Part shown: in pieces, positions 1 through 64,000 of the stretch
How the letters are laid out: the number at the start of each line of letters is the position of its first letter
Numbering within the stretch: position 1 is the first letter of the stretch
NCBI GenBank assembly: GCA_018970325.1
Contig: JAGWWP010000006.1
Coordinates: 1 to 64,000, forward strand
Length of the DNA stretch: 64,000 nucleotides
Direction: 5' to 3'
Source: Cyanobacteria bacterium REEB446
GTDB lineage: Bacteria > Cyanobacteriota > Vampirovibrionia > LMEP-6097
Made by a program: the position numbers and the translations under genes
The notes under the pieces: generated by a model
Seen by the model: the letters and a program-made list of their open reading frames with translations, nothing else
Told to the model about the DNA's origin: nothing
Database searches by the model: none

Positions 1-1
1 G

Positions 2-46
2 CTAGCTTACAGAACACCACTTGAAGTGTTTTTTGATACGGGATAG
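2..46 (+). mobile_element. possible C-terminal remnant of a transposase (LAYRTPLEVFFDTG*) cut by the window edge
   Basis: Frame 2 reads LAYRTPLEVFFDTG-stop; a (G)YRTPxEVF tail is typical of the C-terminus of rve-type transposases (IS30/IS481-like). Only 14 aa are visible. Confidence 0.35.
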
Positions 47-261
47 CCCAAAATCCCCCCCTGAAACAAGCTTTCACAGTGCGGTTCGCGCTAGCCATGC
101 TAATGGCATAAAGTGAAGAGAGATGGAATTTCTTGATAAACTTCTCCCTGAAATCTAATTAACAATTTGCTTAAATTATTAAAAATTTAACTTCAGATCT
201 GAATTCAGGAACTCAAAACCTATGAAAAAACTAAAGCGACTTGCCAATGATGAACCTTGGA

Positions 262-1767
262 CTAAGCTAAATAACTATTAAGCTGAGTTACGCTTCGCAG
301 TGCATCCTTTATAGATACACCTTTCAAGTAATTACCCACTAAGTGTATTTTAGAATTATCTGCCCTAAGCTGCTTTTGTAAATCTTCGATTAGTTTTCCA
401 TGCCCTAAGTTAAGCTGTGGAATAGCTTTATCTAAAACTTTAATATCTAATAACTGAAAATCCTCTTTCTGGAGAGGCTCTTTAGCCCAGTCTTTATAAA
501 TTAAACTAAGCTCTACTGTTAATTCATTCCAGATTTCTTGAGTATCTTTATTTATAATGCTTGTATTTAAAGCCCCACCAATAAAGCTAATATGCAGATA
601 TTCATCATCTAAATTCCTCTCACTGAAAAGCTCTGAAGCCCATATAGAACCTAAAACTTTCATGGAATCGTCAGCTGATAAAAAACCAAAACCTTTTAAT
701 TCTTTCTTTAATTTAGATTTAGGTAAAATATAGGCACAGAGTGCAATTGGTGCATATTCTATACTCGCCAAGCTGGCAGAAACATTAGAATCTAAATCTG
801 CTAAAAGCTTAGCTGCGACATACGCTGGAGAGGCGATAATCACAGACTTCGCCTTAAAATCACCTTGATTAGTCTTTAAAAGATAATAGTACTGCTCCTG
901 AATTGAAAGCTCTGCGTTTTCGCCATTTTCATTATGCACCTTTAAAATAGACTCCACTTCGGCATTAAGCTTTAAAGACTCAGTTAATTCATCCGCCATT
1001 TTCTGAGTTAATGACTGCAAGCCATTCTTAAACGACAGTGTAGATTTATTTTTACTAAATTTTTGTTTCAAAGATGACTCCAACTCAACTTCATCTGAAA
1101 TCACGCCTTTGAAAAGATTTTTAGAAACTCGTGAAATAAAACCCTGAAAGATATCAATAATGAAGCCAAAAAAGATCGAACCAGATTTTTTTTCAAGTTT
1201 CACTAAATTACTCAAAGCAATATTCGCCGACAGTCTAGAAATATCTCCCGCCCAAACTCCCTTAAGAAAAGTTTTCACTAAAACATCAGTAAGCTCAAGC
1301 CCAAATTTCCTTTCACAAAACTGCCGAACAGACTCTTCAGTATTTAAATTTTGCTCTGCTGGTCTGAGACTAAGAGCTTTATGGAAAAATGGTTCTAGAA
1401 AAATTCTCAAAAAGCCGAGTGTCGATAAAACACCTGAATTTAAAAGCTGTAAAGGATTAGACCTCAATTCAATTAATTTATGATGATGATAGATATAACG
1501 CTTCGCAGATGAAAGCAGGGATGATAATAATTCATCTTCCATTCCTAAATCTTCAATTAAAGCAATTAATTCATCAGAGTTACTTAAAATAGTATTAGGT
1601 CCTAGCTCATAGGTGGAAGTCTTGTATTTAAAGCTACTCCACGTACCGCCGACCACTGCAGCTTTTTCTAGAATAAGTACTTTAAAACCTTTTTTCTTTA
1701 ATTCATAAGCAGCATAGAGACCAGATATTCCTCCACCGACGATAATAAAGTCATAAAGCATAACCAA
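262..1767 (-). CDS. hemY: FAD-dependent protoporphyrinogen/coproporphyrinogen oxidase (HemY-like)
   Basis: N-terminal dinucleotide-binding motif DFIIVGGGISGLYAAYELKKKGFKVLILEK, then VGGTWSSF and ELGPNTI; C-terminal HLVGNYLKGVSIKDALRS typical of HemY. Start may be the internal MLYDF. Confidence 0.8.
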   Translation of the reverse strand: MVMLYDFIIVGGGISGLYAAYELKKKGFKVLILEKAAVVGGTWSSFKYKTSTYELGPNTILSNSDELIALIEDLGMEDELLSSLLSSAKRYIYHHHKLIELRSNPLQLLNSGVLSTLGFLRIFLEPFFHKALSLRPAEQNLNTEESVRQFCERKFGLELTDVLVKTFLKGVWAGDISRLSANIALSNLVKLEKKSGSIFFGFIIDIFQGFISRVSKNLFKGVISDEVELESSLKQKFSKNKSTLSFKNGLQSLTQKMADELTESLKLNAEVESILKVHNENGENAELSIQEQYYYLLKTNQGDFKAKSVIIASPAYVAAKLLADLDSNVSASLASIEYAPIALCAYILPKSKLKKELKGFGFLSADDSMKVLGSIWASELFSERNLDDEYLHISFIGGALNTSIINKDTQEIWNELTVELSLIYKDWAKEPLQKEDFQLLDIKVLDKAIPQLNLGHGKLIEDLQKQLRADNSKIHLVGNYLKGVSIKDALRSVTQLNSYLA

Positions 1768-1946
1768 AACATATCATGAGACTATTACCTATCTCCAATT
1801 TCTGCGTTTTCCTTGCCTTCAAGTACTAAAATTTCTAAAAAAAATCTAAAATCAAAGGTTATAAGTAAAGCTAGATCTAATCTTTACCGATTCAAGCATG
1901 ATATAATCACACAAAGAAATTAGTTGAATATTTTAGGAGGTAAAAT

Positions 1947-2258
1947 ATGAGCGCAACTGCAACAAAGAAAAAACTTAGACCACTTGGTAATAAGTTAGTT
2001 ATAAAAAAGCTTGAAGCTAAAGATAAAACAGAAGGTGGAATCTATCTTCCAAGCGGTTCTCAAGAAAAACCACTTGAAGGAATGGTTCTTGCTATCGGTC
2101 CTGGTGCACTTAATGAAAAAGGTGATAGACAGAAGATCGATCTTAAAGAGGGTGATGTCGTTATTTACTCTAAATATGCTGGTACTGAGATCAAAATTGA
2201 TAATGAAGATCTTTTGATTCTTTCAGAGAACGAAATATTAGCAGTAGTAGAAGCATAG
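1947..2258 (+). CDS. groES: co-chaperonin GroES
   Basis: RPLGNKLVIKKLEAKDKTEGGIYLPSGSQEKP...GDVVIYSKYAGTEIKIDNEDLLIL; AGGAGG ribosome-binding site upstream. Confidence 0.97.
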   Translation: MSATATKKKLRPLGNKLVIKKLEAKDKTEGGIYLPSGSQEKPLEGMVLAIGPGALNEKGDRQKIDLKEGDVVIYSKYAGTEIKIDNEDLLILSENEILAVVEA

Positions 2259-2265
2259 TACTTAA

Positions 2266-3921
<1,656 letters not shown>

Positions 3922-3951
3922 GGTTTCTTAAAACCATTTCAGTATAAACAT

Positions 3952-3989
3952 AAAAAAATCCCCCTCCTTAAAAAGAGGGGGATTTTTTT
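3952..3989. terminator. rho-independent (bidirectional) terminator after groEL
   Basis: AAAAAAATCCCCCTCC-TTAAAAA-GAGGGGGATTTTTTT: perfect GC stem flanked by A-run and T-run. Confidence 0.9.
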
Positions 3990-4028
3990 ATTTAAGCTAG
4001 AATAACTTCATTCTTAACCTAGGGAAGC

Positions 4029-4151
4029 ATGGAATGGAAACCCCTTTCACATGAACAAGTTGCAGATAATGCTTGGAAAGATCTCCCAAACGTAGGAGAA
4101 TGCATTAACCCAAGAGATAATAATCCCAATAGGTCTCGACCAAGGGGATAG
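4029..4151 (+). CDS. putative 40-aa hydrophilic micro-ORF
   Basis: MEWKPLSHEQVADNAWKDLPNVGECINPRDNNPNRSRPRG*, with GGGAAGC just upstream; not in the supplied ORF track (below length cutoff). Confidence 0.35.
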   Translation: MEWKPLSHEQVADNAWKDLPNVGECINPRDNNPNRSRPRG

Positions 4152-4167
4152 TCATCAAAAAATTATA

Positions 4168-4518
4168 TTAATGCGGCATACGCCCAGATAAATCTTTGAG
4201 AAAACGGCGTCCTTTAACTTTAAGCTTACGGACCTCTTTTTGACGAGCTTTCGACTGTAAAGCTCGAACTCTTCTATGTTTCTTCTGCTCTCTTCGCTCT
4301 CGCTCAGTGATTCCTTCTACCGAACCAAACATCTCAGCAGCACGAGCCATCATGCTCTGCATGAGACGATTTTGAATTCTCTGATTACCCTGATCTACCT
4401 TAGGGGGCATCTCTGGATTTACGCCATCCACTCTTTTATTAGGTGCTTCACCGTCACCTGTCGGTATTAAGGCAGTCGCAACTACTGCGATTGCAGAATT
4501 TAAAAGAATTCCCAACAT
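4168..4518 (-). CDS. hypothetical protein, hydrophobic N-terminus and highly basic C-terminus
   Basis: 116 aa ORF; MLGILLNSAIAVVATALIP then Lys/Arg-rich tail. Confidence 0.55.
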   Translation of the reverse strand: MLGILLNSAIAVVATALIPTGDGEAPNKRVDGVNPEMPPKVDQGNQRIQNRLMQSMMARAAEMFGSVEGITERERREQKKHRRVRALQSKARQKEVRKLKVKGRRFLKDLSGRMPH

Positions 4519-4629
4519 TTAATATCTTATTTCCCGATTCAACTTTGAACAATTATTTCTTGATTATAACAGAGTCTTAAAAAATGCACTAATGGACAAG
4601 AGAAAATATCAAATTTTAAAATAGAAAAA

Positions 4630-5574
4630 TTAGAGCCAGATTTTTAATTCTTCTTCAGTAAATTCACCAATAGGTCTAACTTCTGGAGATAGTTTAATAT
4701 TTTTTTCTTGCTTAACTAGTCCCTGTATTTGAGAAACAAGATTACAGAAATCAATAGACGAACCAGCTCCAATATTTTCAAAAAAATTAGCATGCACGTT
4801 AGAAACCCTTAGGTCACCAATCTGCATAAGCTTTCCACCCGATTCTTGAATTAATTTACCTGCTGAAAATTTATCAGGATTTTTAAAAGTACAGCCACAA
4901 GTCCAAGCTTTTAATGGCTGGGAAGTGGTTCTAGAAGCATTATAGTGAGCTACTGTTTCACGAATTTTATCTTTATCACTATATTCTAATTTCAACACAG
5001 CCGACAAAACGCACTGTTTATCTGGGTTAATAGAAGATGATCTGTATTTAAAATTCAAATCTTGGAAATCAAGCTCCTTAATTTCCAGTGTATCTAAATC
5101 TAGAACCCTTGCAGAGACGAAGACTTGAGCGAATTCACGTCCATGAGCTCCAGCGTTCATAATGATTCCTCCACCGATAGAGCCTGGAATTCCCACCATA
5201 AACTCGACACCAGTAAGCGATTTATGTATCATCTTCCCACAAAAACGTGGCATCTTAAGCCCAGCTCCGACCTCAAATAGTCCATCACCAAGCTCATTAA
5301 TGAAATCTAACTTTAAAGTCGAAATTAAAAAAGCATCTATATTTCTGGAACTTAAAAGTGAATTGGAACCTCCACCAAGAAAATAAGTTTTAAGGTTCTT
5401 TTCTTTGGCTAAACGTACAGCTGAAATTAATTCTTCTATAGTCTCTGGCTCAACAAAATAACTAACCTTTGCCTTCACACGCAAAGTGCTTAAATTAGTA
5501 ATATCATAATTTTGAAGTATCTCCATCTGAGACAAAGTTTCCATACTAAATCCTATTATCAAGAATAACAGCAT
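4630..5574 (-). CDS. murB: UDP-N-acetylmuramate dehydrogenase
   Basis: YFVEPETIEEL, FLGGGSNSLL, GIPGSIGGGIIMNAGAHG, YRSSS; typical MurB motifs. Confidence 0.93.
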   Translation of the reverse strand: MLLFLIIGFSMETLSQMEILQNYDITNLSTLRVKAKVSYFVEPETIEELISAVRLAKEKNLKTYFLGGGSNSLLSSRNIDAFLISTLKLDFINELGDGLFEVGAGLKMPRFCGKMIHKSLTGVEFMVGIPGSIGGGIIMNAGAHGREFAQVFVSARVLDLDTLEIKELDFQDLNFKYRSSSINPDKQCVLSAVLKLEYSDKDKIRETVAHYNASRTTSQPLKAWTCGCTFKNPDKFSAGKLIQESGGKLMQIGDLRVSNVHANFFENIGAGSSIDFCNLVSQIQGLVKQEKNIKLSPEVRPIGEFTEEELKIWL

Positions 5575-5626
5575 TTAGAATTTTATCTAAATTTTTGCGA
5601 TATTAGTTATTTTCCCCTTTTTTCTC

Positions 5627-6421
5627 GTGAATATATTAAATATCTCCATGAAAAAGCATACCGCTATATTTTATTTATTCTTATGCCTCTTCAGCCTTGG
5701 TTTATCTTTAAATTATTCAAAAGCATTCGGCAATTCAGCGTCAGCTCAACATCATGTGAAAAACCAAATCCTCCCAGCAGAGTTAGCTCCTTTACTAAAT
5801 ACAAAAGCCAAGCTCATGGCTAATTACACTCCAATATTAGCTTTAAGAGGATTAGGACACAGCAAGCTTTATCGAAAAAAAGGTACTGCTCATCTAGAGA
5901 GATTTTATTACGAAAAAGACGCTAAAACTCCTTACCAAAAGTTAATCTTAAATATCTACGTAAGCTCCACTAAGTGGAATGATCGAATTATTGACGCTAA
6001 GGGGACAGTAAACTCGCATCCCTTCGTTTACAAAAACATTATGGAACTAAGCTTGCCACGTAAAGCCAAAATGAATATTTACTGCAATGTCGGAACATAT
6101 AATCTTATGTCTCTTTATGTTGAGAGTGATGGAAACGCTATGACTAATAATGTCTTAGGTTATTTTGGAGGTAAATCAGTAAAATATTTTACTAAACATC
6201 GCATCACTGAAGGGACTTTAGCTGGCAGTCCCTATATGATGAATGTCGAAGGAGTAGTTAATCCTAAAACTAATCTCCTTGAATTAAGTAGCAAGGGAAA
6301 TTTAGATGAAGTTAAGATAGAGGGCACAGGGAAGGAATTTGCTGATGGTCATTTTGAATTTGTTGAGTATTTTGATGACATTAAAGTAAAAACCTTTTTA
6401 AACATTAAAGAGCTTCAATAA
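5627..6421 (+). CDS. hypothetical exported protein
   Basis: Likely start at internal Met (~5648) giving signal peptide MKKHTAIFYLFLCLFSLGLSLNYSKAFG. Confidence 0.6.
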   Translation: MNILNISMKKHTAIFYLFLCLFSLGLSLNYSKAFGNSASAQHHVKNQILPAELAPLLNTKAKLMANYTPILALRGLGHSKLYRKKGTAHLERFYYEKDAKTPYQKLILNIYVSSTKWNDRIIDAKGTVNSHPFVYKNIMELSLPRKAKMNIYCNVGTYNLMSLYVESDGNAMTNNVLGYFGGKSVKYFTKHRITEGTLAGSPYMMNVEGVVNPKTNLLELSSKGNLDEVKIEGTGKEFADGHFEFVEYFDDIKVKTFLNIKELQ

Positions 6422-6470
6422 GGGGTGTGTAGCCAAACTTCAATTTCTGCGTTTTCGTCGTCCTCATGAT
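6422..6470 (-). repeat. dispersed GAAAACGCAGAAATTGGAGTT-family repeat copy
   Basis: 6434-6470 is an exact reverse complement of 13231-13267 (37 nt). Confidence 0.85.
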
Positions 6471-6503
6471 CGTCATGTACCCGCAGCATGTTAAAATCTT
6501 AAT

Positions 6504-8000
6504 GTGTCAGAAAACATTACAAGTAAAAGTGCAATAGAACTTAATAGAAGTTTTACGTCTGGTGAACTCACCGCTGAAGAGATCACTAAAGCCTTTTTAG
6601 AGAGAGCGACTAAGCTAAATAAGGATCTTAATGCTTTTATCTCTCTATGCCCTGAACTCGCTCTGCAGAAAGCCAAGCTTCTTGACCAGAGATTAGCAAG
6701 GGGAGATGATCCTAAAAATTTAGGTAAATTAGCTGGCGTTCCCATCGGTGTTAAAGACTTAATTAATATGATCGGCACTGAAACGACAGCTGGCTCTAAT
6801 ATTTTGAAAGGTCATAAATCTGTCTATAACGCTACTATCGTGAATAAAGTTATTAATGCTGGTGCTATTCCTCTTGGGAAGCTCAATTTAGATGAATTTG
6901 CGATGGGTAGCAGTAATGAAACCAGCGCCTTCGGTCCGTGTAAAAATCCATGGGATTTAAGCCGTGTACCCGGAGGCAGCTCTGGAGGCTCTTCTGCCGC
7001 TGTTTCAGCAGAATTAGTGCCATTAGCTTTCGGGACTGATACTGGTGGTTCTATTCGACAGCCAGCTGCTTACTGCGGCATCACCGGCATGAAACCCACT
7101 TACGGAAAGGTTTCTAGATATGGCATTATCGCCTTTGCAAGCAGCCTTGACCAAGCAGGTCCTATGACTAAAGATGTAAAAGATAACGCACTATTACTAG
7201 AAGTGATGTCTGGTTACGATGCGAAGGATAGTACCTCTATTAACACTCCTGCCGAAAACTACCTTGATTATATAAAAGATAATTTTGAAAAAACTGGTAG
7301 TTTAAAGGGCTTAAAAATAGGCATAAGCGATGACTTATCAGCAGATAACCTTGATCACGAGATGCGTTCAGCCTTAGATAATACCATAAAAACCTACTTG
7401 AATTTAGGTGCTGAAATCGTAAAAGTAAAACTACCACATATTAAAGCGAGCTTGGCTTGTTACTATATAATCGCCCCAGCAGAAGCTAGCTCTAATTTAT
7501 CTCGCTATGATGGCGTGCGTTTCGGTCACAGAGCTGAGACTAAAGATTTAGAATCCTTATATAAAGAATCCAGAACTCAATTCGGAAAAGAAGTTCAACG
7601 CCGCATTATGCTTGGCACTTATGTATTAAGTTCAGGGTATTATGATGCTTACTATAAAAAAGCACAAGAAGTTAGAAGACTTATATTTAATGACTTCTCT
7701 ACCGCATTTAAGGAATGTGATGTAATTCTTTCTTTGACTACTCCAAGTACTGCATTTAAATTCGGTGCAAAATCAGACCCACTTGAAATGTACCTGTCAG
7801 ACGTATTAACTGTTCCAGTAAATCTAGCTGGATTACCGAGTATGTCCCTAAATGGTGGTTATGATAAAGAAGGTATGCCGATTGGTATGCAATTAGTAGG
7901 CAAGGCACTCGGCGAGAAGGTTCTGTACAATACAGCTTACGCGTTAGAGCAGAGCTTAATTAAAGAACTTAAAAAACCTAACCTTACAAGCTTCGCTTAA
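6504..8000 (+). CDS. gatA: Asp-tRNA(Asn)/Glu-tRNA(Gln) amidotransferase subunit A
   Basis: Amidase signature GGSSGGSSAAVSAELVPLAFGTDTGGSIRQPAAYCG; GTG start. Confidence 0.96.
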   Translation: MSENITSKSAIELNRSFTSGELTAEEITKAFLERATKLNKDLNAFISLCPELALQKAKLLDQRLARGDDPKNLGKLAGVPIGVKDLINMIGTETTAGSNILKGHKSVYNATIVNKVINAGAIPLGKLNLDEFAMGSSNETSAFGPCKNPWDLSRVPGGSSGGSSAAVSAELVPLAFGTDTGGSIRQPAAYCGITGMKPTYGKVSRYGIIAFASSLDQAGPMTKDVKDNALLLEVMSGYDAKDSTSINTPAENYLDYIKDNFEKTGSLKGLKIGISDDLSADNLDHEMRSALDNTIKTYLNLGAEIVKVKLPHIKASLACYYIIAPAEASSNLSRYDGVRFGHRAETKDLESLYKESRTQFGKEVQRRIMLGTYVLSSGYYDAYYKKAQEVRRLIFNDFSTAFKECDVILSLTTPSTAFKFGAKSDPLEMYLSDVLTVPVNLAGLPSMSLNGGYDKEGMPIGMQLVGKALGEKVLYNTAYALEQSLIKELKKPNLTSFA

Positions 8001-8004
8001 GTAC

Positions 8005-9018
8005 ATGAATAATCTCTTCGCTAATTTGAGAGAGACTTTCACTGGCTCTATTTCTAACGAGCATATACTTACTTTTTTAAATAAAGTTCTAAATCAGGGT
8101 CAGTTAGCGAGTTCCTATATTTTCAGTGGCGAAAACTGCTCTTCAGAAAAATATCTTATTGCTAAGGAATTAAATAAAATTCTTAACTGTGAAAAAAATT
8201 CAGCTTTAATTGATAACATTACTAAGCAGTCTTATATAAATGAAAATAAAAGTAATAAACTAAGCACCCCCTGCAACTCCTGTCAAAACTGCAAGTGGAT
8301 TACAGAAGATAAACATCCTAAGACCCCTTTACTGATTAACTTAGAGAAAGGGAAAAATATAAAAATCGAGGATATAAAAAAACTCCAAGATACACTCTCA
8401 CAGAGTTCTAGTTTCTTTAGAGTAATTATTATAGACCCCGCTGATTATGAGTATCTTAATAAGCACTCAGCAAATGCTTTACTGAAAAGCATCGAAGAGC
8501 CACATCCTCGAACTTTATATCTATTATTCGCGCCCAGCAGCAAGAGCGTTTTAGGTACCTTAAAAAGTAGATCGCAGTGTTTGCAGATTTTCCCTGAGGG
8601 GAGCTTAAACTTACACGCTTGCACGCAATCTCTTGATGTGGGCTTGCATGAAATCAGCTCAGATTCAGTAAATGAAATTAAAGATACTAATGAAAAAAAC
8701 CTTCACTCTATTTTTAAAAAATACTATGACGATAATTCATTAAATACTAAAACTAAAAATTTACTTTTCTCTGAAGAGATAAAAAAATTTAAAAGAGAAG
8801 ATGTTATTGAATTTTGTGAAGAGCTTGAAAATAAATTCCATAAAGATCTTGAAGAGAGGGTTTTATTGAACACAAGTAAGCAGGCTGGTCAAGAAACTGC
8901 GAATCTCAAGAATTTGAAAAATGGCATAAGCCTTATCGAAAAATTAGAAACCGCTAAGCAGGAACTCAGTAGCTATATAAATAGCCAAGCCGTAATTCAA
9001 AAGATAGGGTTATTTTAG
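8005..9018 (+). CDS. holB: DNA polymerase III delta'-like subunit
   Basis: CNSCQNCKWI zinc module, IKIEDIKKLQDTL, RVIIIDPADYEYLNKHSANALLKSIEEPHPRTLYLLFAPS. Confidence 0.8.
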   Translation: MNNLFANLRETFTGSISNEHILTFLNKVLNQGQLASSYIFSGENCSSEKYLIAKELNKILNCEKNSALIDNITKQSYINENKSNKLSTPCNSCQNCKWITEDKHPKTPLLINLEKGKNIKIEDIKKLQDTLSQSSSFFRVIIIDPADYEYLNKHSANALLKSIEEPHPRTLYLLFAPSSKSVLGTLKSRSQCLQIFPEGSLNLHACTQSLDVGLHEISSDSVNEIKDTNEKNLHSIFKKYYDDNSLNTKTKNLLFSEEIKKFKREDVIEFCEELENKFHKDLEERVLLNTSKQAGQETANLKNLKNGISLIEKLETAKQELSSYINSQAVIQKIGLF

Positions 9019-9071
9019 AGACAACAACAGTAAGTGCAAATTTCGGGTGCAGCGGTCTGTTTTAATTAATT

Positions 9072-10490
9072 TTAGTTTGGTTTATTTACGGGCTTGGTGG
9101 GCGTGACGAGATTGTAAATTCGGTTTACATCCTTAGGTTCAAGCTGCCTAAATATGTCAGGTAAAGGTCTTCCCCTTTCGGCTGCCTCAGGGCTAAGCTG
9201 TAGATTTTTTTCAAGAACTTTCCCTGCACTCTGAGCTATTTGTTGCATTAATGATGGAGTGACTTCTGCTAGGCCACTAGTGTCTTTTACAAGCTGCTGA
9301 GCTTCAGAACTAGTAGATATGCTTTTAGCTAACTCTAGTAAACTCGCTGCAGTTTTAGCTTGAGCAGCACTAGCGTTTTCATCTACAATCTTAACTGCTT
9401 GATCAGCTCCAGTTTTAAAAAGACCTTTCACCCTAGTACTAATATTGCTCAAAAAACCTGTAACCTGGTCTGACTGTTGTTTAGACACTCCTAATTCCGC
9501 GAGTGGATCACGTAGCTTATTATATTTTTCCTCTATATAAGGTGGCGTATCCGACATAGCTCCCACAAAAATTTTCAAAGCTGTTACGCCAGAACCACTA
9601 TTAATCTTGGATTTAATTTCTTCGACAGGTCTATCTAACAAAGCAATACTTTCACGTAAAAGTTCTTTCATGGCTGCAATATCCATACCAGTAATAGCTT
9701 TATCAGAACTAGTCAAGCTTGGATCACTTTTATCAACAGCCTTAAAAAGGCCAATAGCCAATTTTAAAGCTGGAGCAGCTAAAGAATCTGAACTTGCGAC
9801 TTGCTTTGCTGTATCTAAAGGAAGTGAGTTAAGTACATCTAAAGCTTGAGCAGTATTAATTAAGACCTGCTTTAAAGTCCCAGATGGATTAGCTTCGTCA
9901 CCATTAATAGCTTTCACTAAAAAATTCACTTGTTTTTCTGATACCTGTTGCAAAGCTTCTTGTGAAGACTTATGTTTCATCAAAGCAGCCAAGCCTAAAG
10001 GCGGTGTTAGAACAAGAGTAAAAAGAGTAGACATCTTATTACTCATAACGCTATCAGCAAGAGGATTACGCTCTGATAAATATTTTTCATGCAACGGGGA
10101 AATTTCCGACTTGATCTCAGTCCAAGCTTGTGGGATTTGCACTGCACTTGCAAATTTACTAACCTGGTCTGGAGCCAATCCTGGAGAAGAAAGCCCAACG
10201 GCTTCTCTTGGGATCACATTACGCAAAGGACCACTAAGATCAGAATGCTGCTGCTCTACAGTAAAACGACCAGCTTCACCTTCCGCAATAATCCTATGTT
10301 CTAGTGAAGAATCATGCAGGTCATGAAGATTAGCCTTCTTATCTATCAATGCTTGGTTTTCTAAATTCTGCTGAATACCTTGCACCAAAGCATCTGCAAC
10401 AGAAACACCCGTCGATTTGGGTTGATTCAGCGAAAAATTGAGATTAACAGGTGGATTATTAGAATTAACTGAGCTTATTTGATCTGTCAT
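9072..10490 (-). CDS. hypothetical protein
   Basis: 472 aa ORF with good coding composition; no family recognised. Confidence 0.6.
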   Translation of the reverse strand: MTDQISSVNSNNPPVNLNFSLNQPKSTGVSVADALVQGIQQNLENQALIDKKANLHDLHDSSLEHRIIAEGEAGRFTVEQQHSDLSGPLRNVIPREAVGLSSPGLAPDQVSKFASAVQIPQAWTEIKSEISPLHEKYLSERNPLADSVMSNKMSTLFTLVLTPPLGLAALMKHKSSQEALQQVSEKQVNFLVKAINGDEANPSGTLKQVLINTAQALDVLNSLPLDTAKQVASSDSLAAPALKLAIGLFKAVDKSDPSLTSSDKAITGMDIAAMKELLRESIALLDRPVEEIKSKINSGSGVTALKIFVGAMSDTPPYIEEKYNKLRDPLAELGVSKQQSDQVTGFLSNISTRVKGLFKTGADQAVKIVDENASAAQAKTAASLLELAKSISTSSEAQQLVKDTSGLAEVTPSLMQQIAQSAGKVLEKNLQLSPEAAERGRPLPDIFRQLEPKDVNRIYNLVTPTKPVNKPN

Positions 10491-10636
10491 AAATTAACAA
10501 AACCTAATTTCTAATTATTATACAAAAAAAAATAACAAAAATGTAAAAAATAAATGAGACTTGAGGAATTCAAGTCATTGAAATTTACCAACTAAGAATA
10601 TATCACCATAAAGACTGATGGAAAATAAAGAAAAAC

Positions 10637-12046
10637 TTATATTCTTCGCTCATTATTTTTGATTTTAAGGTGATCTAAAACCTTACCAGAGTCACCCAAA
10701 AAGCTCACTGCCATGGAGTCTGGTCTTATTTTTAAAATCAACGCACCTGGCTTACCAAGTGCTTTAGCTGTAAAACTAGAATGCTTTAATTTACTATTAG
10801 TCCATGCGGAACCAGCAGTACCAGCAAGCATATAAATAGTACCCTCATGCCTATCATAACGAGAGGTATTCGCCTCAGAGATCTTCGCAGCAAAATGCGA
10901 GCGAATTCGCCCATCTTTAATAGGGAATGTTCTCTGATAAGTATGTATGTGACCGCTTATCATTAAATCCACATCGAACTTATCATTAAGTTCAAGCATC
11001 TTAGTTTTAAAAGTATATTCAGAAACCTCGGCAATTTTAGAATTTTTCTTAGTCTGATCAAAAAACTGAGATTTTAAAGGATAATGACTCATCACGATTT
11101 TCCATTTACCATCAGTGACCGCCTTTAAATCCTTATCTAGCCAATCAAACATCTGCTTGTAATTACAATCAAGTGCAATAGTATCTAAAACCACAAAATG
11201 AGCAGGCCCGTACTCTACTGAATAATAAGCTTCTGTCCCGGAAGGCTTTCCACCACCTTCACCTTTAGTCGGTAAATTAAAAAGGTCGAAATACACTCCC
11301 TGAGGGCGAGGACATGAAACTGCATAAATGTTACCAGTAGCTTCTATACCTTGATCATGATTACCGTAACAGGTATAAAGAGGCACTTGATAAAAAATAT
11401 CCTGATAAATATTAAAGAATGCCTTATCGAAATATTCTTCAGAACCAAAAGGATAAACATTGTCTCCCAAGGTGAAAATAAGATTCGGCAGAGTCTTTTC
11501 ATATTCCAGAAGTGAATCTCTGACTTTAACTTGAGTTTTCTTAAAATATTTCTGAAAATCCTGAGCTATAGCCGTACCCGGATCACCTAAAACCCACACC
11601 TTAATCTCCTTTACAGGATCTACTGGTGATGGTGCTATAAAACTGAAAAAATCTTTATGAGCTGGGATCATCACACCACGCGCGTCTGACTCAGTAATTT
11701 GATAAAAGTAGCGACGATTAGGCTCAAGAGCAGTGAGTTTAATTTCATGAGAAGTACGAATAATTTTATCTACAGCTTTTTGATTTATATCTGTAAGTCC
11801 TTTGCCATAACGGACTTCTGCCCGGCACGCAGTTTTCGTCTTAAAATGAATAAACACAGAGCCATCTGATATCACATTCTGTAAATAAGGAGCTCTTGCT
11901 AAGCGATGTGAAGGTATCGCTAAGACTGGATTTGCAGAAAATATGAAAACAGTAAATACTAAGAAGAGATTTAAACAATGGCAGACTGATTTAGGTAAAA
12001 GCTTCATTAGGGTTATAGACCTTAAATAAATTCTAACAGAGATCAA
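10637..12046 (-). CDS. exported metallophosphoesterase / purple acid phosphatase-like
   Basis: Signal peptide; VLGDPGTA, TLGDNVYP, GNHDQ, MSHYPL, SGHIHTYQRTFP metallophosphatase motifs; N-terminal Fn3-like RAPYLQNV. Confidence 0.85.
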   Translation of the reverse strand: MISVRIYLRSITLMKLLPKSVCHCLNLFLVFTVFIFSANPVLAIPSHRLARAPYLQNVISDGSVFIHFKTKTACRAEVRYGKGLTDINQKAVDKIIRTSHEIKLTALEPNRRYFYQITESDARGVMIPAHKDFFSFIAPSPVDPVKEIKVWVLGDPGTAIAQDFQKYFKKTQVKVRDSLLEYEKTLPNLIFTLGDNVYPFGSEEYFDKAFFNIYQDIFYQVPLYTCYGNHDQGIEATGNIYAVSCPRPQGVYFDLFNLPTKGEGGGKPSGTEAYYSVEYGPAHFVVLDTIALDCNYKQMFDWLDKDLKAVTDGKWKIVMSHYPLKSQFFDQTKKNSKIAEVSEYTFKTKMLELNDKFDVDLMISGHIHTYQRTFPIKDGRIRSHFAAKISEANTSRYDRHEGTIYMLAGTAGSAWTNSKLKHSSFTAKALGKPGALILKIRPDSMAVSFLGDSGKVLDHLKIKNNERRI

Positions 12047-13203
12047 TGCAGTACTCTAAAGGCACTAATTTCTCCGAGGCATTTCATCATCAAAGCTCGA
12101 AAATAAATAATAATTCTAAAATTAAAACTTAAATAGCTGATTAAGCTTAAACACATTAATGATAGTAATTTTAAAATTAAATAAACTGGAATCGCCATAA
12201 TTTTCATACTTAAAAACTGTTTTAAAACTTTTGGCAGCTTCCTTATCAGAAACACTGGCATGCCGATCATCCCTGCTTGCCCATTTTCAAAAAGATCTGC
12301 CCGATTGAAAGCTAACCAAGTGAGGCTTTTCCCAGATTTAAAATACCAATCACAGATATATTTTCCACTCATTCTTTGCTTAGTTACAGGGTGGGTAACT
12401 TGAGTATCACCCCAATAGTAAATAGAAACCTGCTCTTTTAAAGCTGTTCTGAAAAATTCAGTATCTTCATGCAAGCCAAAACCCAGAGCAGAGCTGCCTA
12501 CGCCTAATTCAGTATTAAAAATTCCTATTTTTTCAAACACCGATCGAGAAATTAACATCACAGCACCAATTGGATTCGCTACTTTTAAATTTTCAAAAAC
12601 GAAAGGATATGTTCGGCTCTCTGAACCATAATCGTGTGAAGGAAAAACCGAAGGACTTAATGCAAAAGGTGGTTTAAAGCTGAGCCATTTTGGTTTTTCC
12701 GACTCCCACTCTGGAACAATCCTAACCGAAGCAATAAAAGGCTCAGTCACTAAAAGTCCCCGCAGATTCATTAATAAATTTAATAAAAACGAATCTGCAA
12801 GACGAATATCATCATCTAAAAAAACAAGATATTCACCAGTAAACTTTTCAATCGCAGCATTACGAGCGTGAGACAGACCTTGTTTTTTTTCAAAAATATA
12901 AATAGCTGAGTATTTCACCCTAGTATTTAAATTATTTGAGGGCAAAGAAGCGAAATGCAATTCAAATTTTTCAATAAACGATTTATAACATTCTTCTGTA
13001 GCATCATTAGAATTATTGTTAATCAACAGAAATTCAATTTCTAACAATTTGTTCAGTATTCCACTCTCAGCATCAATCTCTTGATTAATAGTCCAAGAAT
13101 TTAAATAAGACCCAAGTTCATTACACTGTTTAAAAAAATCTTCTGTTACTAATTTTAAATAGCTCAGGCGATTATAAGTACATATAGCGAAACTGATTTT
13201 CAT
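12043..13203 (-). CDS. family 2 glycosyltransferase
   Basis: MKISFAICTYNRLSYL, NAAIEKFTGEYLVFLDDDI; overlaps the stop of the neighbouring ORF. Confidence 0.85.
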   Translation of the reverse strand: MKISFAICTYNRLSYLKLVTEDFFKQCNELGSYLNSWTINQEIDAESGILNKLLEIEFLLINNNSNDATEECYKSFIEKFELHFASLPSNNLNTRVKYSAIYIFEKKQGLSHARNAAIEKFTGEYLVFLDDDIRLADSFLLNLLMNLRGLLVTEPFIASVRIVPEWESEKPKWLSFKPPFALSPSVFPSHDYGSESRTYPFVFENLKVANPIGAVMLISRSVFEKIGIFNTELGVGSSALGFGLHEDTEFFRTALKEQVSIYYWGDTQVTHPVTKQRMSGKYICDWYFKSGKSLTWLAFNRADLFENGQAGMIGMPVFLIRKLPKVLKQFLSMKIMAIPVYLILKLLSLMCLSLISYLSFNFRIIIYFRALMMKCLGEISAFRVLH

Positions 13204-13230
13204 TAATTTTAGGAATTACCGCAGAAAAGA

Positions 13231-13280
13231 ATCATGAGGACGACGAAAACGCAGAAATTGAAGTTTGCGAGCGGTCCCAT
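13231..13280 (+). repeat. dispersed GAAAACGCAGAAATTGGAGTT-family repeat copy
   Basis: ATCATGAGGACGACGAAAACGCAGAAATTGAAGTTTGCGAGCGGTCCCAT; 37 nt identical in inverse orientation to 6434-6470. Confidence 0.85.
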
Positions 13281-13315
13281 GATATAAAGTTACTATACAA
13301 GCTAAAATAGTCCTA

Positions 13316-14413
13316 GTGCAAATTCTAGTCACTGGCTGTGCTGGTTATATCGGCTCAATAATATGCCAAACCTTAATTCAAGAAAACCATTCGGTAATTG
13401 GCCTAGATAATTTATCTACAGGCTTTCATGAAAATATTCCCCAAGCAGTTAAATTTTACGAAGGGGATATCGCAAATATCACATTATTAAAAAAAATCAA
13501 GAATTCTCACCCTGAGCTCAATTCAGTGATACACCTAGCTGGCTTCATAGAAGTAGCAGAATCCGTAAAAAATCCTGAAAAATATTTCGATAATAATTTT
13601 CATAAAGCTAAATTATTTCTAGACTCCCTAGAAAACTTAAACTTTAAAAATATTATATTCTCTAGCACAGCGGCGGTTTATGGCATTCCACAAGGATATG
13701 ACTCCATAAATCCATTAAATGATGGCACTATAAATGAAGATAGCGTTCTTGCACCAATTAATCCCTATGGGTCTTCTAAGCTTGAATTCGAAAAAGCTAT
13801 CCAGGCTTCCACTTTAAATTACATAATATTTCGATTCTTTAATGTAGCTGGTGCCAACGGGGTTTTAGGTGAATGCCATCAGCCCGAAACACATCTAATC
13901 CCTTTATTATTAGACTTTGCACTAGGGATGCGAGAGGACTTCAGTATCTATGGTAACGACTATCCGACAGCAGATGGTACAGCTATTAGGGATTATATTC
14001 ATGTTAAGGACCTAGCCCAAGCTCATTTACTAGCCCTAGAAGCACTTTGCAACAATTTACAAAATGAAAACATCACTGAGCATAAAGCTTCAGAGCCTAA
14101 TGCAACGAATAACACTAATATCAAGGGATCTAGAAATATAAATCAAATCTATAACCTCGGCTACGGCCAAGGTTTTTCTGTAAAAGAGATAGTAAACTTT
14201 ACTGAAAAACTAATTAATCGAAAAATAAACTATGGGTTAAAGCCCCGCCGCCTCGGTGACCCTGCCTATCTTGTTGCCAGTCCAGAAAAAGCCTTAAGAC
14301 TTCTAGGCTTTCAGCCTAAATTTAACTCCATAGAGACTATAATTAAGGATGCTTTAGAGCATAGAAGAACTTGGTACAGAAAAGACCAGTACACAGCGTA
14401 CAATAGTCTCTAA
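13316..14413 (+). CDS. galE: UDP-glucose 4-epimerase
   Basis: MQILVTGCAGYIGS, HLAGFIEVAESV, YGSSKLEFE, RFFNVAGA; GTG start. Confidence 0.9.
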   Translation: MQILVTGCAGYIGSIICQTLIQENHSVIGLDNLSTGFHENIPQAVKFYEGDIANITLLKKIKNSHPELNSVIHLAGFIEVAESVKNPEKYFDNNFHKAKLFLDSLENLNFKNIIFSSTAAVYGIPQGYDSINPLNDGTINEDSVLAPINPYGSSKLEFEKAIQASTLNYIIFRFFNVAGANGVLGECHQPETHLIPLLLDFALGMREDFSIYGNDYPTADGTAIRDYIHVKDLAQAHLLALEALCNNLQNENITEHKASEPNATNNTNIKGSRNINQIYNLGYGQGFSVKEIVNFTEKLINRKINYGLKPRRLGDPAYLVASPEKALRLLGFQPKFNSIETIIKDALEHRRTWYRKDQYTAYNSL

Positions 14414-14435
14414 AAGTGAATCTCACACCTAAGTC

Positions 14436-15413
14436 ATGAATATAATGAAAATCCAAAGACCTATTTTCATAATTTCTTCTCCACGCAGTGGTTCATCATT
14501 GCTTTTCAAATTATTAAGCGAAAGTCCCGAGCTATGGTCTAGTTACCGTGAATCTCATTATCTTTGGCAAAAATTCCTAAAAGATAAACGTGATCCCATA
14601 TTCTCTATGCATTTAGATGAAAAAGATTTCAGGAGTGAAGATCAAGAGGAATTAGAAAACTTATATCATCTAAACACCTTTAATAATGAGAACTTCGGAG
14701 AATTAACTCGTATTTTATTTTTCAGAGAAAACCTGAAGCCTCTGTTTAAGAGCTACCTACAGATAAATAAATTCTTCAAAGAAAACATATTAGAACTCAA
14801 GGATTATCGAATTATAGATAAAACCCCGCCTAATGTATTTCGCATAAAATACATTGATAAATTATTCCCTGATGCTAAATATATTTTTCTAACACGAGAT
14901 GGCAGAGCTAATATCAGCTCCTTGATTGATGCCTGGCTCTCTAATGGTAAGCTATTCGATTTTAAATTTAGAGAATTCCACGAATATAATTCACAGCTAA
15001 ATATTAATGGCTATTCTGGTAAAGTCTGGAAATTTTTAAATCCACCTAATTGGGAGGAGTATTTATCAGGTAAAAGCATAGAAGAAGTCTGTGCCTTCCA
15101 GTGGCTTACAGCTAATGAATATGCCTTAGATGCTTTTAGTGAAATGGCTTCAGAAAAATACTTACACGTTCGCTACGAAGATATTTTAGCCAATCGAGTA
15201 AATAGTATTAAAGACATCTGTGATTTCTGTGAAATTGGGTTCTCGACAGGCATTCAGAGAATGATAAACATAGACCCTCAAGTCTCAGTTGTTTCTGCTC
15301 CTAGGCTGGATAAATGGTTAAAGAATAAGGATAAGATTGATAGGATCTCTCAGCACATAAACAGCTTACAAGAAAGGCTTGGGTACCCTAGCTCACAACC
15401 AGTAAATCATTAA
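14436..15413 (+). CDS. sulfotransferase family protein
   Basis: PIFIISSPRSGSSLLFKLLSE (5'-PSB) and FLTRDGRANISSL (3'-PB) PAPS-binding motifs. Confidence 0.82.
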   Translation: MNIMKIQRPIFIISSPRSGSSLLFKLLSESPELWSSYRESHYLWQKFLKDKRDPIFSMHLDEKDFRSEDQEELENLYHLNTFNNENFGELTRILFFRENLKPLFKSYLQINKFFKENILELKDYRIIDKTPPNVFRIKYIDKLFPDAKYIFLTRDGRANISSLIDAWLSNGKLFDFKFREFHEYNSQLNINGYSGKVWKFLNPPNWEEYLSGKSIEEVCAFQWLTANEYALDAFSEMASEKYLHVRYEDILANRVNSIKDICDFCEIGFSTGIQRMINIDPQVSVVSAPRLDKWLKNKDKIDRISQHINSLQERLGYPSSQPVNH

Positions 15414-16037
15414 TCTTTCGGTTTATTTTTATATTCATCACTTCTTAAAAACTGCTCTTGTATATCTGTTAAAGACATGCCCTCATCAAATTTTTGCTGC
15501 CAATATTTTTTGCCTTCTGGGTCAGAGTCTCTACCTAAAATATCTTGATAAAAGCCTTCTATCGGATCTTCATTTCTTAATTTAATATCTTCCAATGTGG
15601 CTTTACCTTCTTCAAGAACTTTAGTATCCGTAGAAGCTCCCGACGTCTTAGCACTCGCAGTATTCCCAGTAGCTGCCTTTTCTTCTGCTTTCTTCCTAGC
15701 TTCGTCTGCTTCTGCTTCCTCTCTCATGGCCTTACGCTGAGCTGAGATACTGCTATATCTCGAATTAGTAGTTTTTATAATAGAACCATAATCTAAGTCA
15801 TTTGTTATTTTAATATCTGAAAAAATTGAAACATCATCTTCGCCAAGAGCATCTAAACGATTTGTTGAACTTTTAGAACTTGAACTAGATGAAGATGATG
15901 TACTACTTGATGTAGAAGAAGATGAACCACCTGTCTTTTCCTCCTCTGCGGCTTCCGCCTCCGCCTTCAATGGTAATTTTAGTATTCCAAGAGTCTTTTT
16001 TAGTATTTGCGGCGGTTATATAATTACTGTAATCCAT
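15410..16037 (-). pseudogene. DUF4214-domain protein with Ser-rich linker, apparently frameshifted near its 5' end
   Basis: FYQDILGRDSDPEGKKYWQQKFDEGMSLTDIQEQFLRSDEYKN; ORF track gives a TTG start at 15970, but a strong SD and ATG (16035-16037) lie upstream in another frame (MDYSNYITAANTKKDSWNTKITIE...). Confidence 0.6.
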
Positions 16038-16209
16038 GTTAATTCTCCTTAAATACTTGTTTGGCTTCTAAAAGCTCGCAGTCCATTCCCAAAATTCTAT
16101 CTGAGACTTAATGATTCCTTATTTACAGATAATGAATAATCCATTTGCGTACCGATCTAAACCCTTACAGGAGCCTAGCAAATAAAAGTTAAAATCAAGT
16201 TATGAAAAA

Positions 16210-16797
16210 CTAATCCAAATAAAAAGTAGTCACAACTTTATTTAAGCTATGAGCATATTTTAAAGAATCTTTAAGAGTATTACTATCACGATAAAGGAAA
16301 CAGATTAACTGCTGGCACTCATAAATTATCTCTTGATTACAAAGACGGCTAGCATCAGCTAAAAGCATATGTGTCCATTCTGGATGCTCCGTAATATTTT
16401 TAACACCAATCAATTGATCCTGGACTTCTTTAATCTGCTGCTGTAAAGTCTGCGGCAGAACGACTTTCAGTCTATCAGCATTACCTCTAAGAGCACCTTT
16501 AATCGTCGCATAGTTAGTACCACAGTAGCCACCACTAGTGATGATAGTATTTCCAGCTACAGTTAAGCCAAAGGCTATCATTTCAATAATCTTAATCTGG
16601 CTCATAGATAGATCACGGCTGCCTATCATCGCCACTTTCTTTCCAGCTGCATCTTGGATATTTTTAAACTCTTCGCTTAAATCTTGGACAGATGGGCTAT
16701 CTAAAAAGCTACTGGCTTCAGACGTCACAAACGAATCCACCTGATTCATTGGTGAATGTGAAGCTATAGTTTCAGAAAGAATCAAATTACCCATCAT
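16210..16797 (-). CDS. SLOG/DprA-like Rossmann nucleotide-binding protein
   Basis: KKVAMIGSRDLS...GNTIITSGGYCGTNYATIKGALRGNADRLKVVLP resembles the DprA/SLOG fold core. Confidence 0.6.
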   Translation of the reverse strand: MMGNLILSETIASHSPMNQVDSFVTSEASSFLDSPSVQDLSEEFKNIQDAAGKKVAMIGSRDLSMSQIKIIEMIAFGLTVAGNTIITSGGYCGTNYATIKGALRGNADRLKVVLPQTLQQQIKEVQDQLIGVKNITEHPEWTHMLLADASRLCNQEIIYECQQLICFLYRDSNTLKDSLKYAHSLNKVVTTFYLD

Positions 16798-16815
16798 GAT
16801 TTACAATTATTATAC

Positions 16816-19356
16816 GTGAATTTAGATACCCACAGTACAGATAAAAAGATTAGCATTTTGACTGGTTTAAATCCAGCACAAAAATTAGCAGTCGAACAAC
16901 GCGGAGCACCCCTCTTAGTGCTAGCTGGAGCGGGTAGTGGTAAAACCAAGGTACTTACGCATCGCATAGCCCACATGATACTTTCAGGGATACACCCCGC
17001 AAACATTCTAGCTGTTACTTTCACTAATAAAGCAGCTAAAGAGATGAAAGAAAGACTGACTAAGATTATCGGCGAGGAAGATGTGAAATATTCTTGGATA
17101 GGTACTTTTCACTCTATCTGTGCAAGATTGCTAAGAACTGAAATAGAAAAAATCCGCATAACTGCCCCAGATGGCTCTATTAAGATTTGGAATAAGAATT
17201 TCGTTATATTCGATGAAACAGACACCATAAATATAGTTAAAGAAGCGATTAAATCACTAGACTTAGACCCTAAAATATATGTTCCGAAGACTATCCGCTA
17301 CCGCATTAGCGAAGCCAAAAATGAAAAAAGAACAGCTAAAGATTTTAATGGACAAGCCGTAGATTTTAGAGAGGAACGCGTGGCCCAAATTTACGCTAAA
17401 TATGAAGACTTAATGGCAAAAAACAACGCACTCGACTTTGATGATTTATTACTCTTTACTGTGCATTTACTTTCTCAAGATGAGGAAAGTCGTCAATATT
17501 TTCATAGTCGCTTCAAACATATATTAGTAGATGAATATCAGGATACTAATCACACTCAATATGAGATGATACGTTTACTCGCTGAAGGCTGTCTAAAAAA
17601 TGAAAGAAAAGATCCTCAGCATTATGATCCTGAAAAACTCTGGACATCAGGAAATAAGTCGCTTACCGTCGTAGGCGATGTCGATCAAAGTATCTATTCT
17701 TGGCGTGGAGCAGATTTCAAGATTATTATTGGCTTTCAGAATGATTACCCCAATGCTGATTTAATTAAATTAGAAGAGAACTATCGTTCTACTGGAAATA
17801 TCTTAGCCGTCGCAAACAGAATCATAGAGAACAACTCAGAGCGTATAGAAAAGAACCTGCAAGCAACTAAAATAGATGGTGAAAAAATAAGTGTATTCGA
17901 AGCTCAGGATGAATTAGAAGAAGCACAGTATATCAGTGCTGAAATCCAAAGACGAGTTGCCGCAGGAACTAATCGCATAAAAGATTTCGCCATACTTTAT
18001 CGAACTAACGTACAGTCAAGAGTTCTAGAGGAAGCACTACTCAGGAGAAATATTCCATATGTCATAGTGGGTGGCTTTAGATTTTACGATAGAAAAGAGA
18101 TTAAAGATATGATCTCCTACATGAAAGTACTTTACAATCCCGCTGACAGCCAAAGCTTAAAGCGCATTATCAATGAGCCTCGCAGATCCATCGGTGCTAC
18201 GACTATAACTAAAATAGAAGAACACGCTGACCAATTCGGCTACACACTATACAGGGCCTTATTAGAGATAGATGAAATCTCTAGCCTCTCAGATAGCGTA
18301 AAGAAAAAAATCAAAGATTTTACGAATCTAATAGAAGAACTTCGTTTAGCTGAGAAGTCTCTAGATCTTGGTGATTTAGTCGATGACATTTTCCATAAAA
18401 CTGGCTACTCAGATATGCTGAATACCTCTAATGATGCGGAGTCTGAATCCAGAGTAGAAAATATTCAAGAATTAATTGGCGTAGCCACTGACTACGGCTT
18501 AAACGCAGAGGATAACTCACTATCAGCCTTTCTTGCAGAGATTTCACTATTGAGTGAAATTGATAATTCCAAACAGAATACGAGTGCTGTCACCATGATG
18601 ACCCTGCATGCAGCTAAGGGACTAGAGTTTCCAGTAGTATTTCTCACGGGCATGGAAGAAGGTATTTTTCCACACCAACGCAGCTTAGATGCCAAAGACA
18701 AAACCCAACTTGAAGAAGAAAGAAGATTAATGTATGTCGGCGTAACTAGAGCTGAAGATAAACTCTTTATGACTCATGCACGCCGTCGAAGGATTTTTGG
18801 GCAAACCGATTTCTGTATGCCGAGTAGATTCTTGGGTGAAGCACCTAGAGAGCTTCTTATCGGATATTATGGCGAATCACAAACAAATGACTCTGGATCA
18901 AGCCGTACTGCTAATTTAGGTAATAAAAATTTAAATAAAGGCTTTGAGAGGGAAAGCTTTACTGATAATAATTTCAGCCCTAGTGGTTTTGGAGCGAATA
19001 AGAATCCGACTACCATTAAACGCCCAGGTTTTACCAATAGTAATTTTGGCGGAAGTACCTCTAATAATAATTCAAGCTTTGGTAATAACTCTCGTCACAG
19101 CCAAGCAAGCAGCTCCGTCTCTAATTATTACGATGAAGGCAGGGGCATGGCAGCAAGGCAAGAAGCACGCAAGGTAGCAGCTAACTTTAAAATAGAGTTT
19201 GAAGTTGGCGATACAGTTAAGCATGCCAAGTTTGGCGAAGGGAAAGTTACTCAGGTATTAGGTTCAGCTGAAAAAGTTCTTTATAATATTGAATTTGCAG
19301 AGGGGCAGAAGAAGTTGCTTGATCCGAATTTTGCCAAGCTCATCAAGATCAAGTAA
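16816..19356 (+). CDS. pcrA: UvrD/PcrA-type ATP-dependent DNA helicase
   Basis: LNPAQKLAVE, LAGAGSGKTKVLTHRIA, VDEYQDTN, GDVDQSIYSWRGAD, TLHAAKGLEFPVVFL; C-terminal PcrA-like VKHAKFGEGKV domain. Confidence 0.95.
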   Translation: MNLDTHSTDKKISILTGLNPAQKLAVEQRGAPLLVLAGAGSGKTKVLTHRIAHMILSGIHPANILAVTFTNKAAKEMKERLTKIIGEEDVKYSWIGTFHSICARLLRTEIEKIRITAPDGSIKIWNKNFVIFDETDTINIVKEAIKSLDLDPKIYVPKTIRYRISEAKNEKRTAKDFNGQAVDFREERVAQIYAKYEDLMAKNNALDFDDLLLFTVHLLSQDEESRQYFHSRFKHILVDEYQDTNHTQYEMIRLLAEGCLKNERKDPQHYDPEKLWTSGNKSLTVVGDVDQSIYSWRGADFKIIIGFQNDYPNADLIKLEENYRSTGNILAVANRIIENNSERIEKNLQATKIDGEKISVFEAQDELEEAQYISAEIQRRVAAGTNRIKDFAILYRTNVQSRVLEEALLRRNIPYVIVGGFRFYDRKEIKDMISYMKVLYNPADSQSLKRIINEPRRSIGATTITKIEEHADQFGYTLYRALLEIDEISSLSDSVKKKIKDFTNLIEELRLAEKSLDLGDLVDDIFHKTGYSDMLNTSNDAESESRVENIQELIGVATDYGLNAEDNSLSAFLAEISLLSEIDNSKQNTSAVTMMTLHAAKGLEFPVVFLTGMEEGIFPHQRSLDAKDKTQLEEERRLMYVGVTRAEDKLFMTHARRRRIFGQTDFCMPSRFLGEAPRELLIGYYGESQTNDSGSSRTANLGNKNLNKGFERESFTDNNFSPSGFGANKNPTTIKRPGFTNSNFGGSTSNNNSSFGNNSRHSQASSSVSNYYDEGRGMAARQEARKVAANFKIEFEVGDTVKHAKFGEGKVTQVLGSAEKVLYNIEFAEGQKKLLDPNFAKLIKIK

Positions 19357-19363
19357 TTGTGGT

Positions 19364-19450
19364 CATGTGACTAACACATTCGGTTCATTTCGTCCCACTC
19401 TTGCAGAGCGGGTCCCCAAGCTTCATTCACTCAAATGTGTTAGTCACATG
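19364..19450. repeat. 17-bp perfect inverted repeat
   Basis: CATGTGACTAACACATT (19364-19380) / AATGTGTTAGTCACATG (19434-19450). Confidence 0.85.
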
Positions 19451-19489
19451 AGATTTACCTGATTTTGCTTCGCTCGGATTAGGATGGGA

Positions 19490-19520
19490 GCTTGAGGCAA
19501 AACAAAGTTTTGCCTCAAGC
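19490..19520. repeat. 14-bp perfect hairpin with 3-nt loop
   Basis: GCTTGAGGCAAAAC-AAA-GTTTTGCCTCAAGC. Confidence 0.85.
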
Positions 19521-19640
19521 CTGCTTTTGTTGTTTTATATTTTTCAAGTTTGTATTTTATAATTGCTGAGATATGGATGATCATTTGATGAAGCTCTTCT
19601 TTGGTAAGCCCCTGAGAAAATTTAAACCATTCGAGAATTT

Positions 19641-19687
19641 CATAATTAGATAAAACTGGAATTTGATTCCAGTTTTATCTAATTATG
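19641..19687. promoter_or_regulatory. 22-bp perfect inverted repeat directly upstream of AAA/DUF4143 gene
   Basis: CATAATTAGATAAAACTGGAAT-TTG-ATTCCAGTTTTATCTAATTATG then GGTAAAATATAGCT-ATG. Confidence 0.85.
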
Positions 19688-19701
19688 GGTAAAATATAGC
19701 T

Positions 19702-20910
19702 ATGGCAACAAATCACTATTTCGAGCGTGAAATAGAAAAATTAGTAAAGAAATCCGCTCGTAGCTTCAGTGCCTTAGTTATTACTGGTGCTCGGCAGGTG
19801 GGGAAGTCTACTATGTTAAAGCAGTTATTTCCTAAACATAGTTATGTTTCACTAGATGAAATGGATACGAGATTGCGTGCGATTGAAGATCCACGTGGAT
19901 TTTTAATGAACTATAAACTGCCACTTATCATTGATGAAATTCAGGAAGCCCCATCTATACTAAGTTATATAAAAAAAATCATAGATGATAACCGAGATAA
20001 AACTGGTTTGTTTATCATTACTGGTTCCCAGCAGTTTTCTTTAATGGAGGGCGTACAGGAATCACTGGCTGGACGCTGTGCAGTATTAGACTTAAGTAGC
20101 TTTTCTATTTTTGAATTAGAGTCAAATATTCAAAAAGAAGAAAAAATTACAACTCAAAGAAAAACAGAAAAGCCCTGGAGTGCTTATATAGAAAGAGGCT
20201 CATATCCAGAGTTATGCTTAAAACCTAAGCTAGACAGGAAACTCTGGTATTCATCCTATTTAAGAACTTTCATAGACCGAGATATAAAATCTAATTTAAA
20301 CAAGAGTTATTTAAAGCATTTCGAACAGTTTACTTTTCTGTTACTCGCAAGATGCTCTCAGGAATTAAATTATGCGGATATTTCGAAAGATCTAGGTATA
20401 GATTTAAAAACCGTAAAAGCATGGATAGCTCTTCTGGAAAGATCACAGATTATATTTCTTTTAAATCCTTATCCGAAAAAAATTGAGAATAAACAAATCT
20501 CAAAAAAACCTAAATTATATTTTTACGATAGTGGTCTCATAGCTCATAGCCTTGGTTATCACACTCAAGAACAAATACAGACTGGGCCACTTGCTGGAGC
20601 TTTATTTGAAAACTTAATAATAAGTGAGCTGCAAAAAAGAAAATTAGCAAAAACAAGCAGCGAAAAATTTTATTTTTTCCGTGAAAAAAATGGACTTGAA
20701 ATAGATCTAATCATAGAAAAAGCAGAAAAATTAAATCTAATCGAAATTAAATCTAGTCAAACCCCCACACTAAGCTCAGCCAAGAACTTGCTGAAATTTA
20801 AAGAATTAGTCCCTAATGTTAAAGAGACTTATTTAGTCTCAGCATATTCAGAAGAATTTAGCAGCCAATGCATAAAATTTAGATTTTTCAAAAATTTCCT
20901 AAAAGACTAA
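19702..20910 (+). CDS. AAA ATPase with DUF4143-like C-terminus
   Basis: Walker A VITGARQVGKSTML, Walker B PLIIDEIQEAP, sensor IITGSQQFSLM, C-terminal PD-(D/E)XK-like GLEIDLIIEKAEKLNLIEIKSS. Confidence 0.88.
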   Translation: MATNHYFEREIEKLVKKSARSFSALVITGARQVGKSTMLKQLFPKHSYVSLDEMDTRLRAIEDPRGFLMNYKLPLIIDEIQEAPSILSYIKKIIDDNRDKTGLFIITGSQQFSLMEGVQESLAGRCAVLDLSSFSIFELESNIQKEEKITTQRKTEKPWSAYIERGSYPELCLKPKLDRKLWYSSYLRTFIDRDIKSNLNKSYLKHFEQFTFLLLARCSQELNYADISKDLGIDLKTVKAWIALLERSQIIFLLNPYPKKIENKQISKKPKLYFYDSGLIAHSLGYHTQEQIQTGPLAGALFENLIISELQKRKLAKTSSEKFYFFREKNGLEIDLIIEKAEKLNLIEIKSSQTPTLSSAKNLLKFKELVPNVKETYLVSAYSEEFSSQCIKFRFFKNFLKD

Positions 20911-21029
20911 ATTGAAGTCATTAACCAGTAAATTAATTTACCTATAAAAACTTTCAAGATAAGACTTTGTATATGTGTGTGAAGTATGAAACGAATTAAT
21001 TCTATTCCAGACAAAGAAGAGGGATTAAT

Positions 21030-21224
21030 ATGGGCATTGATATAGAAATATTCCAAGAACATGCAAGGAAAAATCTTTTTATGATTCAGCAAGACAGCTA
21101 TTACAGAAATCTTCATCAATTTTTCAACTGGCTAAGTAATACCAGATGGGGATTCAAAAAATCACCTTTTAATGAAGCTTTAAAAACTAGAGTTGCATTA
21201 AACCTACAAAAAAAGTCAAACTAA
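21030..21224 (+). CDS. small hypothetical protein (64 aa)
   Basis: ORF with GAGGGATTAATATG start context; overlaps the 3' end of mraY on the opposite strand. Confidence 0.35.
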   Translation: MGIDIEIFQEHARKNLFMIQQDSYYRNLHQFFNWLSNTRWGFKKSPFNEALKTRVALNLQKKSN

Positions 21225-22194
21225 CTATAATCTGAACTACAAAGAAGCCCCAAACCACTTGATTCTCTGTAAAGCCACTGAGTTCGAAATGATGATGCAA
21301 GGGTGACATCCTGAATAATCTCTTCCCTTCACCATAAAGCTTTTTAGTGATTTTAAAATAGCTAACCTGTAAAACTACAGAAACAGCTTCCAAGACTGGT
21401 ATTAAAGTAAAAACTAACAAAAACCACTCTAGGTCTTTCAAGTAAGCCATCACCCCAATTATGGTTCCAAGAGCTAGACTACCACTGTCTCCCATAAAGA
21501 CTTTGGCTGGCTTAAGATTGAAAACTAAAAAACCTATCAAAACAGCTACTATAGTCAAAGATAAAGGGAAAAAAGTCCAATCCCCCCTCATTAACATAAA
21601 TGCCTGAAAAGCCACTACTCCAGCTATCATTTGTAAGCTAGCAAGACCATCTAATCCATCAGTTAAGTTAAAAGCATTAGAGCCCCCAGCGATAATAATA
21701 AAAGCCCAGATCACCGCAAGTAGAGTAAAAGCCTTTCCTGAAAAGAATAGTACCGCAGTGGAAATCACAAACTGTAAAAGCAACTTCTGCTTAGAACTTA
21801 AGCCTTTATAGTTAGATTGAAAAATTTTTAAAGCATCATCAGCTAAGCCTAAAATAAAACCAGCCACAAAAGACAAGATAGCAATTAGAATCTGCTTCTT
21901 TTCGCCCGCCAAAAACTCTTCAGCACTAACACATTTGCCTAAAGGTATATTAGGGCAGATATTATGCGTAAAATAGTAGTAAACCATAGCTATTAAAAAA
22001 GGAATTACAAAAATCCAGGAACCCATAGTGGGCGTTCCAAGTTTTTGAGCAATATGACTTTGAGGACCTAATTCCCTAAAGGCTTGTATCGATTTTAAAT
22101 GTTTCAGGGTTTTAATTACTGGATAACCCAGTCCTAATGCCACTAAAAAAGGTAAAAGCAGATAAATTATAAGTTCTTGTTGTAATTGAGACAT
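21187..22194 (-). CDS. mraY: phospho-N-acetylmuramoyl-pentapeptide-transferase
   Basis: GTPTMGSW, GLADDALKI, GSNAFNLTDGLDGLA, KVFMGDSGSLALG, PLHHHFELSGFTENQVV. Confidence 0.93.
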   Translation of the reverse strand: MSQLQQELIIYLLLPFLVALGLGYPVIKTLKHLKSIQAFRELGPQSHIAQKLGTPTMGSWIFVIPFLIAMVYYYFTHNICPNIPLGKCVSAEEFLAGEKKQILIAILSFVAGFILGLADDALKIFQSNYKGLSSKQKLLLQFVISTAVLFFSGKAFTLLAVIWAFIIIAGGSNAFNLTDGLDGLASLQMIAGVVAFQAFMLMRGDWTFFPLSLTIVAVLIGFLVFNLKPAKVFMGDSGSLALGTIIGVMAYLKDLEWFLLVFTLIPVLEAVSVVLQVSYFKITKKLYGEGKRLFRMSPLHHHFELSGFTENQVVWGFFVVQIIVSLTFFVGLMQL

Positions 22195-22243
22195 AAGATG
22201 CTTTTGAATTAAATTAAGTACCGAGACCTGAAACTAAAATACT

Positions 22244-22522
22244 CTACAGTACCTGAGCTGCAAAAATCTGGGGTATTTTAGCTAAAACAGCTTGAACGAT
22301 ACCAAGAACAAGAAAAGCCACGATAATAGAAAAATCAAAGCCTCCAAGCGGTGGAATTAGTCCTCTAAAAACCTTTGCATACGGCTCTACAGCACTATCT
22401 AAGAATTGATAAATTTTAGTTGATTGAAATCGAGGGAACCAAGAACCTATAACCCAGCCTAAAAGCATGTAGCTATAAATTTCTATCATTTGAATTAATA
22501 AGGTCACTAATTTTGGCAGCAT
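22244..22522 (-). CDS. YggT family membrane protein
   Basis: Small 2-TM protein; FLDSAVEPYAKVFRGLIPPLGGFDFSIIVAFLVL typical of YggT. Confidence 0.8.
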   Translation of the reverse strand: MLPKLVTLLIQMIEIYSYMLLGWVIGSWFPRFQSTKIYQFLDSAVEPYAKVFRGLIPPLGGFDFSIIVAFLVLGIVQAVLAKIPQIFAAQVL

Positions 22523-22552
22523 TATATTAATATAATATTAGATTAGAATTTT

Positions 22553-24739
22553 GTGCTTGCAGAAGAAGTAAAACCTCAATTAATTGAAGAGCTAACACAT
22601 GCGCTTCATAAAAAGAAAAGACCTCAGCCCGAGGTCGATTTTATATTAAAAGCTTTTGAATTTGCTTACCAGAAGCATCTCAACCAAGTAAGGCGGAGTG
22701 GTGATCCATATATCACCCACCCAGTAGCGGTTGCTAAGACCCTCATTGAACTAAATTGCGATAAAGAAGCTATTTGCGGTTGCCTGCTTCATGATGTCAT
22801 AGAAGATACTAGAGCTAGCGTAGATGATTTAAAAGAACTTTTTGGAACTACCGTCGCGGAGATTGTAGACGGGGTCACTAAATTAAATAAATTAAATTTC
22901 AAGTCTACTGAAGACGCACAGGCTAATAATTTCAGAAAAATGCTTTTAGCCATAGCGAAAGATGTTCGAGTAGTTTTAGTAAAATTAGCTGACAGATTGC
23001 ATAACATGCAAACTTTACATTTCCTAAGGCCAGACAAACAGCAACGCATAGCAAGTGAGACCTTAGATGTATTCGCCCCACTAGCTAATCGCTTCGGTCT
23101 TAGAAATATACAGATGGAGCTTGAGGATTTATGTCTTAAGTTTTTACATCCGAAGGCCTACTCACTGATTAAAGATCTCGTTAAAAGTAAAAAGCTTGAT
23201 AGAGAAGCCCAAGTCCAAAAATTAAAAGTAGTAATTAAACAGATACTTGATAATAACGGCATTGAAGCTGATATTCAGGGCAGGGCCAAACATTTTTACA
23301 GCATCTACATTAAGCTATGCCAAAAAGGCACAGATCTCAATTCTAATGATGAAGTGGTGGAAATACCTATATATGACCTACTTGGCATCAGGATTCTTGT
23401 AAATAATGTCAAAGACTGTTACGCAGCATTAGGTGTTATTCATGAAACATTTAGACCTATGCCTGGTAGATTCAAAGACTATGTCGCCCTCCCTAAAAGC
23501 AATCTCTACCAATCACTGCATACTACTGTAATTATTCCTTGGGATCAAAAACCACTGGAAGTACAGATTCGCAGCTATCAAATGCATGATGTTGCTGAAA
23601 ACGGTATCGCCGCACACTGGAATTATAAAGATGAAGAAGGCGTTAGCCAAGCTAATCCCAAAGAAGCAGAAGAATTAAAATGGCTTAAACAGTTAGTTTC
23701 ATGGCACACCGATGTCAGTGAAGCTAAAGAATATTTTTCTGGAGTTAAGAACGATGTTCTAGGACAGGAGGTCTATATACTTACACCCAAAGGTGATGTC
23801 ATCGTCTTGCCTGTAGACTCCACTCCTATAGACTTTGCTTATAAAATTCACACTCGCATCGGTGATACCTGTACTGGTGCAATAGTAAATGAGAAGATGG
23901 TTTCCATAAACTATAAACTCCAGAATGGTGACATGGTGGAGATTATTACTAACAAAAACGGTCATCCTAATCTTTCATGGCTTAACTTTATAAAAACTCA
24001 CCAAGCAAAATATCGTATTAAGTCTTGGTATAAGAAACAGAATAAAGATAGACATAATACTCTTGGCGAACAACTATTCACTGAACATTTCGGGAAAGCT
24101 GATGCTGAAAGAATTTTAAAATCAGACGAACTTTTAAAAATAGCTCATAAACTGAACTATAAGAATATAGAAGATTTACTATCAGCCATCGGCTCTGGTG
24201 ATCAAAGCATTACACAGATAGAAACTAAACTTCAAAGCAAAAAACTTGAAACAGTAGATCACCAAATCGAAAAATTCAAAACAAGAAAAGCTCCAGCTCA
24301 AGGTGAAGGTGCTGATATACCTGAATTGGACGGACTCTTATACACTATCGCAAAATGCTGCATGCCCATTCCTGGTGAAACTGTCATAGGAACTATCTCT
24401 AAAGGCAAGGGGATAACCATTCACCGTGCTGACTGCTATAACGTCAAACAAGCTGAACAAGAAAGAGTCATGCATATTAACTGGACTAATCGTGAAGTCA
24501 GGACTTACCCAGCTCGATTAAATATTGAAGTAGTCGATAGAATCGGTGTAGTGAAAGACATACTCACACTTATCGCCGACGAAGGTATTAACATTAAAGA
24601 CTTTAAAGTCACGGAAAGACCTACCACTACGACTGCTTTATTAAAAGTCACGATAGATGTTAATGGTCAAGAACATCTCAGAAAATTAAGCCAAAAAATT
24701 TATAATATCAGTGATGTTCTGCAAGTAGAAAGGTCTTAA
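22553..24739 (+). CDS. rsh: bifunctional (p)ppGpp synthetase/hydrolase (RelA/SpoT homolog)
   Basis: HD domain CLLHDVIEDT, KLADRLHNMQTL; RSD motif YDLLGIRILV; TGS and ACT domains. Confidence 0.93.
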   Translation: MLAEEVKPQLIEELTHALHKKKRPQPEVDFILKAFEFAYQKHLNQVRRSGDPYITHPVAVAKTLIELNCDKEAICGCLLHDVIEDTRASVDDLKELFGTTVAEIVDGVTKLNKLNFKSTEDAQANNFRKMLLAIAKDVRVVLVKLADRLHNMQTLHFLRPDKQQRIASETLDVFAPLANRFGLRNIQMELEDLCLKFLHPKAYSLIKDLVKSKKLDREAQVQKLKVVIKQILDNNGIEADIQGRAKHFYSIYIKLCQKGTDLNSNDEVVEIPIYDLLGIRILVNNVKDCYAALGVIHETFRPMPGRFKDYVALPKSNLYQSLHTTVIIPWDQKPLEVQIRSYQMHDVAENGIAAHWNYKDEEGVSQANPKEAEELKWLKQLVSWHTDVSEAKEYFSGVKNDVLGQEVYILTPKGDVIVLPVDSTPIDFAYKIHTRIGDTCTGAIVNEKMVSINYKLQNGDMVEIITNKNGHPNLSWLNFIKTHQAKYRIKSWYKKQNKDRHNTLGEQLFTEHFGKADAERILKSDELLKIAHKLNYKNIEDLLSAIGSGDQSITQIETKLQSKKLETVDHQIEKFKTRKAPAQGEGADIPELDGLLYTIAKCCMPIPGETVIGTISKGKGITIHRADCYNVKQAEQERVMHINWTNREVRTYPARLNIEVVDRIGVVKDILTLIADEGINIKDFKVTERPTTTTALLKVTIDVNGQEHLRKLSQKIYNISDVLQVERS

Positions 24740-24815
24740 GGGCTATGAAAATGCAGAAACTTAAAATGGTTTTTGGTATTAGAATTTACGAGCAGTACCC
24801 TAATGCTAATATGAA

Positions 24816-25562
24816 ATGGATATGAATTTAAGAAACGATGGTAGAAAATCAGGAGAGCTAAGACCTGTAAGCTTTCAAAGACATTTTATAAAAAACTCCG
24901 CAGGCTCAGTCCTTGTAAGCTGTGGTGATACCAAGGTTATAGTTACTGCGAATTTTGAGAATAAAGTTCCACCATTTTTAAATAAAGAAACTGACGGATG
25001 GCTCACGGCTGAATACAGTATGCTACCTGGTTCTTGTAATACTAGAGTTAAAAGAGATAAAGCGAATAACTCTGGCAGGACTCAAGAGATCTCTCGTCTT
25101 ATAGGCAGAGCCTTACGTGTGATGGTAGATATGAAAAGCTTCCCTGGATACACCATCAATGTAGATGCAGATGTAATCCAAGCGGACGGCGGTACCAGAA
25201 CAGCCAGCATAACTGGCGCTTATATCGCAGTCTATGATTGCCTTATGAAAATGAAAAGAGAAACTAATTTATTTCCAAATAAGCTTCCTATTCTTAATCA
25301 AGTAGCAGCGGTATCAGTCGGGCTTCGCAATAATCAAATCCTGTTGGATTTAAATTATGAGGAGGATAGTACAGCTCAAGCAGATGCAAACTTCGTGTTT
25401 ACAAGTGCCTTTGAGGTTGTCGAGATTCAAGGTACAGCAGAACAAAATCCATTTAAGACTGAACAATTTTTACAAATGATGAATTTTGCTCAAGAAGGAA
25501 TAAGAACACTATGTGAACTACAGAATCTCTCGCTTGAACTGCACTTAACAGCTACAAAGTAA
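24816..25562 (+). CDS. rph: ribonuclease PH
   Basis: RNDGRKSGELRPV, GWLTAEYSMLPGS, SRLIGRALR, DADVIQADGGTRTASITGA. Confidence 0.95.
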   Translation: MDMNLRNDGRKSGELRPVSFQRHFIKNSAGSVLVSCGDTKVIVTANFENKVPPFLNKETDGWLTAEYSMLPGSCNTRVKRDKANNSGRTQEISRLIGRALRVMVDMKSFPGYTINVDADVIQADGGTRTASITGAYIAVYDCLMKMKRETNLFPNKLPILNQVAAVSVGLRNNQILLDLNYEEDSTAQADANFVFTSAFEVVEIQGTAEQNPFKTEQFLQMMNFAQEGIRTLCELQNLSLELHLTATK

Positions 25563-25681
25563 CTGTCCTTCGCTAAAACTAGCCTCCTAAAATACGCCCT
25601 CCTTTCGTTTAACACACAAAGATAATTAATCAAATAAAGATTAAGAACGGATTAAAGCTTAGCTAAGATAAAAAAGATCTA

Positions 25682-26455
25682 ATGAAAGAAAGATTCCTTA
25701 TCATCACAAATGGCAAAATCCAGTCTCCCACTGCTTTACAGTCTTCTTTTCGCAAATTTACAAATTTCAATCTTGATAACAAAAGCTTTACTATTATCTG
25801 CGCAGATGGCGGCATTCACAATGCAACACAATTATCATTACAAGCTGATTATTTAATTGGTGACTTTGATTCTATTGATGAAAAGCTACTTAAAGAAATA
25901 AAAAAAGACCGCAGCGTACTCAACGCCGAAATTAAAGATTGCGAGCAGTCCCCTGAGATAATCTACGACTCTGATCAAAGCAAGACAGATACTAGGCTTG
26001 CTATAGAGTTAGCACTAAAGTTAGCTGCTGAAGATATATATATTATTACTGCAACGGGTGGACGCATGGATCACTGCCTCTCTAACATACTAGAATTGAA
26101 GTTCATTAACGATAAAGCCTCAGTCAGCCTCATAGACGAGTATTCAGAGATTAAGTACAGTACTAAATCCCTTGAGCTTCGCGGCAAGATTGGTGAAACC
26201 CTGTCTATCATTCCCTTAAGTGATATTAAAGAGCTTAGCTATGAAGGCTTAAAATATCCATTAGATAAAGCCGATATTAGGGCAGGTACTTCACTAATTT
26301 GTAATAAATTTTCAGAGAATCAAGCTAGAATTAGCTTTAAGAGCGGAGAGATATTAATTATCAGAGCTCATGACGCGGGCGAAAACGTAGAAATTGGAGT
26401 TCGCGAGGCAGGCGAAAACGCAGAAATTGGAGTTCGCGAGCAGTGCAATGATTGA
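25682..26455 (+). CDS. thiN: thiamine pyrophosphokinase
   Basis: ICADGGIHNA, YLIGDFDSI, KTDTRLAIELAL, TATGGRMDHCLSNI; C-terminus carries two repeat-derived 11-aa units. Confidence 0.85.
   Translation: MKERFLIITNGKIQSPTALQSSFRKFTNFNLDNKSFTIICADGGIHNATQLSLQADYLIGDFDSIDEKLLKEIKKDRSVLNAEIKDCEQSPEIIYDSDQSKTDTRLAIELALKLAAEDIYIITATGGRMDHCLSNILELKFINDKASVSLIDEYSEIKYSTKSLELRGKIGETLSIIPLSDIKELSYEGLKYPLDKADIRAGTSLICNKFSENQARISFKSGEILIIRAHDAGENVEIGVREAGENAEIGVREQCND
26375..26440 (+). repeat. two tandem 33-bp copies of the dispersed repeat
   Basis: GCGGGCGAAAACGTAGAAATTGGAGTTCGCGAG + GCAGGCGAAAACGCAGAAATTGGAGTTCGCGAG, in frame in thiN (AGENVEIGVRE-AGENAEIGVRE). Confidence 0.92.
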
Positions 26456-27920
26456 TCAAATAGACTACTGGATTATAGCTTCTTACATCGCCCTAGTGAT
26501 GTTTATCGGAATTTTTAATTCAAGAGATGAAAAGAAAAGCTTAGAAAATTTTTTTCTAGCAAGTAGGAAGTTAACGATTCCCGTTCTAGTAGCTAGTTTA
26601 ACGACTACTTGGTATGGAAACATACTCGGATCTAGCGAAATGGCTTTTAAAAATGGCTTCGGCTATTTTCTTACTCAAGGAATATTCTGGTATGCGGCAG
26701 CTTTTATCTTCCTAATCTTTCTAGCTCCTAAATTAAGCAGACTCAGCCTCTACACTCTCCCTGAGTTAATCGCGAAAAGATTCGATGACAGAGCTGGTGT
26801 AGTAGCGGGATTTATAAATCTCATTATGCTAAATATAGCTCCCTACTTACTTTCTCTAGGTTTAATTATCAGCTACATTTTCCACATAGATAAAACCACA
26901 GCGATACTTATAGGCGCTGCCATCCCACTTATCTACACCATCAGAGGCAGCTTTCAGACTGTAATTCTAACGGACGTGGTGCAGTTCGTTTTAATGTTTC
27001 TTGGTCCAGCAGTTTTACTGAGGTTCGTCTTCGATCAGCATGGTGGCATAGATTTTCTTCAATCCAAATTAGACCCGAGTTTATTTAAACTCAGTGGTTA
27101 TATGAGTTTTAACGAGATTATCAGCTGGGGCATAATCGCTCTCTGGACTTTAGTCGACCCGAATTTTTACCAAAGATCTTTTGCCGCTAAGACACAGAAA
27201 AGCTTACAGTGGAGTATTTTTCTTTCTATTATCTGCTGGATTGTATTTGACATAATGATTACGGCACTAGGATTGTACGCTAGAGCCTTAGACCCAAGTA
27301 CAGACCCGAGCTTTTCTATATTAGCTCTCGCCCAAAGTCATCTAGGTAAAGGCTTTTTAGGCTTATTTATAGTAGCCTTTACTTCTATAATCATGTCCAC
27401 TATAGATTCACTAAGCTTCACTAGCGGCATGACGTTCTCTTTAGATATAGTTGGACGTATTAAAAACTCTTTTAAATCTCGTGCCATACAGCTTAGAAAA
27501 GATGCGCCTAAATTAAGCCTTACCGTAAAAAGCTCTACCCTAGATAGACCAAGAGAAGAAACTATTTTTTACACTCGCCTCGGAGTCTTTTTATTTACTA
27601 CTATCGGTACAGTGATTGCGATCTATTCAGAATCTATTATTGGTCTGATTTATACCATGGGTTCGCTTGGTGTGGCGAGTTTACTAATTCCTTGTCTAGT
27701 AGCACTGTTCATTAAAAGAACTGTATATCACTCGCGCAATGTAGCTTTCTATTCAATGCTTAGTTCCTTTGCTGCTTCCCTTGCTTGGATTAGCTTTAAT
27801 AAAATATTTTTAGATATAGATACTTATCTATTTGATATACAGCCGATTTTTATCGGCTTAGGAGTTTCTATGCTTTGTTTTGTGATTGATGGGATCAGGA
27901 TTATTAAAGAGAAGTTTTAA
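26448..27920 (+). CDS. sodium:solute symporter family protein
   Basis: SSS-family topology; KKSLENFFLASRKLTIPVLVASLTTTWYGNILGSSEMAF. ORF track start 26394 lies inside the repeat; ATG at 26448 (MIDQIDYWIIASY) is more likely. Confidence 0.83.
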   Translation: MIDQIDYWIIASYIALVMFIGIFNSRDEKKSLENFFLASRKLTIPVLVASLTTTWYGNILGSSEMAFKNGFGYFLTQGIFWYAAAFIFLIFLAPKLSRLSLYTLPELIAKRFDDRAGVVAGFINLIMLNIAPYLLSLGLIISYIFHIDKTTAILIGAAIPLIYTIRGSFQTVILTDVVQFVLMFLGPAVLLRFVFDQHGGIDFLQSKLDPSLFKLSGYMSFNEIISWGIIALWTLVDPNFYQRSFAAKTQKSLQWSIFLSIICWIVFDIMITALGLYARALDPSTDPSFSILALAQSHLGKGFLGLFIVAFTSIIMSTIDSLSFTSGMTFSLDIVGRIKNSFKSRAIQLRKDAPKLSLTVKSSTLDRPREETIFYTRLGVFLFTTIGTVIAIYSESIIGLIYTMGSLGVASLLIPCLVALFIKRTVYHSRNVAFYSMLSSFAASLAWISFNKIFLDIDTYLFDIQPIFIGLGVSMLCFVIDGIRIIKEKF

Positions 27921-28087
27921 AGTAACGGACTATCCCAGAGGTTTTGCAGAAAAGATTTATTCGGATCGAGCAGCTTGTAACGCTTTGCGCGAAGATAGAA
28001 AATAAAAAATAAGCTAAATACCATCAGCGAGACTGTACCTAATGTAAGAGAAATCAATAACATAGCATGATTAAAATCTTCGGTCAT
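27917..28087 (-). CDS. tiny single-TM protein (56 aa)
   Basis: MTEDFNHAMLLISLTLGTVSLMVFSLFFIFYLRAKRYKLLDPNKSFLQNLWDSPLL*; start overlaps previous stop (ATGA). Confidence 0.6.
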   Translation of the reverse strand: MTEDFNHAMLLISLTLGTVSLMVFSLFFIFYLRAKRYKLLDPNKSFLQNLWDSPLL

Positions 28088-28233
28088 ATATTACTCTTTA
28101 ACTCTTGCTTTGCTTTAAGACGCTTCTCAAGATCCAAGAGTGTCTTATCAAGCATAAACATCAAGGCTCCAGCCAAAAGAGATAAAGTAACAAATATAAT
28201 CAAAGAAATCTGAAAAGGTGTAAGAACAATCAT
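28084..28233 (-). CDS. tiny single-TM protein (49 aa)
   Basis: MIVLTPFQISLIIFVTLSLLAGALMFMLDKTLLDLEKRLKAKQELKSNI*; start overlaps previous stop (ATGA). Confidence 0.6.
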   Translation of the reverse strand: MIVLTPFQISLIIFVTLSLLAGALMFMLDKTLLDLEKRLKAKQELKSNI

Positions 28234-28436
28234 TGATTCAATCCTTTTACATTACAGGAGTACATATCCAATAATTTAACTGCAACAATTATACATTTAG
28301 CTCCTATACTGGTCAATAAAATATAAACCATAAAAATCAGAAGATTAAATTTTGCCACAAAACTGTCGTAATCACTGATTAAAAAGAGTAGATAAGCGCA
28401 AAGAGGTGAGCATAAACCATAGCCAATAGTTTTCAT
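28230..28436 (-). CDS. small two-TM protein (68 aa)
   Basis: Similar by eye to the product of 29617..29877. Confidence 0.6.
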   Translation of the reverse strand: MKTIGYGLCSPLCAYLLFLISDYDSFVAKFNLLIFMVYILLTSIGAKCIIVAVKLLDMYSCNVKGLNQ

Positions 28437-28515
28437 AACATCTGCCCTAAATTTAATTGCTTCAACTAAAAAAACTCATTTAAATAATTTTAAAGACTAT
28501 ACACTAAAATTACAG

Positions 28516-29597
28516 GGGGTCATTTTTCCCCAGAAATTTAAAAGCCGCTTAACCCTTTAGTTGTTGCCATTCTGCTCTCCACTTAACTCTTGAAAATTAA
28601 GCTCTAAATGTTTCAGCTGCGACTCCAAAGAATTATGTGTATTTTCAAAATTCGCAAGAATTTCCTCTTCAATTGCTATAAGAGTATGAAAAGTTGAGTG
28701 ATGGCTAAGAATAGCGTCACTAAGCAAAGAAGCTGCTTGGAGAAGTTCGTGATTGAATTGTGATTCAGGAACACTATTAACTAATTTTTTCTCACGGAAA
28801 TCTTTTAAAATTTCATTCTCACGTCCAAAATCACGAGGAGTCTTCTTATATTCTGACATTAATTCTGTTTCCAAAGTCGAAATAAGCTCTCGGTGAGAAT
28901 CTGACATATTTCCTAGAATCTGCAACTTTTGCGACAGTTTCAGAAAATGAAGTTGAAAACTCGTTATGTACTCAAGTCTTTCTTTTTTTGAATCGTTATG
29001 TAAATTTATAAAATCAATCTGAGTACGACAAATGCTTTCAAAGGTGCCAAAAATATCATGAATTAATTCTGTTTTTCTAACATGGCTTAATTTCGATTTA
29101 TGAGACTTATCAGTGTAAGCTTCGACGACTTCAGGATAGGAAAAAAAACCAGTAAAAGGTAAATTGGTAATGAGTTTCAGCTGAACACCTACACCCTCAA
29201 GCAGCTTTCCACTAGCTAGACTCCCCGTATTTGGACCTTCTGCATTCTCTCCACTTAAGCGAATCCTCTCAGAGTTTAAAGTCTCTATCATCTCTTTAAT
29301 TCTCTCAATATAATTCGGAAGAATTTTCTGAAAAGATTCTCTACAGTCTTTAATTTTCTGCTTTCTATCAGCTTCAGCAGACCGCCTCGAAAGCCAAAAG
29401 GTGAGCGAGCTCGCTAAAATAGCAGCACCTGAACCACTGTTGAAAAAGCCAAGGAAACCTAGGATAGGTTCACAAGCCTTATGAATCTGAATAAGGGTAT
29501 TTTCGACAGCCATAAAATTGATACCTGAAAACAGCCTATCATATAAAAACCAAGCTATTTTCAATAACAGAAATATACTCTGGGGAAAAATGACCCC
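28516..29597. repeat. segment bounded by a perfect 19-bp inverted repeat
   Basis: GGGGTCATTTTTCCCCAGA (28516-28534) / TCTGGGGAAAAATGACCCC (29579-29597). Confidence 0.85.
28557..29564 (-). CDS. hypothetical membrane-anchored protein with long helical region
   Basis: 335 aa; hydrophobic N-terminal segment then long charged helical region; no recognised family. Confidence 0.6.
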   Translation of the reverse strand: MKIAWFLYDRLFSGINFMAVENTLIQIHKACEPILGFLGFFNSGSGAAILASSLTFWLSRRSAEADRKQKIKDCRESFQKILPNYIERIKEMIETLNSERIRLSGENAEGPNTGSLASGKLLEGVGVQLKLITNLPFTGFFSYPEVVEAYTDKSHKSKLSHVRKTELIHDIFGTFESICRTQIDFINLHNDSKKERLEYITSFQLHFLKLSQKLQILGNMSDSHRELISTLETELMSEYKKTPRDFGRENEILKDFREKKLVNSVPESQFNHELLQAASLLSDAILSHHSTFHTLIAIEEEILANFENTHNSLESQLKHLELNFQELSGEQNGNN

Positions 29598-29616
29598 TTA
29601 AAAACTCTTAATTAAT

Positions 29617-29877
29617 TTGCAAAGATTTATCATTATGCAAGAAATACCCGAGTCCTATAAATATAGAGCTGACTTATTAAAATATACGGGACTAGCCCTA
29701 CTGAGCGTTCCCGCCACAATAATTTTCTTATGTGTAACCAACTATGAATATGAACCAAGCAAACTAAACTTCATAAGATTCTCAATCGCTTTACTAATAG
29801 GCATTTCTGGAATAAAATGCTTAACAAGAGGTGTGGAAATACTTGACCAATACTATAATGACAGGAGTAAAATTTAA
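29617..29877 (+). CDS. small two-TM protein (86 aa or shorter), paralog of 28230..28436
   Basis: NFIRFSIALLIGISGIKCLTRGVEILDQY vs NLLIFMVYILLTSIGAKCIIVAVKLLDMY. Confidence 0.6.
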   Translation: MQRFIIMQEIPESYKYRADLLKYTGLALLSVPATIIFLCVTNYEYEPSKLNFIRFSIALLIGISGIKCLTRGVEILDQYYNDRSKI

Positions 29878-30066
29878 ATGAGTTTTTCAATGTTTACAGA
29901 TTATCTAAAATTTTTAATGCTCGGCATTTTTCTTATTTTCACTATCCTCAGTATTCTCCATAATTGTTTTAAATTTGAAAAATCTCAAGGAGCAATCTCC
30001 GAGGATACTTCCTTTTTTAAATATTTTATTAGGTTTTTATTTAATCCAACTTCAAAACAGCCATAA
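29878..30066 (+). CDS. tiny single-TM protein (62 aa)
   Basis: ATG follows the upstream TAA directly; layout like the 56-aa protein at 27917..28087. Confidence 0.55.
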
Positions 30067-31831
30067 ACGCATCCTGCGGCAGCTCTACTGAACCCACATT
30101 CTTCATACGCTTTTTACCTTTCTTCTGTTTATCTAAAAGCTTTTTCTTACGAGAAATATCACCACCGTAACACTTCGCAAGTACATCTTTACGACGGGCT
30201 TTCACTGTCTGCCTTGCGATGATTTTACCACCTATTGCAGCTTGTATCGGAATCTCGAAAAGGTGCTGAGGGATTACTTCTTTAAGTTTACTTGCAAGCT
30301 TAGAACCCACATCATAGGCTTTATCACGGTGAACTATAGCAGAGAGTGCATCTACTTTTTCACCATTAAGTAAAATATCTAACTTCGATAAATGGCTTTC
30401 ACGATAATCTGTAAGCTCATAATCCATAGTCGCATAACCCTTAGACAGTGACTTCATCTGATCAAAAAAATCTGTAACTATCTCAGCAAGAGGTATATGA
30501 TACTCTAGATTCACACGACTGGTTTCACTCATCGCATTATGGTGCTTCATATCGATAAAAACACCACGTTTATCTTGGCATAATTCCATAATGGCTCCTA
30601 CATATTCTTTCGGGAGCATAATTTTCACCTTCATAAAAGGCTCTTCGATTCTGTCTCTCTGAGTAGGTTCCGGAAGATTACTCGGATTATCCACCACCAC
30701 CATTTTACCCGTGGTTAAATAGACTTTATAAGAAACGCTAGGCGCAGTAATAATCAGGTTTAGATCATATTCACGCTCTAATCTTTCCTGAATAACCTCC
30801 ATATGCAGCATCCCAAGGAAGCCACATCTAAAACCAGAACCCAGTGCATTAGAAGTCTCTGGCTCAAAAACTATAGAAGTATCATTTAACTTCAGCCTAG
30901 ATAAAGCTTCTTTTAAATCCGTGTATTCCACTGAATCCACGGGATACATACCACAGAATACCACTGGCATAGCTGCTTTATAACCAGGAATTGGTTTATC
31001 TGCTGGATGACTTACTTGGGTAATCGTGTCACCAACTATATTCTGAATCTCTTTTATCGAGCAAGCTATATAACCAACATCCCCAGCCCTTAGTTCTTCT
31101 ACTTCTTTTTTATTAGGCGTTCTATAACCGACTTCTATAACTTGATATTCTTTACCAGCCTGCATAAATCTAACATTTTCAAGCCTCTTAACTTTACCTT
31201 CAAGAATACGACAGTAAGCCACTATGCCAAGGTAAGCATCATAATAGCTATCAAAGACTAAAGCTTTTAAAGGCTTTTCAAGCTCTGATTTAGCTGGTGG
31301 AATACGTTCTATAATTGCATCTAAAAGCTTATCTATGTTATAACCAGTCTTAGCACTGATTTCTATAGCATCAGAACAGTCAAGACCGACTATATCTTCT
31401 ACTTCTTTTTTTACTCTCTCTACTTCAGCACTAGGTAAATCCACCTTATTAATTACAGGGATAATCTCTAAATTATTTTCTAAAGCTAAATAGACATTAG
31501 CTAAAGTCTGTGCCTCCACACCTTGCGTCGCATCTACTACTAGCAAAGCCCCTTCACAAGCAGCAAGTGACCTAGAAACTTCATAAGTAAAATCCACATG
31601 CCCTGGAGTATCGATTAAATTTAAAACATAGCCCTTATACTCCATGCGAGCCATATTAAGCTTAATCGTAATACCACGTTCTCTTTCAATATCCATGCTA
31701 TCTAAAAGCTGTTCTTTCATTTCACGTTTAGTGATAGTCCCAGTAGCTTCTAGTAGCCTATCAGCTAAAGTTGACTTACCATGATCGATATGGGCAATTA
31801 TTGAAAAAACTCGGGTTTTACTGTCTGACAC
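30041..31831 (-). CDS. lepA: elongation factor 4 (LepA)
   Basis: [73 protein letters not shown] track extends to 31882; likely GTG start at 31831 ([12 protein letters not shown]). Confidence 0.93.
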
Positions 31832-31852
31832 TAGGATATGATTATAACAGTT

Positions 31853-32857
31853 ATGTTCATACTGCATGGTTATCTTAATCACGGGAATTACGGTGACGAA
31901 CTTTTAGCCGAGATTGTAGAGAGAAGACTTAAAAAACACTACCCTGAAACTTCCTTCGTGAAGCTTTCTAGCAAAAATTCATTTGCAGAACATTTTAAGC
32001 TTCTCAATAGCGGAGAATATTTAATCTGCCTAGGCGGCCTATTTCAAGATAAAACCAGCTTACTAACACCTGTATATTATTTCCTAACTACTTTTTTAGC
32101 TCATTTAAAAGGCATGAAAATTCTATACCTCGCTCAAGGCATAGGCCCTTTAGAGCACCCCATTGCCAAATGGTTATGTGAAAAAGCTTTTAAATTAGCT
32201 GATTTTGTGAGTGTCAGAGATAAATCCAGTGCAGAATTTTTAAAAGAAGCTGGTATTCGCCACTTCTACGGTGCAGATTTAGCATGGACTCTCTATTCCA
32301 ATAGAAACCTCGTCCAGACACCAGAAGATTATGAAATCAGCCCAGAGATAAAAACTAAAATTGATTACTATCTTGGAAGCATCGAATCTCCAGTACCTAT
32401 ACTTTGCCTAAAAAAAGAAAAAGCCGAATATAGCGATGAATATATCGAAAGATTTCTAACTAGAGTTATAGAAGAGACTCTTCCAGACCCTAATTCACCC
32501 ATCATCATTCTAGAGATGCAAGATTCTGATGCCCGCTTACATCGTAAAGCCATGGAGTTAATCCGTAAATATCGCATGGCGAATAATGTAGTTAATGAAC
32601 TCAAGGATGTATACCTTAAGGCTAGTGAGTTTTCGCCAAATGAGTTACTTTATTGTTTAAATAAATATGGTTCTTCCATTACAGCAATGAGACTTCATGC
32701 ACTAATCCTCGGTCATATCGCAGGTCTTAAATGCACAGCTATAGCCGTAGAACCTAAAATAAATGACTTTGTACAGCAGATAGATATTTATAATCTAGAA
32801 ACCTTAAAAGATCGTGCTGAAAAGCATTATGATAAGGTACTATTCTTAAGCTTTTAA
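31853..32857 (+). CDS. csaB: polysaccharide pyruvyl transferase CsaB
   Basis: [63 protein letters not shown]. Likely start MFILHGYL at 31853 rather than 31838. Confidence 0.82.
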
Positions 32858-32860
32858 CTT

Positions 32861-32895
32861 GGGCGTGTAGCAGAACTCCAATTTCTGCGTTTTTA
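32861..32895 (-). repeat. dispersed repeat copy between convergent csaB and flhB
   Basis: GGGCGTGTAGCAGAACTCCAATTTCTGCGTTTTTA; supplies the TAA stop of flhB. Confidence 0.8.
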
Positions 32896-33975
32896 CCTGA
32901 AGGTCTTTTTCTTAACCTTATAAACGAATAGAAGAACTTCTGCCACTGCTTTATAGAGCTCCGGAGGTATCTCTTGGTTAAGTCTTACTAGCCTGAATAA
33001 AGCCCTAGATAAAGGGATATTCGTAATAATCGGAATATTATAAGCTTCTGCTATTTCTATAATCTGCTGGGCGATTATCTCAGAACCCTTCGCTAAAATT
33101 ATCGGAGCCTTGCTCATCTGATCATCATATTTAACAGCTAAAGCTACGTGTTCTGGGTTTTTAACGACAAAATCTGCTTCAGGTACTTTCTGCAAGCCGC
33201 TTCCACCACCACCTTGAGAGATTTCTCGCTGCTTCTGTCTACGTTTAGATTTAATTAAAGGATCACCCTCGGTACTTTTGTATTCATCCTTCATCTCTTT
33301 AAAGCTCATTTTCTGATCTTTCATGAACTTCCATTTTTGAAATAAAAAATCAACAATAGATACAGCAAAAAGTAAAATCGTACTTTTCCAAAAGAAATCC
33401 CAGAGTACATTAGCAACAGACACAAAGCCAGCAAGCTTATTAGAAGCATCTATATTACCAAGTATCGCGGGCAAATGCTCTTGAACAGTAAGGAAAGCAA
33501 TATAACCAACAGCTATAACTTTCACAAGACCTTTCCCAAGCTCAAATAGAGACTTTACGCTAAGCATATTTTTTAATCCCTTAATCGGATCTAACTTATC
33601 AAGCTTAAACTGCATGGGTTCAGTAGTGAATAGAATTCCCCCTAGCTGAAGTACTTCAATAATCACCGCTACAATTACAAGAGCAACCATAATCGGAACA
33701 AGAATTAATAAAATAGTTTTCCAAGCATGGAAAATAATAAACTGATTACTAACTTTTTCAAAATCACCAATACTTCCCCAAAAAACTTTACAAAGATCCA
33801 TCAGAAGCTTAAACATATAAGTTCCGAAATTAAAAAGACAGACAAAACCCACTATCTGAACGGCAAGAGAAGTCAAATCCTTGCTTTTAAAAACACTACC
33901 CTTTTTACGAGCTTCATTTAGCTTATGCTGAGTAGCTTCGAATTGTTTATCATCACTATCTTCATCGCCAGACAT
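32893..33975 (-). CDS. flhB: flagellar/type III export protein FlhB
   Basis: EATQHKLNEARKKGSVFKSKDL, MKDEYKSTEGDPLIKSKRRQKQRE, C-terminal KNPEHVALAVKYD (variant of NPTH). Confidence 0.87.
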   Translation of the reverse strand: MSGDEDSDDKQFEATQHKLNEARKKGSVFKSKDLTSLAVQIVGFVCLFNFGTYMFKLLMDLCKVFWGSIGDFEKVSNQFIIFHAWKTILLILVPIMVALVIVAVIIEVLQLGGILFTTEPMQFKLDKLDPIKGLKNMLSVKSLFELGKGLVKVIAVGYIAFLTVQEHLPAILGNIDASNKLAGFVSVANVLWDFFWKSTILLFAVSIVDFLFQKWKFMKDQKMSFKEMKDEYKSTEGDPLIKSKRRQKQREISQGGGGSGLQKVPEADFVVKNPEHVALAVKYDDQMSKAPIILAKGSEIIAQQIIEIAEAYNIPIITNIPLSRALFRLVRLNQEIPPELYKAVAEVLLFVYKVKKKTFR

Positions 33976-34112
33976 AAAATTAAAAAACCTACGCTACTCA
34001 TTACCTTTATATAAGCAATGTATCAACAAAATGGCCAAGACACAAGCAGCATACAAAATATAAGCCTAGCAAAAAGAAGTTAAGAAAAAGACAAGACTAG
34101 ATTAGTCTATTT

Positions 34113-35336
34113 TTAGATAGTCGCCAAAGCCTTAATCTCAGGATCACCCGTTCTAACTTCTTTACAAACTTTATCCTCAATAGCGACAAGTCTAACTGCT
34201 TCAGCTACTCTTCTAACAACATCTGGGTTAAAGGCATCTGGAATAATATATTCTGGATTAAGCTCTTCATCACTTACACAGCTAGCAATGGCTTTCGCCG
34301 CAGCGATCTTCATATTCTCAGTAACCGTATAAGCATTAGCATCTAAAAGACCCCTAAACATTCCAGGGAAGCCCAAGACATTATTTATTTGATTAGGATA
34401 ATCAGAACGACCAGTCGCCACTATCTTACAGTATTTTCTAGCTAAAGCTGGATCAACCTCTGGAGTAGGGTTTGACATAGCAAACACTACCGAATCTTTA
34501 GCCATACTCTTCAATTCATCTTCACCAATCAGATTAGGACCAGAAAGACCAATAAATATATCTGCACCTTCAAGTACCTGACTTAAACTACCTTTCTCAT
34601 GATTCGGATTAGTAATCTCAGCATAAGCTTCTTTAGAAGCATTCATATTACCACTTCTACCTTTATAAATCGCCCCAGCCCTGTCACAGCCAATAACATT
34701 CTTAATGCCCAAATCTAAAATCATCTTAGTACAAGCAACTCCAGCAGCACCAGTACCACTAAATACCACCTTCAAATCTTCAGGTCTTTTATCTAAAAGC
34801 TTAATCGCATTTAGAAGAGCTGCCGTCGTAACTATAGCCGTTCCGTGTTGGTCATCATGGAAAACTGGGATATCAACCAGATTCTGTAATTTTTCTTCTA
34901 TCTCAAAGCATCTAGGAGCAGAAATATCTTCTAAATTAATACCTCCAAAACCTGGCGAAATCATTTTTATACATTCAACTATTTCATCAACGCTCTTGCC
35001 TTCAGCATTAATAGCGATGGGATAAGCATCAATATCAGCTAACTGTTTAAAAAGCATTGCCTTGCCTTCCATGACTGGCATAGAAGCACTAGGTCCTATA
35101 TCTCCAAGTCCCAAAACTGCCGTACCATCAGTAACTACTGCCACTGAGTTTTTTTTAATGGTTAAAAATTTATCGAGATTAGGCTTATCATGAATAGCCA
35201 TGCAAACCTTAGCAACACCTGGCGTGTAAACAATGGCAAGATCATCTTTATCGTTAACCTCTTTAACCAAAGAGATTCGAATCTTACCCCCTGCGTGTGC
35301 TTCAAAAATTTTCTTGTCTTGATCTGATAAAGTCAT
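34113..35336 (-). CDS. NAD(P)-dependent malic enzyme (short form)
   Basis: [57 protein letters not shown]. Confidence 0.92.
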
Positions 35337-35359
35337 ATGACCATTTTAACAAAGAAATG

Positions 35360-36616
35360 CTAAGCCCTAAGAAGTTTTTTATTAGCAGCATTAATTAAAA
35401 TCTCATATTCACCCACTAACTCTGCCAGAATAGCATCCCAAGAACGCTGCTGGGCAATAGCAAAAGCCCTATCTCCAAGCTTTTTTCGCCAAGCTGAATC
35501 CTTAATTAAGGCTTCTAAATTATAAATAAAACTAAGTGGGTTTACAGTATCTAAATAATCAACTTTAGGATCTGCAAGAAAGCCTGAAACTGCCTGCTCA
35601 ATTAAATCCCGAACCCCAGGTGAATCAAAACCAAGCACTGGTAAACCTGAAGCCATAGCTTCAAGCACAACCTGCCCAAAAGTCTCAGTAACACTAGGAA
35701 AAGCAAAAATATCCGCACTTGCGTAGAGTGAAGCTAACTCTTCACCTGTTTTCAAACCAGTAAAAGCATAATTAGAAGCACCAGCTAAAGCAGCCTCTAA
35801 ATCAATACGAGAAGGGCCTTCACCAACAATTAAAATCTGAATATCTTCAGGATATTTTATTAATAAGTGCTTAAATGATTCCACCAACTTTTCCAAAGAC
35901 TTCTCTTCAGCCAGTCTTCCCGCATAAAGAATAGTCAGTTTATTAGAACTTAAACCATAGGCTTCAAGTTTTTTCTTATCAGCTTTACTTGGATTAAACA
36001 GCTTATGATCGACTCCACGACCGAAAACTCCAACATTTTCAACACCTATACCTTCCAATTGAGCTTTAGAACTCGGACTAGGAGCTAAAACTCTATCAGC
36101 TTTAGAATAAATCATTTTAGTCACCACATTTATAATATTCTCTACATAAGGTATTTGATAGCGTGGTGCGTAAGCAGCAATATCAGTATGAAATGTCGCT
36201 AGGGACGGGAGTTTCATTTTCTCTATATAATAATGCCCGACAGCACCCAATGTTACAGGCGTAACCAAGTGAATAATATCTGGCTGAAACTTATATAAAG
36301 CCTCCTCTACGACTTTATTAGAACTAGGAATTAGCGATTGTAAAGCTGCTATAGGTAGCTGCATAAATTCATTATCTAAAAATTTTGCGAAAAGCTCATC
36401 TTCAGGCTTTACTAAATTAAGTTCTTTATATAAGCCAAATGGAATACCTGGCACTCTCACAACTTGAGTGCTAGAGTAACACTCCTCGCCATCTCCGATA
36501 GTAATCAATAGAACTTCATGACGATTTTTCTCTAAGTACTTAATAATTTTCTCGACGGTACGAACAACACCGTTTACCTGTGGGAGAAAAGTTTCTGTTA
36601 ATATCGCTACTCTCAA
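35360..36616 (-). CDS. family 4 glycosyltransferase
   Basis: MRVAILTETFLPQVNGVVRTVEKII, GVDHKLFNPSK, ASADIFAFPSVTETFGQVVLEAMASGLPV. Confidence 0.9.
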   Translation of the reverse strand: MRVAILTETFLPQVNGVVRTVEKIIKYLEKNRHEVLLITIGDGEECYSSTQVVRVPGIPFGLYKELNLVKPEDELFAKFLDNEFMQLPIAALQSLIPSSNKVVEEALYKFQPDIIHLVTPVTLGAVGHYYIEKMKLPSLATFHTDIAAYAPRYQIPYVENIINVVTKMIYSKADRVLAPSPSSKAQLEGIGVENVGVFGRGVDHKLFNPSKADKKKLEAYGLSSNKLTILYAGRLAEEKSLEKLVESFKHLLIKYPEDIQILIVGEGPSRIDLEAALAGASNYAFTGLKTGEELASLYASADIFAFPSVTETFGQVVLEAMASGLPVLGFDSPGVRDLIEQAVSGFLADPKVDYLDTVNPLSFIYNLEALIKDSAWRKKLGDRAFAIAQQRSWDAILAELVGEYEILINAANKKLLRA

Positions 36617-36618
36617 AT

Positions 36619-36972
36619 TTACCTCTTTAAAGAATTTTTAACCTGTAGATATCTAGAGAATGCCTTAAAGAAGGTATCTGCTGCTTTAAACAATACAATT
36701 AAAACATCTATTGCCTTTAGAAACAAGGACTTACCATTCACCATCATAAAACGATCTATAAACTTAAGCCCCAAAGCACTAATCAGTGGCAATAAAAGAC
36801 TTAAAGTATTAGCATTAGGCTTCATCAGAATAGAGTCACGAAAATCAGCAAGCTTAAGCTCAATCTCCCTCAGAGCCTCTTTGATCGAACTAGTCAAGAA
36901 TGTAAGCACCAAAAGAAATAACGTTAAGACAATGAACAGCGTTATTAATAAGATTTTGGCAGCTATTAGCAT
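36619..36972 (-). CDS. hypothetical membrane protein
   Basis: 117 aa with N-terminal TM segment. Confidence 0.5.
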   Translation of the reverse strand: MLIAAKILLITLFIVLTLFLLVLTFLTSSIKEALREIELKLADFRDSILMKPNANTLSLLLPLISALGLKFIDRFMMVNGKSLFLKAIDVLIVLFKAADTFFKAFSRYLQVKNSLKR

Positions 36973-36984
36973 TTAGTTTAGGTG

Positions 36985-37554
36985 TTACTCATTCTTAAGA
37001 GTAACATAGTCCACCGGAACCTCTGTCGGAGTCGATCTTCCAAATACAAGAACGCTAACTTTCACAGTCATCTTCTCTTCGTTAATTTCAGATACTTCTC
37101 CCTCCAAACCTTCAAAAGGTCCAGCCAAGATAGTAACGAAATCACCAAATTTAAAGTCAATTTCTTTTTTCGTCGCAAGCCTAGAATCACCAAGAACAGT
37201 ATTCTTACGAAGTATTCTTCTGACTTCTGAATCACTGATAGTCGGAGGATCTTTACGATCACCACCAACGAAGCCTAATACCCCTGGAGCTTCTCTAACT
37301 GTTTTCCAAGTATCATCGTCAAGTACCATGTCAACAAGAACATAACCAGGATATTCTTTTTCCTGCTTCTCAACTCTCTTACCTTGCTTAACTTTTACGA
37401 TAGGTCTTTCTGGAACAGCTACTGAGAAAATTCTATCCCAGACTTCCATCGTTTCTATACGTTTTTCTATATAGCCTTTAACTTTTTTCTCATGACCGCT
37501 CGCTGTTTGCACAACATACCAGCCCCTCTTTCCACTTCGTTTTCTAGTCGTCAT
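36985..37554 (-). CDS. nusG: transcription termination/antitermination protein NusG
   Basis: GWYVVQTASGHEKKVKGYIEKRIE, PGYVLVDMVLDDDTW, GVLGFVGG, KOW motif FGDFVTILAGPFEGLEGEV. Confidence 0.95.
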   Translation of the reverse strand: MTTRKRSGKRGWYVVQTASGHEKKVKGYIEKRIETMEVWDRIFSVAVPERPIVKVKQGKRVEKQEKEYPGYVLVDMVLDDDTWKTVREAPGVLGFVGGDRKDPPTISDSEVRRILRKNTVLGDSRLATKKEIDFKFGDFVTILAGPFEGLEGEVSEINEEKMTVKVSVLVFGRSTPTEVPVDYVTLKNE

Positions 37555-37853
37555 TATTTAGCCACAACTCCTTTAAATAAATCAAAAAATCTCTCAAATG
37601 CTATGTCTAAAGCGTAGATAGTTACGGCAATAATAGTAACGATAACAAGTACATTCACAAATTCTCTAATAACTTCTTCTCTAGTAGGCCAGTCTATCTT
37701 CTTAAATTCATAGACAACACCCTCTAAATACTGAGGCAAAGGCTCTTTAACAGCAAGCCCAATTTCTGGTGAATCATCCTCTGTAAGCCAAGCCAAGAAC
37801 TTATTCTTTTCAGGCTTAGCCTTTTTATTATCTAGACTCTCTAGCTTTTCCAT
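37554..37853 (-). CDS. secE: preprotein translocase subunit SecE
   Basis: YLEGVVYEFKKIDWPTREEVIREFVNVLVIVTI; adjacent to nusG. Confidence 0.92.
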   Translation of the reverse strand: MEKLESLDNKKAKPEKNKFLAWLTEDDSPEIGLAVKEPLPQYLEGVVYEFKKIDWPTREEVIREFVNVLVIVTIIAVTIYALDIAFERFFDLFKGVVAK

Positions 37854-38023
37854 AAAAAAATTAACTCCCCGTAGGAAGCCTTAACTATGCTAGCAAAATA
37901 TACCCAGGAAAGCAAAGAAAGCAAGAATTTATTTAAGGATCAGCTCAAAAATACTGGAATCATTTCTTCTGCTTAATAAAGAAATTTTGTTAAGACTAAA
38001 ATCTTTTGTGGAAAAATAAACAT

Positions 38024-38052
38024 ACCAACTGGTCGGCTTTATAATATAATTA
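38024..38052. promoter_or_regulatory. candidate TetR operator/promoter
   Basis: ACCAACTGGTCGGC dyad followed by TATAATATAAT, ~40 nt upstream of the TetR ORF. Confidence 0.4.
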
Positions 38053-38091
38053 GAAAATCGTCATTAAAAGTAAATAGCTAAAAGTCAAATC

Positions 38092-38658
38092 ATGCAAAAA
38101 CACGAAGATAAAATTAATCAAATTCTTGATTCAGTAGAGAATTTATTACTAAATAGCAACATTAGTGAAATAAGCCTAAATAAAATAATTACAGAAAGCG
38201 GTCTCAGCAAGGGAGGATTCTTTCATTATTTTAAAAATAAAGATGATCTAATAATAGCTCTCACAGAAAGATCTATGGAAATTTATAAAACTCTTATAAT
38301 CGATGAAATGAATTTAGATCCTAATCCTATTGGACGTTTCATTAGAGCACAAGCGCGTTTAATGCTAGGCAATACTATTTCAAAGCCATGCTATGAGTAT
38401 GAAAGACTAGAAACTATAGGACAAGTACTCTTATTAAGCTTGATGGCAAATCCCAAGCTTCTAGACACTTATCGTAAATGTTACAGTGACTTTGAACAAT
38501 TCTACAGGAATGATGGTCTAGCACTAAGTAAATCAATGCTTCTAAACTGTGCCATAGATGGTTTATGGATGGCTAAAAGTATAGGAGTGCAAATTCACAG
38601 CAAAGAAGAGATTAATGAATTATTAGAAGAAATTATTCGTTCAAGTAGCGAAAAATAA
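38092..38658 (+). CDS. TetR/AcrR family regulator
   Basis: SEISLNKIITESGLSKGGFFHYFKNKDDLIIALTER helix-turn-helix. Confidence 0.87.
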   Translation: MQKHEDKINQILDSVENLLLNSNISEISLNKIITESGLSKGGFFHYFKNKDDLIIALTERSMEIYKTLIIDEMNLDPNPIGRFIRAQARLMLGNTISKPCYEYERLETIGQVLLLSLMANPKLLDTYRKCYSDFEQFYRNDGLALSKSMLLNCAIDGLWMAKSIGVQIHSKEEINELLEEIIRSSSEK

Positions 38659-38673
38659 AATTAAGGAGAAAAA

Positions 38674-39186
38674 ATGGCTACAGCTAATATTAATATTTTT
38701 GATAATTTAATTAATCAAATTGAAATTATAAATATCGCAATTTTGTCACTGATTGTCCTGGAGATATTTATAGATTTTTTCTTTTATCGAAATGAAAGAG
38801 ATTTTAGCGAATCAATGTTAGCAGCAGAAATCTCCTTACTATACCAATTTTTTCTGCATACTAAAAAAATTAAAAAGCTAGGTTTCTTAGAATTGATTTT
38901 CAATACCCCATCAAGCCACAGAGTACATCATGGTTCTAATCAAAAGTATCTTGATAAAAATTATGGCTCCATACTGATCATTTGGGATAGACTGTTTGGC
39001 ACTTATCAGAAAGAAGAAGAGAAGGTCATCTACGGTCTCACTAAGCCAGTTAAAAGCAAAAACCCTCTAGTCATAAATATTACAGAGCTTTCAAGAACTT
39101 GGAAAGGTTTTATGCAAAGTGAAAATTTATATAAAAAAGCATTATGGTTATTCAGTCGTCCACAAGATAGTAATTTATTGATTTAG
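38674..39186 (+). pseudogene. sterol desaturase/fatty acid hydroxylase family protein, apparently internally deleted
   Basis: C-terminal FNTPSSHRVHHGSNQKYLDKNYGSILIIWDRLFGTYQKEEE intact; N-terminal His boxes missing in a 170-aa ORF. Confidence 0.65.
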
Positions 39187-39227
39187 GATTTTAAAACATT
39201 TAAGAAAAATATTATAGGAGAAACATT

Positions 39228-40707
39228 ATGGATAGAAGAGAATTTATTGTAAACACGGCTAAAGCACTTGGCTTTCTATATACAAGTCAAGTGGTTAACG
39301 CCAGTGGGCAGAGAGACCTTGATTCACCGAAGAATATACCGAATTCTCTAGCAGCTTCGAATAGTTATGAAAAAGAAAAATCATTATATGATGTCTGTGT
39401 AGTTGGGGCAGGAGCGGCAGGAATGTATGCATGCATGCAAACTACTTCAGGAGCAAGGTAAATCTTTTATATGCCTAGAAGCTCGATCTAGAGTTGGTGG
39501 ACGAGTATATAGTCAAAAGCTAGCAAATGGAAACCATATTGAACTTGGTGCTCAATGGTTGGCAGAATCTGGGCAGACCCGCTTCGCCAGCTTAGTGAAA
39601 GAATACAAATATAAACCTCTTGTAAATTTCCAAGATGGACTCACGGTTTTCCTTAGAGATAATCAGAAACAACTATTAGAAGATGGGGTATTTCCTTTTT
39701 CTTCTCTCGGCGAACTAGATGCTTATAGAGTTGGTCGACGAATACAGCAGCTTACAAAAAAAATAGGAAGTACAAAGCCTTGGCATTTTCCAAGTTTAGA
39801 TCAATTAAGTATTTATGACTGGATTCAAAAAACGTCTCAGCACGAAGAATCTGCGGAGTATTGGCTTAACATTATTGAGTCCGCATTGTGTGTAGATCCA
39901 AAACTCCTGTCTGCCTTGGAATGCTTCCAAAGTATGTCCACTGTTGGTGGGGTAGAAAAACTAGAAGGAGCAGATAGGTATTATTTTGCAGAAGGTATTC
40001 AAAGCATTTTTGAAAGAATAGCTAATTCTCTTGGCAATAAACTTGTTCTTAATTCACCCGTGATTTCAATTGAACACTCTGAGAATCAAGTTATTGTTCA
40101 AACTAATCAAAGCCAGTATCAGTGTCGCAAATTAATATTAGCCCTACCGCCACAACTGATAGGCAAAATGTTCATAAATCCTGCTCTTCCTGAAAATTAT
40201 TCAAGTGCCTTAAGTACTTTGCAAACTGGAAAAGTGGTAAAAATGATTGGAATATATCAAAAACCTTGGTGGAGAGAAGATAATCTAAGCGGAACAATAA
40301 TATCTCCAGACTCTGATATTGATTTCGTAATAGATTCTTCTCATCCAAATAGCCCAGCTGGTATTTTAGTCGCTCTTGTTGGTGGTACAAGGGCTGAATC
40401 AATTAATCCATTAAATACTATTGCCAAGCAGGAGCTATTTGAATCCTTTGTAAAAACAGCATTTGGTCGCTCAGAAAAAATAGAGGAATTTTATAGTCAT
40501 GATTGGATTTCGGATCCTTATTCACTTGGCGCTTATCGATCTAGTCGTGGGATTGGAGAATGGGTAAAAAGTCAAAATATTTTTTCTCGTTCTTTTGGGT
40601 CTATTCATTTTGCGGGAACTGAAACAGCAAGTTCTTGGCGTGGATATATTGAAGGTGCTTTACAATCTGCCGAAAGAGCCGTTAAAAGAGTTATGAAAGA
40701 TATCTGA
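39228..40707 (+). pseudogene. FAD-dependent amine oxidase, frameshifted after the GxGxxG motif
   Basis: ORFs 39228..39461 (YDVCVVGAGAAGMYAC) and 39403..40707 (ACKLLQEQGKSFICLEARSRVGGRVYS) join if one TGCA unit of (TGCA)3 at 39428-39439 is removed. Confidence 0.8.
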
Positions 40708-40775
40708 TGGCTCATTAAACTGCCTCTAATTTAATCCTAGCCAAAAAGTAAGAGGCTTGAAGTCATAGAAGGATA

Positions 40776-40787
40776 GCGCGCCCTGAA
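40776..40787. repeat. 12-bp direct duplicate of tRNA-Trp 3' end
   Basis: GCGCGCCCTGAA repeated at 40866-40877. Confidence 0.6.
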
Positions 40788-40866
40788 CGCGACCTTCAAG
40801 GTCGCCACAAAAAAGCAACCCTCGGGTTCAAGTCCGTAATTATGCTGTAACTATAAATGAAAGTGG

Positions 40867-40939
40867 CGCGCCCTGAAGGACTTGAACCCTCGACATTTGG
40901 TTTTGGAGACCAACGTTCTACCAACTGAACTAAAGGCGC
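40867..40939 (-). tRNA. tRNA-Trp (CCA)
   Basis: GCGCCTTTAGTTCAGTTGGTAGAACGTTGGTCTCCAAAACCAAATGTCGAGGGTTCAAGTCCTTCAGGGCGCG; anticodon loop CTCCAAA, T-loop TTCAAGT, 7-bp acceptor stem. Confidence 0.92.
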
Positions 40940-41009
40940 ATCAAAAACAATTTCTTAAATCTAGAAATTATTTAAGTAAATATAGCACACGGATATTAAC
41001 TAAATATTT

Positions 41010-42587
41010 ATGATAAGTATAAAGATGCCCAAGCTTGTAATTATTCTAGGAGACCAGTTAAATACTAAACTATCCGCGCTTGAAGAATTTAAAAAAGATG
41101 AAGATGAAATTTTTATGATGGAAGTATTAGACGAAAGTTCTTACGTAAAGCATCATAAAAAAAAGTTAGTATTCATTCTTTCAGCCATGCGGCATTTTGC
41201 GGAATCCTTAAGGGGAAAGGGGTTCACAGTAAATTATATTAAACTTAACAGTCAAGAAAGTCTCGAATCTTTCACCAAAACGCTATTAGGATTCATTAAA
41301 ACTAGGCACTCTCAGAATCAAGCTTTTCATAAAATTATCTCTACTGAAGCTTCTGAGTACAGGGTTTTAGAAATGCAAAAATCTTGGACAGAGCTTCTAG
41401 AGAAATTTAATATAGTTTTTGAGCTTAAAGAAGATAATCGTTTTCTCTGTACAAAAGAGGAGTTTAGCGATTGGGCTAAAGGTAAAAAAAATCTTCTTAT
41501 GGAAAATTTTTATCGTGAGATGCGGAAGAAAAACAATATCCTAATGGCTGATAATAAAAAACCTCTAGGCGGTAAATGGAACTATGATCATGATAATCGA
41601 GAAAGTTTAAGTAATAAAAAGACTCTTAATAAAATACCTGAACGATTCATTCCAGAAGCAGATGAAATCACTCGAGAAGTTATAGAACTAGTTAAAGAAA
41701 AATTCAGTAATTATTTTGGTGATATAGAACCTTTTTATTTTGCAGTTACGGAAGAGGGTGCAAGAAAGGCTTTAGAGATTTTCTTGCAAGAATATTTACC
41801 TAATTTTGGTAAGTACCAAGATGCAATGCTTGAAAATGAAGCTTTTCTTTATCACAGCGTTATTTCACAATATATTAATATCGGATTATTAGATCCTTTA
41901 GAGATATGCAAACTGGCTGAATCTCAATATTTAAAAGGCTCTGCTCCTATAAATGCAGTCGAAGGTTTTATTAGGCAGATATTAGGCTGGAGAGAATTTA
42001 TTAGAGGGATTTACTGGTTATATATGCCAGATTACGTTAATAGTAACGCTTTAGAAGCCTATAGACAGCTACCTGAATTTTACTGGGATCCCGATAAAAC
42101 TGAAATGAACTGCTTAAAACAGGTCATTAAACAGACTAAGGAAAATGCATACTCACATCATATACAAAGACTTATGATCACTGGGAATTTTGCTTTAATC
42201 GCAGGAATCAATCCCCAAGAAGTTCATGAATGGTATCTCAGCGTCTATGCCGATGCTTATGAATGGGTTGAATTACCTAATACTCTAGGCATGGCTCTCT
42301 ATGCGGATGCTGGCAAATTAGCAACTAAGCCGTATGCTGCAAGCGGCTCTTACATAAATAAAATGTCTAATTTCTGTAAAAACTGTAAGTATAATGTTAA
42401 AGAAAAAATCTCTAGCGATGCTTGTCCTTTTAATTATTTATACTGGGATTTTATTCATCGCAATGCTAACACATTAAAAAACAATCCTAGATTAGCTTTC
42501 GCCTATAAGAACTTAGAGAATTTTGATTCAGATAAGCTCACGGCGATTAAAGCAAGTTCAGAGAAGTTTATGAGTAGGATGATCTAG
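41010..42587 (+). CDS. cryptochrome/deoxyribodipyrimidine photolyase-related (Fe-S, (6-4)-type) protein
   Basis: LVIILGDQLN start, QILGWREFIRGIYW, PNTLGMALYADAG, Cys cluster NFCKNCKYNVKEKISSDACPFNYLYWDF. Confidence 0.88.
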   Translation: MISIKMPKLVIILGDQLNTKLSALEEFKKDEDEIFMMEVLDESSYVKHHKKKLVFILSAMRHFAESLRGKGFTVNYIKLNSQESLESFTKTLLGFIKTRHSQNQAFHKIISTEASEYRVLEMQKSWTELLEKFNIVFELKEDNRFLCTKEEFSDWAKGKKNLLMENFYREMRKKNNILMADNKKPLGGKWNYDHDNRESLSNKKTLNKIPERFIPEADEITREVIELVKEKFSNYFGDIEPFYFAVTEEGARKALEIFLQEYLPNFGKYQDAMLENEAFLYHSVISQYINIGLLDPLEICKLAESQYLKGSAPINAVEGFIRQILGWREFIRGIYWLYMPDYVNSNALEAYRQLPEFYWDPDKTEMNCLKQVIKQTKENAYSHHIQRLMITGNFALIAGINPQEVHEWYLSVYADAYEWVELPNTLGMALYADAGKLATKPYAASGSYINKMSNFCKNCKYNVKEKISSDACPFNYLYWDFIHRNANTLKNNPRLAFAYKNLENFDSDKLTAIKASSEKFMSRMI

Positions 42588-42619
42588 CAATAAGGAATTT
42601 TCTATTTATTTTTATTACT

Positions 42620-43822
42620 TCAATTCTTAAAAATCTCCAAAAAATCTTCATCCTCTTCCATATCCTCAAATTTAATAAATTTAATTAAACGCCCTCTGTA
42701 ATCTAGCTCCCCACTAATATTTTCATTAATAACGAAACAGCGTTCTGTACTCGGATATGAACGCAAAAAATGCTCAAAAGCTTTAGGTATAAGCATTTGC
42801 TTTAGCTTAGATTTAACTTCTATAATACTCGGCTTGCGATTTTTAATATAAATAAAATCTATTTCATTACCATCTTTAGTTCTCCAGAAACGTATCTCAG
42901 AGTTTTTAGGTGCTCGCATTCTTAAAGCATTGTGCACATAGGATTCATATAAAAGCCCCTTATCTGATCTAGCTTTCAATAAAGAAAAATCACTAATAAT
43001 AGAATTTCTAATTCCATTATCAAATAGAAAATATTTTTTAGATTTTTTCAGCTCATTACTGAGATTTTGCGAAAAACTATAAAGCGGATAAAGCACGAAA
43101 GTCTGTTCCAGTATTGCCAAATAATGCTCCGCAGTCTTATTACTTACCATTAATTCACGCGCAAGAGAGCTCACTGAAACAATTTGAGCTTGAGTATCAG
43201 CTAAAATATAGATTAAGCGATTAAAGGCTGGAATATTCTCTTCTTTAATTAGGCTTTTAATATCTTTCAGGATATAGGTAGCGACTAGGTTATCAAGCAA
43301 ATCAATTTTCTGATCATTAGTTTTCAAATGAATCAAACCTGGTAAGCCACCATAAATTAAATAGCTTTCAAAAGTTTTTTTTGTCTGTTTAAATTCACTA
43401 AAACTGAGCGAAAATATATGCTTCTCAATCTTTCTTCCAGCAAGGCTTTCCTTTAAATGTTTATGCATTTCCAAGGAAGAGGAACCTGATGCAATAATTT
43501 TAACTTTCAATTTCCTATCATCAAAAATAGCTTTAAATAAACTAGAAGCATTTTCAAAATATTGAAATTCATCAATAAAAATAAAATCTGTGTTCTTTGT
43601 AATATCCTTATATAGACTGACTAAGTCTTGATTAAAATAACGACTATCTTCGGGAATCTCTAAATTAAAATATTTAGTTTTTTTCTTCTTCGCTTTAGCA
43701 AATTTCTCAAGCTCAATCATTAAATGGGTTTTACCAACCTGCCTTGCACCAATCAAGATCAATATCTCACTTTTTTTCAAGCACTTAATTAAATCATCGA
43801 AAGAATCTCTCTTCACAAGCAT
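42620..43822 (-). CDS. AAA ATPase with DUF4143-like C-terminus
   Basis: LIGARQVGKTHLM, FIFIDEFQYFE, IASGSSSLEM, WRTKDGNEIDFIYIKNRKPSIIEVKSK. Confidence 0.87.
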   Translation of the reverse strand: MLVKRDSFDDLIKCLKKSEILILIGARQVGKTHLMIELEKFAKAKKKKTKYFNLEIPEDSRYFNQDLVSLYKDITKNTDFIFIDEFQYFENASSLFKAIFDDRKLKVKIIASGSSSLEMHKHLKESLAGRKIEKHIFSLSFSEFKQTKKTFESYLIYGGLPGLIHLKTNDQKIDLLDNLVATYILKDIKSLIKEENIPAFNRLIYILADTQAQIVSVSSLARELMVSNKTAEHYLAILEQTFVLYPLYSFSQNLSNELKKSKKYFLFDNGIRNSIISDFSLLKARSDKGLLYESYVHNALRMRAPKNSEIRFWRTKDGNEIDFIYIKNRKPSIIEVKSKLKQMLIPKAFEHFLRSYPSTERCFVINENISGELDYRGRLIKFIKFEDMEEDEDFLEIFKN

Positions 43823-43844
43823 ATATTACTATTTTACCCAAGTA

Positions 43845-43878
43845 CTCCAAAATAGTAAATTTTTGACGATTTTGGAGT
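43845..43878. promoter_or_regulatory. inverted repeat upstream of AAA gene
   Basis: ACTCCAAAAT ... ATTTTGGAGT, followed (minus strand) by GGGTAAAATAGTAATAT-ATG. Confidence 0.8.
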
Positions 43879-43890
43879 GACGAGGAAAAC

Positions 43891-45036
43891 CTAATCCGAT
43901 AGAAATCCTGTACCGATAAAGCTTTTAGTATCCACGATAAACTTCTGAGCATCTACATATTTTTCAGAAAAAGTTTTAGGAAATCTATACTTCGCCCCAG
44001 AACGATATTTGAATTCAAAACACTGAAGATTTTTTTCTCTCCCCCAATCTTCCACTAAATCTATTTCTTGATTATCATAATTTCGCCAAAAATAATAAGA
44101 GGGGTTATAACCCTGATAGTAATTAGATTTCATCCTTTCAACAATTGCAAAATTCTCCCAAAGCTGCCCAATATCCGTCCTTAAGTCCAAATCATTAAAA
44201 TCATTAATCAGTGAATTCCTTATACCTAAATCATAAAAATATATTTTTTGACTTTTCTTTATCTCATTACGTAGATTCTGAGAGAAAGAACTTAATCTAA
44301 AAATTACAAAGCTTTTCTCTAAGATATCTACGTATTTAATTACAGTAGCTTGATCTAAACCTAAAACAGTAGCGATCTCGTTATAGGAAACTGTAGAAGA
44401 GATTTGATAAGCAAGTAACCTTAATAGCTTAATTAAATAATCAGATTTTTTTATGCCAGATATACTAAGTAAATCTTTAAAAAGATACTGCTCAGTAATT
44501 TCATTTAAAGCATCTCGAATATCTTCAGCCGCCAAATCATAGATTCCTGGATAGAGACCATATTTAAGAGCGTGCTTCATATTACGGCTCAGCTCAAGTG
44601 AGTTATCACTAAGCTCCGTGATAGATAGGGGATACAGCGTAAAACTATAAGACCTGCCAGTTAAAGGTTCATTCACTATATTAGCTAAATCAAAGCTGCT
44701 AGAGCCTGTGGCAATAATCTGTGTATCAGTCAAATTATCCACTAGAATCTTTAATTTAAGACCAATATCTTTTATTCTCTGAGCTTCATCTATAACTACT
44801 AAATCACTTGAGCCAATCAAAGCTTTAAGCTCAGTAAAATTTTTAGCTCCCTCGAAAGCTGCCTGCACGTCATATTCATCTGCATTTAAATATATAGACT
44901 TAGATGCAGGATAATCACGCATTAAAGCCTTTACCAGTGTAGTTTTTCCAACTTGCCTTGCACCATAAATAAGCAAGGCCTTTCCCTTAAAAAGCTTTTT
45001 CTTGATTCTTGCAAATATTTTACGCTCATAAAGCAT
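43891..45036 (-). CDS. AAA ATPase with DUF4143-like C-terminus
   Basis: LLIYGARQVGKTTLVKAL, DLVVIDEAQRI, IATGSSSFDL, WRNYDNQEIDLVEDWGREKNLQCFEFKYR. Confidence 0.87.
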   Translation of the reverse strand: MLYERKIFARIKKKLFKGKALLIYGARQVGKTTLVKALMRDYPASKSIYLNADEYDVQAAFEGAKNFTELKALIGSSDLVVIDEAQRIKDIGLKLKILVDNLTDTQIIATGSSSFDLANIVNEPLTGRSYSFTLYPLSITELSDNSLELSRNMKHALKYGLYPGIYDLAAEDIRDALNEITEQYLFKDLLSISGIKKSDYLIKLLRLLAYQISSTVSYNEIATVLGLDQATVIKYVDILEKSFVIFRLSSFSQNLRNEIKKSQKIYFYDLGIRNSLINDFNDLDLRTDIGQLWENFAIVERMKSNYYQGYNPSYYFWRNYDNQEIDLVEDWGREKNLQCFEFKYRSGAKYRFPKTFSEKYVDAQKFIVDTKSFIGTGFLSD

Positions 45037-45053
45037 CTAATCTAAAATTTTAC

Positions 45054-45085
45054 CCTAATTTTCCGATTACAATCCAAAAATTAGG
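45054..45085. promoter_or_regulatory. inverted repeat upstream of AAA gene
   Basis: CCTAATTTT ... AAAATTAGG overlapping GGGTAAAAT (minus strand) before ATG at 45036. Confidence 0.75.
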
Positions 45086-45124
45086 AGCTTTTTTCGGGTT
45101 TCTTGGTGAGAACATTGCTTTCAG

Positions 45125-45281
45125 TAATTTATTAGCATCGATTATCAGCTCAAACTCTTTTACACAAGCCGCCCTGTAAATATCATAGTTTATCCTCTGT
45201 AGAGAATTTAGCTAAAGAGCTAAAAGCCTTCTCCAAGGTATTCGTATGTCTTGTGAAGTACTCTAAATTAATTTTACTCAT
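45125..45281 (-). pseudogene. decayed hepT copy with internal 234-bp deletion and frameshift
   Basis: Near-identical to parts of 47585..47969; junction at a CGATTAT repeat; 2-nt deletion creates a stop. Confidence 0.85.
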
Positions 45282-45358
45282 AATATCCCTCTCCACAAGC
45301 ATATATTACTATTTCACCCAACTACTCCAAAATAGTAAATTTTTGATGATTTTGGAGT
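45282..45358. repeat. duplicated AAA-gene leader (inverted repeat, GGGTGAAAT box, first codons) fused to the hepT relic
   Basis: ACTCCAAAAT/ATTTTGGAGT and AAGCATATATTACTATT match 43819-43880 almost exactly. Confidence 0.85.
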
Positions 45359-45390
45359 GATAGGGAAAAATGGTAAGTTAATTCATATAG

Positions 45391-47238
45391 TTAGGAATCA
45401 CATTTTCCTTTAAGATCTTTCTGCCACTTACGTTCTAGCTCTCTATACCAAACTGGTTTAGTCTTCATCAGACTCTCAGGCAATTTAGCACCACAAAGAT
45501 ACTTATAAGATTTATTTTTTTCTACATATTCATTAGATTTATCTATCAAAGTTGTATTGCGAAGCTGTGTCCAAGTAAGATTTTTAGCATCTGCTAAATT
45601 AGCATTCGTAAAAATAGTAGCAAATAATTTAGCATCTTCAAAATTAGCCTTAGATAAATTTGCATCTTCAAAATTAGTACCAAATAAAGTAGTCTCATTT
45701 AACTCTGCATTTTCTAAATCAGCGAAATGTAAACATGCACAAGACAAATCAGCTCCCCTTAAATTAGCTTTCTTTAAGGAAGCAGCCTCTAATTGTGCTC
45801 TCACCAGAAAAGTAAATTTTGCAGATAATAAATTAAGGTCTAAGCCCTTTTGACCATACTCACCAAAAGGGATAACCTGCTTATATAAAGATTTTTTTTG
45901 ATCATATTTATCCTTTTCCGACAGATTCTTTTGAGAATCAATATTATGCATTCTCTCAAAATAAAGAGGTGGTGGTGATGATAAATGAGTTCCAGAAGGT
46001 ATTTTTAAGCCTGATATCGAGCTTGTTATTATATTAAAACGTGAAGCCCAAAATGAAGCACATAATGACGAGCCGCCAAAGACTAGAAAATCTATAATCA
46101 GGACTATTACGATTATAAGTAATGGTCGAGAAAGTAATAATAAATTGTTCTCTGCTTCATTTAATCCAGTTTTAAAGTTTTTCCAAGAAGCTATTAACGG
46201 ATCTATTGCAGCTTTGTTGTCCACATTCTTGAGTTTTTTTTCAAGAACTTGAACGTCTTTTTTTTGCTGTCCTAAGCTTAGCATCGCCTTTAGAACTAAA
46301 TATATTACTGGCAAGCGTTTCTCTGATGTAATTACTAGCAAGAGCTTACTTAACTCTAAGCAAGCTAAAGTTACAAGAGAAACGACAAGAATGGAAAAAA
46401 CGGTCACAAAATAATATATTGGAGTATCCAAGAAAAAACAATAAAAAACTCCTAAACTACCAGCTGAAAGAATTACAAAAAATACTATATAGGAGAAACA
46501 GGAAAAGGGAAAAGTGTGTGCTGCTCGAACAGTTAAATACCCCAAGGACTTATGCAAAATATTGTCACAAAAAGACCAAATCATCATCAGCAGCAAATAA
46601 GGTATTAAAATCCAAAGAGAATTAGCCAAATCATGCTTTGGTAAAAATCTATAAATTAATATAGCTAATGTAAAAGGAGCTAAAAGGTATAACTGAGCAT
46701 AATAAATCAATGCACCAAAGCTAGATACCGAATCACGATAAGTCTTTAAATATGGTGAAAAACTAAGAAGCAAATAGTAAGGTGCTCCTAGAGCAATCTT
46801 TTCATGAATAGCTTTCCCATCTTGAAATATTAGAGGTAAGCTAGAGATTTCTTTCCAGAATTTTGCTAAATGTAGATGCTGATAGCAGGAAAGTATCAAT
46901 AAAGCAATTGGAGCAATTTTAAAAAATTGGCTAACAGAGACTTTCAAGCTAATTATAGGTAATTCTGTGGTTGAAAAGATACCTAACAAATCAAGATCTT
47001 GAATGCTAGAAACTTGGCATATACAAAAAACACAAAATATCGTAAGTGTTAAACTCGCAGCTTTGATAGATTTTGATAAATCTGAAAGTCTATCAAAGAC
47101 TGGTTCATAGAAAAATTCTTGACCATTAAAGCTTTTAACCTCTCCTTTCCAGTCCGAGATATCAGCACCAATGAGATCTTCAGGGAAAAGTTTATTAGGG
47201 TCTTTATCTGTTAGTTTTTTACCTATATAATCAGCCAC
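45391..47238 (-). CDS. multi-TM protein with C-terminal pentapeptide repeats
   Basis: KANLRGADLSCACLHFADLENAELNETTLFGTNFEDANLSKANFEDAKLFATIFTNANLADAKNLTWTQL; several TM segments upstream; GTG start with GAGGTGA SD. Confidence 0.85.
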   Translation of the reverse strand: MADYIGKKLTDKDPNKLFPEDLIGADISDWKGEVKSFNGQEFFYEPVFDRLSDLSKSIKAASLTLTIFCVFCICQVSSIQDLDLLGIFSTTELPIISLKVSVSQFFKIAPIALLILSCYQHLHLAKFWKEISSLPLIFQDGKAIHEKIALGAPYYLLLSFSPYLKTYRDSVSSFGALIYYAQLYLLAPFTLAILIYRFLPKHDLANSLWILIPYLLLMMIWSFCDNILHKSLGYLTVRAAHTFPFSCFSYIVFFVILSAGSLGVFYCFFLDTPIYYFVTVFSILVVSLVTLACLELSKLLLVITSEKRLPVIYLVLKAMLSLGQQKKDVQVLEKKLKNVDNKAAIDPLIASWKNFKTGLNEAENNLLLLSRPLLIIVIVLIIDFLVFGGSSLCASFWASRFNIITSSISGLKIPSGTHLSSPPPLYFERMHNIDSQKNLSEKDKYDQKKSLYKQVIPFGEYGQKGLDLNLLSAKFTFLVRAQLEAASLKKANLRGADLSCACLHFADLENAELNETTLFGTNFEDANLSKANFEDAKLFATIFTNANLADAKNLTWTQLRNTTLIDKSNEYVEKNKSYKYLCGAKLPESLMKTKPVWYRELERKWQKDLKGKCDS

Positions 47239-47242
47239 ACCA

Positions 47243-47554
47243 TCACCTCAAAACCACATAAGCTTCAAAAATCCCCTCATGAAAGCTCTCTGGCAACCGA
47301 GCCCAATCAAACACATCTATTAAAATCGGAATATTAGATTCTTTAAGAGCATCAATAAAATCTGCAAAAGCTCCTACAGGTATAGGCTTCAAATCAGCAG
47401 ACCGTAAAACTATATCTAAATCACTGCTTTCATGAGCATTTCCAGTAACCCGCGAACCATAAGCCCAGATAGAAATATCGGGTAAATATTCATCTGCTAT
47501 TTCCAGTAATCTTAATTTATCTTTTTCTCTTAGAAATAGCTCAGGCTGTTTCAT
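47243..47554 (-). CDS. mntA: MntA-type nucleotidyltransferase antitoxin
   Basis: GSRVTGNAHESSDLDIV fits GS-X10-DXD. Confidence 0.87.
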   Translation of the reverse strand: MKQPELFLREKDKLRLLEIADEYLPDISIWAYGSRVTGNAHESSDLDIVLRSADLKPIPVGAFADFIDALKESNIPILIDVFDWARLPESFHEGIFEAYVVLR

Positions 47555-47969
47555 TTAGAGCCTCTATAGTTTCGGCTAATTTATTAGCATCGATTATAAA
47601 CTCAGGAATTAAACTTAAAGTTTCATTCGCAAAATTAACTCCGTAATCATGTGCCGTTTCATTACGGCTATCACGATACTTAAACCATCTTTCAGTTTCT
47701 TCTAGGCTCAGTAAACCATGCTTACTAGCACTGCGGAAAACGTCCTTAAAGTTCATCGTATCTAACTCTCTAGCTAAGGCAAAATATGGCTTTAAAGCTC
47801 TTCGTAATAATTTAACTGACTGTTCGATTATCAATTCAAACTCTTTTACACAAGCTGCCCTGTAAATATCGTGGAGTTCATCTTCTGTAGAGAATTTAGC
47901 TAAAGAACTAAAAGCCTTCTCCAAGGTATTCAGGCATCTCGTGAAATACTCTAAATTAATTTTACTCAT
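47541..47969 (-). CDS. hepT: HepT-like HEPN toxin / nucleotidyltransferase substrate-binding protein
   Basis: RNETAHDY fits RX4HXY; overlaps mntA by 14 nt. Likely start MSKINLEYF at 47969; ORF track start 47993 is inside the dispersed repeat. Confidence 0.85.
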   Translation of the reverse strand: MSKINLEYFTRCLNTLEKAFSSLAKFSTEDELHDIYRAACVKEFELIIEQSVKLLRRALKPYFALARELDTMNFKDVFRSASKHGLLSLEETERWFKYRDSRNETAHDYGVNFANETLSLIPEFIIDANKLAETIEALNETA

Positions 47970-47970
47970 A

Positions 47971-48010
47971 ATTGCACTGTTGCCAAACTCCAATTTCTGC
48001 GTTTTCTTGG
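47971..48010 (-). repeat. dispersed repeat copy between argG and hepT
   Basis: Minus strand GAAAACGCAGAAATTGGAGTTTGGCAACAGTGCAAT. Confidence 0.82.
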
Positions 48011-48028
48011 CAGCAGTCCCCTTTTAAA

Positions 48029-49255
48029 CTACTTCTTAACCGCAAGCTTCTCAGCCTTAGAAACCACAGCATGCGTCTTCATCTGCATACCAAAAAGCTC
48101 AATAAACCCAACTGCTGACTGGTGATTAAACATATCACCTTTATCATAAGTCGCTAAACCTTTATCATAGAGCGAGAATGGTGATTTTCTTGAAGCTACA
48201 GTGATAGAACCCTTATATAATTTAAGTTCTATCTCACCAGTTACATGCTCTTGTGATTGATTTATAAAAGCATCCATGCAGTCTCTAAGTGGCTCAAACC
48301 AGAAACCTTGATAAATCATTTCTGAATACTTCTCGTCAAGCAGGTTTTTAAAGCTTTTCATATTTTTAGTCATCACTAAATACTCTAATTCTTTATGTGC
48401 TTTACCTAGAAGTACTGCTGCTGGAGCTTCATAGATCTCCCTAGACTTAATACCGACTACCCTATCTTCGATTTTATCGATACGCCCTATAGCATTATCA
48501 CCAGCGATTCTATTTAATTCTTCGACAAGCTCAATCGGTGCATAAGGTTTACCATTAACCGCTACTGGAATACCCTTCTCAAAAGAGATACGCACATACT
48601 CTGCTTTATCTGGAGCAGACTCTGGAGATTTAGTCATACCATAGACATCTTCTGGAGGCTCTACTGTAGCATCTTCCAAAATGCCACACTCAGCAGATCT
48701 GCCCCATAGATTTAGATCTATCGAATAAGGACTCTTCTTAGAAGTAGGCACTGGAATACCGTGTTTATCAGCATACTCAATACTTTCCTCTCTAGTCATA
48801 CCCCACTCTCTAGCTGGAGCGATGATTTTAAGGTTGGGATCTAAAGCCATGATAGAAAGATCGAATCTTACTTGATCATTACCCTTTCCAGTACAGCCAT
48901 GCGCGATAGCATCAGCTTTATATTCATGAGCTATATCGACTAAGATCTTAGCGATAAGCGGTCTTGCTAATGCTGTAGCTAAAGGATAATTTTCTTGATA
49001 ATTGGCGTTAGCCTTTAAAGCTCTGAAACAGAACTCTTCTATAAATTCTTGCTTAGCATCTATAACTCTACTTTCACTAGCTCCGATGGTAAGAGCTTTT
49101 GCCTGTATCTCTTCAAGCTCCTGTCCTTGACCTAAGTCTATCGCTACGCAAACGACCTCATTGCATTTATGTTCCAAGAGCCACTTTACAGCGACAGAAG
49201 TATCTAAACCTCCACTGTATGCAAGAACTACTTTATCGGCTATTTTTTTTGACAT
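48029..49255 (-). CDS. argG: argininosuccinate synthase
   Basis: KVVLAYSGGLDTSVAVKWL, HGCTGKGNDQVRFD, YSIDLNLWGRSAECGILED. Confidence 0.97.
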   Translation of the reverse strand: MSKKIADKVVLAYSGGLDTSVAVKWLLEHKCNEVVCVAIDLGQGQELEEIQAKALTIGASESRVIDAKQEFIEEFCFRALKANANYQENYPLATALARPLIAKILVDIAHEYKADAIAHGCTGKGNDQVRFDLSIMALDPNLKIIAPAREWGMTREESIEYADKHGIPVPTSKKSPYSIDLNLWGRSAECGILEDATVEPPEDVYGMTKSPESAPDKAEYVRISFEKGIPVAVNGKPYAPIELVEELNRIAGDNAIGRIDKIEDRVVGIKSREIYEAPAAVLLGKAHKELEYLVMTKNMKSFKNLLDEKYSEMIYQGFWFEPLRDCMDAFINQSQEHVTGEIELKLYKGSITVASRKSPFSLYDKGLATYDKGDMFNHQSAVGFIELFGMQMKTHAVVSKAEKLAVKK

Positions 49256-49367
49256 AATAAATTTTCGTTATTCCATATTTTAGCTTAATTTCAAGGTTAA
49301 GAATTGCTATTTCAAGCATTTTTCAGCGGATTGCTTAGGGATTTACCAGAATAAGTTAATATGCAAA

Positions 49368-50162
49368 TTACGCAAATGAATGTTCAAGCTGCAACTCACC
49401 ATTTAGCATACTAATACGATTGTGAGTCCCAATGTTTCCGATGGTTGAACCGTTTTTTTCCAGCGGCAAAACAAAAGACATTTTTTGTATGTGGCTAAAA
49501 TCATTTTTTTGCATCGTAGATCTTAAGAACCCAGCCAGTTCAGTGATTCCATTATGAGCACGAGAAACTCCCTGCTGATTTAAATATTTTTCAGCAAATT
49601 CATCTACTGGATCTATATAAATTATTATTTTAGGTTGACTTGATTTTTCTTCTACTCGTTCGCTTTGTTTTCCTAGTAACTCATTAACTAAACGCTTCAA
49701 TTCGTCACTAATGATGGAAGTTTTAGGTAGGTATTGAGAGCTTGCAAGAAGCTGCTCACTAAGCTGCAAATGGATAAAGGAAGAGCCTTGTTTTTCCGCC
49801 TGCTCTTTGAGCTCTCTAATTAAGGAGGCTTTTGGAATGTCTTCAGGACTGTAGACTGTCACACCATGTGTGTTATGTTTTGCCAAAGCGTCGGTAATCA
49901 CTTGACTCAAGGGATTGACAGCAGAAGTTTGAGGTCGCGAAATAGAATTATTCACCCCTCCTGCATCTTCTACCTTGGAGGCAAATTCTAGAATCTCCCG
50001 CCTTCTTGTTTGTTGCTGATTATTTACTGCTACCACGCTCAACAACGAATCTTGCGAACCAACAGCACCATAACTAGGTTTCTGTACTTGCCTCTCCCGA
50101 AAAAGCTTTGCCGCTCCATTTGCATCAGGGATACGAAAATTGTCATTACCTACCATAATCAC
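49368..50162 (-). CDS. hypothetical protein
   Basis: 264 aa ORF with good coding composition; no recognised family. Confidence 0.5.
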   Translation of the reverse strand: MIMVGNDNFRIPDANGAAKLFRERQVQKPSYGAVGSQDSLLSVVAVNNQQQTRRREILEFASKVEDAGGVNNSISRPQTSAVNPLSQVITDALAKHNTHGVTVYSPEDIPKASLIRELKEQAEKQGSSFIHLQLSEQLLASSQYLPKTSIISDELKRLVNELLGKQSERVEEKSSQPKIIIYIDPVDEFAEKYLNQQGVSRAHNGITELAGFLRSTMQKNDFSHIQKMSFVLPLEKNGSTIGNIGTHNRISMLNGELQLEHSFA

Positions 50163-50304
50163 AATTGTACATACGGATCAAAATAATTACAAGGTTTTAT
50201 TCATTTCTAGGGGGATAGGGGATTACGAAAATAAATTTTCAGGCTAGCAGGCTTAGTATAAGATTAAAAAATATTTGAAAGCTTGAATTAAAGCCACTGA
50301 GCTA

Positions 50305-51198
50305 ATGAACATGAAAACTAAAACACTCAATTTAATAGATCTCTACAGATACAGAAAAGATTTCATCTGGGGTAAAGACTATTACGCTAGCATAGAAGAC
50401 AATCGAGTAGTCTCATCCATCCTTTACAGTAAGTATCTAGAAGCCAAAAAAGCACTGGAGCTGCATGAATTCGACACGAATCATGAAGAACTTTTAAAAG
50501 ATTTCATCTCCCATTTCAGTCTTAAAGAAGATATCTATTATTTCATTAGCAAGCTCACAGAGAGTGATCAAGTAAATGAAATTAGCTTCCTGCAAGCACA
50601 AGGCTTCCGCAGGCTCACTCGTGAATACCTTTTTGAATATAGAGAATTTAAAACTACCAGCCTAGATACAGTAAGTATCCTCTGTGAAACAGCGACTAAT
50701 AAAGACATAAAGCATATGATACAAATCTGCAAATACGCACAGCCAATAGAGTTTAGAGATTATTTATTTCACTACCCTGATTTCTTCAAGGACAGATTAG
50801 ATAACACCTACGTTTTCCACTCTGCAAGCAACCCTGAAAATATCTTAGGTTATGCCTGCAAGATAGATCCAGAGAAAAATATTTTTGAATTTATAGTGCC
50901 GCCCACTCAAGCACTGTCTTTCATAAGTTTCCTAGTAACTTTCGTTGACAAATATATACATTTTGAGAAGAACGAGAATTTCAGTTTTATAGTAAATGAA
51001 AATATTAAAGATTCCCTAGACGAGGTTCAAGAAAAATTCAAATTAAAGCAAGTTAAACAAGTGCTCATACAAGAAGCAAAAAATAGAGACAAAGTAAAAC
51101 TCTTAAAACAGTGGGGTAATAAAATTCAGATCCCCGTGCCCAATGGGCAAGTCAGTAACAAGTCTAAAATTATAGATGGCACTAAAACTGTTAAGTAA
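50305..51198 (+). CDS. hypothetical protein (possibly acetyltransferase-like)
   Basis: 297 aa ORF; QAQGFRRLTREYLFEYREF is GNAT-reminiscent only. Confidence 0.5.
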   Translation: MNMKTKTLNLIDLYRYRKDFIWGKDYYASIEDNRVVSSILYSKYLEAKKALELHEFDTNHEELLKDFISHFSLKEDIYYFISKLTESDQVNEISFLQAQGFRRLTREYLFEYREFKTTSLDTVSILCETATNKDIKHMIQICKYAQPIEFRDYLFHYPDFFKDRLDNTYVFHSASNPENILGYACKIDPEKNIFEFIVPPTQALSFISFLVTFVDKYIHFEKNENFSFIVNENIKDSLDEVQEKFKLKQVKQVLIQEAKNRDKVKLLKQWGNKIQIPVPNGQVSNKSKIIDGTKTVK

Positions 51199-52119
51199 GT
51201 CCATCGGCAGCTCTGCATTTAAAGAAGTTCCTATCCACAGTTCCTCTAAATCTTTAAAACAGCCTGCTAAATGCAGTTGGTAAAACATTCTTTCCATCTT
51301 ATACAAAGGCTCATTACACTCTTCCAAAAAAAGTACTTTCCCCTTCAAATCAGGCATATAAGCTGTACCCAGAAGACTACAAAAGACCGAAAGATTAGCA
51401 CCAATAATATAATTAGAGACCTTATTAGAAGAAGTATTAAGAAATAGCTTACGCAATATATTTAAATAATTTCTATTTATATTAGATTCTGAGTTGCTTA
51501 AAGATTCTTCTGTACGTGGTGCATACTGTCCAAGCTCACTAAATTTTATTAACTGTTCAAGAAAAGCTTTCCTAAACTCTAACGGAGAGGGTTTCTCTGC
51601 AAGAATCATTTTTCCATTTTCAGAGACATTAACCTCTTTTATTAAAGAGACAAATAATTCAAAGATTTTTTTATTTACAGAACTAGCTTCTGAAATCTTC
51701 TCTAAATCATCAAACCAAGATGCCATCTCAAAGAGCATCGGCGAATGATAAAAAGGAATAGGCTCTAAATTCAAGTCATTAGCTTTACGATTAAAAGCAA
51801 GTGCAAGAGTCGTCAAATCGCTATAAGCCAGTATGGGTTTGGAATCTGCTTTTAAAATCTTTTCATAATCGAAATGCTCTAAAAGCTCTATACATCCAGC
51901 TCCACCTCGTACTGAGAGTATCAGAGACGTTTCTTTATTTAAATAAGCATCTGTGAATTCCGGTACTCGCTCACTTACGGATCTTTTATCTAAACTAAAT
52001 ATTTCATCATTATAAACAGGCTCTAAGCCAAGTGAACGTAAATATCCTAAAGACTTATCTAGCTGTACTAACTGCTCTTCTGTTATTGGAGATGAAATAG
52101 AAATTAGAGAAATTTTCAT
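51103..52119 (-). CDS. peptidase S66 / LD-carboxypeptidase family protein
   Basis: LILSVRGGAGCIELLEHFDYEKI, PILAYSDLTTLALAF, LFLEECNEPLYKMERMFYQLHLAG, LPIGHGDLNFITPL. Confidence 0.87.
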   Translation of the reverse strand: MKISLISISSPITEEQLVQLDKSLGYLRSLGLEPVYNDEIFSLDKRSVSERVPEFTDAYLNKETSLILSVRGGAGCIELLEHFDYEKILKADSKPILAYSDLTTLALAFNRKANDLNLEPIPFYHSPMLFEMASWFDDLEKISEASSVNKKIFELFVSLIKEVNVSENGKMILAEKPSPLEFRKAFLEQLIKFSELGQYAPRTEESLSNSESNINRNYLNILRKLFLNTSSNKVSNYIIGANLSVFCSLLGTAYMPDLKGKVLFLEECNEPLYKMERMFYQLHLAGCFKDLEELWIGTSLNAELPMDLLNSFSAIYNFRLVTDLPIGHGDLNFITPLF

Positions 52120-52219
52120 TAGTTAAAACCAGAGTTCCTATATTTAGAAACTTATCCCTAGGGACTGTTGCAGATTATAACAGTGAATAAAAAAAATAAA
52201 AATGGCAAGCTCGATCCTT

Positions 52220-52281
52220 TTGAGAATAGTTCTCAAGAAGCTTCTGTCCACCTTAATCTTGATAAAATACTAAAGATTAAG
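52220..52281. promoter_or_regulatory. two dyads upstream of the Rrf2 regulator
   Basis: TTGAGAA-TAG-TTCTCAA (52220-52236) and CTTAATCTT-N12-AAGATTAAG (52252-52281). Confidence 0.6.
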
Positions 52282-52283
52282 AT

Positions 52284-52766
52284 ATGAAGATCTCCGCCAA
52301 TGAAGAATACGGTCTAAGAATCATACTGAGAGTAGCTTTACTTGAAACGGCATCGCCATTAAAATTAGTTAGCTTAAGTCAAATCGCAGAAGCTGAGGGG
52401 ATTACACCTGAATATGCTGCCTCCATCATTACTCTATTGCGCAATGGTGAACTTATAGAAAGTATTAGAGGAAAGAACGGTGGTTACAAATTAGCCAGAA
52501 ACCCCAAAGATATTACTCTCTACAATGTCGTTAGTACCCTAAGTGAAAAAATTTTCCCATCTAGTTTCTGTGATTCTCATGCTGGAGTTTTAGAAAGATG
52601 CATGCACGATTCAAGCTGCTCGATAAGACCTGTCTGGCATTACATTACGAGCTTACTAGATCAACTATTCAGTCGAATCACTTTAGCAGAGCTGATGCAA
52701 ACAGAAAGCAGCGTAAAAGATTTAGTGAACAATAGCATGGCAGATGTTATGGAGATGATCAGGTAA
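52284..52766 (+). CDS. Rrf2/IscR family regulator
   Basis: MKISANEEYGLRIILRVA, SLSQIAEAEGITPEYAASIITLLRNGELIESIRGKNGGYKLAR; Cys-containing FCDSHAGVLERCMHDSSCSIRPVW. Confidence 0.9.
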   Translation: MKISANEEYGLRIILRVALLETASPLKLVSLSQIAEAEGITPEYAASIITLLRNGELIESIRGKNGGYKLARNPKDITLYNVVSTLSEKIFPSSFCDSHAGVLERCMHDSSCSIRPVWHYITSLLDQLFSRITLAELMQTESSVKDLVNNSMADVMEMIR

Positions 52767-52774
52767 GCTAAATT

Positions 52775-54223
52775 ATGGAAACTAAAAGTAATTCTATTCT
52801 TGAAAACCTTAACTCCCAAGAGTATAAATATGGCTTCACTACTGAACTTGAAACAGACTCTTTCCCAAAAGGTTTATCAGAAGAAGTAATTAGTAAAATT
52901 TCCCAAATTAAAAACGAACCTGAGTTCATGCTCGAATTCAGACTTAAAGCCTATAAAGCTTTCTTGAAAATGAGTGAGCCAGAGTGGGCTTTATTAAACT
53001 ACCCAAAGATAGACTTGCAGGATGTCATTTACTATTCAGCGCCTAAGAAAAAAACAGGAAAAGACAGTCTTGATGAAGTAGACCCAGAGATACTTAAGAC
53101 TTATGAGAAACTTGGTATCCCCATAGGCGAGCAGAAAAGACTAGAAGGCATCGCCGTAGATGCAATATTTGACAGCGTTTCTGTAGCCAACACACATAAA
53201 AAAGCCTTAGCTGAAATAGGCATAATATTCTGTTCTATATCTGAAGCTATACAAGAGCATCCAGACTTAATAAAAAAATATATCGGCTCAGTAGTGCCTC
53301 ACACTGATAATTACTTCGCAGCACTTAACAGTGCCGTCTTTAGCGATGGCACTTTCATCTACATACCAGCGAACACTAAATGTCCACTTGAGCTTTCTAC
53401 GAATTTCAGAATTAATACTAAAGGCTCTGGTCAATTTGAAAGGACACTTATAATCTGCGATGATAACAGCTATGTATCTTACCTAGAAGGCTGCACAGCA
53501 CCAGCTTTTGACGAAAATCAATTGCACGCAGCAGTCGTAGAATTAGTTACTTTAGATAATTCGGAAATTAAATATTCTACAGTTCAGAACTGGTATGCTG
53601 GAGACGAAAACGGGAAAGGTGGGATCTACAACTTCGTTACCAAGCGTGGCAAATGTGCTGGGAAAAATTCTAAAATCTCTTGGACACAAGTAGAGACGGG
53701 CTCTGCCATTACTTGGAAATATCCTAGCTGTATCTTACTTGGCGATAACAGCATCGGGGAATTTTATTCAGTCGCTTTAACGAATAATATGCAACAAGCT
53801 GATACCGGAACTAAAATGATACATATCGGTAAAAATACTAAATCTACCATTATCAGTAAAGGCATCTCAGCAGGTAAATCTTCCAACACCTACAGAGGTT
53901 TAGTGAAGATGGGGGAAAGAGCTAAAGGAGCTAGAAATTATACCCAGTGTGACTCTATGTTGATTGGCTCGCACTGTAGAGCAAGTACAGTCCCTTACAT
54001 CGAAGTAGAAGGAAATTCAAACCGTGTTGAACACGAAGCTTCCACTTCTAAAATATCTGAAGAGCAGCTTTTCTATTTACAACAACGTGGCATAAGCTTA
54101 GAATCTGCGATAGCCCTTATTATTAGTGGGTTTTGCAAAGATGTATTTAAAGAACTACCTGGTGAATTTGCAGCAGAAGCAAATCAGTTGATGTCTTTAA
54201 AGCTAGAAAACAGCGTCGGCTAG
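52775..54223 (+). CDS. sufB: Fe-S cluster assembly protein SufB
   Basis: [63 protein letters not shown]. Confidence 0.97.
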
Positions 54224-54284
54224 AGTAAAATTAAGAAAATAAATTTTCAAGTAAAACAAAAACAGGAAAGATAAAAATAGAGCA

Positions 54285-55049
54285 ATGACAGAAACAATAC
54301 TAGAAGTAAAAAATCTCGAAGCCAATCTAGAAGACGGTGATAAAATCCTAAAAGGTCTTAATCTCACAATTAAAGCAGGCGAAGTGCATGCCATCATGGG
54401 ACCTAACGGCTCTGGGAAAAGTACTTTATCTAAAATACTCTCTGGGCATCCAGCCTACAAGGTTTCCAGTGGTTCTATGAATTTCCTTGGGCAAGATTTA
54501 AACGAATTAGAAGCTAACGAAAGAGCTAACCTAGGACTGTTTTTAGCCTTCCAATACCCTCTAGAAATAGCTGGTGTAAACAATCTTGAATTTCTAAGAA
54601 TGGCGTATAACTCTAAACAAAAATATCAGGGACTAGAAGAGGCTGATCCACTCGACTTTGATGATCTCGTAGAAAGCAAACTAGAAATACTTAGCATGAA
54701 GAATGATTTCCTAAATCGCAATCTAAATGAAGGTTTCTCTGGCGGAGAGAAGAAAAAAAATGAAATTCTCCAGATGTTAATTTTAGAACCGAAATTAGTG
54801 GTTCTAGATGAAATAGATTCTGGTTTAGATATAGATGCTCTCAAAGCAGTAGCAAACGGCATCAACGCCTACAAAAACGCTGGCAATGCAATATTAATGA
54901 TAACTCACTACCAAAGGCTCCTAGACTATGTAGTACCAGACCAAGTGCACGTACTTAGCGAAGGTAGAATAGTTCTATCAGGGAAAGCTGATCTTGCTTT
55001 AGAGTTAGAGAAAAAGGGATATGACATTTTAAATGCCAAACTTAGCTGA
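54285..55049 (+). CDS. sufC: Fe-S cluster assembly ATPase SufC
   Basis: GPNGSGKSTLSKILSGHP, GFSGGEKKKNEILQML, LDEIDSGLDIDALK. Confidence 0.97.
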   Translation: MTETILEVKNLEANLEDGDKILKGLNLTIKAGEVHAIMGPNGSGKSTLSKILSGHPAYKVSSGSMNFLGQDLNELEANERANLGLFLAFQYPLEIAGVNNLEFLRMAYNSKQKYQGLEEADPLDFDDLVESKLEILSMKNDFLNRNLNEGFSGGEKKKNEILQMLILEPKLVVLDEIDSGLDIDALKAVANGINAYKNAGNAILMITHYQRLLDYVVPDQVHVLSEGRIVLSGKADLALELEKKGYDILNAKLS

Positions 55050-56400
55050 AAGAAATAAAAATGAAATAGAGTTTATTGAGCAGATCTTCAGAGCAAGTTC
55101 TAGCATGCTCTCTAGGATTCCAAATATCAGAACTCGCCAAGAAACTGCAATTAAAAGGGTAACTGAACTTGGTTTCCCACAGAAAAGTTCAGAGGACTGG
55201 AAATATTATGATTCTCAGCCAATATTAGAAAATTTCTTTACATTAGATATTTGTGAAATTAATAAGCTTGATAAAGAAATTATCCGCAAACACCGATTCC
55301 CAGAATGCTCTGAGAATCTACTAGTTACAGTAAATGGTCATTTTTCCAAGGAACTGTCTAGCACTAGCCTCGCTAATAAGAATATCTCTATCATAGATTT
55401 CAATGACCCTGAGCAATTAAAAACCCACCCTCAAGAAGAAGAGATTATTAATCAATACTTTGCCTACAAAATCAATCAAGAAAAGAGTTTCTTTAAAGCA
55501 TGTAACACCGCTTTAATGAGCAATGGCTTCTTACTTAGCGTACCAGATGACACTGAAATCCAAGAAACCATACAAATCCTACATTTTTCCAACGAGAGCT
55601 GTTTTAATCAAACCCGCTCTTTGATTCATCTTGGCAAAAATGCCAAACTCAAAATCATAGTCAGCTACATAGGTCTAGCTAATAACCATTTCGTAAATAA
55701 TGCCGTAGTAGAGCTAATTCTCTCAGAGGGTGCCTATTTTAAACTAGATAAAATCCAAGATGATACACAGCAAGGGATTTTACTCTATGATCTTTACGCA
55801 AGATTAATGAAAAATAGTAACTTTGAATATAATTCTCTAGATTTAAAAGCTAATCATTCACGAGATAATATAAAAGTAGATTTACTAGAACCTGGTGCAC
55901 ATAGTGATTTAAGTGGTTTCTATATATTAAACAAGGATAGAAAAGCACACAATATAATCAAAGTAAACCATCTAGCTCCCAACTGCACTAGCAATCAACT
56001 ATACAAAGGTATAATTTCAGACTCTGCAAGAGCAGAATTTAACGGTGAAATAAATGTTAGTGAAGGTGCTAATGGCACCAATGCTACGCAGCTAAATAAA
56101 AATCTTCTACTTTCTCATAATGCTCATATAGATTCTAGACCACAGTTAAGCATATTAGCCGACGATGTGAAATGCTCACACGGCTCTACAGTAGGGGAAC
56201 TCGACGAAGATGAAATTTTCTACCTGCTTAGTCGTGGCATAAAAAAAGATGATGCTCTTGCGATGCTTACCCTGAGTTTCTGTGAAGAGATCATACAGAA
56301 AGTCACCATAGATAGCGCAAAGCAACACATACGTAACCTAACTTTAGAAAACTTAGACACTAAAATACATACAGCAAATACTGTACATAAATTGAAATAA
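55033..56400 (+). CDS. sufD: Fe-S cluster assembly protein SufD
   Basis: QKSSEDWKYYDSQPIL; C-terminal SRPQLSILADDVKCSHGSTVGELDEDEIFYLLSRG; overlaps sufC. Confidence 0.94.
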   Translation: MPNLAERNKNEIEFIEQIFRASSSMLSRIPNIRTRQETAIKRVTELGFPQKSSEDWKYYDSQPILENFFTLDICEINKLDKEIIRKHRFPECSENLLVTVNGHFSKELSSTSLANKNISIIDFNDPEQLKTHPQEEEIINQYFAYKINQEKSFFKACNTALMSNGFLLSVPDDTEIQETIQILHFSNESCFNQTRSLIHLGKNAKLKIIVSYIGLANNHFVNNAVVELILSEGAYFKLDKIQDDTQQGILLYDLYARLMKNSNFEYNSLDLKANHSRDNIKVDLLEPGAHSDLSGFYILNKDRKAHNIIKVNHLAPNCTSNQLYKGIISDSARAEFNGEINVSEGANGTNATQLNKNLLLSHNAHIDSRPQLSILADDVKCSHGSTVGELDEDEIFYLLSRGIKKDDALAMLTLSFCEEIIQKVTIDSAKQHIRNLTLENLDTKIHTANTVHKLK

Positions 56401-56411
56401 GAGAAACCATT

Positions 56412-57662
56412 ATGAGCAGCAGTACTAAAATTAAAATCCCAGCGAAACTAGATTTAATTAAAATCAGACAAGATTTTCCTATATTAGATTCCAGCATTAA
56501 TGGTAAAAAATTAATCTACTTAGATAATGCTGCTACTACCCATAAACCTCTCTGTACTATAAATCGCATGAGAGATTTTATGCTAAATGAAAACGGTACT
56601 GTGAGAAGAGGGCTTTATAGTCTTTCTATTAATTCCACTAAAGCTTTTGATGAAGCTAGAGAAAGAGTAGCGAAATTCATTAATGCGAAATCCTACTCTG
56701 AAATAGTGTTCACGCGAGGTAGCACCGAAAGTATAAACCTCGTCGCTTACAGCTTTTCATCTGCCTTCATAGAAGCAGGAGACAGCATCTTAATTTCAGG
56801 ACTGGAACATCACGCAAATATAGTCCCTTGGCAGCTTCAAGCAGAAAAAATCGGAGCTAAAATTTTAGTTATTCCAGTACTTGAGAATGGTGAATTAGAT
56901 CAAGAAGCCTTTAGCAAATTAATTAAAACTCCAGGACTTAAGATACTGGCTTTAACTCATATCTCTAATTCGATTGGAACTATAAACCCAATAAAAGAAA
57001 TGATTAAGTCTGCTCACGCAGAAGGAGTTAAGGTATTAATAGACGGAGCCCAATCTGCTGGTCACTTTAAAGTAGATATGCAAGATTTAGATGCAGATTT
57101 TTTTGTATTCTCTGGTCATAAAATCTTTGGACCCACTGGCGTAGGAATACTGTATGGGAAATATGATCTACTCGAAATTATGCCTCCTTATCAAGGTGGT
57201 GGTGAAATGATAGAAAAAGTCACTTTCGAGAAGACCACTTTTACCACTCCACCACACCGTTTTGAGGCTGGCACACCAGCTATCGCAGAAGTCATAGGAC
57301 TAGCAAGTTCCATAAACTATTTAGAGAATATCGGCTTAGACCTAATCTCTGACTATGAAAATGAATTACTAAACTATGCTACTGCTCGCATTAAGAACTT
57401 TAAAAACATAAATATTATCGGTGATGCAAAAAATAAAGCATCTTTAATCTCTTTCACCTCAGATCTTGCAGAAGCCTTTGACATTGGTACTTTAATTAAC
57501 GAATATGGTGTAGCGATAAGAGTCGGACATCACTGCGCGCAACCTGTTATGCAAAGGTTTGGAGTAAGCTCTACAGCAAGAGCTTCTTTTGCGTTTTATA
57601 ATACTAAAGAAGATATAGACTCTTTCTTCATAGCCCTAGAAAAAGTTTTAGCGATATTTTAA
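56412..57662 (+). CDS. sufS: cysteine desulfurase SufS
   Basis: YLDNAATTHKP, GLEHHANIVPWQ, FSGHKIFGPTGVGILYG, RVGHHCAQPVMQRFGV. Confidence 0.96.
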   Translation: MSSSTKIKIPAKLDLIKIRQDFPILDSSINGKKLIYLDNAATTHKPLCTINRMRDFMLNENGTVRRGLYSLSINSTKAFDEARERVAKFINAKSYSEIVFTRGSTESINLVAYSFSSAFIEAGDSILISGLEHHANIVPWQLQAEKIGAKILVIPVLENGELDQEAFSKLIKTPGLKILALTHISNSIGTINPIKEMIKSAHAEGVKVLIDGAQSAGHFKVDMQDLDADFFVFSGHKIFGPTGVGILYGKYDLLEIMPPYQGGGEMIEKVTFEKTTFTTPPHRFEAGTPAIAEVIGLASSINYLENIGLDLISDYENELLNYATARIKNFKNINIIGDAKNKASLISFTSDLAEAFDIGTLINEYGVAIRVGHHCAQPVMQRFGVSSTARASFAFYNTKEDIDSFFIALEKVLAIF

Positions 57663-57677
57663 AAAGGAAAATCCACT

Positions 57678-57917
57678 ATGATAAGCGAACAAGAAATAGA
57701 AACAATGATAAAACAAGAACTTAAGGTTGAAACCCTTATAGTCAATGACTTAAGCGCGGGCAGTCATAATCACTGGGAGATAGAAATTAAAACACCAGAG
57801 TTTAATAATATTCCCAAAATTAAACAGCATAGAAAAATCTATGAAATTTTAAAAGAGCCGTTAGCTAGTGAAGCGATACACGCACTCATGATTAAATCTA
57901 GCGGCACTGAAAACTAA
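57678..57917 (+). CDS. BolA family protein
   Basis: SAGSHNHWEIEIKTPEFNNIPKIKQHRKIYEILKEPLASEAIHALMIKS. Confidence 0.85.
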   Translation: MISEQEIETMIKQELKVETLIVNDLSAGSHNHWEIEIKTPEFNNIPKIKQHRKIYEILKEPLASEAIHALMIKSSGTEN

Positions 57918-57954
57918 AGAAGCCATTTTAATAATAAAAACAAAGGAGCAAAAT

Positions 57955-58293
57955 ATGCAAATCGGCAACACAACACAAGGCGAACTTCCAGCGGAATTAA
58001 AAGAAAAAATCGACACTATTCTAGCTAAAGATAAAATAGTCCTATTCATGAAAGGGGATAGATTCCAGCCACAGTGCGGTTTTTCAGATGCCGTAGTAAA
58101 AGTACTAAACTTTCATGATAGCGAATATGCGACTTATGACGTACTCTCTAACCCAGATCTAAGAGCTGGAATGAAAATTTACTCTGAATGGGCAACTTTT
58201 CCACAACTTTACGTGAACAAGGAATTTATCGGTGGCTGTGACATCATCATGGAAATGCACCAAAACAGTGAAATGGCTGCGATTCTAAAATAA
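57955..58293 (+). CDS. grxD: monothiol glutaredoxin (Grx4/GrxD type)
   Basis: DKIVLFMKGDRFQPQCGFSDAVVKVLN (CGFS), WATFPQLYVNKEFIGGCDIIMEMHQ. Confidence 0.94.
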   Translation: MQIGNTTQGELPAELKEKIDTILAKDKIVLFMKGDRFQPQCGFSDAVVKVLNFHDSEYATYDVLSNPDLRAGMKIYSEWATFPQLYVNKEFIGGCDIIMEMHQNSEMAAILK

Positions 58294-58324
58294 TTACCAA
58301 AAACAAAAAGCTATAATCAAAACC

Positions 58325-59656
58325 ATGTTAAGTTCAAAAGAACTATCCAATCTGGATGTCATAAAAAAAATTAATTCTCGGCTTGATCCTGAAAATCTTA
58401 GTCACATAGAGAAAAGTGTGAATGAAATAGTTAACAAGGTTAAGAATACAGGCAATGCAGCAATAAAAGAATTTTCAGAAAAATTCGACAAATATATCCT
58501 TAAAGATGAAGAGCTTAAAGGCCTCTCCGTAAAAGGAGCTTATAAATTACTCGACGCAGAATTAAAACAGTCTTTAGAAGTAGCTAAAGAAAGAATAGAA
58601 AGATTTCATATTGAAGAATATAGAAGTTCTAATTTTGCTCAAGGTTGGGGATTTACAGGTAACCTAGGAGAAAGACTCGGAGTGAGATATACTAGTCTAG
58701 ACTCTGTCGCAGTATATATTCCAGGCGGAAAAGCCCCCTTATTCTCCACCGTACTTATGACAGTTATACCAGCAAAAGTAGCTGGTGTTAAACGTATAGT
58801 ACTGTTCAGCCCGCCACCCATACACCCCAGTATTCAAGGCTTAGCTGATCTCCTTGATATAGACGAAATTTATCCTATCGGTGGTGCTCAAGCGATAGCT
58901 GCTGCAGCCTATGGTACAGAAACTATAAAACCTGTAGATAAAGTAGTCGGTCCAGGTAATATTTTCGTTAGCTTAGCCAAGAAAAATGTATTCGGAATTA
59001 TAGGCATAGATGGAATTTTCGGTCCTAGTGAGCTTGCGATAGTCGCAGATAACAGTGCAAATCCAAAAGAAATAGCAGCCGACTTCTTAAGCCAATTAGA
59101 GCATGGTTCAGGCTTAGAGTCTGCGTTATTAATATGCACTGATCAAAAACTATTAACAGATTCAATTCAAGAAATAGAAGCACAGATCGATTCTTTAAAG
59201 GCTCATAAAACAGATGAGCAAATAAACACGATTAAATCTTCATATAAGAATTATAGTGCCTGCATCTGCACCGATAATCCAAGTGAGATATCAGAGCTCA
59301 TTAATCTCTATGCACCAGAGCATTTAGAACTACAGGCGTCAGACTCTTTAGCTAGTCTTCTGATAACTAGTGTTAAACATGCTGGAGCGATTTTCATCGG
59401 AGCTAATGCCTGTGAAAGCCTTGGTGATTATTTAGCTGGTCCTAGCCACTGCCTGCCTACTGGCAGAGGTGCAAGATATGCTTCTGGTCTTCATTCTGCT
59501 GATTTTATGAAAAAAAGTTCTCTAATCGATTTTAGAGGGGTATCCAAAGACTGTGATGGTTTTAAAGAATTAACTAAACATACAGCAAGACTCGCTAGAG
59601 CAGAGAATCTAGAAGCTCATGCTCAGGCAATCATAAACAGGGTTTCGCAATTATGA
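58325..59656 (+). CDS. hisD: histidinol dehydrogenase
   Basis: SVAVYIPGGKAPLFSTVLMTVIPAKVAGV, GPGNIFVSLAKKNVFGIIGIDGIFGPSE, SQLEHG, GPSHCLPTGRGARYASGL. Confidence 0.96.
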   Translation: MLSSKELSNLDVIKKINSRLDPENLSHIEKSVNEIVNKVKNTGNAAIKEFSEKFDKYILKDEELKGLSVKGAYKLLDAELKQSLEVAKERIERFHIEEYRSSNFAQGWGFTGNLGERLGVRYTSLDSVAVYIPGGKAPLFSTVLMTVIPAKVAGVKRIVLFSPPPIHPSIQGLADLLDIDEIYPIGGAQAIAAAAYGTETIKPVDKVVGPGNIFVSLAKKNVFGIIGIDGIFGPSELAIVADNSANPKEIAADFLSQLEHGSGLESALLICTDQKLLTDSIQEIEAQIDSLKAHKTDEQINTIKSSYKNYSACICTDNPSEISELINLYAPEHLELQASDSLASLLITSVKHAGAIFIGANACESLGDYLAGPSHCLPTGRGARYASGLHSADFMKKSSLIDFRGVSKDCDGFKELTKHTARLARAENLEAHAQAIINRVSQL

Positions 59657-60207
59657 ACAAATCTAATCTACAAGATTCCACAAAAGTAAATCCCGCAAAT
59701 TCCAAGCAAGAAAACTTTCATCGCTTAATGTTAAAAAAAATCAGGCGTGAAATTAGAACAGGGCAGAGCATCTTACATATCAGTGATAAACAGAACCAGA
59801 TCTCGGAGATACTTTCTGTAAATAATATATTCAATAAAGTATCTAGTTTAAATCCAGATGAATTAAGATCTCAGAATATATCTAGAACTCACAAGGCTTT
59901 CTCCTACATAATTTTAGACTTAGATATGCCTTGCAGTGATAATCTAAATGGGATTCTTAATGAATTGGCTCCAATGATTATTAGACCAGGTTTACTAATA
60001 CTTATCGGTACTAATTTATGTTCATTTCAAAATAAATTAAATTTACTACTTAATAAGTTCCCCCCAACTTTCAATAGACCATCCAGAGCGATAGCCCCAA
60101 ATCAGCTCAGAGATTCAGTTATAGAAGAAGGATTCTTTTTAAAAAATCGTTATTATCAGTATGATGATTTACTGTTGATGTTTTTAGATATACCGCAGAG
60201 ATATTAG
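59653..60207 (+). CDS. hypothetical protein
   Basis: 184 aa; overlaps hisD stop. Confidence 0.5.
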   Translation: MNKSNLQDSTKVNPANSKQENFHRLMLKKIRREIRTGQSILHISDKQNQISEILSVNNIFNKVSSLNPDELRSQNISRTHKAFSYIILDLDMPCSDNLNGILNELAPMIIRPGLLILIGTNLCSFQNKLNLLLNKFPPTFNRPSRAIAPNQLRDSVIEEGFFLKNRYYQYDDLLLMFLDIPQRY

Positions 60208-61141
60208 GGCAACGGTGCCATTAAGCCACCCTGCCGAATATCATTATCATCAAGATATTTATGAAATTCATGTAAAAACTTCTGCTTCATCCCATGGTCA
60301 GCCCACTCTGGGGCGATCAGCTCCCCGACCTTACCTTCACCCATAACTCGCTGAATAACGACCTTCTCTGGTATTCTTGCGATAAAATCAGCCAAGATTT
60401 TTATATACTCATCTCTTTCTATAACCGAAAGATCACCATTTAAATAATCTATTTCCATAGCTGTTCCCTTGAAAATACAGAGTTGGTGAATTTTCAGATC
60501 ATCTATATCCTGCTCAGCAAGCCTCTCTGCCGTCTTCAACATCATTTCTGGAGTTTCCTCTGGTAATCCTAGAATCACATGAGTACAGACTCTCAGTAGA
60601 GGATTGTTTCTAGCTTTAATTCTTTTCACTGCATCAGTAAAATCTTCATAAGTATGAGCTCTATTAATAAGATCTAAAGTCTTGTTATGCGAACTCTGCA
60701 CTCCGATATCCACCCACAGCTCCAGCCCTCTTGCTGTATACTCTTCAAAAAGATCTATCACCTCATCTGGAACACAATCGGGACGAGAGCCTATAGCGAG
60801 TACTTTTACTCGCTCATCACTTACAGCTTGATTATAAATAGTCCTTAAATAATCTACGTCAGCATAGGTATTAGTAAAGGATTGTAGATAAGCGATGAAC
60901 TGATTTATCCCAAAGCGTTTCCCCTGTTTCTCTATACCATCAGCGAGCTGGGCAGATATAGTATGGGCAGGGTTCCTCGCACCAGAGGACGAACCATCGT
61001 CAGTACAGAAAGTACAACCACCCACAGCCTTAGTACCATCACGATTAGGACAGGTAAAACCACCTTCAAGAGTGACACGATGCAGTTTATCTCCAAAGCG
61101 ATTTTGGAGATATTGTTTTAGGGTGTAATATCTTGATGACA
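60204..61141 (-). CDS. TIGR01212/YhcC family radical SAM protein
   Basis: RVTLEGGFTCPNRDGTKAVGGCTFCTDDGSSSGAR; likely start MSSRYYTLKQYL at 61141 (ORF track start 61211 is inside mnmG). Confidence 0.88.
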
Positions 61142-61149
61142 TATAAATA

Positions 61150-63159
61150 TTAACTTTGGGCGTGTAGCGAAACTCCACTTTGAAGAGCAGTATTTTTTTT
61201 CTTCGCCTCAAGCATAATCAAAATACTAGAAATATCACTAGGACTAATTCCCCCGACCCTACTTGCTTGACCGATAGTCAGTGGTCTTACCTTTGATAAC
61301 TTATCTCTCGCTTCTAGAGAGAGAATCGAACAGTTTTTAAAATCAAAACCCACGGGAATTTTAATATTTTCACGCTTCTGCATATCTCGAATCTGCACCA
61401 TCTGCCTATCTATATAACCCTGATATTTAACATAGGTCTCTAACTCAAATGGGTAAAGAATCTTTTCTAAAAGAATTCCTTTCTTCTCCAAGGCATAGCG
61501 ATCTTCTTCATGAAGATCAGTATGGAAATTGACTTTCGCTAAATCTTCATATGTAAACTCTGGTCTCTTTAGCATTTCATGGACAGTAATTTTATTCGAG
61601 CCTTTAATTTCCATACCCGTAGGAATATTATCCTGAGCGAATTTCGCCTGATCAATAAATCTAAATTCTTCTTCTATACGCTCCTGCTTCTCTAAATATA
61701 TAGACCATCTATAATCATCGACTAAACCTAACTCATAACCTTTTAGCGTAAGCCTTTGGTCAGCGTTATCCTGCCTAAGCACCAATCTATACTCGGATCT
61801 AGAAGTCATCATCCTATAAGGATCTGAGATCTCCTTAGTAACCAAATCATCGACTAAAGTCCCTATATAACTAGTTTCTCTACCTAAGACGAAATCCTGA
61901 TATTCATCACAGTATTTTCTAAATCTCTCATTTACAGATAAATCATCTTTCTCTAATTGAGTTTTTAAGTTATAAGCCTTAATCGCAGCATTTATTCCCG
62001 CCATAAGACCCTGAGTAGCAGCTTCCTCGTAGCCACTAGTTCCTAAAACCTGCCCTGCCACGAACAGCCCATCTAACTCTTTAGCAGCGAAGCTATGATT
62101 AAACTGTATCCCTGGAAAGTAGTCATACTCTACCGCATAAGCTGGTCTAGTTATCCAAGCCTTCTCTAAGCCTGGAAGAGTCCTAATGATCTGCCACTGC
62201 ACTTCTATCGGTAAACTAGTGCTACAACCTTGAAGATATATTTCATCAGTGTCTAAGCCTTCTGGCTCTAAAAAGAAATGGTGGGAAGGATTATGCGGGA
62301 ACTTAACTACCTTATCTTCTATAGACGGGCAGTAGCGAGGACCACTCGCAGAGATAGCTCCAGAGTACATCGGCGATTTTTCCAGATTAGCTAATATCAC
62401 TTCATGCGTATTAGCATTAGTACGGGTTATATGACAGGGATACTGCCTGCGAATAGGTCTATGCGGCAAGAAAGAGAAGAAAGATAGCTCTTCATCTCCT
62501 GGAGCGACTTCCAAACCAGAGAAATCTATAGTTTTTTTATCTATTCTAGCTGGCGTACCAGTCTTTAGCCTTCCAGTTTCCAGCCCTAGGCTGCGAATCT
62601 GTGGCGATAATCCTAAAGAAGGCTTGTCACCAGCTCTGCCAGCACTCTCGAATTGATGCCCCGTAAAAATTCTCCCCTCTAAAAAAGTACCAGCGGTTAA
62701 AACAATGGACAGAGCATAAATCTTCTCACCTAGATTCGTTTCTACGCCGATAATACGATTAGATTTATTTTCATCAAAAATTAAAGCCTTCGCAGCAGAC
62801 TGATAGATACGCAAATTAGACATAGCCTCTAAATACTGCCTTACCCAACGTGAATATTGTTTTTTATCAGACTGAGCTCTTAAGGATCTAGTCGCTGGTC
62901 CCTTACTAGAATTTAAGGTCTTCATCTGAAGGTAAGTCGCATCAGCAGCTAAACCCATAATGCCACCAAGTGCATCTAATTCTTTAACTAGCTGCGACTT
63001 TCCCGGACCACCTACAGCTGGGTTGCAAGGCATAGTCGCTATCTGATCTACATTGTTAGTTAGCAGCAGCGTACTCAAACCCAATCTAGCAGAAGCATGC
63101 GCCGCCTCTGAGCCTGCATGCCCTCCACCTATAATGATTACGTCGAAATTTGCTTGCAT
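61150..63159 (-). CDS. mnmG: tRNA uridine 5-carboxymethylaminomethyl modification enzyme MnmG
   Basis: DVIIIGGGHAGSEAAHASARLG, MPCNPAVGGPGKSQLVKELDALGG, SRSEYRLVLRQDNADQRLT. Confidence 0.96.
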   Translation of the reverse strand: MQANFDVIIIGGGHAGSEAAHASARLGLSTLLLTNNVDQIATMPCNPAVGGPGKSQLVKELDALGGIMGLAADATYLQMKTLNSSKGPATRSLRAQSDKKQYSRWVRQYLEAMSNLRIYQSAAKALIFDENKSNRIIGVETNLGEKIYALSIVLTAGTFLEGRIFTGHQFESAGRAGDKPSLGLSPQIRSLGLETGRLKTGTPARIDKKTIDFSGLEVAPGDEELSFFSFLPHRPIRRQYPCHITRTNANTHEVILANLEKSPMYSGAISASGPRYCPSIEDKVVKFPHNPSHHFFLEPEGLDTDEIYLQGCSTSLPIEVQWQIIRTLPGLEKAWITRPAYAVEYDYFPGIQFNHSFAAKELDGLFVAGQVLGTSGYEEAATQGLMAGINAAIKAYNLKTQLEKDDLSVNERFRKYCDEYQDFVLGRETSYIGTLVDDLVTKEISDPYRMMTSRSEYRLVLRQDNADQRLTLKGYELGLVDDYRWSIYLEKQERIEEEFRFIDQAKFAQDNIPTGMEIKGSNKITVHEMLKRPEFTYEDLAKVNFHTDLHEEDRYALEKKGILLEKILYPFELETYVKYQGYIDRQMVQIRDMQKRENIKIPVGFDFKNCSILSLEARDKLSKVRPLTIGQASRVGGISPSDISSILIMLEAKKKNTALQSGVSLHAQS
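61158..61182 (-). repeat. partial dispersed repeat copy forming the mnmG C-terminus
   Basis: GGGCGTGTAGCGAAACTCCACTTTG vs GGGCGTGTAGCAGAACTCCAATTTC at 32861. Confidence 0.7.
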
Positions 63160-63192
63160 AATTATTTGATCGAAATTAACATTTTAGCAAAA

Positions 63193-63999
63193 TTAACAAG
63201 AATCATACTTTCGCACAGGAATTCCATCACCTCGATCAAATAAATTAATCATCAAATTAAATTGATCAGGGCTAAAAGAGCCAAATTGCTTTAATAAATG
63301 TTTTAAATACTCATCATCTCTTTTCGAGAAGAATAAGTCTTGATCAGGCTTATCAACCGAGCGATTTTCAACAAACTGGATCAATTCTTCAAGATAGTGA
63401 TGCCTAATATCTAAAGACTTGTAATGTTCTGGTTGTTTTTCTAAATCTTTTTGTATTTTTTTATGTACATCTTTGATAAATTTAATATCTTCTACTGCTA
63501 ATTTACCTTCAGTGACTGATGTTTTAAGTTCGGATAAAGGACTAAATAAATCATAATTTTTCTTCAATTTTTTTTGCCAATCAGCATGCTCAGCCCCAAT
63601 CAGTCCATCAAATCCTAACTCTGAACAGTATTTCCCAATTAATTGTGGGGCAATGGCAGTTACACTGCGTAAATCCTTTAGGTGCTCAACTTCCTTATCT
63701 GAACTTTTCATCACTGCGTCCAGGATTTGAAGATTTTTTTGAACACCCGTTAGTGCCTTTGATATTTTTTGTGCTTCCCATAAATCTTGATTACCTCTAC
63801 CCTGATAAGTTAGTACAACACTAGAGTCATTTTTTTTATCGACTAAAGAATCCAAAATTATAGATTCTTTAAATTTAGATGACAACCATCCTTGATATTG
63901 TTTTAAAAATTTTTGATAAATAGCTAAATTTTGATTTGTCCACTCGGAATTCTTTTCCTGAAATAATTTACTTGGATCCTTGCTTAATACATCTACCAA
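63193..63999 (-). CDS. hypothetical protein, truncated by window end
   Basis: 268 aa ORF reaching the right edge. Confidence 0.5.
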   Translation of the reverse strand: MVDVLSKDPSKLFQEKNSEWTNQNLAIYQKFLKQYQGWLSSKFKESIILDSLVDKKNDSSVVLTYQGRGNQDLWEAQKISKALTGVQKNLQILDAVMKSSDKEVEHLKDLRSVTAIAPQLIGKYCSELGFDGLIGAEHADWQKKLKKNYDLFSPLSELKTSVTEGKLAVEDIKFIKDVHKKIQKDLEKQPEHYKSLDIRHHYLEELIQFVENRSVDKPDQDLFFSKRDDEYLKHLLKQFGSFSPDQFNLMINLFDRGDGIPVRKYDSC

Positions 64000-64000
64000 A

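Follow-up and report, generated by a model that had tools for sequence, protein, structure and literature searches.

A perfect palindrome with 22-bp arms lies directly in front of a DUF4143 gene in the window, by which we mean the whole stretch of 64,000 nucleotides that was analysed. The palindrome is probably an operator bound by the product of the gene that it precedes, with autorepression the probable outcome; the binding is a prediction made from sequence. The palindrome-promoter layout is far more general than this one gene, and occurs in eight bacterial phyla.

Palindrome and promoter box in the window

The window contains three DUF4143 genes. Their features are as follows.

19641..19687, forward strand: perfect palindrome with 22-bp arms and a TTG centre (3-nt loop), the proposed operator; its symmetry is kept in the orthologs of genomes G003, G006 and G007 despite changed sequence
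19648..19680, forward strand: 33-bp core of the proposed operator, with 8-bp half-sites AGATAAAA / TTTTATCT, 17 bp between them and the axis at base 19664; the geometry is clade-wide
19687..19695, forward strand: GGGTAAAAT box, whose first base is the last G of the palindrome
19702..20910, forward strand: AAA_14-wHTH-DUF4143 (PD-(D/E)XK) gene, 402 aa, PADLOC PDC-S01, with ATG at 19702; AlphaFold2 (AF2) model with pLDDT 92
20302..20463, forward strand: segment coding for the winged helix, residues 201-254, the likely reader of the operator, from the secondary structure of the model and a weak HTH_11 match in a paralog
42620..43822, reverse strand: second DUF4143 gene, 400 aa, with AAA_14 and DUF4143 domains and a PDC-S01 match
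43831..43839, reverse strand: GGGTAAAAT box of the 43822 gene
43844..43878, reverse strand: imperfect inverted repeat ACTCCAAAATCGTCAA-AAA-TTTACTATTTTGGAGT, upstream of the 43822 gene
43891..45036, reverse strand: third DUF4143 gene, 381 aa, with AAA_14 and DUF4143 domains and a PDC-S01 match
45047..45055, reverse strand: GGGTAAAAT box of the 45036 gene
45054..45085, reverse strand: inverted repeat CCTAATTTT-N14-AAAATTAGG, upstream of the 45036 gene and overlapping its box
45300..45358, reverse strand: mutated, near-identical second copy (by alignment) of the putative operator-promoter and start codon of the 43822 gene, with the box GGGTGAAAT

The palindrome of the first gene, referred to below as the window gene, reads CATAATTAGATAAAACTGGAAT-TTG-ATTCCAGTTTTATCTAATTATG. 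The first-pass annotation had described it as abutting GGGTAAAAT, followed by the ATG, and this is what is seen at 19641-19687, 19687-19695 and 19702. The -10 hexamer TAAAAT (19690-19695) starts 26 bp past the axis and ends 6 nt before the ATG. The same layout had been claimed for the 43822 and 45036 genes, and inverted repeats do adjoin GGGTAAAAT at both. The arms differ in length as described (22, 10 and 9 bp), the 10 bp of the 43822 gene lying within a 16-bp imperfect arm. The box had been called constant. That holds among the three window genes only; family-wide, the -10 element is of the form [GT]GGTA[TA]AAT, with close variants.

A short broken reading frame (MLVERDIMSKINLEYFTRHTNTLEKAF...) comes after the copy at 45300-45358, on the same reverse strand. 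Two more inverted repeats, at 19365-19449 and 19490-19525, lie 3' of the pcrA-like gene and look terminator-like by eye.

Frequency and geometry of the layout

The host genome is Melainabacteria-like (2.25 Mb, 97 contigs) and contains 43 DUF4143 matches, corresponding to about 40 genes. This is an unusually large expansion for 2.25 Mb; the corresponding numbers of matches in genomes of the same genus are 33 and 19. Among named relatives of the window gene, the closest comes from a Candidatus Melainabacteria MAG (LMEP_6097).

Inverted repeats were scored as the best repeat upstream of each gene (match +1, mismatch -2, loop 3-30), and a score of at least 10 near the start was counted as strong. 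The 37 intact DUF4143 genes of the host genome were compared with 148 other genes that have intergenic gaps; these controls come from the window and from stretches totalling 400 kb. That such repeats should be commoner upstream of DUF4143 genes than elsewhere was a test named beforehand, and they are: strong repeats precede 20/37 DUF4143 genes and 5/148 controls (Fisher 1.6e-12), and 1.5% of composition-shuffled DUF4143 upstream sequences reach the same score. In two genomes of the same genus the proportions are 57% and 59% of DUF4143 genes, with weaker values in other genera. A third to a half of the members have no strong inverted repeat by the score used, the fraction in the host genome being about a third. 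This is partly because some automatic starts are wrong, as at L011, where the true start is downstream of the palindrome.

The box can be considered in the same way. The sequence GGGTA[AT]AAT is found within the last 60 nt of 15/37 DUF4143 upstreams and 2/148 control upstreams, and is therefore enriched in the family and not generic. The reverse is true of TGnTA[AT]AAT, found in 0/37 and 9/148 respectively. These counts rule out the explanation, allowed for in the first-pass annotation, that GGGTAAAAT is simply the generic -10 context of the genome. GGGTAAAAT itself has 30 strand-summed sites in the 2.25 Mb, against 20 for the reversed control, and occurs in 0/148 control upstreams.

The geometry of the palindromes is well defined. 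Those of the window clade consist of two half-sites, each approximating KAYAAAT, with about 17 bp between them. The axis falls on a base in 25/25 strong palindromes of this clade; in other clades its parity is mixed, and in some it is mostly even. When half-sites were tested in 32 genes whose palindromes had not been preselected, full 8/8 complementarity was found in 19/32 at spacers of 17 and 19, against 0-1 genes at even spacers. A symmetrised motif from 30 non-redundant sites, belonging to several phyla, reads Y-N-K-A-Y-A-A-A-T-Y-N-R-R-A-R-T toward the axis. At 8-18 bp from the axis its complementarity is 0.87-1.00, and at 4-6 bp it is 0.90-0.97. These values are partly built in, since the 30 sites were selected for having palindromes; the shared base preferences are not a product of that selection.

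The position relative to the promoter is also fixed. In 16/21 window-clade genes with a recognisable box, the -10 hexamer starts 25-29 bp past the axis, mostly at 26. In 11/16 of these the hexamer ends 3-8 nt before the start codon, and in the other five the distance is 17-19 nt. More generally, a -10 ending 3-12 nt before the start is present in 54% of host-genome members, compared to 19% of controls, and SD-like sites are rarer in the family (8% against 25% of controls). The short spacing from -10 to start is typical of a leaderless promoter. An RNA hairpin is an unlikely reading of the palindrome: with the -10 box on its downstream side, the palindrome would not be transcribed, at least in most window-clade members. 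A symmetric site at a fixed position of the gene's own promoter, as found here, is one feature of an autoregulatory operator.

The layout is also present on plasmids from seven phyla besides that of the host and on IMG/VR contigs, where 24/48 DUF4143 genes have a score of at least 9. The plasmids contribute 14/24 and the IMG/VR contigs 10/24, one of the latter having 20-bp arms that end at the ATG. Plasmid arm lengths include 21 bp (Moraxella and Acinetobacter), 20 bp (Collinsella), 19 bp (Runella), 18 bp (Treponema and Sphingobium), 13 bp (Granulicella) and 10 bp (Arcobacter); with Desulfosarcina, these hosts make up the seven phyla. The null for this comparison was shuffled sequence, of which about 4% reaches a score of 9; the same score is reached by 13.5% of the intergenic controls from the host genome, and 24/48 is still higher. 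The Arcobacter gene (L367, Arcobacter cloacae pACLO), with its 10-bp-arm palindrome, is located between cas3 and cas4.

Private sequences and co-change with the protein

Every palindrome is private, each gene having its own version. Among the orthologs of the window gene, sites of the type GGATAAAT..ATTTATCC are found in G006 and G007, and GGCTAAAA..TTTTAGCC in G003. Even between G003_L092 and G007_L091, at 95% protein identity, the two palindromes are set apart by paired changes. In close orthologs (at least 85% identity) 7 double arm changes were observed, against 1.65 expected by chance, and 7/7 stay complementary, where about one third would be expected. There are also 41 single-side changes that break a pair, against the 7 compensated ones, so that the constraint on symmetry is partial.

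Palindrome similarity tracks protein similarity (Mantel r 0.156, null sd 0.026, null maximum 0.08). Covariation between the putative operator and segments of the protein peaks at residues 211-255, in the helix-turn-helix (HTH) segment, and is not significant after removal of close relatives: with redundancy removed, the single-window P is 0.024, which is not significant over all windows. Frameshifts split the ortholog of the window gene in the same-genus MAG LMEP_6097 (L119, DUDT01000012.1), and the symmetry of its palindrome is gone. This is as expected if symmetry needs a working gene; the frameshifts may instead be an assembly error.

The pattern GGACAAAT-N(9-25)-ATTTGTCC was searched for in 382 genomes of the class, and gave 16 sites. 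All four DUF4143-linked sites have a spacing of N17 and are upstream of DUF4143 genes; none of the ten sites with another spacing in these genomes is DUF4143-linked. Two more sites have N17, and one of them belongs to a larger palindromic repeat of G003 (L340, G003:C35:17080), a long repeat which carries the motif by chance or descent and has no adjacent DUF4143 gene. When four genomes were scanned with a degenerate pattern, no other promoter showed full symmetry of the site, as judged by eye, the G003 repeat being the only exception. For the window clade, these scans argue against a regulon and against dispersed copies of a target. The site is thus specific to the adjacent gene and changes with it, which is a second feature of an autoregulatory operator.

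The encoded protein and the proposed operator

All three window genes combine AAA_14 and DUF4143 in one protein, and match the PADLOC PDC-S01 models with E 3e-90 or better. PADLOC lists the DUF4143 family as the phage-defence candidate PDC-S01. According to PMC12988326, this family is an ATPase fused to a PD-(D/E)XK domain, and ranks as the fourth most common defence across prokaryotes. The promoter palindrome is a feature added here: the available text of PMC12988326 and PMC13356809 makes no mention of one for PDC-S01/DUF4143, and no earlier report of a DUF4143 promoter palindrome was found in the open-access literature searched. In Thermus thermophilus, the DUF4143 gene TT_P0211 is up 6.6-fold in the joint presence of plasmid DNA and Argonaute, so that one member of the family is inducible; that study deals with the induction of the gene, and not with an operator or promoter (PMC4406477).

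AlphaFold2 gave a pLDDT of 37 for the window protein from the single sequence, rising to 92 (pTM 0.91) with IMG/VR homologs. The first-pass annotation had proposed an AAA domain, a winged helix and a PD-(D/E)XK-like end, and all three are present in this confident model: the core is AAA+, residues 201-254 form the winged helix (helices 201-216, 224-231 and 235-247, strand 251-254), and there is a PD-(D/E)XK-like domain. One paralog has an HTH_11 match at residues 202-249 (E 8e-5, just below Pfam's cut-off). The modelled winged helix thus supplies a third feature of an autoregulatory operator, namely a DNA-binding domain in the encoded protein. The Walker motifs and the nuclease residues are intact, with G29, G34, K35, D78, E79, E333, D335, E348 and K350 invariant, and the PD-(D/E)XK signature of the window protein is E333-I-D335..E348-I-K350.

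A search of solved structures with the single protein sequence gave no match, and the same search with a profile gave 2fna, an uncharacterised protein. Fold matches are to RuvB, the Pyrococcus ATPase 2qen, STAND proteins, Orc1/Cdc6 and the nuclease Cdn1, all with low global TM-scores. Orc1/Cdc6 (PDB 2qby and 2v1u, both solved with DNA; E 3e-5 and 7e-5) resembles the window protein in having AAA+ plus a winged helix, but it has no nuclease domain and binds replication origins, and the global TM-scores are 0.25-0.28.

On the basis of these observations, we hypothesise that the palindrome is the operator of the gene that it precedes. Two DUF4143 subunits, forming a dimer or belonging to a larger assembly, would bind the two half-sites of one symmetric site, the contact being made by the winged helix, which is located between the ATPase domain and the nuclease domain. 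The site would cover the promoter upstream of the -10 box ([G/T]GGTAWAAT), and the protein would thereby control its own leaderless transcript. The sign of this control is most likely repression, since RNA polymerase should be blocked by protein sitting immediately 5' of the -10 box; activation is the less likely possibility. The roughly 40 copies in a cell need not regulate one another, because the site differs from paralog to paralog. The operator might be freed by a signal acting on the ATPase, for example DNA that is invading or damaged, and this would allow a burst of nuclease, presumably in defence.

The restriction-modification controller (C) proteins and antitoxins are comparable cases: a defence or selfish module encodes a protein that recognises a symmetric site at the promoter from which it is itself expressed, and the gene is in some cases leaderless. 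The likeness is to the binding predicted here. In those systems the regulator is a small HTH protein, whereas here it is likely to be the ATPase-nuclease itself, with dozens of private operators per genome.

An operator that can be read from sequence would predict which DNA each PDC-S01/DUF4143 protein binds. It would be a first handle for testing binding and induction, and for asking which signal releases the protein. The dozens of paralogous protein-operator pairs in one cell would form a natural set for studying how specificity diverges.

The first-pass annotation had offered an operator, a recombination or target site and a cassette boundary, with REP-RAYT pairs as a loose analogy. The operator is favoured by the fixed geometry, the set distance from axis to -10, the conserved half-site motif and the privacy of each palindrome; a cassette role is not needed, and the RAYT analogy is unsupported. 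REP-RAYT shares with the present family a gene beside a palindrome. Here, however, there is no HUH/Y1 transposase domain (by Pfam, PHROGs and fold search), the geometry is that of a double-stranded operator, no paired 3' repeat was seen, and a scan with the window-clade consensus, the only consensus used, found no dispersed copies of the site.

It is unlikely that the DUF4143 protein mobilises a single-gene unit in the manner of IS200/IS605 or RAYT, with the palindrome as the unit's left end or hairpin. Some observations do point that way. Homology within the genus can run only from near the left edge of the palindrome to the stop codon, with different flanks (L020/L156, -57 to stop+4; L002/L216, -81 to stop+11); orthologs of the window gene in other genera are at other loci, and G006 has no such gene between pcrA and mraY; and DUF4143 genes are common on plasmids. 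Against this, synteny extends over the larger loci, with inserts to either side, the palindrome keeps a fixed distance from the -10 box, and neither an HUH/Y1 nor a DDE domain is present (the latter by Pfam and fold search). A conserved promoter and gene between fast-changing flanks would give the same borders. The homology blocks do begin at the palindrome and end with the stop codon, but in the few borders compared by eye no matching right-end repeat or target duplication was seen, so that a paired-end cassette finds no support in these few loci. The frequent gain and loss and the plasmid carriage fit a defence gene that moves horizontally, with its promoter travelling along.

Slightly less probable is that the palindrome serves chiefly as a target for the nuclease, or as a mark of self and non-self, and not as a transcription operator. 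The intact PD-(D/E)XK signature would suit such a role, and private sequences would let sister elements be recognised, but a cleavage target leaves the promoter-centred geometry and leaderless spacing unexplained. Under the preferred reading, in which the palindrome is an operator, there is a small chance that this abundant candidate defence family regulates itself by a family-wide code of private operators and that the same recognition is also used on target DNA. In that case the protein would be titrated off its operator by DNA that invades the cell, or by a sister copy with a matching site, and the nuclease would be both induced and directed.

It is very improbable that another host regulator binds the palindromes in place of the encoded protein. 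Binding by the DUF4143 protein is itself predicted, which leaves room for this idea, but there are many private palindromes per genome, they track protein similarity, and they share a motif across phyla, so that a matching set of regulators would be needed everywhere. Least probable of all is a mutational artefact, in which template switching keeps quasi-palindromes symmetric without selection: arms do change together and fast, as between G003_L092 and G007_L091, but the restriction to the family, the fixed axis-to-promoter distance and the conserved half-site motif are left unexplained, and perfect palindromes are not equally frequent upstream of unrelated genes, as the strong-repeat counts above show.

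Two further observations concern individual DUF4143 loci of the host genome (G000). At L078, a frame that overlaps the stop of the DUF4143 gene (G000:C6:25571 onward) starts with MKEFNLLLGAGFSKAL and appears SIR2-like by eye; it is absent from the corresponding place in G001. Short fragments at G000:C31:7825-7997 resemble the DUF4143 gene at C31:3256-4561, and are possibly a decayed copy about 3 kb away from it.

Follow-up and report, generated by a model that had tools for sequence, protein, structure and literature searches.

A probable mobile palindromic element, read in frame within unrelated proteins of Caenarcaniphilales genomes

Introduction

Why does a thiamin pyrophosphokinase gene (thiN) end in two almost identical 33-bp units, in frame, whose core recurs at dispersed sites nearby? 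The window analysed here, 64,000 nucleotides of contig JAGWWP010000006.1 from Cyanobacteria bacterium REEB446, had been given a preliminary description in which the units were taken for a 33-bp repeat family resembling the Rickettsia palindromic element (RPE), invading unrelated proteins in frame. The tandem is real, but the 33-bp unit was not borne out: the element is a 121-bp hairpin that inserts with a 5-bp target duplication, and the thiN tail, like most copies in the window, is a worn right half of it. As an overall explanation, we consider it quite likely that this is a non-autonomous mobile hairpin, here named the Caenarcaniphilales palindromic element.

Results

The thiN tail and other copies in the window

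The thiN tail units (26375–26407 and 26408–26440) carry two differences, GCG/GCA and GTA/GCA, and are read as AGENVEIGVRE-AGENAEIGVRE. The thiN frame continues through the second unit and the right arm to a stop at 26453–26455. In the closest relative, G001, there is one unit and not two, and the thiN of G006, a genome from a different genus of the family, has no repeat and ends IIRAYD-stop, so the units are not conserved in a repeat-free ThiN orthologue. The 33 bp is the period of a local duplication of the worn 121-bp element in this tail. Further upstream, the older internal copy of ThiN coincides with a 12-residue gap in an aligned solved homologue (PDB 3lm8).

Recurrence of the core within the window also held up, with seven matches to a 21-nt core (≤3 mismatches) and none in 100 shuffles; the two diverged copies suspected near 891–924 and 25919–25951 are genuine and encode NGENAELSIQEQY in ORF 262–1767(-) and RSVLNAEIKDCEQSP in ThiN (Table 1). 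The idea that the repeat misleads the start call of the downstream symporter is reasonable. Its mechanical ORF begins at a TTG (26394) lying inside the repeat, and the ATG at 26448, conserved in G001, is the likely start as judged from sequence. Separately, 85–98 bp direct repeats (D2, D4, D9 and D17; ~90% identical) lie at 43805–48010, probably derived from paralogous genes.

Table 1 Element copies and associated genes in the window
Feature	Position	Strand	Remarks
Diverged copy, in frame inside ORF 262–1767(-), NGENAELSIQEQY	887–992	-	
Right half just upstream of ORF 262–1767(-)	1778–1816	-	Core match
Right half, intergenic	6422–6486	-	Core match
Shortened copy, intergenic	13188–13279	+	Core match
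thiN (thiamin pyrophosphokinase), host of tail copy and internal copy	25682–26455	+	Pfam TPK_catalytic, TPK_B1_binding
Older thiN-internal copy with an internal deletion, encoding RSVLNAEIKDCEQSP in the frame typical of the family	25910–25951	+	Gap in homologue
First 33-bp unit, thiN C terminus, worn right half, AGENVEIGVRE	26375–26407	+	In G001, not in G006
Second unit and right arm CGCGAGCAGTGC	26408–26447	+	Extra 33 bp not in G001
Downstream sodium:solute symporter gene (likely start)	26448–27920	+	Pfam SSF
Right half directly 3' of the stop of ORF 32893–33975(-)	32861–32895	-	Empty site in G001
Miniature copy, both arms kept (GGGGACTGCTGCCAA ... TTGGCAACAGTGC) around core	47973–48021	-	Also in G001

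Copy number, unit length and ends

Genome-wide, the core is far above chance, as expected of the dispersed family first proposed: the 2.25-Mb genome (G000) holds 259 matches (≤3 mismatches) against none for a reversed-pattern control. It is similarly dense in two further genomes of the genus, G001 having 176 matches and G002, which is half complete, 105, and the named records that carry it are Candidatus Melainabacteria/Caenarcaniphilales metagenome-assembled genomes. We surveyed about half of G000 (1.20 Mb) and of G001 (1.19 Mb) in stretches, the genomes being fragmented metagenome assemblies with ORF-based gene calls, and obtained 268 hits, 78 of them full length.

Full copies are uniform in length (45 of 46 in an initial sample). 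The intact element spans 121 bp (columns 2–122 of the alignment) and forms an end-to-end hairpin. A perfect 5-bp target duplication flanks 19 of 70 full copies, where 0.87 are expected (z = 11.4); the signal is confined to one register and its equivalents, which exist because the ends of a palindrome can shift together. Since 121 + 5 = 126, every insertion adds 42 codons.

The remaining hits include 162 right halves, 27 left halves (many of which belong to longer forms), short hairpins that have lost the apex and a long form whose apex is extended by 66–78 bp. When long elements with a left half at one end and a right half at the other were sought, this apical insertion was all that emerged. 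The long-form apex holds a second quasi-palindromic unit of ~66–78 bp, GTAATTTCCAGCGATGCCGAGCATGCGAC...AAGCTTGATTTATCAAGCTTAC, whose own apex covaries and which is present at L116:9690-9895, L128:4780-4990, L133:5330-5540 and about ten other sites.

Placement in genes

In-gene hits are sense in 121 of 124 cases and, where a long flanking ORF is present, share a single frame in 103 of 106. Stop codons alone do not account for this bias, since several frames of a half-copy would permit read-through. For an unbiased test, 126 bp was removed from each intact copy and the empty site checked for an ORF. Such an ORF surrounds 27 of 70 sites, 26 of them sense and in one phase (p ~1e-19), and ORFs stay open with the insert in that one of the six possible combinations of orientation and frame. 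Because 64% of random positions fall in such ORFs, as against 27 of 70 here, most other in-gene insertions must have been lost. Intergenic copies in codirectional gaps have no orientation bias (27:28); insertion therefore does not set orientation, and the in-gene frame bias reflects selection.

Length behaves in the same manner. Tandem pairs are spaced by a multiple of three in 15/15 in-gene cases vs 7/13 intergenic ones. Copies in genera g3 and g5 (G004 and G006) come in various lengths, yet the five that lie in genes all measure 121 bp and occupy the sense frame; the in-gene share is 5/13 for 121-bp copies vs 0/45 for other lengths (p = 2.8e-4), a limit that fits 121 + 5 = 126 as a multiple of three. 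An element that is dispersed and invades unrelated proteins in frame, as originally proposed, is thus well supported by the in-gene counts; only the conserved right half had then been noticed, and about half of the copies are intergenic. Among intergenic copies of G000 and G001, far more lie in convergent gaps than in divergent ones (53 vs 14), which suggests promoter exclusion or tolerance near terminators.

Host proteins

Across about half of the two genomes, 94 genes carry in-frame copies, genes for essential enzymes among them. Hosts include glutamyl-tRNA synthetase (GltX), a class I aminoacyl-tRNA synthetase of the I/L/M/V group, GMP synthase (GuaA), a RadA-like ATPase, TrmD, PriA, photolyase, LpxB and Sua5. 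When host proteins are aligned with solved homologues, the alignment is interrupted at the insert (GltX 76–122, GuaA 114–191 and TrmD 75–122), with flanks aligning on both sides. The preferred frame reads as an open, charged, hydrophilic peptide, GTARKRTSSRLRRTNDRSVLNVHEDHEDDENAEIGVCEQS, and the motif DDENAEIGV recurs in many proteins. Codon-level constraint on the insert was not seen: gene and intergenic substitution spectra are equal, with no synonymous excess. The simplest reading, predicted from the sequence, would be a tolerated passenger peptide. TrmD (L101:14248-15150:-, residues 213–251) and GuaA (L123:13014-14879:+, residues 389–419) each have a further stretch absent from solved homologues, perhaps an older insert.

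Fold and covarying arms

On the strand read in genes, the whole length of the element folds into a rod-like hairpin with conserved internal loops. Its terminal arms are highly variable yet complementary, and they covary: the 16-bp basal stem is hypervariable, with two-sided changes in 15 of 16 pairs. Over the entire structure there are 153 two-sided cells vs 37 in shuffles, a signal lost in slid structures, and 92.1% of cells are paired on the sense strand vs 88.1% on the antisense, which fits slightly more poorly. The 5-nt apical loop is likewise hypervariable above an apical stem that covaries. In the conserved middle, G.A/A.G double mismatches recur at three-base intervals, separated by single Watson–Crick pairs (columns 33–45 with 79–91); the matching stretch of more distant copies often looks, by eye, like a plain stem with a different sequence in each copy.

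Sense-strand mismatches over all sets comprise 113 G-T vs 37 A-C, counted over related copies that are not independent. There are four common arm types and many rare ones, each rare type complementary to itself only. At one GltX insertion, G000 and G001 differ at the same site by three compensated pair differences and one uncompensated. We place more weight on the number of arm types and on this GltX site because the shuffle tests ignore kinship of the copies and so overstate significance. An Rfam search of element-bearing loci matched no family at the element.

Gain, loss and range

The element is mobile. Orthologous sites of close relatives differ by gains or losses, including, in genes, differences of exactly 126 bp next to an existing core; further cases comprise a 201-bp long form with its empty site and intergenic differences of 40–56 bp, one of them at 32861–32895 of the window. 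Among full copies, 28 of 70 lie ~5 bp downstream of the right end of another copy (core spacing 123–129), which suggests insertion next to an existing element end.

Searched with a covariance model built from the genus, all nine genomes of its own taxonomic family (f1) and the four tested genomes of f8 contain the element family, and 83 further genomes of the class gave no match. This range over f1 and f8 makes the element old, with a fold that outlives its sequence. The 5-bp duplication recurs in G004, other genera giving no clear signal. Phage and plasmid collections held no record matching the consensus, and a search of the accessible literature for such a repeat in Melainabacteria/Vampirovibrionia found none.

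Discussion

A proposed mechanism and its alternatives

We tentatively propose that the identity of the element resides in its fold, a plausible idea that falls short of probable: putative machinery would recognise the folded sense strand with its conserved internal loops, the fold would serve to repair the arms, and a total of 126 bp would make insertions readable. Independently of this idea, and as part of the overall explanation held quite likely above, the 121-bp element inserts with its 5-bp duplication, often ~5 bp past the right-hand end of a copy already present; judging by the counts, insertions in the one readable frame would be tolerated as passenger peptides and others purged. Older copies would then shrink, in frame where they lie within genes, to right-half scars such as the thiN tail, a step partly visible in the copies described above. 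Recombination between two adjacent cores may remove the left arm of the newer copy, so that right halves remain; this would contribute to the predominance of right halves. A folded single strand, DNA or RNA, may be what is recognised during movement, and arm mismatches would be corrected through the fold, by repair or template switching, with arms diversifying yet staying complementary.

The fold-based proposal has a conventional counterpart, possible though rather doubtful in our estimate, in which the element is an ordinary miniature inverted-repeat transposable element (MITE): subfamilies with fixed terminal repeats, moved by ordinary double-strand-DNA transposases since lost or unassembled, whose arm variety is subfamily history tidied by template-switch correction. 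Terminal inverted repeats with a 5-bp duplication and the existence of four common arm types speak for it, and it needs no new mechanism. It sits less well with the many rare arm types complementary only to themselves, the three compensated changes at one orthologous GltX site, the excess of G-T over A-C on the sense strand, internal loops that are conserved while stems vary across genera, and the lack of an autonomous partner in the sequence searched. Covariation could also arise with no folded intermediate, if template switching by itself corrected the arms or if copies descended within arm subfamilies. Movement by a RAYT (Y1_Tnp) transposase, as in REPINs, would account for dispersed palindromes and single-strand folding; it is very unlikely here, given the target duplication, and is contradicted for current activity by the absence of PF01797 matches in the three genomes of the genus. 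We give hardly more than token credence to a short retroelement copied by target-primed reverse transcription. Right halves would then be 5'-truncated copies, in keeping with 162 right vs 27 left halves, but they have no target duplications (a 5'-truncation signal was looked for and none found), and the genus's three genomes have no RVT_1 match, which contradicts the idea unless an unrecognised reverse transcriptase exists.

Two further alternatives concern the fate of in-gene copies. Such copies might be removed before or during translation, by RNA excision or ribosome bypassing, to leave a protein without the insert; the element is a strong hairpin within coding sequence, and ribosome-bypassed, untranslated hairpin insertions are known from Magnusiomyces mitochondria, as cited in PMC6649704. 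Removal needs no open frame, single orientation or multiple-of-three length, however, all three of which are observed, and shortened in-gene copies also stay in frame, making it highly improbable. We see similarly little prospect that selection maintains the insert as a tag or domain with a role in the cell. A single frame and the presence of DDENAEIGV in many proteins speak for it; against it, half of all copies lie between genes, in-gene and intergenic copies show the same substitution patterns and no surplus of synonymous changes, and close relatives differ by gains and losses of copies.

Searches for a mobiliser covered several enzyme classes. RAYT (PF01797) has 0 matches in G000, G001 and G002, other genera of the family having 2–6; reverse transcriptase (RVT_1, PF00078) has no match in the three genomes of the genus, and rve is nearly absent from it. 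No autonomous transposon with the element's ends was found in the stretches read of these fragmented assemblies. A single intact DDE_Tnp_1 copy in G000 was considered and rejected, its ends (GGGCTGTCTCATTC, ISAs1-like) being unrelated to the element. A genome of family f8 (G015, 2.5 Mb) holds ~40 near-identical copies of one DDE_Tnp_1 insertion sequence.

Relation to known systems

In behaviour, the closest parallel that we found is RPE. RPE (Ogata et al.) are described as palindromes of ~105–150 bp, inter- and intragenic, in frame in unrelated conserved enzymes (PMC2229807, PMC10969869), with a conserved open reading frame and a target duplication listed as '?' (PMC2229807); 19 reading frames are reported as hosts, and the palindromes are reported to lose repeat identity over time (PMC6649704). 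The present element is alike in being a dispersed palindrome whose 121 bp falls within that size range, with an open frame, in frame in unrelated conserved proteins. Unlike RPE, it belongs to a different phylum (Melainabacteria/Caenarcaniphilales records), has a defined 5-bp target duplication, occupies 94 genes in half of two genomes rather than 19 reading frames, and has arms that vary yet covary about a fold conserved across genera. It works as RPE does, yet seems to constitute a family of its own whose fold is conserved. We file it as RPE-like and MITE-like, and not as RPE, because the taxon differs and the comparison covered behaviour, not sequence; the RPE concept invoked at the outset is thus replaced by a family of its own with hypervariable covarying arms, not RPE by descent as far as testable.

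Known MITEs (Correia/NEMIS, ERIC and YPAL; PMC2229807) share its short length, non-autonomy, terminal inverted repeats, target duplication and occasional gene fusion; the element differs in a 5-bp duplication without terminal TA, a 121 + 5 bp length divisible by three, variable arms and the lack of any related transposon found. Nematomorpha mitochondria have coding inverted repeats whose arms stay complementary, with template switching proposed as upkeep (PMC6649704). Those palindromes also lie in protein-coding genes with complementary arms, but form no dispersed sequence family with target duplications, whereas the element has a conserved core. REPIN/RAYT systems likewise consist of dispersed palindromes thought to move as folded single strands; the element differs in its in-gene copies, target duplication, greater length and occurrence in a genus without RAYT.

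New here are the fold-preserving variable arms, a defined target duplication, a tested length rule and the scale. RPE has so far been a Rickettsia curiosity; in this separate lineage the same protein invasion occurs on a larger scale, by an element whose ends and target duplication are defined and in which nature has itself put the multiple-of-three rule to the test. Arms varying in step make hairpin movement and persistence directly testable. In these genomes the practical effect is that gene callers mis-set starts and protein families acquire spurious motifs.
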